In this document: positions 1-45,333 of the stretch, piece by piece
How the letters are laid out: the number at the start of each line of letters is the position of its first letter
Position numbering within the stretch: position 1 is the stretch's first letter
DNA from: Gammaproteobacteria bacterium
GTDB taxonomy: Bacteria; Pseudomonadota; Gammaproteobacteria; SZUA-152
DNA length: 45,333 bases
Assembly: GCA_021648485.1 (NCBI GenBank)
Contig: JAKISS010000022.1
Location: 1 to 45,333 of the forward strand
Direction: 5' to 3'
Position numbers and translations under genes: made by a program
Notes under the pieces: generated by a model
Seen by the model: only the letters and a program-made list of their open reading frames with translations
Databases searched by the model: none
What the model was told of the DNA's origin: nothing

Positions 1-38
1 CATTCATAAATTTATCTGTTTAATCTGGAGCAACAAAC

Positions 39-860
39 ATGACCGACCTGAAAAAAGTCATCGAAGACGCCTTTGAAAAACGTGCTGATATTACTCCGCG
101 CAATGTAGACACCCACGTCAAGGAATACGTTACCGAAGCCATCCGTTTGCTGGATAGCGGTGAACTGCGTGTTGCTGAAAAAGTCGATGGTGACTGGGTC
201 ACCAATGAATGGCTGAAAAAAGCCGTGCTATTGTCATTCCGTATTGAAGATAACGAGTTCATGAAAGGCGGCTTTGCCAATTATTTTGACAAAGTGCAAT
301 CGAAGTATGGCAGCTACAATGCGCGCGATTTCCGTGAATCCGGTGTGCGCGTGGTACCTCCCGCCTCTGTGCGTACAGGTTCTTACATTGCACCGGGCGT
401 AATATTAATGCCTTCGTACGTGAATATCGGCGCTTATGTGGACAGCGGTACCATGGTGGATACCTGGGCGACAGTGGGCTCTTGCGCACAAATTGGTAAA
501 AACGTACATCTCTCTGGCGGCGTGGGTATTGGTGGTGTACTGGAACCCTTGCAGGCTTCACCCACGATCATCGAAGACAACTGCTTCATTGGTGCGCGCT
601 CGGAAGTGGTGGAAGGTGTCATCGTCGAGGAAGGCTCGGTTATTTCCATGGGTGTGTACATCGGCCAAAGCACCAAAATTTATGATCGTGAAACCGGTGA
701 AGTTACCTATGGCCGCATCCCTGCCGGTTCCGTGGTGGTCTCCGGCAACCTGCCTTCCAAAGACGGTAGCTATTCACTGTATTGCGCAGTCATTGTGAAA
801 AAAGTGGATGATAAAACCCGTGGCAAGGTAGGCATTAACGAGCTGCTGCGTGGCATTTAA
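39..860 (+). CDS. dapD: 2,3,4,5-tetrahydropyridine-2,6-dicarboxylate N-succinyltransferase
   Basis: This enzyme succinylates tetrahydrodipicolinate with succinyl-CoA in the succinylase branch of lysine and meso-diaminopimelate synthesis, in the cytoplasm. The 273 residues match the usual family length of about 274. The N-terminal helical part includes the stretch [20 protein letters not shown]. It is followed by a left-handed beta-helix of hexapeptide repeats (about residues 105-230), with [20 protein letters not shown] and the family-typical [20 protein letters not shown]. The ATG at 39 has a GGAG ribosome site about 10 bases upstream. It is followed 29 bases later by a yffB-like gene and then by dapE, which acts two steps later in the same pathway. 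That grouping supports the call. Certainty is high. Confidence 0.97.
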
Positions 861-889
861 CCGAGACAGTTAACGGTATCCCGAAACAC

Positions 890-1243
890 ATGACAACAAT
901 CTACGGCATTAAAAACTGCGATACCGTGCGCAAGGCCCGCAAGTGGCTGGAGGCACATGCGGTCGATTACACATTTCACGATGTGCGCAGTGATGGTCTG
1001 GATAAAAAAGACCTGTCTGCCTGGGTAAAGTCCGTCGGCTGGGAAACGTTGCTCAACCGGCGAGGCACCACTTGGCGACAATTACCTGATGAAGATAAAG
1101 AAACCATCAACGAAGCTAATGCCATCCAACTGATGTTAGCTCAGCCGACCCTGATTAAACGTCCGGTGTTAGCACATAACAAAAGTATTCATGTGGGTTT
1201 TAAACCTGCGGATTATGAAGCTGTATTCAGTCCGAACCCGTAG
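890..1243 (+). CDS. yffB: ArsC/Spx-family protein, YffB type
   Basis: A 117-residue thioredoxin-fold protein of the ArsC/Spx superfamily. The start MTTIYGIKNCDTVRKARKWL has the family pattern of one cysteine followed closely by a conserved Thr-Val-Arg-Lys-Ala. Near residue 57 is LNRRGTTWRQL, and near residue 90 is PTLIKRPVL, the cis-proline/arginine motif of this family. Only one cysteine is in the active-site position, so it resembles E. coli YffB rather than a two-cysteine thioredoxin. YffB-like proteins bind glutathione, but the physiological role is not settled. In E. coli the gene lies directly upstream of dapE, and the same order is kept here. The gene ends in a palindromic repeat that may stop transcription. 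Confidence 0.9.
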   Translation: MTTIYGIKNCDTVRKARKWLEAHAVDYTFHDVRSDGLDKKDLSAWVKSVGWETLLNRRGTTWRQLPDEDKETINEANAIQLMLAQPTLIKRPVLAHNKSIHVGFKPADYEAVFSPNP

Positions 1244-1311
1244 GGTGGGCATGTAGTTTGTGTCCACGCGGTGATTCCACATCCGCGTGGGCAAAAAAAC
1301 ATGCCCACCCT
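1242..1311. repeat. Nested palindromic element (GTGGGCAT type)
   Basis: Starting at the stop codon of the yffB-like gene is a near-perfect palindrome of about 70 bases. The outer arms begin AGGGTGGGCAT and end ATGCCCACCCT. The inner arms are CCACGCGG and CCGCGTGG, around an 11-base loop. It could fold as a long hairpin and protect or terminate the dapD-yffB message. A related but split copy lies at 5707-5919, so it looks like a REP/MITE-like family rather than a one-off terminator. Confidence 0.8.
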
Positions 1312-1337
1312 TGTGAATTAAGCTATAAATCACAGTG

Positions 1338-1442
1338 TCATAAAATCTAACGCAAAGAAGCGGAGACGCAGAGAACGCAAAGCGATTATTTTTTCATCCT
1401 TTGCGCTCTCTGCATCTCCGCGCCTTTGCGTTGGATTTTCAT
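1338..1442. repeat. Palindromic MITE-like repeat, copy 1 (AACGCAAAG type)
   Basis: Two 34-base arms (1349-1382 and 1399-1432) are inverted copies of each other. The outer core is AACGCAAAG and the inner part is rich in CGCAGAG/CTCTGC. Conserved flanks extend on both sides: GTCATAAAA on the left and GGATTTTCAT on the right. The same element in opposite orientation lies at 42941-43082. Together with the preceding palindrome it fills most of the 310-base gap between the yffB-like gene and dapE. The rest of that gap shows no gene. The dapE promoter may lie in 1443-1553, but no clear hexamers stand out. Confidence 0.85.
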
Positions 1443-1553
1443 TACCCAGGCTCTGCTGCATATGCTGAAAACAAGGCAATTCAGCCCTTAATTCACATTA
1501 CAGATGATGATAAATAGTCAGATTGTTGGTGATAACAACAGAGATTTTTAAAT

Positions 1554-2696
1554 ATGATAAATCAAACAGAATCCGCCACACTGGCACTGGCCAAAGACCT
1601 GATCTCCCGTCGTTCAATCACGCCCGAAGATGCCGGTTGCCAGGAATTGATGATCGCACGTCTTGAAGCACTGGGTTTTGTCATCGAACGCCTGCGCTTC
1701 GATGATGTGGATAATTTCTGGGCACGACGCGGTACCCGTGCCCCGCTCTACGCTTTCGCCGGACATACCGATGTGGTGCCCACTGGCCCGGAGGCACAGT
1801 GGCAATCCCTGCCATTTGAGCCCACTGTTATCAACGGCATGTTGTATGGCCGTGGTGCGGCGGACATGAAAGGCAGCCTTGCAGCCATGGTTACGGCCTG
1901 TGAACGTTTCGTGACAGCACATCCTGACCACACCGGCTCCATTGGGTTTCTCATCACCAGTGATGAAGAAGGCCCGTCCATTAACGGCACCGTGAAAGTG
2001 ATCGAACACCTCGACGCTCGCGGTGAAAAAATGGATGGCTGTCTGGTGGGAGAACCTTCCAGCACGGATCTGGTGGGTGATGTTATTAAAAATGGCCGTC
2101 GCGGCTCACTGGGCTGCACCCTCACCGTCCACGGCGTACAGGGTCACGTCGCCTATCCACATTTAGCGGACAACCCGATTCATCGCATCGCCCCCTTGCT
2201 GGCCGAGCTATGTGCGCAGGAGTGGGATCAGGGCAATGAGTTTTTTCCGGCAACCACGTTCCAGATTTCCAACATCAACGCGGGAACCGGTGCCACCAAT
2301 GTGATTCCGGGAGATGCCGTGGTGGTGTTTAATTTTCGGTATTCCACAGAAGTCACGCACGAGCAGTTACAGCAGCAGGTGCAGGCTATCATTGATCGGT
2401 ATAACCTGAATCACACCATCCGTTGGAACCTCTCCGGCAAACCGTTTTTAACCGCCAGCGGTGCGCTTGTGGACGCAGCCAAAGCCGCCACGCAAAAAAT
2501 CAATGGTGTTACTGCAGAACTGTCAACAGCGGGCGGTACTTCGGATGGTCGTTTTATTGCACCGACAGGCGCACAGGTCGTAGAACTGGGCCCGGTAAAC
2601 GCCACCATTCATAAAATTGACGAATGTGTGGCTGTGGAAGACCTGGAAAAACTATCAGACATGTATGAGCAAATACTGGAGTTGCTGCTCACATAA
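1554..2696 (+). CDS. dapE: Succinyl-diaminopimelate desuccinylase
   Basis: A zinc-dependent M20-family hydrolase that releases succinate from N-succinyl-L,L-diaminopimelate in lysine and peptidoglycan precursor synthesis. The 380 residues match the family length. Metal-site motifs are clear: [11 protein letters not shown] near residue 68 (His-Asp), [15 protein letters not shown] near residue 99 (bridging Asp) and [12 protein letters not shown] near residue 134 (catalytic Glu-Glu). [10 protein letters not shown] and [16 protein letters not shown] follow, and the last metal His lies in [12 protein letters not shown]. The ribosome site before the ATG is weak. The 3' end overlaps the convergent Roadblock gene by 8 bases, so the two messages are antisense at their ends. 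Confidence 0.97.
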
Positions 2697-3048
2697 GCTC
2701 AAACAACCGACTGACGGCTTTCCAGGTAAACATCTGCAATCTTGAGGAGTTCACATCCGGGGTGGACATGCAGGCCAGCAGGCCTTTATCACCGATGGGC
2801 AGCAACACCACACAACCTGATTTGGAACGGATAAACATTTCTTCCAGCTCACCGTATTCAAGTTCTGACATAATTTTTTCGCACATCAGTTGCAGCTCGA
2901 TATACAAGGCTCCCACTTTTTCAAAATCATCCACATTGCCTTCATAAGCCAGAGCCAGACCATCGGGCATCACCACCATGGATAACAGTATCTGTGGATT
3001 CGTATTATTCAGTTCTTTCAGAATTGATTCTATGGTTTCTTTTTCCAA
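2689..3048 (-). CDS. Roadblock/LC7 domain protein
   Basis: A 119-residue protein that is a single Roadblock/LC7 (longin-like) domain: an N-terminal helix, then [18 protein letters not shown], the helix [20 protein letters not shown], then the strands [16 protein letters not shown]. Such proteins dimerise and act as regulators or GTPase partners, as MglB does for MglA. The chosen start is TTG at 3048, because a GAGGGAAC ribosome site sits about 9 bases upstream and no in-frame ATG fits the domain start. A second Roadblock gene lies upstream on the same strand. No small Ras-like GTPase is visible nearby, so the partner is unknown. The domain call is firm; the biological role is not. Confidence 0.82.
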
Positions 3049-3280
3049 GGAAGTTCCCTCAGTTCTTGCATTTGTTAGTCACCATTTATCGACTCCCATG
3101 CCATCCCATAAATAACATCGGCATAACAAGGCTATTCTTAAACAGGAAGCTGATAAGGGGTATAAGCCTGAACGGACATCCAGGCAGATAATTATATTTA
3201 CAGAATTCTATTCTGTGCAGGAATTGCACGAATAAATCATTCACAACAACCTGAGAATGGCTATTGTACCAGAACCGGTT

Positions 3281-3664
3281 TTATATGGTGTTTGCCAACA
3301 TCGCTGCGGTTTTTTTTGCTTCCATCAAAACCATGCCGAGATTGATACCCGGTTTGGCCGACAATGCCAACACATGTGTGGTGCCAACATGCACCAACAG
3401 CAACACACCTTTACTGCCATGCAACAATACCAGTTTCAAATCACCGCGCGCCAGCTCGTTTGCTGTCCGGTCAGCCAGGCCCAATAGTGCCGCACACATG
3501 GCACCCAGCCGATCCGGATCAACACCGTCACCCAATACCGAGGCAATGCTCATACCGTCACGAGACATCACCGCTGATGCTTCCATCTCCGGTGATTTTC
3601 CATTTAACGTCCTGAGTATGGGGCGAATGATCTTTTCAATATTTTCTTTTTGAAGGTTTGTCAT
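3281..3664 (-). CDS. Roadblock/LC7 domain protein
   Basis: A 127-residue Roadblock/LC7 protein starting MTNLQKENIEKIIRPILRTL. The core has EASAVMSRDGMSIASVLGDG, the helix LGAMCAALLGLADRTANELA and the strand LKLVLLHGSKGVLLLVHVG, which is the standard order for this fold. The ATG at 3664 is preferred over a start 8 codons upstream because AAGGAGG lies 8 bases before it. It probably belongs to one transcription unit with the downstream Roadblock gene (232-base gap) and the upstream 124-residue gene. It differs clearly from the neighbouring Roadblock protein, so the pair could form a heterodimer or independent homodimers. This is inference. Confidence 0.85.
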   Translation of the reverse strand: MTNLQKENIEKIIRPILRTLNGKSPEMEASAVMSRDGMSIASVLGDGVDPDRLGAMCAALLGLADRTANELARGDLKLVLLHGSKGVLLLVHVGTTHVLALSAKPGINLGMVLMEAKKTAAMLANTI

Positions 3665-3908
3665 ATTCCCGGCCCTCCTTAATCGCACGCACTGCCACTT
3701 ACGCTGTTAATATATTTTTTCTTTCTATGTTGATATTAGCGGCAGCCCAAATACATTCTTCAGGAAATGCCATCAGAATATATTCAGGCACATTCATCAC
3801 GACAGTCTGCCCTGAAAAACGACTCATTAATTATTGTCGATATGGCGCAAAACAGCATTACGTATATCGCGCATCGCAACATTTTTTTAGTGGCACTGCG
3901 CGGTTCAA

Positions 3909-4283
3909 TCAACCCATCAACCCATCAACCTGGCATTTTTCCGGCCCGGCAAGGCCAGTAGCAACAGCAGCACGGTAAAATGAATATACCTCGACATTTT
4001 CGATCTCCAGATTTAGGAATGGCAACCCATCGGCTTTGTATGTGGCTGCTTCACTGCTCGCCGTATCATGATTAATTTCAAGCGTAAATCTTTTATTGCT
4101 CCTGGCGGCACTCAGTTGCCCAAGCTGATCATTGTCTAAACGACACAATGCCTGACCGTTATGCGGAAAAATCACAAGTTGTTGATCCTTCCCGCACTGC
4201 ACGCTGATACTGCATTCACGTCCGGCACATTCTTTCAAGCAGACAAGCAGATGTCCCAAATAATCATCCGGGTCAGTATTCAT
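3909..4283 (-). CDS. Unrecognised small protein beside the Roadblock genes
   Basis: A 124-residue protein not assigned to a family. It starts MNTDPDDYLGHLLVCLKE, is mostly beta-rich in the middle (ECSISVQCGKDQQLVIFP, GQALCRL, FTLEIN) and has no signal peptide or membrane helix. The strand pattern is loosely like the small DUF4388-type domains that accompany Roadblock proteins, but this is only a resemblance. The start is doubtful: there is no ribosome site before the ATG at 4283, and the start region abuts a transposase remnant on the other strand. The original N-terminus may therefore have been lost to an insertion. Its position upstream of two Roadblock genes suggests a shared function. Confidence 0.5.
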   Translation of the reverse strand: MNTDPDDYLGHLLVCLKECAGRECSISVQCGKDQQLVIFPHNGQALCRLDNDQLGQLSAARSNKRFTLEINHDTASSEAATYKADGLPFLNLEIENVEVYSFYRAAVATGLAGPEKCQVDGLMG

Positions 4284-4291
4284 CCGGTACG

Positions 4292-4429
4292 GTTGAGGGT
4301 CTGAATCGCATCGTTAATTTGGTCACCAGAAAAGCCTTTGGTTTTCGGGAGCATGAAACGCTTAAAATAGCGCTATTTCACACGATGAGAAAGCTTCCTG
4401 AGCCAAAATCAACCCACAGATTCTTCTGA
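4292..4429 (+). pseudogene. C-terminal remnant of an ISL3-type transposase
   Basis: An open frame of 45 codons ending in TGA begins VEGLNRIVNLVTRKAFGFR and ends LPEPKSTHRFF. The pattern VEG-L/I-N followed by a basic K/R-x-x-G-F-R segment is the last catalytic (Glu) region of ISL3-family (IS204/IS1001/IS1165) transposases. No upstream catalytic domain is present: further 5' the sequence runs into the start of the minus-strand 124-residue gene. It is therefore a short leftover of an insertion sequence. The frame can be read a few codons further back as SSGT. The family call rests on motif memory only. Confidence 0.65.
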
Positions 4430-4921
4430 AAACCCTTTATAATGAATGCTGGCAACATGCATTGAACGCCAGTGTATTCATTCAAGGTGCTCGCCACAGC
4501 ACAAACGCCTCCCGGTTATCCGGAAAAGCCATCCGTAACCTCGAAAAATCGGTGCCGTTCATACGCCGACATTGTGTGGCAGGCTATCAAATATTAGCCG
4601 CAAGACAGCTAACATATTGTTTTTTATAGCTTTAATTATTGTCTAGTGTTTTAATGCCGGGAAATAGAGCCTTAAACGACAAAAAACACGATTATCGGGT
4701 TCGAAAATTTCACGTTACATTAGAGCCTCTATGTTAATATTTGGCGGAGGAGGAAATGCACATCACACTGCACCGACTAAGCTTACTACAGGGAAAAACA
4801 ATCCAACATGATAGGAGCCAAACCAACCAGGTTATTCAGCGGTAAAAAATAAGTATGAAGCTTTACGCCAATTTTCTCGTGAAACTGCTCATGAAGAATT
4901 ACCTGCTGTATTAACGAATAA
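4430..4921. other. Gene-poor AT-rich stretch with fragmentary ORFs
   Basis: About 490 bases with no confident gene. Two items are visible. One is a 29-codon frame at 4756-4845 whose ATG follows a very strong ribosome site (GGCGGAGGAGG). The other is an open frame without a start at 4815-4940, reading into KYEALRQFSRETAHEELPAV. They lie in different frames from each other and from the GNAT-like gene that follows. The stretch may be decayed coding sequence or a leader region. I recognise neither peptide. Confidence 0.4.
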
Positions 4922-5002
4922 AAAAGTCAGGCAATTTTAAAAAGCACACTTACCTTTAGTGGAATTAACGTTAATTGCATAAACGAGCTTAGAAAATGGG
5001 AA

Positions 5003-5371
5003 ATGTCAGGTTCACGTCGTGTTGCGTGGGACTGGGATAAAATGCTAAAAGTATACAGACCGGAACCAAAACGCTTTGAAATAGCTGTCTGGCACAATAA
5101 GCATTGGCTTTGTAGTGCAAGCATAGGGAAAACAACATCACAAGAAGGTAAATTACGTTTGGATTTAATTGAATCCAATCCCAATGGTTCAATCCTTATT
5201 GGGCTTGTTGCTGATATCAATATCGAGTCATATAAGATTTACGCTAATAATATAGGTGCTACTGAATTGCGTATAATGCACCCTGTTAATGATACAGTTA
5301 AAGATTATTATTTGAGTAAAAAAGGGTTTTCCTATAATAAAAAAGAAAATTTTTGCTTCATGGAGATATGA
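5003..5371 (+). CDS. GNAT-fold (N-acetyltransferase-like) protein
   Basis: A 122-residue protein. It opens MSGSRRVAWDWDKML, has a central RFEIAVWHNKHWLCSASIG and ends in IYANNIGATELRIMHPVNDT then VKDYYLSKKGFSY. This ending is the typical C-terminal GNAT pattern: a helix, a strand, Asn/Asp, and then Y-x-x-x-GF. The family can act on small molecules, proteins or, in some toxins, aminoacyl-tRNA. The target here is unknown. The frame is open back to 4922 and the upstream codons look coding-like, but no ATG, GTG or TTG is available there. The start may therefore be degraded or non-standard. It is followed 3 bases later by a small acidic protein, giving a tight two-gene unit in an accessory patch. 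Confidence 0.6.
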   Translation: MSGSRRVAWDWDKMLKVYRPEPKRFEIAVWHNKHWLCSASIGKTTSQEGKLRLDLIESNPNGSILIGLVADINIESYKIYANNIGATELRIMHPVNDTVKDYYLSKKGFSYNKKENFCFMEI

Positions 5372-5374
5372 AAA

Positions 5375-5650
5375 ATGGCCGGTAAAAAAAGAAAAGAACT
5401 TGACCTTAATAATCCTGATGAAGTGAAAAAAGCCCGCGAATACGCTAAAAAATTAATGAGCGAGCCTTTTGATGCTAAATCATTTCCTGATTTTGACGAA
5501 AGAGATGGTTTTTCTGATGTTGAGGCTCTACTAGCAGAAACAGAAGAAGATCGTTACCGTCAGGAACTAGACGAATATTCACCAGAAGAACGCCGTGAGA
5601 AATTCAAAGTATATACAAAGAAAAAAGACGAAAACAGTAAAGATCCTTAG
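5375..5650 (+). CDS. Small acidic hypothetical protein
   Basis: A 91-residue, highly charged protein with no cysteine, no membrane segment and no recognised domain. It runs from a lysine-rich start (MAGKKRKELDLNNPDEVKKA) through a helical KAREYAKKLMSEPFDAKSF to an acidic middle, ending in a Lys/Asp-rich tail. The ATG has GGAGAT 8-13 bases upstream, inside the end of the GNAT-like gene. The 3-base gap indicates translational coupling. Size, charge and coupling would fit an antitoxin-like or accessory partner of the GNAT-like protein, but known GNAT toxin partners are usually encoded upstream. This is a weak inference. Confidence 0.55.
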   Translation: MAGKKRKELDLNNPDEVKKAREYAKKLMSEPFDAKSFPDFDERDGFSDVEALLAETEEDRYRQELDEYSPEERREKFKVYTKKKDENSKDP

Positions 5651-5706
5651 TCTATTTAAACTAGCCGTAAAACCGCAAATACGCTTATAAAGTGGATTTG
5701 AGATAT

Positions 5707-5919
5707 GCAGGGTCGGCACGTTTCTTGTGCCCAGGCCTGGATCCCCTTATAACCCAACCCATCAAAACCTGGATCACATGGACTCAATCCACAGAACATT
5801 TTCTTTCTTTAATACTGTGCGGTGATTTGGCAATAATACCCATGTATCAATCTCAAATGGATAGCACACGATGCATTTGGGTTATTTCCGCGCGGGCACA
5901 AAAAACGAACCCACCCTGC
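5707..5919. repeat. Split inverted repeat related to the GTGGGCA palindrome
   Basis: A 26-base left arm (5707-5732, starting GCAGGGTCGGCACG) and its inverted copy (5894-5919, ending AACCCACCCTGC) match at 22 of 26 positions across a 161-base spacer. The arms resemble those of the compact palindrome at 1242-1311. The spacer holds no gene I recognise. Nothing else of note was seen in the gap between the 91-residue gene and rmuC. Confidence 0.65.
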
Positions 5920-5940
5920 CAAACTGTCAACAGGTAAAAC

Positions 5941-7257
5941 ATGGACCCAAACATCTTCATTTTTTTGCTCATTACGATTTTCTCAGCCGGAGCCAGTGCC
6001 TGGATAGTGTATCTGCGATTACACCGACGCATTACCACGCTTTCTGAAAAAAACACCGAACTCAACACGATGCTGGAAATGGAACGTGCTGCACAAAAAG
6101 ATAAACTCGCTTCCCTTGAACAGGCGCAGGAGCTGGCGCGCAAGCAACTTACCGAAACTTTTGGTCACCTTTCCAGTCAGGCACTAAAACAAAATAACGA
6201 AGAGTTCCTGAAACTGGCACAGGAAAACCTCAAACAGTTTCAAAACAAGGCACAAGGCGAACTGGCACAAAAAGAGCAGGCTATCGAAAATCTGGTAAAA
6301 CCCATAAAAGAAGCGCTGGAAAAAACCGAAAAACAAATGCGCACCATGGAGCATGAGCGTAAAGAAACTTATGGCGCACTCACCCAGCATCTGGAAACCA
6401 TGACTCAAACCCAACAGGCGCTACAGGGTGAAACACGTAACCTGGTGAAAGCACTAAGTCGCCCCGAAGTTCGTGGGCAATGGGGTGAGCTGACTCTCAA
6501 GCGCCTGGCCGAACTCGCGGGCATGGTAGAACATTGCGATTTTTACGAGCAGGAGCATACGCAAACTGAAGAGGGTGCTATGCGACCAGATATGATTGTC
6601 CGTATGCCCGGCGGACGGGAAATCATCGTGGATGTCAAAACTCCGCTGGATGCTTATCTCTCAGCGGTAGAAGCCAATGACGAAAAAGAGCGGGAAGCAC
6701 ACTTAATTCGCCACACCAAAAACGTGCGCAAGCGCGTGCAGGAACTGGCTGGCAAAGGCTACTGGAAGCAATTCAAAAATTCACCAGATTTTGTTGTACT
6801 GTTTATTCCCGGCGACCAGTTTTTGAGTGCCGCACTGGATAACGACTACGCATTATTGGAAGATGCCATGCAGCAAAAAGTGATTCTTGCCACGCCCACC
6901 AGTTTTGTTGCACTGTTACGTGCGGTAGCCTACGGCTGGAGACAGGAGTCTCTTGCTGAAAATGCGCAGCACATTCGGGAAGTGGGTGAAGACCTTTACG
7001 GTCGGCTGGCAACATTTGCGGAACACCTTGGCAAGGTCGGAAAAAATCTCAACAATTCGGTTCAACATTACAACAAGGCTGTCGCCTCGTTTGATACCCG
7101 AGTATTGCCCGGCGCACGAAAATTCACCGAGATGGGTATTTCCAGCAAAAAACCTGTGGGGAATATTGATCAAATTGAAACGGCAACGCGTAACATTGAA
7201 ACACCAAGCATTGCATCGCAAAATAATGATGCCGATAAAAATAATATAAACAAATAA
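5941..7257 (+). CDS. rmuC: DNA recombination protein RmuC
   Basis: A 438-residue RmuC-family protein with a nuclease-like core. In E. coli, loss of rmuC raises the inversion rate of short-inverted repeats. One N-terminal membrane helix (FIFLLITIFSAGASAWIVYL) anchors it. A long coiled coil follows at about residues 35-165. The RmuC domain runs from about residue 175: SRPEVRGQWGELTLKRLAEL, MRPDMIVRMPGG, IIVDVKTPLDAYL, FVVLFIPGDQFLSAAL and LATPTSFVALLRAVAYGW are all conserved family segments. The last 45 residues are low-complexity. The next gene (DUF2058) begins 28 bases downstream on the same strand. Confidence 0.95.
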   Translation: MDPNIFIFLLITIFSAGASAWIVYLRLHRRITTLSEKNTELNTMLEMERAAQKDKLASLEQAQELARKQLTETFGHLSSQALKQNNEEFLKLAQENLKQFQNKAQGELAQKEQAIENLVKPIKEALEKTEKQMRTMEHERKETYGALTQHLETMTQTQQALQGETRNLVKALSRPEVRGQWGELTLKRLAELAGMVEHCDFYEQEHTQTEEGAMRPDMIVRMPGGREIIVDVKTPLDAYLSAVEANDEKEREAHLIRHTKNVRKRVQELAGKGYWKQFKNSPDFVVLFIPGDQFLSAALDNDYALLEDAMQQKVILATPTSFVALLRAVAYGWRQESLAENAQHIREVGEDLYGRLATFAEHLGKVGKNLNNSVQHYNKAVASFDTRVLPGARKFTEMGISSKKPVGNIDQIETATRNIETPSIASQNNDADKNNINK

Positions 7258-7285
7258 CACTTCTTTACATTTGGAGTATTACTCG

Positions 7286-7831
7286 ATGGGAAATTCACTC
7301 TTTGAACAATTGAAAAAAACCGGCCTGGTGGATGATAAAAAGGCGAAGCAGGCCAAACACAAGCAATATAAAAACAAGAAACAAAAAAGTAAAAAAGGCA
7401 CACCAACTCAGGCTGATGAAGCAACGTTATTGGCCCAAAAAAAACACGCTGAAAAAGTTGAGCACGACCGTGAACTGAATCAGGCAAAAAAAGCGGACGC
7501 CGAACACAAAGCTATTGCCGCCCAGATCAAACAGCTGATCGAAACCAACCGGGTTGCAGACGGTGGCGGCGATGTGATTTATAACTTTACCGATGCCAAC
7601 GTGGTAAAACACCTTTATATTTCAGAACAAACTCACACACATCTCATCGCTGGCCGCCTGGCTATCGCCAAACTTGGAAACACTTACGAACTGGTCCCCT
7701 TGCCTGTTGCGGAAAAAATCAAACAACGCGATGAGCGATGTATTATTTTATGCGCATCGCCTACCAAAACTGAGTCGGTTGAGGATGATCTATATGCGGA
7801 CTATAAAATCCCGGACGATTTGATGTGGTAA
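7286..7831 (+). CDS. yaiL: DUF2058 family protein (YaiL type)
   Basis: A 181-residue protein of the DUF2058 family. The start MGNSLFEQLKKTGLVDDKKA, a lysine-rich helical segment, the core IKQLIETNRV and NFTDANVVKHLYI, then HLIAGRLAIAKLG and the terminal YADYKIPDDLMW all match E. coli YaiL. The family's function is not well established. The ATG at 7286 is chosen over a TTG five codons earlier because GGAG lies 9 bases upstream. A hairpin terminator follows at 7857. The last part of the gene is duplicated at 10578-10667, where 37 bases are identical. Confidence 0.93.
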   Translation: MGNSLFEQLKKTGLVDDKKAKQAKHKQYKNKKQKSKKGTPTQADEATLLAQKKHAEKVEHDRELNQAKKADAEHKAIAAQIKQLIETNRVADGGGDVIYNFTDANVVKHLYISEQTHTHLIAGRLAIAKLGNTYELVPLPVAEKIKQRDERCIILCASPTKTESVEDDLYADYKIPDDLMW

Positions 7832-7886
7832 AGAACAATCCTCAAACCATAAAAGCCCGCCTGATAGAAATGTCAGACGGGTTTTT
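7744..7886. repeat. Direct repeat, left copy (DUF2058 3' end and downstream)
   Basis: This stretch covers the end of the DUF2058 gene and about 50 bases beyond. It is repeated in the same orientation at 10578-10717. The 37 bases 7797-7833 equal 10631-10667 exactly. On either side the similarity is lower but alignable. The two copies bracket the protease segment. Confidence 0.85.
7857..7886 (+). terminator. Rho-independent terminator after the DUF2058 gene
   Basis: The stem CCCGCCTGA / TCAGACGGG (one mismatch) has an 8-base loop and is followed by TTTTTATTTTA. It lies 26 bases after the stop codon. It sits inside the left direct repeat; the right copy does not keep a good stem. Confidence 0.8.
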
Positions 7887-7931
7887 ATTTTATACATTTT
7901 ATTCTTTCACAAAAACCTGGAATTTCTACGT

Positions 7932-9281
7932 TTACAAAAGAATCAGATTGATTACAGGAACCAGCCACCCCAGATGTTCTGGTGTAGGGGTTGGGAGTGA
8001 AGGTGGTGGTGTGTTAGGCGGTTGACTAAATAACAAACGATTAGGCGTTCCAGCACCCACGTCGGAAATTCGATTGGTGGTGCTATTGCTTATAATAGCA
8101 TTTGTTACTTCAGCAGTTGATGCTGTGAAATTTGTTTCCAGAAACAGTGCGGCAACACCTGCCACATGTGGGGCTGCCATCGATGTTCCACTTATTGTAT
8201 TAGTGGCCATATTGCTGGTATGCCAAGCCGAGGTAATAAAACTCCCGGGCGCAAAAATATCTACACATGTGCCTGTATTTGAAAAACCGGACCTTTGATC
8301 AGATGAGTCTGAAGATGCCACAGTAATGGCATTGGTGACACGCGCCGGGCTTACATTGCAGGCATCACTATTGTCATTGCCAGCAGCAACAACAAAGGAT
8401 ACACCCGCATTTACCGTATTATTCAGCGCTGTATCCAGGGCTTGAGACACAGGCCCTTCCAAGCTCATATTTGCAACAGCAGGAGATTGATGGTTAAGGC
8501 TAACCCAATCAATGCCGGCAATAATTTGGCTATACCACCCGCTGCCCGCACAATTCAGAACCCGGACTGGATACAGCATGGCATTTTTTGCCACACCAAA
8601 ACTGGCCCCACCAACTGTTCCCGCCACATGCGTTCCATGGCCGTTACAATCGTTTGCATCAGAGTCATTATCGATAAAATCATAACCGCTACCAACCCGA
8701 TTACCGAACTCATTGTGAGTTGCTCTTATACCTGTATCCAGAATATAAACATGAACATTGCTACCATCAGTATTGTATTGATACGATTGATCCAATGGCA
8801 GGTTCTGTTGATCGACCCTATCCAGCCCCCATGAAGGTGTTGGCGCTTGTATTGCACTGATGCTTATTAATATATCAGGTTCTATATAACTAACTTCCGG
8901 CTTATTCTTCAAAAACTGCACAGACTCTTCTGTTAGCGCAGCAGAAAAACCTTTAATCGCATATTCATATGTCAACCCCAGCTTGTTGACTTCATCAGCA
9001 TTTCTTGCAGAACGAAAAACTCCTTTTTGGGCATCAACAGAAATTTGATTTTGCCTTACTTCGTTGACCAATCTGTCTGCAACCTGTCCAACCGATTCAC
9101 CAGTCCTACTGACATTCAAGCCACGCACAAATTCGCTCTCTTTTAAAACAATAATATATTTTCCTTTCGCAACCGTATATTGATCAGAAGCATATACTCC
9201 CCCTGATATAAAAATATTGATGCAAACAAACAGAAGTACAGCCATTATACTTTGAATGAATAACTGATTTTTCCAATTCAT
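7932..9281 (-). CDS. Secreted subtilisin-like serine protease (S8, proteinase K type)
   Basis: A 449-residue extracellular protease precursor. Residues 1-31 form a signal peptide ending near GGVYAS. Residues 41-136 are an I9-type propeptide (KYIIVLKESEF ... VSYIEPD). The catalytic domain holds Asp182 in VYILDTG, His215 in NGHGTHVAGT, oxyanion Asn302 in VVAAGNDN and Ser367 in GTSMAAPHVAG, so all active residues are present. A proline-rich linker (PPNTPPPSLPTPTP) leads to a short hydrophobic end, WLVPVINLILL, which is neither a PEP-CTERM nor a clear GlyGly-CTERM signal. GAGGAAG before the ATG supports the start. The gene lies in a segment bracketed by direct repeats, suggesting acquisition. Confidence 0.95.
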   Translation of the reverse strand: MNWKNQLFIQSIMAVLLFVCINIFISGGVYASDQYTVAKGKYIIVLKESEFVRGLNVSRTGESVGQVADRLVNEVRQNQISVDAQKGVFRSARNADEVNKLGLTYEYAIKGFSAALTEESVQFLKNKPEVSYIEPDILISISAIQAPTPSWGLDRVDQQNLPLDQSYQYNTDGSNVHVYILDTGIRATHNEFGNRVGSGYDFIDNDSDANDCNGHGTHVAGTVGGASFGVAKNAMLYPVRVLNCAGSGWYSQIIAGIDWVSLNHQSPAVANMSLEGPVSQALDTALNNTVNAGVSFVVAAGNDNSDACNVSPARVTNAITVASSDSSDQRSGFSNTGTCVDIFAPGSFITSAWHTSNMATNTISGTSMAAPHVAGVAALFLETNFTASTAEVTNAIISNSTTNRISDVGAGTPNRLLFSQPPNTPPPSLPTPTPEHLGWLVPVINLILL

Positions 9282-9516
9282 TTATACTTCCTCATACTGG
9301 CGTATCAAAACAATGCCATACCTATTCCCGGATTTACAAAAAAGGGAAATCCTAGACATTAGTTTTGATTTTGATATTTTAGCCTGCGATAACAAACCCG
9401 ATATATTCCTCCTTATCCTGAAGGAAATATTTTTATTAACCAACCATCAGAAAACTGTGAAGCCATACCACTTCATGCTCACTAGGCTTGTAATTTACTC
9501 ACTATGAAACTTCACT

Positions 9517-9843
9517 TTAATTATATATGAAAAACCTGTCTATCTCAGGCTCGCATGAAGGCTGCTGACCACTGGAAATTTTGAAATTAATTTTTTTCCC
9601 CGACATAAATGCAGCAATCATGGAGCTTACTAAAATTGTATAATTTGGATGTGATTTATTGATAGAAAATCTTGCCCCATTAGCGCAGGTACTGATTTCT
9701 GTATTTTCATAATTCGTTATAAAAGTTAACCCATCACTGTATGGATAAAGGTGTGTAATTTCTACTCGCCCAGACCAAGGGTCAGCAAATACCACTCCTG
9801 AAAAAAACATTACACTTAATATTAATAAAAATTTTGATTTCAC
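9517..9843 (-). CDS. Small secreted hypothetical protein
   Basis: A 108-residue protein with a clear signal peptide (MKSKFLLILSVMFFSGVVFA, cleavage before DPWSG) and a mature part of about 88 residues. Similar small periplasmic proteins with W-x-G near the start, a TCANGARFSI-like segment and a late CEPEIDRFFIY motif are widespread in gammaproteobacteria without a known role. Two cysteines (in STCANG and SCEPE) could form a disulfide. The start is a GTG at 9843 with AAAGGAA upstream; no ATG lies near. It is encoded 235 bases upstream of the protease on the same strand, so they may share a message. No functional link is proven. Confidence 0.8.
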   Translation of the reverse strand: MKSKFLLILSVMFFSGVVFADPWSGRVEITHLYPYSDGLTFITNYENTEISTCANGARFSINKSHPNYTILVSSMIAAFMSGKKINFKISSGQQPSCEPEIDRFFIYN

Positions 9844-10577
9844 AATATCATTCCTTTGACAGTTAATGGTTATAATGACCTTCAGAAAGAAAGAGGGAAC
9901 CCTTCTTTGAAAACCTGAGGTTTATTTTCAACTATTACTAACTCTAATTAAACATCCTACAAATCTACTAAATAATTCATCGTCTATGGAGCTTTCATTA
10001 TAAGCGTGCAACAGTGTTTTTCAAGGTAATTGTTGCTTTTTAATCAAGCTAGTCTTTTAATTCTTTCGGGAACCTTGAACAAGATTCTCCGAAAAAAAAC
10101 AACACTGCCTTAAATACTTCGACATTGTAATGATTAAAGGTGTTAGCGCTTCAACATTCGTACAACGTATCAGGCGATCAAATCGAATATCAAACCTGAC
10201 ACTAAAACAATTTAACTGTTTCAGAGGTAACAAGTCAAGATCGACACAATGAAATATTTGTTTGACATCCCCAACCGTGATTTTATGACCAAAACCATAA
10301 AGACCAGAAAGTTCAAGTGACGATATCCCTTATTCTGAGGCTCCGAAACATCGAAACAAGCAAACAAACAAACAACAATCACTATCTGAACAGGATCAAA
10401 AAACAAACAAACGAAAGTCAACGATCAAGGTGAAAGTTGAGCGCGCGTTTAGCTCAATAACGAATGAGAAAGGTAGGTTTGCTTAATTTTAAGATCAAAC
10501 ACTGGCAAGATGATTTAACCCTTAATTCACATTTAAACTGATTGGTTTCTCATTATTTAATTGTTACTCACACACGG
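9844..10577. other. Long AT-rich intergenic region
   Basis: About 730 bases with no credible gene. A 66-codon minus-strand frame (10221-10421) has poor composition, no ribosome site and lies across an A/C-rich stretch with repeated CAAA units near 10360-10410. Promoters for the small secreted gene should lie near 9860-9950, but no convincing hexamers were identified. The right edge merges into the DUF2058 fragment. Confidence 0.6.
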
Positions 10578-10665
10578 CATTTTATGCGGGCCTTCTACCA
10601 AACCTGAACTGTTTGAGGATGCCCCATATTCGGACTATAAAATCCCGGACGATTTGATGTGGTAA
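10578..10665 (+). pseudogene. Decayed 3' fragment of a DUF2058 gene
   Basis: The plus strand reads ILCGPSTKPELFEDAP, then YSDYKIPDDLMW and stop. This parallels the intact gene's end, ILCASPTKTESVEDDL then YADYKIPDDLMW and stop. Upstream of about 10575 the similarity ends, so only the last 28 or so codons survive. The fragment overlaps, antisense, the 3' end of the haem-propeller gene. Confidence 0.85.
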
Positions 10666-10717
10666 AGGATAAATTCAGGCCGTAAAAAGTCCACCAGGCA
10701 GAAATATCAAACAGCAT
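10578..10717. repeat. Direct repeat, right copy (DUF2058 3' end and downstream)
   Basis: Right partner of 7744-7886. It has an exact 37-base block (10631-10667), then roughly 75 percent identity for about 50 bases. The downstream half is coding sequence of the minus-strand haem-propeller gene. The left copy therefore appears to contain a decayed version of that gene's end as well. Confidence 0.85.
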
Positions 10718-13696
10718 TTCATTAACAGGAATGCTGTCAGGGTCAGCGGGATCAGTTCCTGCCCACCGCTCATCACCATTCAGCGCGCCGTCTTCGTCGC
10801 GGTCCAACGCAATACGCATGCCGGACCCTGGGGGCGCACAGGTGTAGGTAATATTATTGTGATGTTTGGCCTTTCTGCGCAATGCAGCATCGGTAATTTG
10901 CCTTTTATACATGGAGTCCTGTGCAAAAGTGCCATCCCGCTGATAGAGAAACCCCTGCTTTTTCTTTTGTGCTACCAGATCGCATTCACCAAGGTCAGCT
11001 CTTGCAATCATCAGGTCAATGCGCGGGCCAACAACATCACCATTGTGTTCAGTCAACGTAACCTGTTGGCCCATAATGGGGAAGAAGTTGCTGGGAAACA
11101 CCATCATGTACTGTTCAAGATTACGACGTATTTCCATTCCTTCAGGAGAAATTGGCAGATTGTCAGGATTACCCGGGTCCAATGGCGTCACCGTTCCTGG
11201 CGCACGCGGCAAAAACCCATTGGTATTGTGGAAACGAAAGATAGTATCCGTGCTGCCGTCCTGCGTATAACCAAAACCTTTGATTTGATCACCCGTATGT
11301 ACATTGTCATTTCCAAAGAAAAGTTGATGGGATATTTTCTGGAAATCTTCCGGTACACTCGGGTCCCAGGCGGGGTCCATTCCGGTAAAGGGGTCATCCG
11401 CCAGATACTTACGACTGTTAGGCATACCAAACATGCCCACCTTGTTGTACAAATTGCGCAGATGCGGAATTTTCAGGAATTGCTGAATAAAGGCAAAGGT
11501 ATTTCTGCTGTTGGTACCAAAAACACCTGGTTTGTCAGTTATGTCTTTATTGAAGTCACGATCAACCACATGGCAACCACTACAGTTAAATGCCGTGTCT
11601 ACCACTTTGCTGGAATCAAAAAAGAAATCCTTGCCCGCCTGCTGTGCTGACGTCAGAGAATCATCGAGGTGACGAATCGGGTTTGCCGGATACATCAATT
11701 CCAGCGCAAAATCAGTAAATTCATTCATGGATTCTGTGGACAATCGAGTGCTGCGCCCCTGTAGCCCTACAAACGTATTATTGAATTTGGAGAATGCCAA
11801 ACGTTCATTATAGATGCCCATGTCAGGTTGCACATTGTCTTCCTGAGAACCATCAGCTTCCAGGTTTCCTCCTGTCTGGTCACCACGCCAATGCATCGCG
11901 CCATGGTTGGCCATGCCACGCATGCTCTGCGTGGCCATTGGGCCTTTGACGGGTGCAAAGTGCGGGCTTACGGGCAGACCGAAATCTTCATGGTTAATGG
12001 CCAGATCACTGGGGCCACCCGGATAATCGGCGGCACTGGGATTTAATACCGCGTTAGCACTGGGATCACCCAGGGACCAGGCCAACTGGTCCATGTCACC
12101 AAATACATGGCATAGGGCACAAGAGCTGTCTCCACGACTGGAGGTCAGTGACGCATCGTAATGATACTGACGGCCTTTAACAATATGTGCAGGTTCGGGG
12201 TTGTACATCTGCACCTGCGAAAGTTCCGTATTGGTGTTGGTATCGACAATGGAAATGGCATTGTTAAAACGTGTTAACACATATAGACGATTTTTCTTTT
12301 CATGCAAGACAAGACCCGCAGGGCCACCACCGCTTAATTGAATTTGATGGGCAAGATCGGGAACAAAAGTATTATTTTCTAATTGAGCGGTATCAAACAC
12401 ACCGACCTTGGCTGAACCAAATGCAGCAACATACAGGGTTTTACCATCACTGCTGATGGCCATATCCATGGGCTGTGCCAGCGATCTGGCATTTTCATCA
12501 TTGGGCAGGTCATCACAACAAACACTGTAATCAATATGTTTATTCAAATGTACAGGTGTTACATTGCCATCATCCAGTACGCTGATGCGACTTTCGGCAA
12601 AATGTCCGTTGAGGGTTGTGTAATCAGTTGCGGGCGCATCGGTTGTTGCAGGCAACGTACCGGCAGGGCCAGTGAAACGCTTCAGGTTCAGTGCTTCGGT
12701 ATTGGTCACATAAACTTTGCCATTCACCGGGTTGCTGATCATGTTAAAGATAATGGTACCAACACCGGAAATGGCTTCAATTTCCACGGGTATAACAGCA
12801 TTGGCATCAATCACAAACACATCTTTATCCGGCAGAGTAAAATTAACCAGGTGATCCCAGACTTTACCGGTTTCATCAACCCAATGTTCTCCATCATGCT
12901 GCACAATCAGACCGGTTAACGGTTGCATATTGCCCGCCGTGTCGGTCATATGCGCTTCGGGTACACCATCACCATCGGTGTCCACATTCAAGCTGGCCAG
13001 CGGAACACCCCCATTATCGGTCACCACCGTTTCTGCAATGGTCGTCGTTTTGTTACCTGTTTTGAAACCGGCGGCATAAACTTTGCTGCCATCCGCAGAA
13101 ACGGTTAATGCACGGGGGGAGTCTGTAAACAAGGTAATGATGGTCAGCGGAGTACCGCCCAGGCTGGTATCATGATCCACATCATCGGCATCAAAAACCC
13201 AGACATCCGCGCGTCCCACACCCGGTGTGGTTAATGCCGGATCAACCGGTGAATTCTGGCCACGGTGTGCAGTGGTAATAAATGCTCGCTCGTTATGCTC
13301 TCCGGCAAAAACAATGTCCATGGGTTCATCGCCCACCAATAAGGTTTTCATCACCTGCTTGGCTCCACGACCAACATTAACAATACTGACACTGTCAGAA
13401 ATACTGTTAACTACCCAGACTTCATTGCGATTTCGCACAGCAAGTGCGACGGGTTCCATGCCCACCAGGATAGAGTGCTGATGTTTTAATGTGCCATTTT
13501 TTTTAATGCTGAATATTTCCAGACGATTGTCTGGCGTATTTAATGCGAACAGTTTTTTACCGTCCGGCGACATTGCTAAAGGCCGTACCTGCCCGGATTC
13601 AAAAAGTGTGTAAGCACTACCAGAAAATACAGGTGGCGCAAACAGTAATAGTATTACGATAATCAATAATAACGATTTATATCTACGATCAAACAT
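10595..13696 (-). CDS. Secreted beta-propeller protein with two haem c motifs
   Basis: A 1033-residue exported protein. Residues 1-25 are a signal peptide (LLLIIVILLLFAPPVFSGSA). About residues 30-510 carry YVTN/YncE-type propeller repeats such as RPLAMSPDGKKLFALNTPDN, MDIVFAGEHNERAFITT and MDMAISSDGKTLYVAAFGSA. Haem c sites follow near residue 526 (CALCH) and residue 705 (CSGCH), with MRGMANHGAMHWRGD between, as in dihaem peroxidase-like proteins. A late acidic stretch, DRDEDGALNGDE, resembles a calcium loop. A likely role is periplasmic or extracellular redox chemistry; the substrate is unknown. AGGAGGT before the ATG is an ideal ribosome site. The last 23 or so codons are antisense to the DUF2058 fragment, so the C-terminus is probably secondary. 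Confidence 0.88.
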   Translation of the reverse strand: MFDRRYKSLLLIIVILLLFAPPVFSGSAYTLFESGQVRPLAMSPDGKKLFALNTPDNRLEIFSIKKNGTLKHQHSILVGMEPVALAVRNRNEVWVVNSISDSVSIVNVGRGAKQVMKTLLVGDEPMDIVFAGEHNERAFITTAHRGQNSPVDPALTTPGVGRADVWVFDADDVDHDTSLGGTPLTIITLFTDSPRALTVSADGSKVYAAGFKTGNKTTTIAETVVTDNGGVPLASLNVDTDGDGVPEAHMTDTAGNMQPLTGLIVQHDGEHWVDETGKVWDHLVNFTLPDKDVFVIDANAVIPVEIEAISGVGTIIFNMISNPVNGKVYVTNTEALNLKRFTGPAGTLPATTDAPATDYTTLNGHFAESRISVLDDGNVTPVHLNKHIDYSVCCDDLPNDENARSLAQPMDMAISSDGKTLYVAAFGSAKVGVFDTAQLENNTFVPDLAHQIQLSGGGPAGLVLHEKKNRLYVLTRFNNAISIVDTNTNTELSQVQMYNPEPAHIVKGRQYHYDASLTSSRGDSSCALCHVFGDMDQLAWSLGDPSANAVLNPSAADYPGGPSDLAINHEDFGLPVSPHFAPVKGPMATQSMRGMANHGAMHWRGDQTGGNLEADGSQEDNVQPDMGIYNERLAFSKFNNTFVGLQGRSTRLSTESMNEFTDFALELMYPANPIRHLDDSLTSAQQAGKDFFFDSSKVVDTAFNCSGCHVVDRDFNKDITDKPGVFGTNSRNTFAFIQQFLKIPHLRNLYNKVGMFGMPNSRKYLADDPFTGMDPAWDPSVPEDFQKISHQLFFGNDNVHTGDQIKGFGYTQDGSTDTIFRFHNTNGFLPRAPGTVTPLDPGNPDNLPISPEGMEIRRNLEQYMMVFPSNFFPIMGQQVTLTEHNGDVVGPRIDLMIARADLGECDLVAQKKKQGFLYQRDGTFAQDSMYKRQITDAALRRKAKHHNNITYTCAPPGSGMRIALDRDEDGALNGDERWAGTDPADPDSIPVNEMLFDISAWWTFYGLNLSFTTSNRPGFYSPNMGHPQTVQVW

Positions 13697-13786
13697 TTGC
13701 AGACCTCCTGTGCATAAGCAATTTAAAAACTGAGAACCAAAAACTGACTATTTCGAAATATCATGGGTGAATCGTGAATACCTACC

Positions 13787-13969
13787 TTAGGAATGGAAAT
13801 TAAATAACTTATACAATTAGCATCTCTACTTCAGCCCGTATTTGCCCGTTTTTCAATCACAAAAGCTCGAAATAGAACAACTATTCCTGCACTTTTGCTC
13901 AATCAGAACGAACAAATATGAACCAAATCAGAGTGCCACTTATATAACTTATTTAATTTCCATCCCTTA
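13787..13969. mobile_element. MITE-like element with 27-base terminal inverted repeats
   Basis: Left end 13787-13813 and right end 13943-13969 are inverted copies matching at 24 of 27 positions, with the shared core ATGGAAATTAAATAA. The 129-base interior holds no gene but has a small palindrome, AATAG-AACAA-CTATT. Element size (183 bases), AT-rich termini and intergenic position between the haem-propeller gene and hipA fit a non-autonomous transposable element. It fills half of the 354-base gap; the remainder shows nothing notable. Confidence 0.7.
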
Positions 13970-14050
13970 CCGCCAGCCACAACAAGTATTTTCCTGCCTG
14001 AAAAATGACCACTGACGCACTACCTCGAAAATACTCCGGGCAGCATTTTT

Positions 14051-15358
14051 CTAGTCGAAATGCTTTAACCGAAGCACATTCTGTATTTGTGTCTGCCACA
14101 CAGACGGTACACCGGCATCTTCGGCATAAATCTGCCAGTTCGATACAACCTGCTGCACTTCCCGGATAATAGCTTCGGCACGTCCGCGTTTCATTGCGGC
14201 TGTTTTTGCACAGGCCTTAAAATCATCCAGGGTAAAATTATCGCGTTTGCCGTTGAGCATCATTTGATGACTGGCAGTCCATCGGCCAACGGGATTAAAA
14301 CTGAATGTAAGGTCAAAAGCCGGTGACAATGACCAGGTGCCGGACTTGTCCATCAGAAAGGCGATATTTTTCACATGGTCATCCTGATTGCGAGCGATGA
14401 TATTAAACACCATGCGCCGAAATTGTTCTTCAATGGTCTTCATGGGTAAACCCAGCTGACGAATCACTAACAGTGTCTGCTCGTAGCTGTAGGCACCTGC
14501 GAGGTTAAAATCAAAATGTGCCAGCGCGCATAGCGATTGCATGTGCCGTTTTTCACCATTGGCCAGACGATCAAAACGCCGTGTCATAAAATGCTGTCGG
14601 CCATTTTCCTCGAACAGACGGCATTCACTGATCTCAATGCCACAATCCTTTGCCATCAGGTAATAAGCGTATTCAATAACACCAAAACCCTGCGGATCTT
14701 CCAGCTCTTTGTCCTGGTTTCCCGTAACACCATCAAACTTCAACAGCCAGTATTCAAAACCCTCCCCCCCTGGCACTTGCCCGGAACGTACTTCGTTGCT
14801 GGCTGGATTCCAGGCGATCACCGCCTTGGCGCGAGCACCTCCGGCTGAAGTGCCAACACGCAGAATATCAGCCAGCGCCCGTTCTTTTTCTGCACCTGCA
14901 AAGGAAGCACGCAGATCGCTGCGATGGCTAAGCACCTGCGATGCCAGTTTAACCAGTGTATCAATGTGTATCTGGTTTGCCTGCCGCGCCTGCGGCCCAA
15001 TGGCCGGGGTAAATTCCAGTGCCCCCATGCCCCGCTCTCCCGTGTAACACAGGCGCTCCAGCGCGTTAAACGAATCCGGCTGCCGTCCCTGGGTGGCCAG
15101 CCAGGCATCAATCAGGGCATTGCCAAATTTGTCCGGCAAGGAATCCGCCAGCAAACCCGGCAGACCGTGAAATGTCTGCCGGGACAACTCAGGGAAACGA
15201 TAAACACGGCTGGCCGACGGCATCATTAGTGGGGCAATTTCAATGCCACTACCAATAAACGCAGGATCATATTCAAAACTGGCAACGTTATCACCGTCAG
15301 CCAGCGATATCGCTCCAATACTGCGTCCCCATAACCGCACCTCGGTAACATGGCTCAT
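14051..15358 (-). CDS. hipA: HipA-type serine/threonine kinase toxin
   Basis: A 435-residue HipA kinase, near the 440 of E. coli HipA. E. coli HipA phosphorylates glutamyl-tRNA synthetase and arrests growth; the target here is inferred only by family. The N-terminal subdomain starts VTEVRLWGRSIGAISLADGD. The phosphate-binding loop is VGTSAGGARAKAVIAW, near residue 167, and includes the serine position that is autophosphorylated in relatives. Catalytic motifs are IIARNQDDHVKNIAF near residue 315 and SPAFDLTFSFNP near residue 340. All key residues seem present, so it is probably active. Its ATG overlaps the hipB stop (ATGA), which means coupled translation after the antitoxin. Confidence 0.95.
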   Translation of the reverse strand: MSHVTEVRLWGRSIGAISLADGDNVASFEYDPAFIGSGIEIAPLMMPSASRVYRFPELSRQTFHGLPGLLADSLPDKFGNALIDAWLATQGRQPDSFNALERLCYTGERGMGALEFTPAIGPQARQANQIHIDTLVKLASQVLSHRSDLRASFAGAEKERALADILRVGTSAGGARAKAVIAWNPASNEVRSGQVPGGEGFEYWLLKFDGVTGNQDKELEDPQGFGVIEYAYYLMAKDCGIEISECRLFEENGRQHFMTRRFDRLANGEKRHMQSLCALAHFDFNLAGAYSYEQTLLVIRQLGLPMKTIEEQFRRMVFNIIARNQDDHVKNIAFLMDKSGTWSLSPAFDLTFSFNPVGRWTASHQMMLNGKRDNFTLDDFKACAKTAAMKRGRAEAIIREVQQVVSNWQIYAEDAGVPSVWQTQIQNVLRLKHFD

Positions 15359-15717
15359 GTGTCGTCATCCCAGGACCATGGCTGCGGCTCTTCAGCAACA
15401 TGATTTGCCTGCCGCTGACCGGAAGCACGCTGTCGCACTTTGCCTTTTTTTTGTCGAAGTAAATCCATCGGACTCGGCTGGACATCGGGCAACAGCAATT
15501 CCAGATTTGGCAATAACTCCAGTACCCGGAAAATACGGATCAGGCTGGCCATCTGCGCCGAAGCGCCAGCTTCAATGCGTTCCACTGTACGCTTGGCGAC
15601 CCCGGCCTGTTCCGCCAGGTTGGCTTGTGTTAATTGCAATTCAAGCCGACGTCGTGCAATACGGCCACCAAGTTCGGCCAGAATAGCCTCATCGGCAAGC
15701 AACCTGGAAATTTTCAT
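15355..15717 (-). CDS. hipB: HipB-type antitoxin, XRE-family repressor
   Basis: A 120-residue antitoxin that should bind HipA and repress the operon. The helix-turn-helix covers about residues 20-70: LGGRIARRRLELQLTQANLA, EQAGVAKRTVERIEAG and a following helix ASLIRIFRVLELL. A charged, poorly ordered tail follows (QKKGKVRQRASGQRQ), as is usual for HipB-like proteins and their protease-sensitive C-termini. The ATG at 15717 is chosen over a GTG three codons earlier because AAAGGTGAC lies just upstream of it. That ribosome site overlaps the first of four operator-like inverted repeats, so repressor binding would cover it. It overlaps hipA by 4 bases. Confidence 0.93.
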   Translation of the reverse strand: MKISRLLADEAILAELGGRIARRRLELQLTQANLAEQAGVAKRTVERIEAGASAQMASLIRIFRVLELLPNLELLLPDVQPSPMDLLRQKKGKVRQRASGQRQANHVAEEPQPWSWDDDT

Positions 15718-15719
15718 TA

Positions 15720-15735
15720 TCGTCACCTTTGACGA
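15720..15735. promoter_or_regulatory. Probable HipB operator O1
   Basis: Inverted repeat TCGT-CACCTTTG-ACGA. It overlaps the hipB ribosome site. It follows the shared pattern TCGY-N6-TG-RCGA. Confidence 0.7.
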
Positions 15736-15759
15736 GTTAAGCCAAAAAACAGGCCTTTC

Positions 15760-15775
15760 TCGTAAATTTTGACGA
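15760..15775. promoter_or_regulatory. Probable HipB operator O2
   Basis: Inverted repeat TCGT-AAATTTTG-ACGA, starting 40 bases from O1, with the same spacer length of 8 ending in TG. It lies where the core promoter of hipBA is expected. Confidence 0.7.
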
Positions 15776-15805
15776 TATATAGCCTAAGCCAAGCAAAAAA
15801 TCAAA

Positions 15806-15821
15806 TCGCCATTACTGACGA
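15806..15821. promoter_or_regulatory. Probable HipB operator O3
   Basis: Inverted repeat TCGC-CATTACTG-ACGA, starting 46 bases from O2, same spacer length. One arm base differs between the halves. Confidence 0.6.
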
Positions 15822-15843
15822 ACTGTCATAACGATCCGTCATT

Positions 15844-15863
15844 ACTCGCAACTATTGGCGAGT
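15844..15863. promoter_or_regulatory. Probable HipB operator O4
   Basis: A perfect six-base inverted repeat ACTCGC-AACTATTG-GCGAGT, 38 bases from O3. It is the most symmetric of the four sites. The rest of the gap up to the lipoprotein start at 16292 shows no gene. Confidence 0.7.
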
Positions 15864-16291
15864 TACTCATAAAACATATCGAAATTGATTACAATTTGAG
15901 CAAGGCAACGCCCTCGCATTGGATATTTTTGTATCCACTCGCGTGAACAGCATTTTAACCCATCCACAATTTCCAGATACATTCACGTATACCCGATCTG
16001 TTACGCTGTCAGGAGCATGTGCATTTCTTAACCTTTTTATAGTTATGCCTCCGCTTGTCAACTCTCTCCTGATAACCCTATATTGAAAAATAAAATGAAC
16101 CTTTTTTATAAAGTTAAGCGTCAATTCCGTGTATCCGCAGAAAACATTGCAGGCTCCAGGCGACAGTGATTGAGGGTATGGCTTTAAACACCTGTCCCAT
16201 ACCAATCAGTCATACGCGTTCCAACGACGTTAAGAAAACAGAGAGCTATGCTGAACAAAATAACATCATCATATTCAACGAGGAAAATCGT

Positions 16292-18625
16292 ATGCTGTTC
16301 AAAACACACAAACATTGTGTAGCATGGCACAAATGGCCAGGATTGCTCATTTTGATATTACTGACAGCCGCCTGTTCCAATGACAATTCCAACCCTGCAA
16401 ACTCGGAGCCCGTATCGGAAAAATTAATACAGCGTGTTCCATTAGCCGCTTTGCGCCTGCAACAGGTCAATGATTGTAATGAATTAAAAAATTACATCTC
16501 CACGTCATTAATCAAACGTTATACATCAATCCCCCGCCACAATTATTACCGTTGTCCTTCGGACGGCGACAGACTCGAACCTGGCTCTCCCAGTGCGGGT
16601 GATGAAGTCGGTTTATCCGGTGGCGCATCCGATGATTCTCCAGCCACACCCAACGATGTTTCTGACACAAATAATCAGGTAGCCGGTGTCAATGAGGGCG
16701 ATATTGTAAAAACAGACCGGCAAGGCAATATGTACATTCTTAGTGGTCGGCACTTTATTATTGCGAAGGGGTTCCCTCCTCACGACTTAAGCACACTGGC
16801 TAAAATAGACTTGGGAGCACGCGGCTTAAATCTCTTTCTTGACAAAGAAAATCAGCGGGTCACCATTTTAGCCCGGCATGATGAACCTTATTATATTACC
16901 GATACACCTTCACAAACAGATGAAAGCTTGACTGTGATCTATCCGCAACCTGACAATGATTACACCACCGCCATCTTTTATGACGTTTCCATACCAAATA
17001 AACCTGAGGTCATTGAGCAGATTCAAATGCGCGGCTATTTCCGGGAAGGACGCCGGATTGAAAACCGCTTACACCTGGTATCCCGTCATTATTTACAGAC
17101 GGCTGCACTGCATACTGACCCTGAGTTTATTGATTTACAGAAAACATTTATCGACACCATCAATACCGTTAAATGCGACACACCCGATGGCGACATCGAA
17201 AATAACCCTGATGTGATACAGGCACAAAAAAACCTCGGTGAAAAAATTGAAAATATTATCAATGCCACTGATCCCGTGAATTTTCTACCGAATGCCAGAC
17301 GTATAACTGATGATACATCCGAGCCTGTTCCATATCTTGCCTGTAACAACATCAATCACCCCGAAGTCAACATGAGCCTTGGGTTGCAGATTATAACCAG
17401 CATAGACACTGACGGCTCCAATCTGGCTGCAACGGGTATTATTAACAATAGCCACATCGTCTATGCCAGCAAAACCAATCTCTATCTTGTTGAAAACAGT
17501 CGGAACTGGTGGTGGAGACTACCTAATGGCGAACGCCCAACCTCCCAATCAGCGATCTATAAATTTTCCATTTCAAAAGATGCGCCAAATTATGTCGCCA
17601 CAGGTCGTGTGGACGGGTATATCAATAACCCGTTCAGTTTGAGTGAGTACGAATATGACGGTAAAAACATGTTACGCATTACAACCACTCAGGATGATTT
17701 CTTGCGTATTGACAACGACAGCGGCACTCCTGACTGGCAGCGCATACAAACAAACCATTTATCCGTACTGGACGACAATGACAATGGCCAACTCAATATC
17801 GTAGGCGAAGTCCGTAATTTTGCACCCAATGAAAATATTCGAAGCGCACGCTTTATGGGTGAACGCGGTTTTGTTGTCACGTTTCGAAACGTTGACCCTC
17901 TATTTGCCTTTGACCTGAGTAACCCGACGTCCCCTGTATTGACAGGCGAACTCACTATCCCAGGCTTTAGTAGTTACATGCATCCATATGATGACAATCA
18001 TCTTGTTACTATTGGCCGTGCAGGTGGTGAAGGTGGCATCGGTGTCGGTAATGGCATGCAGTTGCAATTGGTCGATGTTAGCGATATGAGTGAACCAAAG
18101 GTGATTCATAAATTTACACCAGCTGTACCTCAAAACTGGTCTTGGAGTGCTGCCGAATACGACCACAAAGCATTTACTTTTTACAAACCGGCAAATCTGC
18201 TGGCCATACCCTTACAAATTTCGCCCATCGCTTCCAAAGAATATTTCAGCGGCGTTGCAGCTTACGAAATCACTTTAGCTTCCGGCTTTAAAGAGCTAGG
18301 CAGGGTAGATCATTCAGATTTAGCTTTTGATTATTATTGTCGCCCAGATGACTCACCACTGATTTATCCCCATACGGAAGATTGCGACAATGGCTGGTAC
18401 GTCCAATGGGCAGCACCACGACGTTCAGTGGTGATGACGGATGCTGAAAACGTTTATCTCTATACAATATCAGACATAGGACTAAAAGCTGCCTCAACCA
18501 GAGACTTATCAACGACCCTGGGAAGCATCGTTTTTCCACCGCAACCCTATCCATGGTGGTATTACGGTTACAGTGGTCGCGGCGGTGTCGCTACAACAGA
18601 TCAAAACATTGATATCATGCGTTAA
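16292..18625 (+). CDS. Beta-propeller domain lipoprotein
   Basis: A 777-residue envelope lipoprotein. The start MLFKTHKHCVAWHKWPG leads into the helix LLILILLTAACS, whose LTAAC lipobox implies lipidation of the cysteine. The ATG at 16292 is preferred over a start 42 codons upstream because it gives a proper lipoprotein signal and has GAGGA upstream. The mature part has the opening NNQVAGVNEGDIVKTDRQGN that marks the secreted Beta_propel family (PF09826 type), followed by blade-like repeats such as VATGRVDGYINNPFSLSEY, LSVLDDNDNGQLNIVGEV and RFMGERGFVVTFRNVDPLF. Function is unknown; propellers of this kind usually bind proteins or glycans. The gene stands alone and ends in a strong terminator. 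Confidence 0.88.
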   Translation: MLFKTHKHCVAWHKWPGLLILILLTAACSNDNSNPANSEPVSEKLIQRVPLAALRLQQVNDCNELKNYISTSLIKRYTSIPRHNYYRCPSDGDRLEPGSPSAGDEVGLSGGASDDSPATPNDVSDTNNQVAGVNEGDIVKTDRQGNMYILSGRHFIIAKGFPPHDLSTLAKIDLGARGLNLFLDKENQRVTILARHDEPYYITDTPSQTDESLTVIYPQPDNDYTTAIFYDVSIPNKPEVIEQIQMRGYFREGRRIENRLHLVSRHYLQTAALHTDPEFIDLQKTFIDTINTVKCDTPDGDIENNPDVIQAQKNLGEKIENIINATDPVNFLPNARRITDDTSEPVPYLACNNINHPEVNMSLGLQIITSIDTDGSNLAATGIINNSHIVYASKTNLYLVENSRNWWWRLPNGERPTSQSAIYKFSISKDAPNYVATGRVDGYINNPFSLSEYEYDGKNMLRITTTQDDFLRIDNDSGTPDWQRIQTNHLSVLDDNDNGQLNIVGEVRNFAPNENIRSARFMGERGFVVTFRNVDPLFAFDLSNPTSPVLTGELTIPGFSSYMHPYDDNHLVTIGRAGGEGGIGVGNGMQLQLVDVSDMSEPKVIHKFTPAVPQNWSWSAAEYDHKAFTFYKPANLLAIPLQISPIASKEYFSGVAAYEITLASGFKELGRVDHSDLAFDYYCRPDDSPLIYPHTEDCDNGWYVQWAAPRRSVVMTDAENVYLYTISDIGLKAASTRDLSTTLGSIVFPPQPYPWWYYGYSGRGGVATTDQNIDIMR

Positions 18626-18657
18626 TTATTGAGTTCAGTTAGTCTGTCAGCATTCAG

Positions 18658-18692
18658 GGCCATTCGCGTTTCGCCGCGAATGGCCTTAGTTT
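18658..18692 (+). terminator. Strong hairpin terminator after the propeller lipoprotein gene
   Basis: A perfect 11-base stem GGCCATTCGCG / CGCGAATGGCC with a 6-base loop, followed by TTAGTTTTTT. It lies 33 bases past the stop. The left flank lacks an A-run, so it mainly serves the plus strand, though the hairpin may also block minus-strand readthrough from the exopolysaccharide operon. Confidence 0.9.
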
Positions 18693-18766
18693 TTTGCACC
18701 AACAGTAGACGCTTTGGGTGACGCTGAATGGCGCTTTTTCAGGCGCAACTCTCAAGGCTGGTGGCA

Positions 18767-19834
18767 CTATCCTAAATTGCGGGAAATAAATGGCCCGACA
18801 AATTTTGAAACAGGCAGAGGAAGCCTTTTCCAGGCATTGATAAATAATCGATACTTAGGGTTCAATGGATTGACATCTGGAATCTCATTTGCTTTCACCA
18901 GTAGATATTCATATTTCAGAGGCTCGGGCTCGAACCCCCAGTTTTTCTTGAAGCTATAAGATCCAGTACCCAGCTTGCTGCGTCCATAATCAAAAATGCG
19001 AATACCACGCTCACCCGCCCGTCGCATAAGTTCCCAATACATAAAATCATTGCCTTTAACGGTGCGTGCTTCACTGGTCCCTCCTCCATAATAAGGCAGC
19101 ACTTCATCGCGAAAATAAAAACTCATCACGCTGCTGATGAGTCGCCCCTCCTTAACCACAGTTAACACTTCACAATGCTCGCCAAACACATCACGCAGCA
19201 CAGAAAAAAACTTTTTGGGAAACACCGGTGTCCCCAGGTTTCTCACACTTTGGGCATAAGCATCGTAAAAACGATGAATATCCGTATCTATTTCGCTGCT
19301 CAATTCCGCTTTGATTCCTTTACGCACAACAGCCCGTTGCTTACGTGGAATGGAAAGCAGATTTTTTTCGGCATCGGGGTCAATTTCTTTTCGAAAAGTC
19401 ACATATAGCTCTTTTTCCAGCCAGTTTTCATTAGGCAGTTGCGATTCAGACGATTCAGTCTGCGCAAACTGTGCATTGCGCATTTCGAGATAATCCACTC
19501 CGAGACGATGCGCCAGTTTTTCTGCCTCTTGATGCAACGCGACCCGTGCCGCATTCGAATGAGCGGCAATCCCGCCATACACACAGAAGGGTGCAGACAT
19601 CAGCGCATTACCAAACAGAAAACTTTTGACATGCCCCAATGGTAATACGCCTTCGATATTACCATTGCGCTCTGCATACAAAAAATAGGCGCGATGCCCC
19701 ATGCCTGCTTCAATCGCTTTTTTCCAGCCCGCACGATGAAAAAATGTGGCCTCGGGACATGCCTCCACAAAGGCATCCCAACGCTGCATCGATTGACTCT
19801 CCAGTTCTTTTATTTCTATTGATGTTTCCGACAC
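18767..19834 (-). CDS. FemAB-like protein of XrtA/PEP-CTERM loci
   Basis: A 355-residue protein with two GNAT-like halves of the FemAB fold, as in the TIGR03019 group found in XrtA/PEP-CTERM polysaccharide loci. Seen: WDAFVEACPEATFFHRAGWK at the start, IEGVLPLGHVKS, LGVDYLEMRNA, then GGGTSEARTVKGNDFMYWEL and IRIFDYGRSKLGTGSYSFKK, which is the diagnostic C-terminal motif. FemAB enzymes transfer amino acids from tRNA to cell-wall precursors; the acceptor for this subgroup is unknown. The GTG at 19834 is chosen over an ATG ten codons earlier because AGGA lies 6 bases upstream, whereas the ATG has no ribosome site. It is the last gene of the minus-strand cluster. Confidence 0.88.
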   Translation of the reverse strand: MSETSIEIKELESQSMQRWDAFVEACPEATFFHRAGWKKAIEAGMGHRAYFLYAERNGNIEGVLPLGHVKSFLFGNALMSAPFCVYGGIAAHSNAARVALHQEAEKLAHRLGVDYLEMRNAQFAQTESSESQLPNENWLEKELYVTFRKEIDPDAEKNLLSIPRKQRAVVRKGIKAELSSEIDTDIHRFYDAYAQSVRNLGTPVFPKKFFSVLRDVFGEHCEVLTVVKEGRLISSVMSFYFRDEVLPYYGGGTSEARTVKGNDFMYWELMRRAGERGIRIFDYGRSKLGTGSYSFKKNWGFEPEPLKYEYLLVKANEIPDVNPLNPKYRLFINAWKRLPLPVSKFVGPFISRNLG

Positions 19835-19889
19835 GTCCCATCCTGCTCCTGTGCAATATCTCATTTTATTTTTAATTCGGAAAGGTGCT

Positions 19890-20732
19890 CTATTCGAGAA
19901 ATACCTTATCCATCCGATCCCACTGAAAGTCCCTGAGCAATCTTTTCAACCGTTTTTCCATGCGCCCAAGATTAAGATAATGTCGAAATCGTGTTTTCGC
20001 ACTGATACCTCTTTGACGGGGCTGTCCCGGATCAATTTCCCAGGGGTGAAAATAAAAAACACCGGACCGCCCATCGTGCTGATTCACTCTGCGCATGGCC
20101 ATACGTGAAACCGCATAGGGGTAAAGCCGGAAATAACCGCCACCGCCGCAAGGAAGCTTTTTATTCAACACTTCCACCGTCGTCACAGGAACTTCAAGAA
20201 TGCCATCATCGCCACGAGGCCGAAATGAAAACCGCGGTGCCTCCGGCATACCGTACAAATCATGTTTAATAGGGTAAATACTGGAACTGTAAACGTAACC
20301 TGCTTCTTTTAATTTATCGAGAGCCCACAAATTTTTGGCACCAATGGAATAACTTGCTGCACGGTAACCACGCACTTCCTGACCGGACATATCTTCAAGT
20401 AATTTTTTGGTACGCACAATATCATCAAAAAACTCCGGTGGTTCCTGATTGACAACACGTATATGTGAATAACCATGACTGGCCAGCTCATGGCCATCGG
20501 CAACAATACGTTTCACCAAACCCGGGTAACGCTCTGCCACCCAACCCAACATGAAAAAAGTGCCTTTCACATCGGCCTCATCAAACATATCAAGCACCCG
20601 CTCGGTATTTTTCTCCACTCGCGCACTAATGTTGTCCCATTCGCTGCGGGGAATAACTTTCTCAAAAGCGGAAACCTGGAAGTAATCTTCCACGTCCACA
20701 GTCATTGAATTGGTAATTGTATGATGAGTCAC
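19890..20732 (-). CDS. Polysaccharide deacetylase of XrtA/PEP-CTERM type
   Basis: A 280-residue NodB-family deacetylase with a C-terminal DUF3473 extension, matching the TIGR03006 group. Seen: the catalytic Asp region TVDVEDYFQVSAF near residue 11, the metal-binding ELASHGYSHIRVV (H-x3-H) near residue 82, RGYRAASYSIG, then PCGGGGYFRLYPYAVSRMAM and FYFHPWEIDPGQPR. It would remove N-acetyl groups from the exopolysaccharide, probably in the periplasm or at the inner membrane, although no signal peptide is visible. The start is a GTG at 20732 with AGAGATGA upstream; an ATG nine codons later lacks one. It begins 4 bases after the wecB stop, so the two are co-translated. Confidence 0.93.
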   Translation of the reverse strand: MTHHTITNSMTVDVEDYFQVSAFEKVIPRSEWDNISARVEKNTERVLDMFDEADVKGTFFMLGWVAERYPGLVKRIVADGHELASHGYSHIRVVNQEPPEFFDDIVRTKKLLEDMSGQEVRGYRAASYSIGAKNLWALDKLKEAGYVYSSSIYPIKHDLYGMPEAPRFSFRPRGDDGILEVPVTTVEVLNKKLPCGGGGYFRLYPYAVSRMAMRRVNQHDGRSGVFYFHPWEIDPGQPRQRGISAKTRFRHYLNLGRMEKRLKRLLRDFQWDRMDKVFLE

Positions 20733-20736
20733 TGGG

Positions 20737-21873
20737 TCATCTCTGATGAGGGGTGGCCATATTCAGCCAGTTTTCGATAATGTTAATAATACGCTGAGCC
20801 GCTTTACCATCCCATTTGTCCGGTACCTGCCCCGCCTTCCCGCCGGTTTCCATTGTGTCATTGAACGCCGTCAGAATTGCTTCAGAATCGGTTCCTACAA
20901 TGGTATTGGTTCCTTGCTCAACGGTAATGGGCCTCTCTGTATTTTCACGCAGTGTAATACACGGAACGCCTAACGCGGTGGTCTCTTCCTGAATCCCTCC
21001 GGAATCCGTCAATACCATACGGGCGTTGGCCATCAATCCCAGCATTTCCTTATAGCCCAACGGAGTTAATCGAGTAATGGCGGCAGCACCCAGCATATCA
21101 TCCAGCCCTGCTTTTTCGATGCAAGCCTGGGTACGAGGGTGAACGGGGAACACAATGGGTAATTGAGTGCTGATGGTTTGCATGGTTTTCAGCAAACCTT
21201 CAAGAATGTCTGGATCATCCACATTGGACGGTCGATGCAATGTCAACAAAGCATAACCATTTTCCAATAACGCCTTACTATTTGCCACATGTGACAAGGT
21301 TTTTTCCGGCAAAGTGGCGCTGTCCAACTGATGACGCAATGTATCGATCATCACGTTACCCACAAAATGGACCCGGGTACGATCAATCCCTTCCCGTTCA
21401 AGGTTGGCGACCGCATCCGATTCAGTAATAAAAAGTAAATCGGAAATCTGATCAGTGAGTACCCGGTTAATCTCTTCGGGCATTTCCCGGTCATAACTGC
21501 GCAGGCCCGCTTCCACATGAATAACGGGGATTCCCTTCTTTGCCGCTACCAGCGAACAGGCAATGGTGGAATTAACATCACCCACCACCAGAATGGCTGC
21601 CGGTTTATATTCATCCAGCACAGGTTCAAACCGCAGCATAATTTCTGCAGTTTGCACTGCGTGTGTCCCTGACCCCACTCCCAAGTCTACATCCGGCTCA
21701 GGAATATCCAGCTGATCAAAAAAGGCATGTTTCATTGCCGCATCATAATGTTGGCCGGTGTGTACCAAACAAGGTTTCAGGATGGATGATGTTTTTAATG
21801 CCCGCATAACCGGCGCAATTTTCATGAAGTTGGGTCGGGCGCCAACCACGCACATAATCGTGGAGGTATTCAT
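20737..21873 (-). CDS. wecB: UDP-N-acetylglucosamine 2-epimerase (non-hydrolysing)
   Basis: A 378-residue cytoplasmic enzyme interconverting UDP-GlcNAc and UDP-ManNAc. Seen: VGARPNFMKIAPVMRAL at the start, LVHTGQHYDAAM, VVGDVNSTIACSLVA, the helix HVEAGLRSYDREMPEEINR, LLTLHRPSNVDDP, and the donor-binding LTDSGGIQEETTALGVPCIT. These are the standard GT-B-like epimerase motifs, and length is normal. AAGGAAA upstream of the ATG supports the start. UDP-ManNAc could be a sugar donor for the polymer, or be oxidised to UDP-ManNAcA if one of the divergent dehydrogenases accepts it. In many related loci an AAA ATPase gene sits about here instead. Confidence 0.95.
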   Translation of the reverse strand: MNTSTIMCVVGARPNFMKIAPVMRALKTSSILKPCLVHTGQHYDAAMKHAFFDQLDIPEPDVDLGVGSGTHAVQTAEIMLRFEPVLDEYKPAAILVVGDVNSTIACSLVAAKKGIPVIHVEAGLRSYDREMPEEINRVLTDQISDLLFITESDAVANLEREGIDRTRVHFVGNVMIDTLRHQLDSATLPEKTLSHVANSKALLENGYALLTLHRPSNVDDPDILEGLLKTMQTISTQLPIVFPVHPRTQACIEKAGLDDMLGAAAITRLTPLGYKEMLGLMANARMVLTDSGGIQEETTALGVPCITLRENTERPITVEQGTNTIVGTDSEAILTAFNDTMETGGKAGQVPDKWDGKAAQRIINIIENWLNMATPHQR

Positions 21874-21952
21874 GGCAGAGATTTCCTTTTTGTAAATTTA
21901 TTGTACTGATTATCGTTGGTAATCAGCAGGGTCAGCCAAACCAGAGGCAACG

Positions 21953-23551
21953 TTAAAACCCCCACTTCACACTAACGCTGAGTCTTTTTTCATCGTAACT
22001 TCGTCCACCAGCCAGGCCATCCTGGGATGTGCTTCGAACCATTACACTACCTTCCGCGCTTCGCCCCATTTTCCGGGAAAAGTTGATATCTGTACTGCGA
22101 AGATTTGCACCCACACGGGCACCAGCACCATCAGGATACTCGCTTTTCAAGCCTCGGAAACGCAGCAACATGGTGGTGCGAGCAGCCAAGCGCCAGCGCC
22201 AGGAAACAGTACCCCCACGTAGCTGTTGATTGTCACTGCTCACCAATAACTCCCTGCGCTCACTATACAGGGCGACACTAATGAGGCTTTTTGCTGTCTT
22301 GTACCCAAAGTCCATTTGCGCACGTTTGCGCAAAAAAAGCTCATCAGACAAAGGAAGTGCTGAGGAAGATAAGTTAGCGGATTGAGCACCTTGAGGGTTT
22401 GAGCCCAAACTCTGTAAACCCTGTACCGAAGTAGTATCTTCAAGGTAACTGGCACGCCAGGTCGCGCGTCGATTAATCACTCGAAGAGCGCCTTGCCAGA
22501 CTTTGCCCGGATTCAACCCCACTTTTTGGTCTCTCCACGAAATATCCAATGCGCTTCGGCGCGTGGGAGCCCAAGAAATAGATGCGGTATCCAATCGGTT
22601 TCCTGACAACAAATCAACCCGAAACGTTGAATGCGGTGTAATACTGATACCCGAGGCATAATAGGAACCGTTTCGGAAACCCTGGTTTTGAGGAGTGGCG
22701 AGATCATTGCGTTCATTACCCGCACGAAACAGTACACCCAGTTTTTTATTGATTTGGTAACCCGCCTGGAGAGCAGATGACTCCCTGCTGTAATTACTTG
22801 TTTCTCCTCTTTTTGTTGTGTTTTGCGAATAACTCAACGACCAGGACATACGTCGAAAAGACGGGCCACTATCAAGTTCAACAGTCACTGCTTCGATTTC
22901 TGCATCCGATGCCCCTCCCCCATAAGTCACCGTTTCATAAGAGTAACTGGCCGATCCTTCTGCTTTTCCTCCGAAACGCTTTTTAAAGTATGGTTTGATA
23001 CTTCGGGCAGAAACATCGGTGCGATTAGCGGCGTTGAGATTATCCAGCGGCAACCCTCCGGAGGGTGAAATCACTCGCTGCGAATCACTGGCCTTCAGGT
23101 TCAAAAAAGCAAAATTTTTGATTAATTCTGCCGTTGCATCGGCTGCCAGATTATGAAACCGGGCATCTCGACGCAACTCTTTCGCATAAAAAATATTTTG
23201 TAATGTATATCCAACACTGGCATTCAATCTGTTGCCATCAGCCTGCAATGCAAAACCTGGATTAACTTCAGTGATAAAATCCTCTTTGCCCGGATCACTA
23301 AAGGTCACATTATCTGTGTAAGTTTCCTTAATCTCCAAAGAAGGTGTAAACAATAACTGTGCTGCAAACGTAGGTGTAGATATCAAAACCAGCAGGACAA
23401 CCACCAAAAACTGAATGCATAACCACATATAGTTATTATTTGTCCGACGTAAAACCGCCAGTATGACAAACCAGGAACCTGTCAGGCTCAGGTGGCTGTA
23501 GTGAGAAAAAGCCATTTTGAATCCATTTTTTTGATCACTTGAGGCGAACAT
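21953..23551 (-). CDS. Outer-membrane beta-barrel protein, TIGR03016-like
   Basis: A protein of up to 532 residues resembling the TIGR03016 group of PEP-CTERM/exopolysaccharide loci. After the hydrophobic segment MWLCIQFLVVVLLVLISTPTFAA comes FTPSLEIKETYTDNVTFSDP, then about 430 residues of alternating amphipathic strands rich in Ser, Arg and aromatic residues. It ends in RLSVSVKWGF, whose final phenylalanine is the usual outer-membrane barrel signal. The likely role is an outer-membrane pore or anchor for the polymer. The start is uncertain: none of the in-frame ATGs at 23551, 23515 or 23428 has a ribosome site. The one at 23428 gives the cleanest signal peptide (491 residues). Confidence 0.8.
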   Translation of the reverse strand: MFASSDQKNGFKMAFSHYSHLSLTGSWFVILAVLRRTNNNYMWLCIQFLVVVLLVLISTPTFAAQLLFTPSLEIKETYTDNVTFSDPGKEDFITEVNPGFALQADGNRLNASVGYTLQNIFYAKELRRDARFHNLAADATAELIKNFAFLNLKASDSQRVISPSGGLPLDNLNAANRTDVSARSIKPYFKKRFGGKAEGSASYSYETVTYGGGASDAEIEAVTVELDSGPSFRRMSWSLSYSQNTTKRGETSNYSRESSALQAGYQINKKLGVLFRAGNERNDLATPQNQGFRNGSYYASGISITPHSTFRVDLLSGNRLDTASISWAPTRRSALDISWRDQKVGLNPGKVWQGALRVINRRATWRASYLEDTTSVQGLQSLGSNPQGAQSANLSSSALPLSDELFLRKRAQMDFGYKTAKSLISVALYSERRELLVSSDNQQLRGGTVSWRWRLAARTTMLLRFRGLKSEYPDGAGARVGANLRSTDINFSRKMGRSAEGSVMVRSTSQDGLAGGRSYDEKRLSVSVKWGF

Positions 23552-23735
23552 TGCACATGCTTAACGAAAATGATCGAAAAATAGGCCGAAACGGATTATT
23601 CGCACGACTGCGTGAATGCAGAAGGTCGAAAAACACAGGCACAGTTACCAAGTAGTTTCATCCCGAACTCGACAGACTTCAGCATTCGACCCATGTGATA
23701 ATTGCGATCATTATCACATAAACAAAACACTGGTC

Positions 23736-24605
23736 TTACTCCTCTCCGTACGCACAATAATAAGCCCCGTATTGTCCTTTTCCAGAGCCCTTGTATTTGT
23801 TCAGCACAATACCAATCACTTTTCGCTCATCCAACAGCGCTACTGCTTCCTTGACCGCGTTTTGAGGAGTTTCACCCGCCTCAACAACAAGCAACACCTG
23901 GCCGACCAAACCTGCAACCACGTTTGCTTCACTGGTCATCAACAAAGGAGGGGCATCAAAGATAACAATTCTGTCCGGATAGCGTGTTGCCAGTTCATGG
24001 GTCACTCGCCGCATTTGCTCACTCGCCAACAATTCGTTTGCTTGTGAATGTCTGCTCCCGGCAGGCAATATTTTTAACTTCGGCATATTAGTAGAAAGAA
24101 TGACATCTGAAAGTATGACATCAGGATTTGATAGCACATCTGTAAATCCTAATTTTTCATCCAACCCAAGCAACCGTGTCAGCGCCGGGTTAAGTACGTC
24201 AAGATCAACCACCAGAACGGTAACATCCATTTCGTTCGCCATACTCAAGGCCAGGTTGAGAGTATTGAACGTTTTTCCTTCACCCGACATGGCACTGGCA
24301 ACCATAATCACGTTTCCCAACTCAACAGCATCCGCATTCTTGCCAAAAGCATTGCTCAGCAACGGCCTCTTGATTCGACGATACTCTTCTGCCAATTTTG
24401 CACAATCCTTAGGCGGGGCAATAAAGCCAACACTCTCCAACTTTCTCATATCAATATCGATAAAGTCGGCTTTGCGTTGCTTCGCTGCATCACCCGATAG
24501 CGGAGATGTTCTGCCAGCAGGCTTTCGCTCCACCATCTTATGTTGCCCCCCTCCATTGGGAGACGACGATTTAAGCTTCTCAACCATACGCTCGATAGAA
24601 CTCAT
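23736..24605 (-). CDS. Bacterial tyrosine autokinase of XrtA-type exopolysaccharide locus
   Basis: A 289-residue BY-kinase cytoplasmic domain, TIGR03018-like. Seen: an N-terminal linker, LAEEYRRIKRPLLSNAFGKN near residue 70, Walker A ASAMSGEGKTFNTLNLALS near residue 103, Walker A' VLVVDLDVLNPAL and Walker B IVIFDAPPLL. The tail GQYGAYYCAYGEE carries the tyrosine cluster that is autophosphorylated. The chain-length protein supplies the membrane part; the two genes overlap by 4 bases (ATGA), as expected for a split Wzc. Phosphorylation cycling would control polymer length and export. Confidence 0.93.
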   Translation of the reverse strand: MSSIERMVEKLKSSSPNGGGQHKMVERKPAGRTSPLSGDAAKQRKADFIDIDMRKLESVGFIAPPKDCAKLAEEYRRIKRPLLSNAFGKNADAVELGNVIMVASAMSGEGKTFNTLNLALSMANEMDVTVLVVDLDVLNPALTRLLGLDEKLGFTDVLSNPDVILSDVILSTNMPKLKILPAGSRHSQANELLASEQMRRVTHELATRYPDRIVIFDAPPLLMTSEANVVAGLVGQVLLVVEAGETPQNAVKEAVALLDERKVIGIVLNKYKGSGKGQYGAYYCAYGEE

Positions 24606-26176
24606 ATTTTGTCCTTCAACGTTTCCGCCAGTAATGAAACCTGTTCAAAATCGATACTTTGCAGTAATATCACACCGCCATATACAAAGAGCAAAACGAT
24701 CCCGACACCCACAAAAACTGCAAACTCCAAGCGTTTGCGTCGCAGCAGCTCAGGTGTCCATAAGCGACTCACCACACCAAAAACCGGAACCCCCGTAAGC
24801 TCTTGCAACGTGCGATGATCATAGAATGCCGGACGGATTTGAGATAAAAGAAACGCAAGCCCGATACCACCAGCAATACCCGCAAGCAACGCCAATGAAT
24901 CAAGTGCCAGGCGATTCGGGCCGGAAGGCAGCGACGGTACTCGCGGTGGATCTACAATTTTGAATTTAACATCATCTCCCGTTCTTTCTGCTTTTTCAGA
25001 CAATTTTGCTGATTCGAGACGCCCAACCAATATGTCATAATTACTTTTGTTCAGCACATAGTCACGATTCAGACTCTTTAGCTGTGCTTCAATTTCCGGA
25101 ATGGTGTCAACTTTTGAAGCCAGCTCATCAATCCGCTGGGCATACTCTTTAACTCGGGCCTGCAAGGAAACGACACTCGCCTCAGCTTGTCCGAGCGAAA
25201 TTTTCGTTTGTTGGTAAACCGGGTTTTGTTCCATAGATTGATCATTCGACTGAAAACTCAATGCAGGGTTTTTCTGATCCTGCTCACGCTGATTTTCCAT
25301 ATTCTCCAACATCGTTCTGACCGCAATAACATCAGGATGCGCTTCGGTAAACTGCAACAGTAAATCATCCAGTCGATCTTGTAGTTTGGAAATACGTCCA
25401 TCCAGCTGATGGCTGACACTTTTGGTATTTCCAAACCCAAATACTGGCTCTTCACCGACAAGTTGTCGCCTGAGTTCATTTCGCCGGTTAGTCACTTCTT
25501 GCAACTCCAGTTTCGCCTGTTCCAGGCGCGCACGGGAGTCCTGTAGCAACTCAAAATAATCCTGACCAGCCCGCGGCATTAATGCAACATTCTTTCGCTT
25601 GAATTCCTTGATACGATTCTCTGCTTCGACAAGCCGTTTCTCATATTCCATTATTTGCTGGCCAAGAAACTTTTGCGCCGCATCAGAATCCTGCCGGGTA
25701 TCACCCAGGGTATTTTCCACAAAAATAGTTAACAGTGATCTAACCACTTCTTTCGCTATTTTTGGATCGGAGTGAGGGTATGAAATCGTATAAAGATTAG
25801 CTCCCCTAGCACTGCTAATGCGAATCTTTTTTGATAGATTGTCCAGCAATGCCTCCATCTCATCCGGCGTTTTCGCATGTAAATCAAGATCCGTCATACG
25901 GGCAACTTTTTCCAGGTTAGGCCGACTCAATAAAGTACGGGTCATCAATCCCAGCCGCAGTTGAACGTTGGTCTCCACAGTAAGCCCACGCAGCAATGGA
26001 CGCAAAATGGAATCAGTGTCCACAAGTACGCGAGCATTAGCCTCGTATTGATCAGGAATCTTGGATATCACAACCCAGCCAATAATGGGTATCACCCACG
26101 CCAGCAGCATCGCGTACCATCTAAAACGCCATATTCCGCGAAGATAGTTCAGTGTTTGTTGAATAATTTCCTGCAT
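24602..26176 (-). CDS. Chain-length determinant protein (GumC/Wzz type)
   Basis: A 524-residue inner-membrane polysaccharide co-polymerase, resembling TIGR03007. Seen: first membrane helix WYAMLLAWVIPIIGWVVIS near residue 20, the Wzz motif YEANARVLVDTDSILRPLL, and a long periplasmic coiled coil between about residues 165 and 390 (EYEKRLVEAENRIKEFKRKN, NYDILVGRLESAKLSEKAE). The proline-rich VDPPRVPSLPSGPNR precedes the helix LALLAGIAGGIGLAFLL, and a further hydrophobic stretch, VFVGVGIVLLFVYGGVILL, lies at the end. It partners the BY-kinase encoded directly downstream and the Wza-type lipoprotein upstream. Confidence 0.94.
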   Translation of the reverse strand: MQEIIQQTLNYLRGIWRFRWYAMLLAWVIPIIGWVVISKIPDQYEANARVLVDTDSILRPLLRGLTVETNVQLRLGLMTRTLLSRPNLEKVARMTDLDLHAKTPDEMEALLDNLSKKIRISSARGANLYTISYPHSDPKIAKEVVRSLLTIFVENTLGDTRQDSDAAQKFLGQQIMEYEKRLVEAENRIKEFKRKNVALMPRAGQDYFELLQDSRARLEQAKLELQEVTNRRNELRRQLVGEEPVFGFGNTKSVSHQLDGRISKLQDRLDDLLLQFTEAHPDVIAVRTMLENMENQREQDQKNPALSFQSNDQSMEQNPVYQQTKISLGQAEASVVSLQARVKEYAQRIDELASKVDTIPEIEAQLKSLNRDYVLNKSNYDILVGRLESAKLSEKAERTGDDVKFKIVDPPRVPSLPSGPNRLALDSLALLAGIAGGIGLAFLLSQIRPAFYDHRTLQELTGVPVFGVVSRLWTPELLRRKRLEFAVFVGVGIVLLFVYGGVILLQSIDFEQVSLLAETLKDKI

Positions 26177-26286
26177 GAATAGCCTTGTCGATTAATTCGT
26201 TTGCATTCCGTAAATCTGGAGCCTATTTACCGTTGTCATTAAAAAAACAAGCGATTATTGTAGACTCACTCTAAACCCGATAGCAT

Positions 26287-26913
26287 TTAAAACCACGCTT
26301 CAGGAATGATCAATACATCACCAGGAAGCATATCGACATTAGCAGTGATGTCACCATTCTGAATCAAGTCTTCCAGTCGCACATTATATTGCTGCTGCTT
26401 TCCATCAACCACACGGACAATACTGGCCTTGTTACCAGCAGCAAGTTCAGTTAATCCACCCACGGCAATCATCACATCCAAAAGTGTCAGATGTTCCTTA
26501 TAAGGCAACGATTGAGCTTTTGCAGCTTCACCGATTACTCTGATTTGCTCACTATAGCGACCGGTAAAGCCCGTTACTATAACGGTCACCACCGGGTTTT
26601 TTATGTAACGTGCAAGCTCTTTTTCCATATCTCTGGCCAACTGACTCGCTGTTTTGCCACTGGCAACAACATCCTCTACCAGAGGCGTTGTGATCCGGCC
26701 ATCAGGACGCACTGGCACGGAGGAAGATAACTCACCATTTCCCCATACAAAGATATTCACGTTATCGCCCGGGCCAATAATATACAGCGGTGCCCCACCG
26801 GCATATGTTGCAGCATCAAGCGTCAATTGGTTGTTCGGAGCACATCCGGCACTCAACACAATAAAAATAACCGAACAAAATACGAATAACCCATTCGCGT
26901 ACGTTTTTTTCAT
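26287..26913 (-). CDS. Polysaccharide export lipoprotein (Wza type)
   Basis: A 208-residue outer-membrane export protein, of the short form typical of TIGR03027-type XrtA loci. The signal FVFCSVIFIVLSAGCAPNNQ ends in a lipobox (LSAGC). The Poly_export domain follows: YIIGPGDNVNIFVWGNGELS, VPVRPDGRITTPLVEDVVAS and YIKNPVVTVIVTGFTGRYSE, then one SLBB-like segment (GEAAKAQSLPYKEHLTLLDV) ending with LPGDVLIIPEAWF. It lacks the C-terminal barrel helix of E. coli Wza, so the separate barrel protein downstream may complete the channel. It is the first of the export genes and has a candidate promoter at 26953-26982. Confidence 0.95.
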   Translation of the reverse strand: MKKTYANGLFVFCSVIFIVLSAGCAPNNQLTLDAATYAGGAPLYIIGPGDNVNIFVWGNGELSSSVPVRPDGRITTPLVEDVVASGKTASQLARDMEKELARYIKNPVVTVIVTGFTGRYSEQIRVIGEAAKAQSLPYKEHLTLLDVMIAVGGLTELAAGNKASIVRVVDGKQQQYNVRLEDLIQNGDITANVDMLPGDVLIIPEAWF

Positions 26914-26952
26914 AAATATCTCACTGAAATAAGAAGCACATTAATACACTGG

Positions 26953-26982
26953 GGGGCTGGGATATTATACGCCCACAGCCCC
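26953..26982 (-). promoter_or_regulatory. Candidate promoter and operator upstream of the export gene
   Basis: An exact TATAAT on the minus strand (26964-26969) lies in the loop of an inverted repeat GGGGCTG...CAGCCCC (7-base arms, 16-base loop). A regulator binding the arms would block the promoter. No clear -35 hexamer is present at standard spacing, so an activator may be needed. Confidence 0.45.
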
Positions 26983-27190
26983 ACTATATTGATGCAGGCT
27001 CAACCCTGGCGCACCGGGTTATTCTACTAGAAATTCCACAGAAATTGCGAAATAGATACCGCCTGTCATCGACATTCTACCGGGGCTTTCCTGGGTATAA
27101 TTACCACTGACAGAGCGAACAGCAGGTTTTTGTTTTGAAAAAACCAGAACCCACGAGAATATTGCACACCGCATAGTCGAAGTACTGGTC
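26983..27190. other. Gap between prsT and the export gene with a possible gene remnant
   Basis: No intact gene. On the minus strand, a frame ending at 27019 reads VSGNYTQESPGRMSMTGGIY and closes in FAISVEFLVE. Its amphipathic pattern is loosely like the end of an outer-membrane barrel. It has no start of its own and runs into the prsT 3' end in another frame. It may be a leftover or chance. Confidence 0.3.
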
Positions 27191-29989
27191 CTAGCGCACC
27201 TTTGACAGCAGCGCCTTAGCTTCTGCCGCTTGAGGAAAATCATCATGCTTACCTAACAACATCTCAAGCTCCGCTCGCGCCTTTTGCACTTGCCCATTAC
27301 GTTCCAAAGCCACCGCATAATGAAACTGGATTTCCGCAATATCCGGGGCTCCTTCATAGGCTTTTTGTAGATACTCCAGCCCCTGTTTCGGTTTTCCATC
27401 CTGGAGCAACAACCAACCATAAGTATCGTTTACTGCCGGGTTGTCTGGCGCCAGTTTCTGCGCTTTTTGCCCGTAGCTCACTGCATTTTTATCGCCCACT
27501 TCATAAAGCAACCAGGCCAGATTATTGAGCGTGGCCACATGCCCTGGGTGTGATTCCAATATTTTTTCATACTGGGATATAGCTTGCTGTTTTTTAGCCA
27601 CTTCCGAGTAAGCCTGCGCCAAAACCATGCGCACCCCAACATCGTGTGGGTTTTGTTTTAGCCACTCCAGCAACAGGGTTTTATCCGCTTTCTTTGCCCG
27701 GTGCTTTTTTTCCGCCTGGAAGTGTTTTACAGCCAACACTCCGCTGGGAGCCTTGGCAAACCCCAAGGCATAGGTCTTCGCTGCCGCTGAAAAATTCTTG
27801 CGATACACCTGGAGATCACCCTCCAGTTGATAGCCGACAGCCAGAGTCGGCCGTTGCATTTGAAGTTTTCTGGCAATACGCATCGCCTTGTCCAGGTCAC
27901 CATTCTGAACCGCTAATTGGGCTAATGCCTGCTGCGCAGGAATAAACATGTCATCCAGCCCCACGGCCTTATTGAGATGTCGCCCTGCCAGCATGAAATC
28001 GCCAGCAGTAAGGTAAGCCTTACCAAGAAGTGTGTGTGCCCCCGCAACATCGGGATAATATTCTATAAGGCTATTGAAGGTCTCAAGTGCATTGTTTTTC
28101 TGTCCGGCGGCCAATTGCGCCAAACCATAGGCTCTGAGTGCCGCAAAATTTTCAGGGTGTTGCTTCTTCATATCCCGGGCAATATCAATGGCTTTGGTAA
28201 AATCACCACGCCCCATCCAGTAACGAACAAGTAGTGTCCCCACCTGTAAATCACCCACATTTTGTTCCCGAACCTGGTTTAACCATTTATCTGCTTCAGT
28301 TCGATTGCTTTCCTGTTCTGCAATGTCCACCAACGCAAATATCGCTTTAACATGTCCTTTATTCTGTTTCACGACTTGTTCAAATCTGGCCTTGGCACTC
28401 TTTAAATTTCCTTCTGCCTGATCCAGTTTCGCCAGATTCATTACCGCCGGTACGAAATCGGGCTGAATTTTCAGAGCTAACTCAAAGCTCTCCCGTGCCG
28501 CAGGTAAATCTTCAAGTCCTGCGTACGCAGCACCTGCAAGATTTTCCGGAACCGCGCTATCTGGAAGCTTCAGGCCGAGCTGTTTGGCTTTATCGAGCGC
28601 CTTACTAAATTCCTTGCTGCGTAACTGCGTGAGTATCAGTAAAACATCTGCCTGAAACACATCCTGCCCAAGCTGTACCGCAGTCTCCAGCGCATCGACT
28701 GCTTCTATCGTTTTACCGGATGCTAAATGCCCCAACGCTAATTGTGTCTGAATCAAGGCGTTTTCTGGTGACTGAGCCACTGCCCGCTCAAGATATTCTG
28801 TCCCTCTGACAGTATCTTTGTTTTGCATATAGGCACCACCCAACAAGGCAAGCAATTGAGAGTCCCCTTCATTGGCGGGAAGTATTTTTTCAAGTATCGG
28901 TATAGCCGACTCTGGACGCCCCAACTTCAACCAGGTACTCGCAAGCAGTTTTCGCACAGCAATATCATTGGGGAAAACGTTAAGGACTTTTTCCAAAGAA
29001 ACTCTGGCCTGTTCAAACCGCCCATCCGTAAAATAAATACTGCCCAGCATCTGATGGCTCGGCAAATGTCCTGGCGCAACGTTGAGCACCTTCTGCAAAG
29101 CCTGTTCAGCGGCTTCTGCCTGTCCCTGCTTGTACAAAACCACCCCACGCACATAGTGTGCCAGTGGATTTTGTGGCGAGCGCTGCTGTATCTGTTCCGC
29201 ACTCTGTAGCGCTGCTTGAAAATCCTCCATTGCAACACTGACACCCGCCTGACCAAGCAAAGCCGCTATATTAGCCGGGTCCAGTGTCAGCGCCTTGTCA
29301 TAATTCTTCCTGGCCAGAACAAAATCATCCTTTAAGCGTGCAATTTCCCCCGCGATCAACCATGCCTCAAGGTTATCTGATTGCTGCGTGAAAACCTGAT
29401 CAACGAGCTGCTGAGACAAAACCAGGTCTCCTTGCATAACGGCAACACGCGCTTTGCCCAACAGTGCTGTCAATAAACCGGGAGCTTCTTCAAGCGCACG
29501 ATTCAGCAAACGAGTTGCATCATCCAGATCATCCAGCGCCACATGAGCTTGTGCCTTTAATACAAATACTTCTGCACGAAGTGACTTTGAAAAATCCGGC
29601 TCAGGCTTCAGTTCTTTCAATAAATCTTCAGGCTTCCCCTGTAGCAAATAAGCTTTGCCCAATGGAACCACAAGCTGATCTGATGATACGCCGAGGCTTT
29701 GAGCCGCCTTGAGTTCTTTTTCTGCCCCAGCGCCATTACCCAATTTGACATAGGTTTTACCTAACAGATAACGTGCCTGGCTATTTTTGGGATCTTGTTG
29801 GAGAGCATTTTTGAGATTAATAACAGCCGTCTGAATTTTATTTTTCTCAAGACTATCCTGAGCCTGTTGCAAATACTCGTCACTACTGACCTTGGAACAT
29901 GCGCTAATAAAACCAAGCACCAACACCATAACTGACATCAGGCCCAGTAACTTTGCATCGCAACGCTTAAAAGAAAATTTTATTTTCAT
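27191..29989 (-). CDS. prsT: PrsT: TPR-repeat lipoprotein of PEP-CTERM loci
   Basis: A 932-residue lipoprotein made almost entirely of tetratricopeptide repeats, the TIGR02917 type. The signal LLGLMSVMVLVLGFISACS has a lipobox (ISAC). TPR units follow in long succession, for example NSQARYLLGKTYVKLGNGAG, NIAALLGQAGVSVAMEDFQA, FVPAVMNLAKLDQAEGNLKS and HVATLNNLAWLLYEVGDKNA. Length is normal for the family. The gene name comes from its constant association with the PrsK/PrsR two-component pair, encoded just upstream. The likely job is a periplasmic or outer-membrane-bound scaffold for polymer or protein export. The exact role is not established. Confidence 0.94.
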   Translation of the reverse strand: MKIKFSFKRCDAKLLGLMSVMVLVLGFISACSKVSSDEYLQQAQDSLEKNKIQTAVINLKNALQQDPKNSQARYLLGKTYVKLGNGAGAEKELKAAQSLGVSSDQLVVPLGKAYLLQGKPEDLLKELKPEPDFSKSLRAEVFVLKAQAHVALDDLDDATRLLNRALEEAPGLLTALLGKARVAVMQGDLVLSQQLVDQVFTQQSDNLEAWLIAGEIARLKDDFVLARKNYDKALTLDPANIAALLGQAGVSVAMEDFQAALQSAEQIQQRSPQNPLAHYVRGVVLYKQGQAEAAEQALQKVLNVAPGHLPSHQMLGSIYFTDGRFEQARVSLEKVLNVFPNDIAVRKLLASTWLKLGRPESAIPILEKILPANEGDSQLLALLGGAYMQNKDTVRGTEYLERAVAQSPENALIQTQLALGHLASGKTIEAVDALETAVQLGQDVFQADVLLILTQLRSKEFSKALDKAKQLGLKLPDSAVPENLAGAAYAGLEDLPAARESFELALKIQPDFVPAVMNLAKLDQAEGNLKSAKARFEQVVKQNKGHVKAIFALVDIAEQESNRTEADKWLNQVREQNVGDLQVGTLLVRYWMGRGDFTKAIDIARDMKKQHPENFAALRAYGLAQLAAGQKNNALETFNSLIEYYPDVAGAHTLLGKAYLTAGDFMLAGRHLNKAVGLDDMFIPAQQALAQLAVQNGDLDKAMRIARKLQMQRPTLAVGYQLEGDLQVYRKNFSAAAKTYALGFAKAPSGVLAVKHFQAEKKHRAKKADKTLLLEWLKQNPHDVGVRMVLAQAYSEVAKKQQAISQYEKILESHPGHVATLNNLAWLLYEVGDKNAVSYGQKAQKLAPDNPAVNDTYGWLLLQDGKPKQGLEYLQKAYEGAPDIAEIQFHYAVALERNGQVQKARAELEMLLGKHDDFPQAAEAKALLSKVR

Positions 29990-30061
29990 AAACCGGATCG
30001 CCTATAGGTGGCCATAAAAAACGTTTAATTTCGACATTATTTTCATAAAATAATGCCTTAT

Positions 30062-31420
30062 TTATTTAATTTTGTATTTTTTCATTAAATCATAAAATGT
30101 GGGCCGGGTGACGTTCAGCATAACAGCAGCCTGAGTCACATTATCATTGACCAGAGCCAAAGCCCGCAGCATTGCCTGTCGCTCAGCTTGCTCTCTGATT
30201 TGCCTCAAATCAGAGAGCACAGAAGTATCATCAATATCACCGACAAGTTCCAGATCATCCGGCTCAATAAAGGCACCTTCGGCCAGAATAACCGCTCGCT
30301 TAATTTTATTTTCCAATTCACGCACATTACCGAACCACGAGTGCTTTTCCATGGCCGAAACAGCTGATGCCGAAAATCCTTTGAAGACATTTTTGTTTTC
30401 TTTGGAAAAACGGTTGAGGAAAACCCGCGCCAATAACAGCACATCTCCTTCGCGTTCACGCAATGGCGGGATATCCAGAGTAATTTCACTAATACGATAA
30501 TACAAATCTTCACGGAACGTTCCCGCCTCAATTAGTGCTGGCAGATCCTGGTGCGTCGCACAAATCACTCGCACATCAATCGGGATTTCTTTTCTGCCGC
30601 CTAAACGCTCCACCACTCGCTCTTGGAGAAACCGTAGCATTTTAGCCTGTAGAGACTGTGGCAAATCACCTACTTCGTCAATAAAAAATGTGCCTCCTTC
30701 AGCTAATTCAATTTTACCAGGAGTGGTTTTATTGGCTCCAGTAAAGGCACCTTTCTCATAACCAAATAACTCACTTTCCAACAGGGTTTCTGGAATTGCA
30801 GCACTATTAATAGCGACAAATTTTTTGTCGCCGCGAACGCTGAGCTGGTGCAAAGCCTTCGCCAAAACCTCTTTTCCTGTACCGCTTTCACCCAGCAACA
30901 GCGTCGTAGCATTCGTGGGTGCCACTTTTTCTATCATACGGCACAGCTTAAGCATCTGCGGACTGGATGCAATCACACCATCTAACGGAGAAGATGGCTG
31001 CTGAAGTAATTGCCGATTCTCGGCTTCCAATTCATAAAGTGTATAAGCGCGTTCAATAATCAGTGAAAGAATCTCCGGCTCAATGGGTTTTTGATAAAAA
31101 TCATAGGCACCCATGCCAATAGAGCTTACTGCATTCTCCCGATCGTCATTGCCTGTTACCACAATGATTTTGGTATGTGGAGCCTTGTTTAATATAGCTT
31201 CCAACGTAGCCAATCCTTCTGATGCATTAGCCGGGTCCGGTGGTAAACCCAAGTCCAATGTAACAACAGCTGGTGTCAGGATCTCAACAGCCTGCAAAGC
31301 AGATTCTCGATCTCCAACAACGGTGACATCGAAGCCTTCAAAACACCAACGCAGCTGATTTTGTAACCCAGGATCATCCTCAATAACGAGTAATGGCCGT
31401 AGTTTTTTGGTTTTTCCCAT
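30062..31420 (-). CDS. prsR: PrsR: sigma-54-dependent response regulator
   Basis: A 452-residue NtrC-type activator. The receiver domain (about 1-130) has the phosphoacceptor Asp in VVTLDLGLPPDP and the conserved lysine in YDFYQKPIEPE. The AAA+ domain has Walker A GESGTGKEVLAKALHQLS near residue 175, the sigma-54 contact loop GAFTGA, and Walker B GGTFFIDEVGDLPQ. A Fis-type helix-turn-helix closes the protein (NVTQAAVMLNVTRPTFYDLM). It should activate RpoN promoters, in PEP-CTERM species commonly those of exported proteins and polymer genes. It begins 2 bases after the prsK stop codon, so it is made together with its cognate kinase. Confidence 0.96.
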   Translation of the reverse strand: MGKTKKLRPLLVIEDDPGLQNQLRWCFEGFDVTVVGDRESALQAVEILTPAVVTLDLGLPPDPANASEGLATLEAILNKAPHTKIIVVTGNDDRENAVSSIGMGAYDFYQKPIEPEILSLIIERAYTLYELEAENRQLLQQPSSPLDGVIASSPQMLKLCRMIEKVAPTNATTLLLGESGTGKEVLAKALHQLSVRGDKKFVAINSAAIPETLLESELFGYEKGAFTGANKTTPGKIELAEGGTFFIDEVGDLPQSLQAKMLRFLQERVVERLGGRKEIPIDVRVICATHQDLPALIEAGTFREDLYYRISEITLDIPPLREREGDVLLLARVFLNRFSKENKNVFKGFSASAVSAMEKHSWFGNVRELENKIKRAVILAEGAFIEPDDLELVGDIDDTSVLSDLRQIREQAERQAMLRALALVNDNVTQAAVMLNVTRPTFYDLMKKYKIK

Positions 31421-31422
31421 AA

Positions 31423-33561
31423 TTAATTATCCACAGTGGAAAATGACACTCCTTTTGGAGTTTCATTGACATTGTTTGCAAGCTTCAATCGAATAAAAAA
31501 TGTCGTTCCTTCGCCTATTGCACTATGCACATCCAGTTGCCCATCAAGACTGTGAATAAATTCCCGGCTTTCATATACACCAATCCCCATTCCAGCATTT
31601 CCTTTCGTCGTATCAAAAGGTCGAAATAACCGTTCGCGTAAAAATAATTTATCCATTCCACAGCCGTTATCTTTTATCAGCAAAAGTGCATGCTCACCCT
31701 CCCGGCAGACACTTAAACGCACAAACCCATCATCGGCGGTTGCTTCTTGTGCGTTCTGAATTAAATGACCTATCACCACAGAAAAACGATCCACACTGGC
31801 AATGATGACCATATCATCCCCAGTGGATATAAATTCGGGCACTGGACGCTCTCTGGAATGATTCTCCACAACTTCCGCAAGAACAGCATTCAGCTCGATT
31901 TGAGCATTATCACGGCTATCCGCACGTCCCTGTCGCAACTGGGATAACATGTGCGTCATCTTATTCACCGTATTTTCTACGGTAGCAAAAGCATCATCAA
32001 CAAAAACCGGATTTTCTCTATGTCGCCTGGCATTTGTCACAATTAAGGACAGCTGTGCAACAATATTTTTTAAATCATGCACCACATAGGCTGAAAGACG
32101 GTTAAAGGCTTCAAACTGTCGCGCATCCACAAGATCTTCATTCGCTTTTGACAACGCTAAATATCCTGCACATTGACGCCCGACCGTTAATAATAAATCA
32201 CGTACCTCCCAGTTAATCTGCATTTTTGTGCGCGGACGCCCCAATATTACAAAACCCATGACAACGGAAGGCAATCTCTCCTCACCTGAAGCGGGCCGCG
32301 AAATTTCATCTCCCATAAAAAGGGGTATGATTAACCAGGCATCGGACAAATGCATCAACCACGGAGGCACTACCAAACCCTGATATGACTCCCGTTCTGC
32401 ATCCAGCTCATCAAGATCTACAACCCATTTTTTTTCGGATAAAAAATTCAACAACGCAGTATTATCACTTTGTTGAAAAGAAACTTCGTCCGGCATATTC
32501 CAACCCGCTTCCAGATGATACCCCCCAGCATCCTGGGGCAACCATAGCATGCCGCTGGGGCTTTCAACGATTTTTGCCATGGCACTGACAACCGTGGTTT
32601 TTAAATTTGAATCAAGCCGTGCTTCTGACAAACTTTGAATCAACCGCAACCACTCTTCACGATAATCATAACGATAATTAAAAAAGTGCTTATTTAAAAA
32701 AACCCGGAAGCGAGCCCGCATATGCCCTGAAAAAAGGGCGGTTAACAAAACCAGGGCTGCACCAAAGAAAAACACAAGCTGACCGAGACTGCTCCAGTCA
32801 CCACCCACATTTTTTATATAGTAGCCACCCGCCGCCATGGCTAAAAGATATATCCCGCCAGCCATCATCGCCGAGGAATGAAAAACAAAACTTCGTGATA
32901 CAAAAACATCCAGAGACCACTGCGGATTACGCGCGGCGGAGACCGCAATCAAGGGCATGATAATGGCATTGATATAGCCCCTTGCCCCCCAGATTTCCTC
33001 ATCAAGGGTTTTCAGTAAAAACGCATCCGAATACAAATAAAAATCATAGGCAAAAAGCCCCCCCAGTCCAAGGCAGAGATATTTGATCGTCCAGCGTGAT
33101 TCCAGCGGGGTATTGCGGAATATCTGCTCAACCAGCACCAGACCCAGCAGTGCCAGCATCAAAAACAGAAAAACCTGTAAACCGAAACCTGTTCCGGCCG
33201 GAATACTCTGACCGTTCAAAACGATGTAACCCAAGATCAATACCACGATCAGGATCAGACTACCGCCTACCCATAACAGTGAACGTGCGATATTCTGCTG
33301 TTGAGCCTTGGCCATGACCAATAAAAGAAAGCCTAACCAGCCTGCATCCCGCAATATTTCAGCGACCAGCATATAGAGGGAGGAGTAATACCCCAGCGAG
33401 GCCTGATATGCTGCGCCACCCGCCCAGACAGCACTTAACACAGATGCCAACAGCAGCATGCCGCCTTCCGGTCGGCCACGCCAAGCCGTTGATAATAAAA
33501 CAGCCAACATCAGGAACGCGAATGCCGCCACTGCGTAACCGAAAGTGACCACTCCTACCAT
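31423..33561 (-). CDS. prsK: PrsK: membrane sensor histidine kinase
   Basis: A 712-residue sensor kinase of the TIGR02916 type. About residues 1-290 hold eight or more membrane helices with no large periplasmic loop, so the signal may be sensed in the membrane. A GAF-like region follows (about 310-475). The H-box FNRLSAYVVHDLKNIVAQLS puts the phosphorylated His near residue 491. The ATP-binding domain has VIGHLIQNAQEAT (N), LLIKDNGCGMD (G1) and GNAGMGIGVYESREFI (G2). It should phosphorylate PrsR, encoded directly downstream. The sugar transferase gene ends 38 bases upstream, so one message probably covers transferase, prsK and prsR. Confidence 0.95.
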   Translation of the reverse strand: MVGVVTFGYAVAAFAFLMLAVLLSTAWRGRPEGGMLLLASVLSAVWAGGAAYQASLGYYSSLYMLVAEILRDAGWLGFLLLVMAKAQQQNIARSLLWVGGSLILIVVLILGYIVLNGQSIPAGTGFGLQVFLFLMLALLGLVLVEQIFRNTPLESRWTIKYLCLGLGGLFAYDFYLYSDAFLLKTLDEEIWGARGYINAIIMPLIAVSAARNPQWSLDVFVSRSFVFHSSAMMAGGIYLLAMAAGGYYIKNVGGDWSSLGQLVFFFGAALVLLTALFSGHMRARFRVFLNKHFFNYRYDYREEWLRLIQSLSEARLDSNLKTTVVSAMAKIVESPSGMLWLPQDAGGYHLEAGWNMPDEVSFQQSDNTALLNFLSEKKWVVDLDELDAERESYQGLVVPPWLMHLSDAWLIIPLFMGDEISRPASGEERLPSVVMGFVILGRPRTKMQINWEVRDLLLTVGRQCAGYLALSKANEDLVDARQFEAFNRLSAYVVHDLKNIVAQLSLIVTNARRHRENPVFVDDAFATVENTVNKMTHMLSQLRQGRADSRDNAQIELNAVLAEVVENHSRERPVPEFISTGDDMVIIASVDRFSVVIGHLIQNAQEATADDGFVRLSVCREGEHALLLIKDNGCGMDKLFLRERLFRPFDTTKGNAGMGIGVYESREFIHSLDGQLDVHSAIGEGTTFFIRLKLANNVNETPKGVSFSTVDN

Positions 33562-33599
33562 CGTTTATTGCCCCGGTACAACTTTTCGGCTCATGAACG

Positions 33600-35006
33600 T
33601 CATCGTCCACCTTTTCCGGCAATCACTGAATGGGCCGTTTGCAAAATAATAACCAAATCGAGAAACAGGCTGTAATTTTTGATGTAATACAGATCAAACT
33701 GCAATTTTTCCAACGAGTCTTTTTCGGATGCGCCATAGGGATAACAAATTTGTGCCCACCCCGTAATACCGGGTTTTACGCGATGGCGTTCAGCAAAATA
33801 AGGGATTTGCTCAGATAATTGCGTCACAAATTCCGGTCGTTCCGGGCGCGGCCCGACAAAACTCATATTGCCCTTTAACACGTTAAAAATTTGCGGCAAT
33901 TCGTCAAGCCGTGTTTTACGAATAATTGCGCCTACCCGTGTAACCCGGTCATCATTTTTCTTTGCCCACTGGGCCTTGCCGCCTTTTTCTGCATCTTCCC
34001 GCATACTTCGAAACTTATAAACATTGAATAACTGCCAATGCTGACCGACACGTATCTGGCGATAAAAAACCGAACCTCGCCCCCAGCCTTCCATCTTTAT
34101 GGCAATCGCTACCAGTAACATGAAAGGCCACGCCAAGCTTAAAAGCAGCAGGCTCACGATAATATCAAAAATGCGTTTTTGCACATTCAGGCTTTTGCTC
34201 TGATTAAATCCATCAGAAAAAATCATCCAGCTCGGGTTTAATATATCCAGTTTGAGTTTTCCCGTTTCACGTTCAAAAAAGCCCAGCAAATCGATGACAT
34301 CAACGCCGCTTAATTTACAATCGAGCAAATCATGTACAGGGAAACTTTTACGTCGCCTTTCACCAACTGCAACCACAATCTCATCAACCTGCAATTCTTT
34401 GGTTAATGTCAATAACGTCACTTCCGGTCGAATCACCAGGGCTTCATCCACCACATCATGTTCACCTCGCACATGAACGTGACCAACAATCATAAACCCC
34501 TGTTGGTCTGCCCTGCGTCGGAGTTGTCGTGAAATTTTCGCTGCATTTTCACCTGCACCTAACACCAAAATCCGCCGCTTGAGCTGCCCCTGATTCATAG
34601 AGCGCACAAACAGAAAACGGGTCAGTACAAGCAACAACGCCGCCGTCAAAAGACTGAATGCCAGCACACCCCGCTCCAAAAGCAGATCGGGCACAATGTA
34701 ATACAACAGAGTCAACGCAACCGCCGTTACCGCGAGGCTGATACCAATACGCAATATCACACCCGCCAGACCAAAACGGAAACGCCGCTGATATAGTCCC
34801 ATGGACATCTGGGCCAGCAAGACAACTACAGCAAACACAAGCGCCCTCGCCCAAATAGGCAGCACACTCGCCTGGACAATGCCAGGATCGCCAAAGAGAG
34901 TCCCTAGCCTCGTCCCTGAATAAACAGAAGACACCAACAGCAAAAACTCCACCAATCCAAGCACAAGAAAAGGAATGGGAATATATTGTCGAAAAATTCT
35001 GACCAC
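33600..35006 (-). CDS. Undecaprenyl-phosphate sugar-1-phosphate transferase (TIGR03013 type)
   Basis: A 468-residue polyprenyl-phosphate hexose-1-phosphate transferase that starts the lipid-linked repeat unit. The N-terminal half has four membrane helices and a CoA-binding-like domain (RRILVLGAGENAAKISRQLR). The catalytic half begins NVQKRIFDIIVSLLLLSLAW, continues FYRQIRVGQHWQLFNVYKFR, then IIRKTRLDELPQIFNVLKGN and MSFVGPRPERPEFV, the standard WbaP/PssY motifs. This subgroup is the usual first gene of XrtA/PEP-CTERM polysaccharide loci. The start is a GTG at 35006 with AAGGA about 12 bases upstream. It is the first gene of the minus-strand operon and is divergent from ugd. Confidence 0.95.
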   Translation of the reverse strand: MVRIFRQYIPIPFLVLGLVEFLLLVSSVYSGTRLGTLFGDPGIVQASVLPIWARALVFAVVVLLAQMSMGLYQRRFRFGLAGVILRIGISLAVTAVALTLLYYIVPDLLLERGVLAFSLLTAALLLVLTRFLFVRSMNQGQLKRRILVLGAGENAAKISRQLRRRADQQGFMIVGHVHVRGEHDVVDEALVIRPEVTLLTLTKELQVDEIVVAVGERRRKSFPVHDLLDCKLSGVDVIDLLGFFERETGKLKLDILNPSWMIFSDGFNQSKSLNVQKRIFDIIVSLLLLSLAWPFMLLVAIAIKMEGWGRGSVFYRQIRVGQHWQLFNVYKFRSMREDAEKGGKAQWAKKNDDRVTRVGAIIRKTRLDELPQIFNVLKGNMSFVGPRPERPEFVTQLSEQIPYFAERHRVKPGITGWAQICYPYGASEKDSLEKLQFDLYYIKNYSLFLDLVIILQTAHSVIAGKGGR

Positions 35007-35145
35007 TTACCGGTAACGTCCTTACTTTGAATATCAAGCTATTAGATGAGCAATGTGTCACGTAACAAAAATGGCTACCCAGACTCATTTATCTATAAGC
35101 ATTTCGATATATTTAGATTGAGTTGCGCCGCAAGGCAGCCATTCT

Positions 35146-35191
35146 AGTGACTTTCCGCAATGCTAACCAGCAAAACCAGCGGAAAGTCACT
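35146..35191. promoter_or_regulatory. Perfect 13-base inverted repeat in the divergent promoter region
   Basis: AGTGACTTTCCGC (35146-35158) and GCGGAAAGTCACT (35179-35191) are perfect inverted copies separated by 20 bases. They lie in the 409-base gap between the sugar transferase and ugd, 140 bases from the first and 225 from the second. A regulator binding here could control both halves of the island. A leader hairpin is the alternative. No T-run follows, so it is not a typical terminator. No gene was seen elsewhere in the gap. Confidence 0.7.
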
Positions 35192-35415
35192 ATCACCAAT
35201 ATCGGGTTGACGACATGATTCCGGAAATGCTGTTTTTCAACCATTTACAGCCGTATAATGCGCCAAACTCGTATAAAGTTCGCAGTAAAAATGACCAGTT
35301 CACCGACAATCCGGGGAAATTTGCTGATTCGGGCAATATTACCTATTGCGAACCCAAGCGCGCTTACACAAGCCGGTACAATAAAACAATTCAATCCGAG
35401 GAGATCTGTCAGTCC

Positions 35416-36738
35416 ATGAAAGTCACCATCTACGGTTCAGGCTATGTTGGCCTGGTTACCGGCACCTGTTTAGCAGAAGTCGGTAACGATGTGCTCTGCA
35501 TCGATATCGACCGCGCCAAAATTGACATGCTGCTGCGCGGCGAAATTCCCATTTATGAACCCGGCCTCGATGCCATGGTCGCCAAAAATATTGCCTCCGG
35601 TCGCTTGCGATTCACCACCGATGCCGCCGAGGGCGTCGCCCATGGCCTGTTTCAGTTCATTGCGGTAGGCACACCGCCTGACGAAGATGGCTCTGCGGAC
35701 CTGCAATATGTACTGGCCGTCGCCAACAGCATTGGTGAACATATGTCGGAATATCGAGTGATTGTGGACAAATCCACGGTACCTGTGGGCACTGCCGACA
35801 AGGTCAGCAAAACGGTAAACGCTGCATTGAGCAAGCGTGGTACCGATGTGGAGTTCGACGTGGTTTCCAATCCTGAGTTTCTCAAGGAAGGGGCGGCACT
35901 GGACGACTTCATGAAACCTGATCGCATCGTTATCGGCACCGATAATCCGCGAACCACCGAGCTATTGCGTGAACTTTATGCACCCTTCAATCGCAATCAT
36001 GATCGTTTAGTCAGCATGGACATCCGCTCCGCCGAGCTGACCAAATATGCAGCCAATGCCATGCTAGCCACCAAAATCACCTTTATGAATGAGTTGTCCA
36101 ACCTCGCCGATTTATTGGGTGCCGATATCGAAAATGTGCGCCTGGGCATCGGTTCTGATCCACGCATCGGCTACCACTTTATTTACCCGGGTTGTGGCTA
36201 TGGTGGCTCCTGTTTTCCAAAAGATGTGCAGGCGTTGGAGCGCACCGCCAACGAAATCGGCTACAAAGCTGAATTGCTGAGCGCAGTGGAAGCCGTGAAC
36301 CTCCGCCAGAAACAGGTAATGTTTAATAAAATTAATCACCATTTTGAAAATGATTTGTCAGGCAAAACCATCGCGCTCTGGGGATTGGCCTTCAAACCCA
36401 ACACGGACGACATGCGTGCCGCACCTTCGCGGACACTAATGGAAGCGCTGTGGGAGGCAGGAGCCAAGGTGCAAGCCTATGACCCCGAGGCCATGGATGA
36501 GGCAAAACGTATTTATGGTGAGCGTGCTGATCTGACGCTGGCTGACTCCCCGGAAGCGGCTCTGGCTGGTGCCGATGCCCTGGCCGTGGTCACCGAATGG
36601 AGCGCCTTTCGCAGCCCGGATTTTGAACAACTCAAAACCCGGCTCAGCCAACCGACTATTTTTGATGGTCGAAATCTGTACGACCCCGCGCGTTTGCGTG
36701 CCGATGGCTTTAACTATTATTGCATTGGCCGACCATAA
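35416..36738 (+). CDS. ugd: UDP-glucose 6-dehydrogenase
   Basis: A 440-residue NAD-dependent enzyme oxidising UDP-glucose to UDP-glucuronate. Seen: the nucleotide-binding start [53 protein letters not shown], the hinge helix [20 protein letters not shown] and the catalytic-cysteine motif [16 protein letters not shown], with Cys near residue 264. The C-terminal domain has [19 protein letters not shown]. The ATG at 35416 is chosen over one 67 codons upstream because the family begins exactly here; GAGGAG lies 12 bases before it, a little far. It feeds the 4-epimerase two genes downstream. Confidence 0.97.
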
Positions 36739-36805
36739 CGACACCGGGCGACAATACAACAATAAATGCCGATAACTCTAAATATTATAATGAAAGGATG
36801 AGCAG

Positions 36806-38083
36806 ATGTTTGATTTGAAGGACACCCGCATTGCTATCATCGGTCTGGGCTACGTTGGATTGCCACTAGCCGTTGAACTTGGCAAGCACTACCCCACCAA
36901 AGGCCTGGATATCAATGCGCCGCGCGTAGCTGAGTTACAAGCAGGCAAGGATAGCACCCTGGAAGTGGATGCCGATGAACTCAAGCTTGCCACCCGGCTC
37001 ACGTACACCAGCAACCCGGACGACCTGGCAGACTGCAACGTCTACATTGTCACTGTTCCAACCCCTATCGACTCGGCCAAACGCCCGGATTTATCACCAC
37101 TGATCAGTGCCAGCCATACCATCGGCAAGCTGCTCAACAAGGGCGATGTGGTCATTTATGAATCCACGGTTTACCCCGGTGCCACCGAAGAAGTGTGTGT
37201 GCCCATACTGGAAGCTGAGTCCGGCCTGACATTCAACCAGGACTTTTTTGCAGGTTATTCCCCTGAGCGCATTAATCCCGGCGATAAAGAACACCGGGTC
37301 ACAACCATACTCAAGGTCACTTCCGGATCAACACCTGAATCTGCCGATTTTGTAGACGACTTATATGCCAGCATCATCACCGCCGGCACTCACAAAGCCA
37401 GCTCCATTAAAGTGGCGGAAGCGGCCAAGGTCATTGAAAACACGCAACGGGATGTCAACATCGCCCTGATCAACGAGCTGGCACTGATCTTCCACAAATT
37501 AGGTATCGATACCATTGAAGTGCTGGAAGCTGCGGGTACCAAGTGGAATTTTCTGCCCTTCCGCCCCGGATTGGTGGGGGGACATTGTATCGGTGTTGAT
37601 CCCTATTACCTCACCCATAAAGCACAGGAAATTGGCTACCAGCCAGAAATGATCCTCGCCGGCCGCCGCATCAATGACGGCATGGGCAGCCATGTCGTCG
37701 AGCGCGTAGTAAAACGTATGACCCGCAACCGTATCCATGTGGTGGATGCCAACATCCTGGTAATGGGGTTTACCTTTAAGGAAAACTGCCCGGATCTACG
37801 CAACACTCGCGTCATTGATATCATCAAGGAATTGCAGACCTACCACGCCAACGTAGACATTTACGATCCCTGGGTGGACCCTGATGGCCTGGAACACGAA
37901 TATGGCATCCGGCCTATTTCGTCACTGACGAAAGGAAAATATGACGCCATCATTTTAGCCGTGGCACATGATCAATTTAAAGCCATGTCTGCCGATGAAA
38001 TCCGTGCCCTGGGCAAAAATGACTGCATACTGTTCGATGTCAAACATATTCTGCCCGTTGATAAAGTGGATGATCGGCTGTAA
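36806..38083 (+). CDS. tviB: UDP-N-acetylhexosamine 6-dehydrogenase (TviB/WbpA type)
   Basis: A 425-residue nucleotide-sugar dehydrogenase closely resembling Salmonella TviB. Seen: [89 protein letters not shown] and the catalytic [20 protein letters not shown] (Cys near residue 260), then [18 protein letters not shown]. TviB oxidises UDP-GlcNAc to UDP-GlcNAcA, which is then epimerised to UDP-GalNAcA. With WecB in the same locus, UDP-ManNAc cannot be excluded as substrate. AGGATGAG precedes the ATG. It lies 67 bases after ugd and 51 before the epimerase, a likely three-gene operon. Confidence 0.93.
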
Positions 38084-38134
38084 GCCCTATCACAACCGAG
38101 CATGAAAAATAATGTGTAATAACAAGGTCCAAAC

Positions 38135-39145
38135 ATGAAAGTTCTCATCACCGGCACTGCCGGTTTTATTGGTAACCGTCTGGCGGAACGCCTGCTGGAA
38201 CGCGGCGAAAAAATCATTGGTGTCGATAATCTCAATGACTATTACGATGTCACACTGAAAGAAGCCCGTCTGGCCAAAATCAAGGATCACCCTGGTTTCA
38301 CCGAGGCGCGCATCAACATCGAAGACCGTCCTGCCATGGAGGCACTATTCGCCAAACACAAGCCCAACAAAGTGGTCAATCTGGCGGCCCAGGCCGGTGT
38401 CCGTTATTCATTGGAAAACCCACATTCCTATGTGGAAAGCAATATCGTGGGTTTCATGAATATCCTCGAGGGCTGTCGTTACAATAGTGTCGAACACCTG
38501 GTGTACGCCTCCAGCAGCTCGGTTTACGGTGCCAATACCAACATGCCCTTCTCCATCCACAACAATGTGGACCACCCACTGAGCATGTACGCCGCCACCA
38601 AAAAAGCCAACGAACTGATGGCACATACTTATAGCCACCTCTACGATCTGCCCACCACCGGCCTGCGTTTCTTCACCGTTTACGGCCCTTGGGGACGTCC
38701 GGACATGGCACTGTTTTTGTTTACCAAAAAAATCCTCGCTGGCGAACCCATTGATGTCTTTAATTACGGTAAACACCGCCGTGATTTCACTTATGTCGAT
38801 GATATCGTCGAGGGTGTGATCCGCACCCTCGACCATACTGCCCGGCCCAATGTAGACTGGTCTGGTGACAAACCTGATCCCGGTACAGCTGGAGGGCCAT
38901 ATCGCCTTTACAATATTGGCAACAACTCACCTGTCGAGTTAATGCATTACATCAAAGTGCTGGAAGACTGTCTCGGCAAAAAAGCGGAAATGAACATGCT
39001 TCCGTTACAACCCGGCGATGTACCTGACACTTACGCCAATGTGGAAGACCTGGTGGCCGACGTCGATTACAAACCTGATACCAGTGTGGAAGATGGCATA
39101 GCCAGTTTTGTTAACTGGTATAAATCTTACTATTCACAGGCTTAA
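38135..39145 (+). CDS. UDP-glucuronate 4-epimerase-like NAD-dependent epimerase
   Basis: A 336-residue extended short-chain dehydrogenase/reductase. Seen: the cofactor loop [20 protein letters not shown], the family-typical [38 protein letters not shown], then YASSSSVYG and the catalytic [16 protein letters not shown] (Tyr near residue 152), and [20 protein letters not shown]. This pattern matches UDP-GlcA 4-epimerases, which make UDP-galacturonate, rather than GalE. It would use the product of ugd two genes upstream. UDP-GlcNAcA as a substrate (as in TviC) is less likely from these motifs. It is the last gene of the divergent sugar-supply operon, followed by a GC-rich hairpin. Confidence 0.93.
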
Positions 39146-39158
39146 ATAAGCGACCAGC

Positions 39159-39182
39159 AGGCCCGGCAATTCAACCGGGCCT
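39159..39182 (+). terminator. GC-rich hairpin after the epimerase gene
   Basis: A perfect 8-base stem AGGCCCGG / CCGGGCCT with an 8-base loop, 13 bases after the stop. No T-run follows, so termination strength is uncertain. The remaining 150 bases before the rhodanese gene show no feature. Confidence 0.5.
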
Positions 39183-39336
39183 GTCATCCAGGGCCGGTGG
39201 CCGCCTTTCCCATCTCCCTGATTCTCTAAAGTTCCCCCCCCGTTTGACGCTATTTCCTGTAGTGCCCTGTCATTGCACGACCCAGTGCCTTGCTTTGTTA
39301 TTTCCACCGGGCATCACAGGAAGCTGAGGCCAATAT

Positions 39337-39777
39337 ATGTCATGCATCATCCCTCCAAAAACAGCTATTTCACTGTGTGTTTTTCTGGCAGGCAGTATGC
39401 TTTTCAGCATAGTTTGGGCAACTGCCGCACCGGAATCCATTGAAGCCACCGTTAATGTAAACGCCGAAGAATTTATCGAGCTAGTGGAAAATAATCCTGA
39501 ACTTGTCATTATCGACTCCCGCATTCGGGGTGATCGCATACAAGGTTTTATTGAAGGCGCAATCAGCCTGCCGGATACAGACACCACCTGCGACTCCCTG
39601 TCCAAAATTATCCGTAAAAAAGAGACTGCCAGTCTATTTTATTGCAATGGTATTAAATGCATCCGCAGCAGCAAAGCCATTAAAATTGCTCTCAACTGTG
39701 GTTACTCAAATATCTATTGGTTCCGTGGCGGTTTTGGGGAGTGGCTGGAAAAAGGCTACCCCTATTTGCAGGAATAA
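39337..39777 (+). CDS. Periplasmic rhodanese-like protein
   Basis: A 146-residue single rhodanese domain with an N-terminal signal segment (ISLCVFLAGSMLFSIVWATA). Seen: FIELVENNPELVIIDSRIRG, GFIEGAISLPDTDT, the active-site region FYCNGIKCIRSSKAIKIAL and the closing NIYWFRGGFGEWLEKGYPYL. The loop C-N-G-I-K-C-I-R carries two cysteines and is not the textbook C-R-x-G-x-R, so sulfurtransferase activity is plausible but unproven. GAGG precedes the ATG. The next gene, a GGDEF/EAL protein, starts 33 bases downstream without its own ribosome site, suggesting co-transcription. A redox-sensing role upstream of c-di-GMP signalling is speculation. Confidence 0.88.
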   Translation: MSCIIPPKTAISLCVFLAGSMLFSIVWATAAPESIEATVNVNAEEFIELVENNPELVIIDSRIRGDRIQGFIEGAISLPDTDTTCDSLSKIIRKKETASLFYCNGIKCIRSSKAIKIALNCGYSNIYWFRGGFGEWLEKGYPYLQE

Positions 39778-39810
39778 AACCCCGGATCACCAGAAAAACC
39801 CAAATCAATT

Positions 39811-42165
39811 ATGCCCAAACTACAATCATCCATGCGTGCCAGTCTGGGACTCACTGTTCTGATCATGGGTTTGCTCGGTATGATGTTAGCGGTGGCGACG
39901 GGCGAAGCCTATCAGCGACTGGCATTGGATAATCAGCGTAAATCTTTCGTTTCTCTAGCAAAACTTAAAATCCAGGAAATCACTGAAAACCTGGCACAAG
40001 ACAGCGTGGAGTTAGGCCTCAATGCACAAGCGACCCCTGGTTTTCATCAGGCTGTAATCAGCAAAGACTCTATACGTCTCAGCCTGCAACTGGATGAACA
40101 CTTTCATCGCGCCTTCGTCACCCTTGGCCGCGTCAAACTTATCAAAATGTACGTCTATGATAAAGAATTCAGGCTTATCTCTTCCTCAGAAAAGGGAAAC
40201 CCGACACTATCGGACAACAAACCTGTTTGCACCGGACTCTTAAGTACAATTGCCAGTCGCAGTAAAACAGCGCGTCTGAAACCAGACTCAGAACTCTGTC
40301 GCACCGGTATGCGTCCTGTACTTGCCACTATCGTTCCGGTTGGCGGTTTGCAAATCAAAGGTTATTTACAGTTGATCATTGACCCAACCCCTAACTTTGC
40401 AAAAGCGGATAGTGGCCTGGGTACACCGTTAAAGCTGACCGGGCCGGATAAAACCATACATTATCAATCTGCAAACTGGCCAAGGAAACTCAGCAAAAAT
40501 ATCCTACTGGCAGAATACCGTCTGTTCACTCCCCAAAACCAGCCGCTTTTTGATTTGACCTTCGCATCCAATATTGCCGAACTAAGGAAACAACTTTCCA
40601 CAACCCGTAATTTCATTTTTTCCATTGCCGCTATCATCATGCTGGGCACAACCTTGATCGCCCTGCTCATGCTACAGCACACAGCATTGAACCCTCTCAG
40701 CACTCTGACCAATCATCTGCGACGGGTACAGAAAGATAAATCTCAGTTAGGGACAAAAGTAATCATCAGTGGCAATAGCGAAATTGTCGAGCTGGCCACT
40801 GATTTTAACAATATGAGTAGTGAACTCAGCACCCTGTATCGTACGCTGGAAAATATGGCATTTACTGATGCCCTGACCGGCATGCCAAACCGTGTCCTGT
40901 TTTATAACCGGCTTGAACAAATTACAATGACAACAGCACGTTACAAAACACCGTTCGCTCTGATGATGATGGATCTCAATCGTTTCAAAAACATTAATGA
41001 CACCTTGGGCCATCACATCGGAGACCGCTTGTTAAAAACCGTGGGCGAACGCCTGCAAACGATACTACGTGAATCAGACACCGTTGCCCGCCTGGGTGGT
41101 GATGAATTTGCAGCATTGCTTCCTGCTATTGATCATGATGAAGGCGTCACCATTGTGGCAGAAAAAATTGTCAATGCACTCAACAAACCCATTGCTGTAG
41201 AGGGACATAACCTGTCCATTGGTATCAGTATCGGCCTGGTACGCTGCCCGCGTGACGGCGATAAAGCCACACTGCTCATGCAGCATGCCGATCTGGCAAT
41301 GTACCACGCCAAACGTAAAGGCCTGGGTTATGTGTTTTACGACGAAAGCATGAGCAGTGAGAATCTGTTTGAACTCACGATGGAATCCGAATTACGGCAA
41401 GCGGTTGAAAACAGAAACTTTGAGCTGTATTTCCAGCCTAAAATCGATCTCCAGCATGGCCATATTACCGGCGCTGAAGCATTGATCCGCTGGGCACATG
41501 ATAAGTACGGATTTATCTCTCCCGAAAAGTTCATCCCTCTTGCCGAACAAACCGGCTTAATACAAACGTTGACCGAATGGGTACTTGAACAGGCTCTGAC
41601 ACAATGCGCCGCATGGCATGCAGACAACATCAATATTGGTGTTTCAGTCAATCTCTCTGCATACAGTCTGAACGACATCAATTTGATCGATACTGTGCAT
41701 CATGCCCTTGCTGAAGCAGAAATAGAGCCACAATGGTTAACCCTGGAACTGACCGAAACCGCTATCATGTCTGATGCCAATCGCGCATTGAACACGCTTT
41801 CCCAGCTTAATACCATGGGGGTGCGCTTATCTGTTGATGATTTCGGCACCGGCTATTCTTCGTTAGCCTATTTGAAACGTTTCCCCGTCGATGAAATTAA
41901 AATCGACAAATCTTTTGTCATCGACATGCTGACGGATGCATCCGATGCCGTGATTGTTCGCTCCACCATCGACCTTGCTCACAATATGGGTATGAAGGTT
42001 GTCGCCGAAGGTATTGAAAGTCAGGATGCCTGGGACAAACTCGCCGAACTGGGCTGCAACCTGGGACAGGGGTATCACATGTGCCGACCATGCCCGGCGG
42101 CCGATTTCAAAACATGGATATATGAATCCAACTGGGGTCTGGGCCACATTAAAGCCGTAAGCTGA
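39811..42165 (+). CDS. Membrane GGDEF/EAL c-di-GMP protein
   Basis: A 784-residue protein with two membrane helices (about residues 10-30 and 265-290) enclosing a periplasmic sensor domain. A HAMP-like linker follows (LNPLSTLTNHLRRVQKDKSQ). The GGDEF domain has TDALTGMPNRVLFYNRLEQI and RLGGDEFAALLPA near residue 429, with a possible inhibitory site RESD five residues before GGDEF. The EAL domain has GAEALIRWAHDKYGFISPEK near residue 556, LTLELTETAIM, VDDFGTGYSSLAYLKRFPVD and VVAEGIESQ. All core catalytic residues of both domains appear present, so it could make and degrade c-di-GMP. Being close to the polymer island, it may adjust export, but there is no direct evidence. Confidence 0.95.
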   Translation: MPKLQSSMRASLGLTVLIMGLLGMMLAVATGEAYQRLALDNQRKSFVSLAKLKIQEITENLAQDSVELGLNAQATPGFHQAVISKDSIRLSLQLDEHFHRAFVTLGRVKLIKMYVYDKEFRLISSSEKGNPTLSDNKPVCTGLLSTIASRSKTARLKPDSELCRTGMRPVLATIVPVGGLQIKGYLQLIIDPTPNFAKADSGLGTPLKLTGPDKTIHYQSANWPRKLSKNILLAEYRLFTPQNQPLFDLTFASNIAELRKQLSTTRNFIFSIAAIIMLGTTLIALLMLQHTALNPLSTLTNHLRRVQKDKSQLGTKVIISGNSEIVELATDFNNMSSELSTLYRTLENMAFTDALTGMPNRVLFYNRLEQITMTTARYKTPFALMMMDLNRFKNINDTLGHHIGDRLLKTVGERLQTILRESDTVARLGGDEFAALLPAIDHDEGVTIVAEKIVNALNKPIAVEGHNLSIGISIGLVRCPRDGDKATLLMQHADLAMYHAKRKGLGYVFYDESMSSENLFELTMESELRQAVENRNFELYFQPKIDLQHGHITGAEALIRWAHDKYGFISPEKFIPLAEQTGLIQTLTEWVLEQALTQCAAWHADNINIGVSVNLSAYSLNDINLIDTVHHALAEAEIEPQWLTLELTETAIMSDANRALNTLSQLNTMGVRLSVDDFGTGYSSLAYLKRFPVDEIKIDKSFVIDMLTDASDAVIVRSTIDLAHNMGMKVVAEGIESQDAWDKLAELGCNLGQGYHMCRPCPAADFKTWIYESNWGLGHIKAVS

Positions 42166-42174
42166 AAGCCTCGT

Positions 42175-42888
42175 TTAATTTTTTTCCTGTTGCCACAAAC
42201 ACGCACCACCGCTGGATTGACTGATGCCCTGCAACCGCGCTTCATGTGCCGCCGTTTCCACCTCGCTAGCCTGTATGACGCGCAAGCGTGGTCGCTCACC
42301 TGATAACCGACGTATTTCACCTGCGCTGGATTGCGACTCATTGTTCTGTCCAGCCAGCAACAAATCAGTCTGCCCGCCCGTCATTAACAAATAAACGTCG
42401 GCAAGAATTTCTGCATCCAGCAACGCACCGTGTAACTCGCGGTGCGCATTCTTCACTTCATAACGCTTACATAAAGCATCCAGATTGTTTTTTTGTCCTG
42501 GATGCATCTTGCGCGCCAGGGCCAGCGTATCCAGCACGGTGCAATTTGTTTCTATTTTTCCACCAGACCAATCCAGCAGCTTCAATTCATTATTTAAAAA
42601 ACCGACATCGAAAGGCGCGTTATGGATCACCAGTTCTGCGCCACGCACAAAATCCATAAAATCGCTCACCACATCAGCGAAACGGGGTTTATCCTGCAAA
42701 AACTCATTACTGATGCCATGCACCTCGATGGCACCTTCATCGATTTCACGATCCGGTTGCAAATACTGATGATAATGATTACCGGTCAGACGACGATCAA
42801 TGATTTCCACACAACCGATTTCAATAATACGGTGGCCTTGTGCAGGCTCCAGGCCGGTGGTTTCTGTATCCAGAACAATTTGACGCAT
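42175..42888 (-). CDS. dnaQ: DNA polymerase III epsilon subunit
   Basis: A 237-residue 3'-5' proofreading exonuclease. Exo motifs are clear: ExoI MRQIVLDTETTGLEPAQGHR at the start, ExoII ELVIHNAPFDVGFLNNELKL near residue 90 and ExoIII ELHGALLDAEILADVYLLMT near residue 155, with the catalytic His-x5-Asp (HGALLDAE contains H and D). A C-terminal segment of about 60 residues would bind the polymerase alpha subunit. Its stop is 9 bases from the convergent GGDEF/EAL stop. The order dnaQ, rnhA, methyltransferase, gloB is a common gammaproteobacterial arrangement. Confidence 0.96.
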   Translation of the reverse strand: MRQIVLDTETTGLEPAQGHRIIEIGCVEIIDRRLTGNHYHQYLQPDREIDEGAIEVHGISNEFLQDKPRFADVVSDFMDFVRGAELVIHNAPFDVGFLNNELKLLDWSGGKIETNCTVLDTLALARKMHPGQKNNLDALCKRYEVKNAHRELHGALLDAEILADVYLLMTGGQTDLLLAGQNNESQSSAGEIRRLSGERPRLRVIQASEVETAAHEARLQGISQSSGGACLWQQEKN

Positions 42889-42940
42889 GGTTTTTTATGT
42901 CTCTTTACTTTTGGCTAAAATATGCTGGCTGAGTCTGAAT

Positions 42941-43082
42941 CATGAAAATCCAACGCAAAGGCGCGAAGACGCAGAGAACGCAAAGGGTTATGAGAATGAC
43001 AAGAAAAAAGAGATAAAAAATTTCAAATACTGTGGATCTCTGCGTTCTTTGCATCTTCGCGCCTTTGCGTTAGGTTTTATGA
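42941..43082. repeat. Palindromic MITE-like repeat, copy 2 (AACGCAAAG type)
   Basis: Arms at 42951-42985 and 43038-43071 are inverted copies. The flanks (ATGAAAATCC on the left, GGTTTTATGAC on the right) match those of copy 1 at 1338-1442 in reverse orientation. The centre is about 50 bases, longer than in copy 1, and AT-rich. It occupies most of the 380-base gap between dnaQ and rnhA; no gene or other element was seen in the remainder. Confidence 0.85.
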
Positions 43083-43268
43083 CTCTGTGATTCGTGACCG
43101 AAGAAAAACCTGTTCCACCGAATGTAAACCGATGATTTTATTCAGTTGAACATTACCTCTCAGTGTACTGGAACGCTTGCCATGGATATAAACCTCTAGA
43201 TTCCAGCTAAAAACAGGTCGGAATGACGATATTCCCAGTAAAAAATGCTAATAAACTGAACAGTAATA

Positions 43269-43706
43269 CTACAACTCATCCACACCCCGGTTCGCCAGCG
43301 CATCAGCACGTTCATTTTCAGGATGCCCAGTATGACCACGCACCCAGCACCACTTCACTTCATGCGGTTTCAACGCACTTTCCAAGCGCTGCCACAAGTC
43401 CACATTTTTTACCGGTTTTTTAGCTGCCGTCATCCAGCCTTTGCGTTTCCAGCCCGCCATCCATTCTGTCGCGCCTTTCATTACATATTGCGAATCTGTC
43501 GTCAGTGTCACCTTGCAGGGCTTTTCCAGACTTTCCAAACCACAAATCGCCGCCATCAGTTCCATGCGATTATTAGTGGTTTCCGCCTCACCACCATACA
43601 GTTCTTTTTCACTGCTGTTAAAACGCAGCAACACCCCCCAGCCACCCGGGCCAGGGTTCCCCCGGCAGGCACCATCACTAAAAATTTCTACTGCTTGTTT
43701 ACTCAT
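43269..43706 (-). CDS. rnhA: Ribonuclease HI
   Basis: A 145-residue enzyme cleaving the RNA strand of RNA-DNA hybrids. Seen: [20 protein letters not shown] (first Asp), [19 protein letters not shown] (Glu), [20 protein letters not shown] (Asp), then [20 protein letters not shown], which holds the active-site His and last Asp. The basic protrusion region is present ([17 protein letters not shown]). The ATG at 43706 is chosen over one 25 codons upstream because the family starts MSKQ here and GAGAG lies upstream. The gene overlaps the end of the methyltransferase gene by 8 bases. Confidence 0.96.
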
Positions 43707-44544
43707 AATCGATAGTTTCTCTCTCAACAACAGACTGTTTACCCAATGTACGTGAATTGCTCGCCAGCCCTGCCGAGGCAATGTGTCGGCGCGCAGGCCG
43801 CCAGCGTGGCTTGATGGGAGTCAGCGTCGCCACTCGTTTACGCGCCACCACCACATAGCCGGCACCAAAAAACGGCACCCAGCGTCGGCCAATGCGATCC
43901 AGAAACCGTAACCGCCGCATCACCCCTTTATGGCTCAACGGCGGTCGAAAAAAATACCGCCGCGCATCAACAATATCGAAACCCAGCAATTGCAACCAGT
44001 CCTTCAAACGTGACTGACTGATAAAACGACCACACCAAGGCGGCTTGCCACGCCAACACAAGACCACGCGCCAAATCATCCACAAACTCCAGGGATTAAA
44101 CGCAAGAATCACCACATGGCCTTCAGGAATCAGGACACGATCCACCTCACGTAAAACCTGATGCGGATCATGGGTGAATTCCAGCGTATGCGGCATAACC
44201 ACAGTATCCAGAGAGTCTGTAGCAACCGGCAACCATTCCAGAGAACCACGAATTTCGTTGCGCGCACACTCACCCGCAGGCGGCGTGTCTTGCAACCACT
44301 CATCCAGCACCATGCAATGCGGAATACGCGTACTGGTCAGGCAGTCTTTGGAATACACATCGCCCAATTGCAACAGGTGGTAACCAAACAGTGTCGGCAA
44401 AATCGTCCGCAACTGCGCACGCTCCTCCGCCTGCAACCAGCGCCCGGGCAAATGAGTAAACCAGGCCCGCAGACGCTGTCGCGTCACCTGCGAAGGCTCA
44501 CATTTTGTCCAGCGGGCAATGCGTTTTTTAAGGCCTGATAACAC
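43699..44544 (-). CDS. Class I SAM-dependent methyltransferase
   Basis: A 281-residue methyltransferase of the Methyltransf_11 type. The cofactor region is degenerate at the start ([20 protein letters not shown]), but [20 protein letters not shown] and [20 protein letters not shown] are the usual motifs II and III. A basic C-terminal extension follows ([20 protein letters not shown]). Proteins of this type are found between gloB and rnhA in many gammaproteobacteria; the substrate is unknown. Translation is coupled to rnhA by overlap. It lies divergent from gloB across 191 bases that should hold both promoters, though I cannot assign hexamers there. Confidence 0.88.
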
Positions 44545-44735
44545 AATAATTAATCAAAAAGTGACTTGAGGTAATTAGGAAGCAGCCATTCACAACAACA
44601 TTCGTGGCAAGCGCACTGCGTAACGATACCTGCTCTGCCATCTCATCACCAGTCAAATTACCCCCCCAGCAATGCAGACACGCAGCACTTCACGTAAACT
44701 CACCTCTTCCCGATACACATTGCAGAGACCAGCAC

Positions 44736-45333
44736 ATGCTCACTGTCCAAACTATCACTGCCTTTGAAGATAATTACATCTGGCTGATCCGACACCCAGA
44801 CCAACCGCAAGTGGTCATCGTCGATCCCGGCGATGCCACCCCGGTCATCACCGCCATCACCGCACAATCACTGAAACCAGTGGCCATTTTGATTACCCAC
44901 CACCACTGGGATCACGTCGGTGGCATCGAGGATCTACTGGCCCGCTGGCCTATGCCGGTTTACGGCCCTGCCCGTGAAACCATCCCCCACATCAGCCAGC
45001 CACTGGCCAAAGGTGATCATGTTCACATCGAAGCACTGGCAGCGGATTTCCAGGTTTTACACGTACCCGGTCACACTGCCGGACACATCGCCTATTATCA
45101 CCCGACCAGCAATATTGACGAACACGGCATGATTTTCGTCGGTGACACCCTGTTTGCCGGTGGCTGTGGCCGCCTTTTTGAAGGCACACCAGCGCAAATG
45201 CACCATTCACTGAGCCAGATCGCCGCCCTGCCCGACGACACCCGGATCTACTGTGCCCACGAATATACCGCAGACAATCTGACCTTCGCCCGCATTGCCG
45301 AACCTGATAACCTCACGCTCCAGGCACGACAGC
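44736..45333 (+). CDS. gloB: Hydroxyacylglutathione hydrolase (glyoxalase II), 3' truncated by window end
   Basis: The first 199 codons of a metallo-beta-lactamase-fold hydrolase that splits S-lactoylglutathione to lactate and glutathione in methylglyoxal removal. Seen: MLTVQTITAFEDNYIWLIRH, the dinuclear-metal motif ILITHHHWDHVGGIEDLL (H-x-H-x-D-H), FQVLHVPGHTAGHIAYYHPT, and FVGDTLFAGGCGRLFEGTPA with the bridging Asp. IYCAHEYTADNLTFARIAEP follows, which is the glutathione-contact part typical of GloB. The frame stays open to the window edge; the usual length is about 255 residues, so some 55 are missing. The ATG lies shortly after CAGAGA, a weak ribosome site. Confidence 0.95.
   Translation, partial: MLTVQTITAFEDNYIWLIRHPDQPQVVIVDPGDATPVITAITAQSLKPVAILITHHHWDHVGGIEDLLARWPMPVYGPARETIPHISQPLAKGDHVHIEALAADFQVLHVPGHTAGHIAYYHPTSNIDEHGMIFVGDTLFAGGCGRLFEGTPAQMHHSLSQIAALPDDTRIYCAHEYTADNLTFARIAEPDNLTLQARQ

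Follow-up and report, generated by a model that had tools for sequence, protein, structure and literature searches.

The hipBA promoter in the window, i.e. the whole 45,333-nucleotide stretch of gammaproteobacterial DNA that was analysed, carries four inverted repeats of the form TCGY-N6-TG-RCGA. With a probability of about 0.92 these are operators at which a HipB dimer, alone or with HipA, would repress its own operon. HipBA is a classic persistence module. The kind of regulation, HipB autoregulation, is ordinary; its sequence, geometry and apparent code are new.

Table. Features of the hipBA locus, with positions in the window.
Feature	Positions	Strand	Sequence	Remarks
Putative operator O1	15720..15735	-	TCGTCAAAGGTGACGA (minus strand)	Ends 2 nt before hipB ATG; spans Shine-Dalgarno
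Putative operator O2	15760..15775	-	TCGTCAAAATTTACGA	Immediately 3' of -10 box
Putative operator O3	15806..15821	-	TCGTCAGTAATGGCGA	Immediately 5' of -35 box
Putative operator O4	15846..15861	-	TCGCCAATAGTTGCGA	40 bp upstream of O3
-10 hexamer	15776..15781	-	TATATA	Abuts O2
-35 hexamer	15799..15804	-	TTGATT	17 nt from -10, 1 nt from O3
hipB Shine-Dalgarno	15726..15730	-	AAAGG	Within O1, eight bases 5' of ATG in the sequence
hipB	15355..15717	-		Start codon ATG at 15717; antitoxin/repressor, 120 aa, XRE-type helix-turn-helix; Pfam HTH_3 1.2e-6
HipB recognition helix, residues 41-47	15577..15597	-	A-K-R-T-V-E-R	Codons; helix tracks operator arms
hipA	14051..15358	-		Kinase-type toxin, 435 aa; Pfam HipA_C 2.8e-52, Couple_hipA 1.5e-19

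The sequence-only reading of this stretch had proposed four inverted repeats, and the exact pattern does occur at four positions upstream of hipB: TCGTCACCTTTGACGA (start 15720), TCGTAAATTTTGACGA (15760), TCGCCATTACTGACGA (15806) and TCGCAACTATTGGCGA (15846). The last had been placed at 15844, 2 bases off, so that the spacings are a symmetric 40/46/40 instead of 40/46/38. O1 lies over the hipB ribosome site, as had been stated. With up to one mismatch the whole window contains 17 matches against 7.5 expected (largest count of 100 shuffles, 15), eight of which are both strands of the four repeats, and the 300 nt upstream of hipB hold four perfect 8/8 sites against about 0.01 expected. In the 3.13-Mb genome the exact pattern has 38 strand matches versus 25 for a reversed-pattern control, and no second cluster was seen, the hipBA array being the sole one. 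Nearly all other examined sites of the genome lie within long reading frames, and a single repeated sequence accounts for five of them. Because the exact pattern is elsewhere dispersed, for the most part within long reading frames, we do not claim a genome-wide regulon for it. The sequence TCGCCTTGCCTGRCGA is present in at least five genome copies, several of them outside long reading frames (contigs C36, C38, C42, C64 and C86; loci L011, L012, L016, L021 and L026), and looks like a dispersed palindromic repeat without relation to HipB.

The gene order is hipB-hipA, with a 4-nt overlap between the end of hipB and hipA; a HipA-type kinase toxin thus adjoins hipB, and the helix-turn-helix antitoxin gene lies upstream, as in a hipBA module of the type II toxin-antitoxin class. 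A HipA relative follows hipB in 82 of 85 homologous loci. The best NCBIfam match of HipB is couple_hipB (TIGR03070, Y4mF family) at 42 bits, below the curated cut-off of 71.65, and its AlphaFold model is poor (pTM 0.43), with fused helices. Large genes for beta-propeller proteins are located on either side of hipBA, at 10595-13696 (-) and 16166-18625 (+); by Pfam, one product is lactonase-type with a weak di-haem peroxidase match, the other Beta_propel (PF09826).

The promoter TTGATT-N17-TATATA fills the gap between O3 and O2 with one base to spare at O3 and none at O2, hence a middle spacing of 46 (16 + 1 + 6 + 17 + 6). O2 should cover the transcription start. Of 45 homologous loci, 20 show the same exact fit, with a 17-bp spacer and no gap between the -10 box and O2; the middle spacing (O3-O2) ranges from 35 to 49 among species, and loci with another value have a different promoter or none that can be recognised. 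Both middle spacing and promoter position differ in Thiodiazotropha and Acidobacteriota. The O1-O2 and O3-O4 spacings are 40 or 41 in most loci, and adjacent spacings across all KRTxER arrays (the HipB class defined below) are 40 (50 times), 41 (25) and 46 (17). As the pair spacings are fixed at 40/41 and the middle one is variable, the array reads as two nearly rigid pairs, O1-O2 and O3-O4, flanking the promoter, and not as the four evenly spaced sites, about four helical turns apart, that had been described. As the middle spacing varies and is determined by the promoter, we have given up the helical-phase argument for 40/46. Five acidobacterial loci (L086-L090) possess a -35-like TTGACA downstream of O2; there the promoter seems to have shifted by roughly one operator step, with the array left in place. 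At locus L076 the distance between operator pair and start is 30 bp greater, and a strong Shine-Dalgarno sequence (AAGGAGG) lies between the two, unlike other loci, where O1 spans the ribosome site.

About 100 HipB relatives were compared, with upstream regions taken from genome contigs, genome samples and plasmids; no relatives were found on viral contigs. Those with KRT[VLI]ER in the recognition helix form the KRTxER class (55 loci), from records of Pseudomonadota, Acidobacteriota, Myxococcota and Thermodesulfobacteriota. At least two sites are present upstream of hipB in 54 of the 55, the sole exception (L140) being at a contig end; 27 loci have four or more, several only two or three. The nearest site is situated 2-3 nt before the hipB start in 45 of the 55. 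Close homologues thus carry the motif that the sequence-only reading had proposed to look for, and these arrays, together with the sequence comparison, bear out its view of HipB operators with a recognition sequence unlike that of E. coli. In loci with the 40/46/40 register the arms are 84-94% identical to those of the window, versus 29-36% for the other intersite bases of distant loci. The predicted autorepression by HipB via the four sites is well supported, because the array is conserved in 54 of 55 loci and the arms are kept where the intervening DNA has drifted. Among 37 non-KRTxER homologues of a first set, including some as similar overall as some KRTxER proteins, the motif pair is absent in 36; of the 37, one has a pair of weak matches out of register, another has one match, and the others have none.

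Upstream of hipB, E. coli K-12 possesses four perfect TATCC-N8-GGATA sites with spacings of 28/39/28, so the 8-base spacer does agree with E. coli as had been noted. E. coli HipB binds its four N8-spaced palindromes cooperatively and represses (PMC3376134), and the operator DNA is bent by 70 degrees (PMC3920265); by analogy, cooperative HipB binding and DNA bending are plausible here. Common to both systems are four palindromes upstream of hipB with an 8-bp spacer in a symmetric a-b-a layout, as well as an XRE-type HipB, autoregulation (here predicted) and the hipB-hipA order (PMC3376134). The arms are TCGY/RCGA here in contrast to TATCC/GGATA; the E. coli consensus is absent and the sites have the N8 geometry alone in common, in line with the earlier statement that the arms differ entirely. 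The spacings are likewise different (40/46/40 here, with family pairs at 40/41), the site nearest to the ATG lies 2 nt away instead of 21 nt, and all DNA-facing positions of HipB differ from the E. coli recognition helix KQATISN. In E. coli-type HipB a C-terminal tryptophan docks in HipA; here Trp114 and Trp116 are both invariant in this HipB group and are followed by a few further residues.

Legionella pneumophila HipBST also has a genus-wide array of HipB-bound inverted repeats with arms unlike those of E. coli, but differs in its three sites, 53-bp gaps, six-base arms, conserved spacer and three-gene hipBST operon (PMC10653801). A series of identical inverted repeats occurs at the hipBA promoters of Caulobacter crescentus as well (hipBA1/hipBA2, PMC7029023), and no recognition-helix comparison was found in the accessible part of that report. 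The literature searched, which covered few subscription papers, describes hipBA operators in a small number of systems and yielded no relevant report of this consensus or of a code linking HipB recognition helix and operator.

An unbiased finder was used to search for two 16-bp palindromes with like arms at a set spacing, judged against dinucleotide shuffles (floor p = 1/61). At spacing 40/41 the floor is reached by 23 of 30 KRTxER and 15 of 38 other dereplicated loci (25 and 17 with a different random seed); eleven other spacings give 0-2 of 30 and 0-4 of 38, except for 10 of 30 and 3 of 38 at 46/47, the O3-O2 distance. In KRTxER loci the finder recovers TCGYCA with no motif built in. Other helices come with other arms: VRTLRR with AGGCCA, SERTLRR with CGGTCA, SRRTITR with GYGTAA, VATLRR with C[TG]ATCA and LSLNxIKS with AGYCTT. 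HipB residues 41-43, 46 and 47 correspond to the positions at which helix 3 of 434-type repressors faces the DNA. All 30 Arg43 loci have G as arm base 3, whereas 11 of 12 loci without Arg43 have another base there; base 2 is C in all 26 Glu46 loci and G in 13 of 14 Arg/Lys46 loci; and at base 5 Arg47 mostly goes with C and Ser47 with T. These counts are not phylogenetically independent, KRTxER being close to one clade; as most come from related proteins, they represent few independent changes (perhaps four to six). A tree of the HipA partners, made by a quick method and with many open forks, places KRTxER as nearly one clade with nested exceptions, namely L075 (KSTIER), the pair L103/L105 and the long branch L118, all of which lack TCG arms. 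The arms of L075 are TCATCA/TGATGA, which stand in the place of O2 and in the right half of that of O1, and L103 retains Arg43 and has lost the TCG motif. The operators of L103, L126, L128, L129 and the helix groups SRKxxLNA and SRxSYRK gave no reliable reading. Judging from these loci, the DNA-reading helix of HipB and the operator arms change together while the 40/41 spacing stays.

Binding of HipB to the four sites is something we infer, and E. coli hipBA is thought to have an IHF site too (PMC3376134), so another regulator, global or stress-related, might occupy the repeats and control hipBA in place of HipB. This is improbable: the motif clusters only at hipBA in the genome, and across phyla it goes with the recognition helix of HipB itself, including the helix changes inside the KRTxER clade. 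Common descent of the promoter DNA, with few or none of the sites functional, would fit the 71-82% of intersite DNA shared between the genus of the window and its nearest relatives, but hardly the distant loci, where intersite identity falls to about 30% and the arms stay conserved, and we consider it very improbable. The repeats might also act as RNA hairpins of the 5' leader, in translation control or as a terminator, and not as DNA operators; O1 spans the ribosome site, and O3 followed by TTTGATTTTT scores terminator-like. O3 and O4, however, are upstream of the promoter and would thus be missing from its transcripts, the conserved bases form short arms separated by 8 nt, as is usual where a helix-turn-helix dimer binds, and the arms track the DNA-reading helix, which leaves the hairpins with very little probability.

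If the repeats are HipB operators, each HipB subunit would set helix 3 (A41-K42-R43-T44-V45-E46-R47) on a TCGYCA half-site, with 8 bp between the four-base arms, as in E. coli. The sigma-70 core promoter is bracketed by O3 and O2 so closely that their occupancy may exclude RNA polymerase, and O4 and O1 would be the outer partners of the fixed pairs O4-O3 and O2-O1. Since the spacing within a pair is constant, its two HipB(HipA) complexes may be in contact or sit on a common stretch of bent DNA. As a DNA site, O1 also lies over the ribosome site. With HipB scarce, the promoter would open and the antitoxin be refilled.

Somewhat less firmly, we think it probable that a large group of HipB-like proteins uses one scaffold, of 16-bp palindromes in 40/41-bp pairs with, as a rule, 2-3 bp between the first palindrome and the start codon, on which specificity is swapped by two or three helix-3 residues: 43 would read base 3, 46 base 2, and 47 would go with bases 5-6. 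If so, the protein-DNA code can be read, its natural repressor-operator pairs are orthogonal to one another, and the 40/41-bp spacing of a pair would imply that HipB and HipA form a higher-order assembly unlike the 28-bp one of E. coli. The arrays would represent a second, widespread hipBA operator type with its own geometry and would allow single-residue predictions of which antitoxin reads which site; cross-talk between hipBA copies within one genome would become predictable, and natural orthogonal repressors would be on offer.

Alphaproteobacterial HipB relatives (L127, L132, L134, L145, L146 and L148-L150), several of which are encoded on plasmids (Roseibium, Nitratireductor, Pelagibacterium, Sulfitobacter), have arrays built from AGGYCA or CGGYCA half-sites; these make up another operator type that shares this geometry. 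Another large group of HipB proteins, with the helix LSLNxIKS (L041-L054), possesses AGYC-N8-GRCT palindromes at a spacing of about 41 bp, which in some loci end at or beside the start codon.
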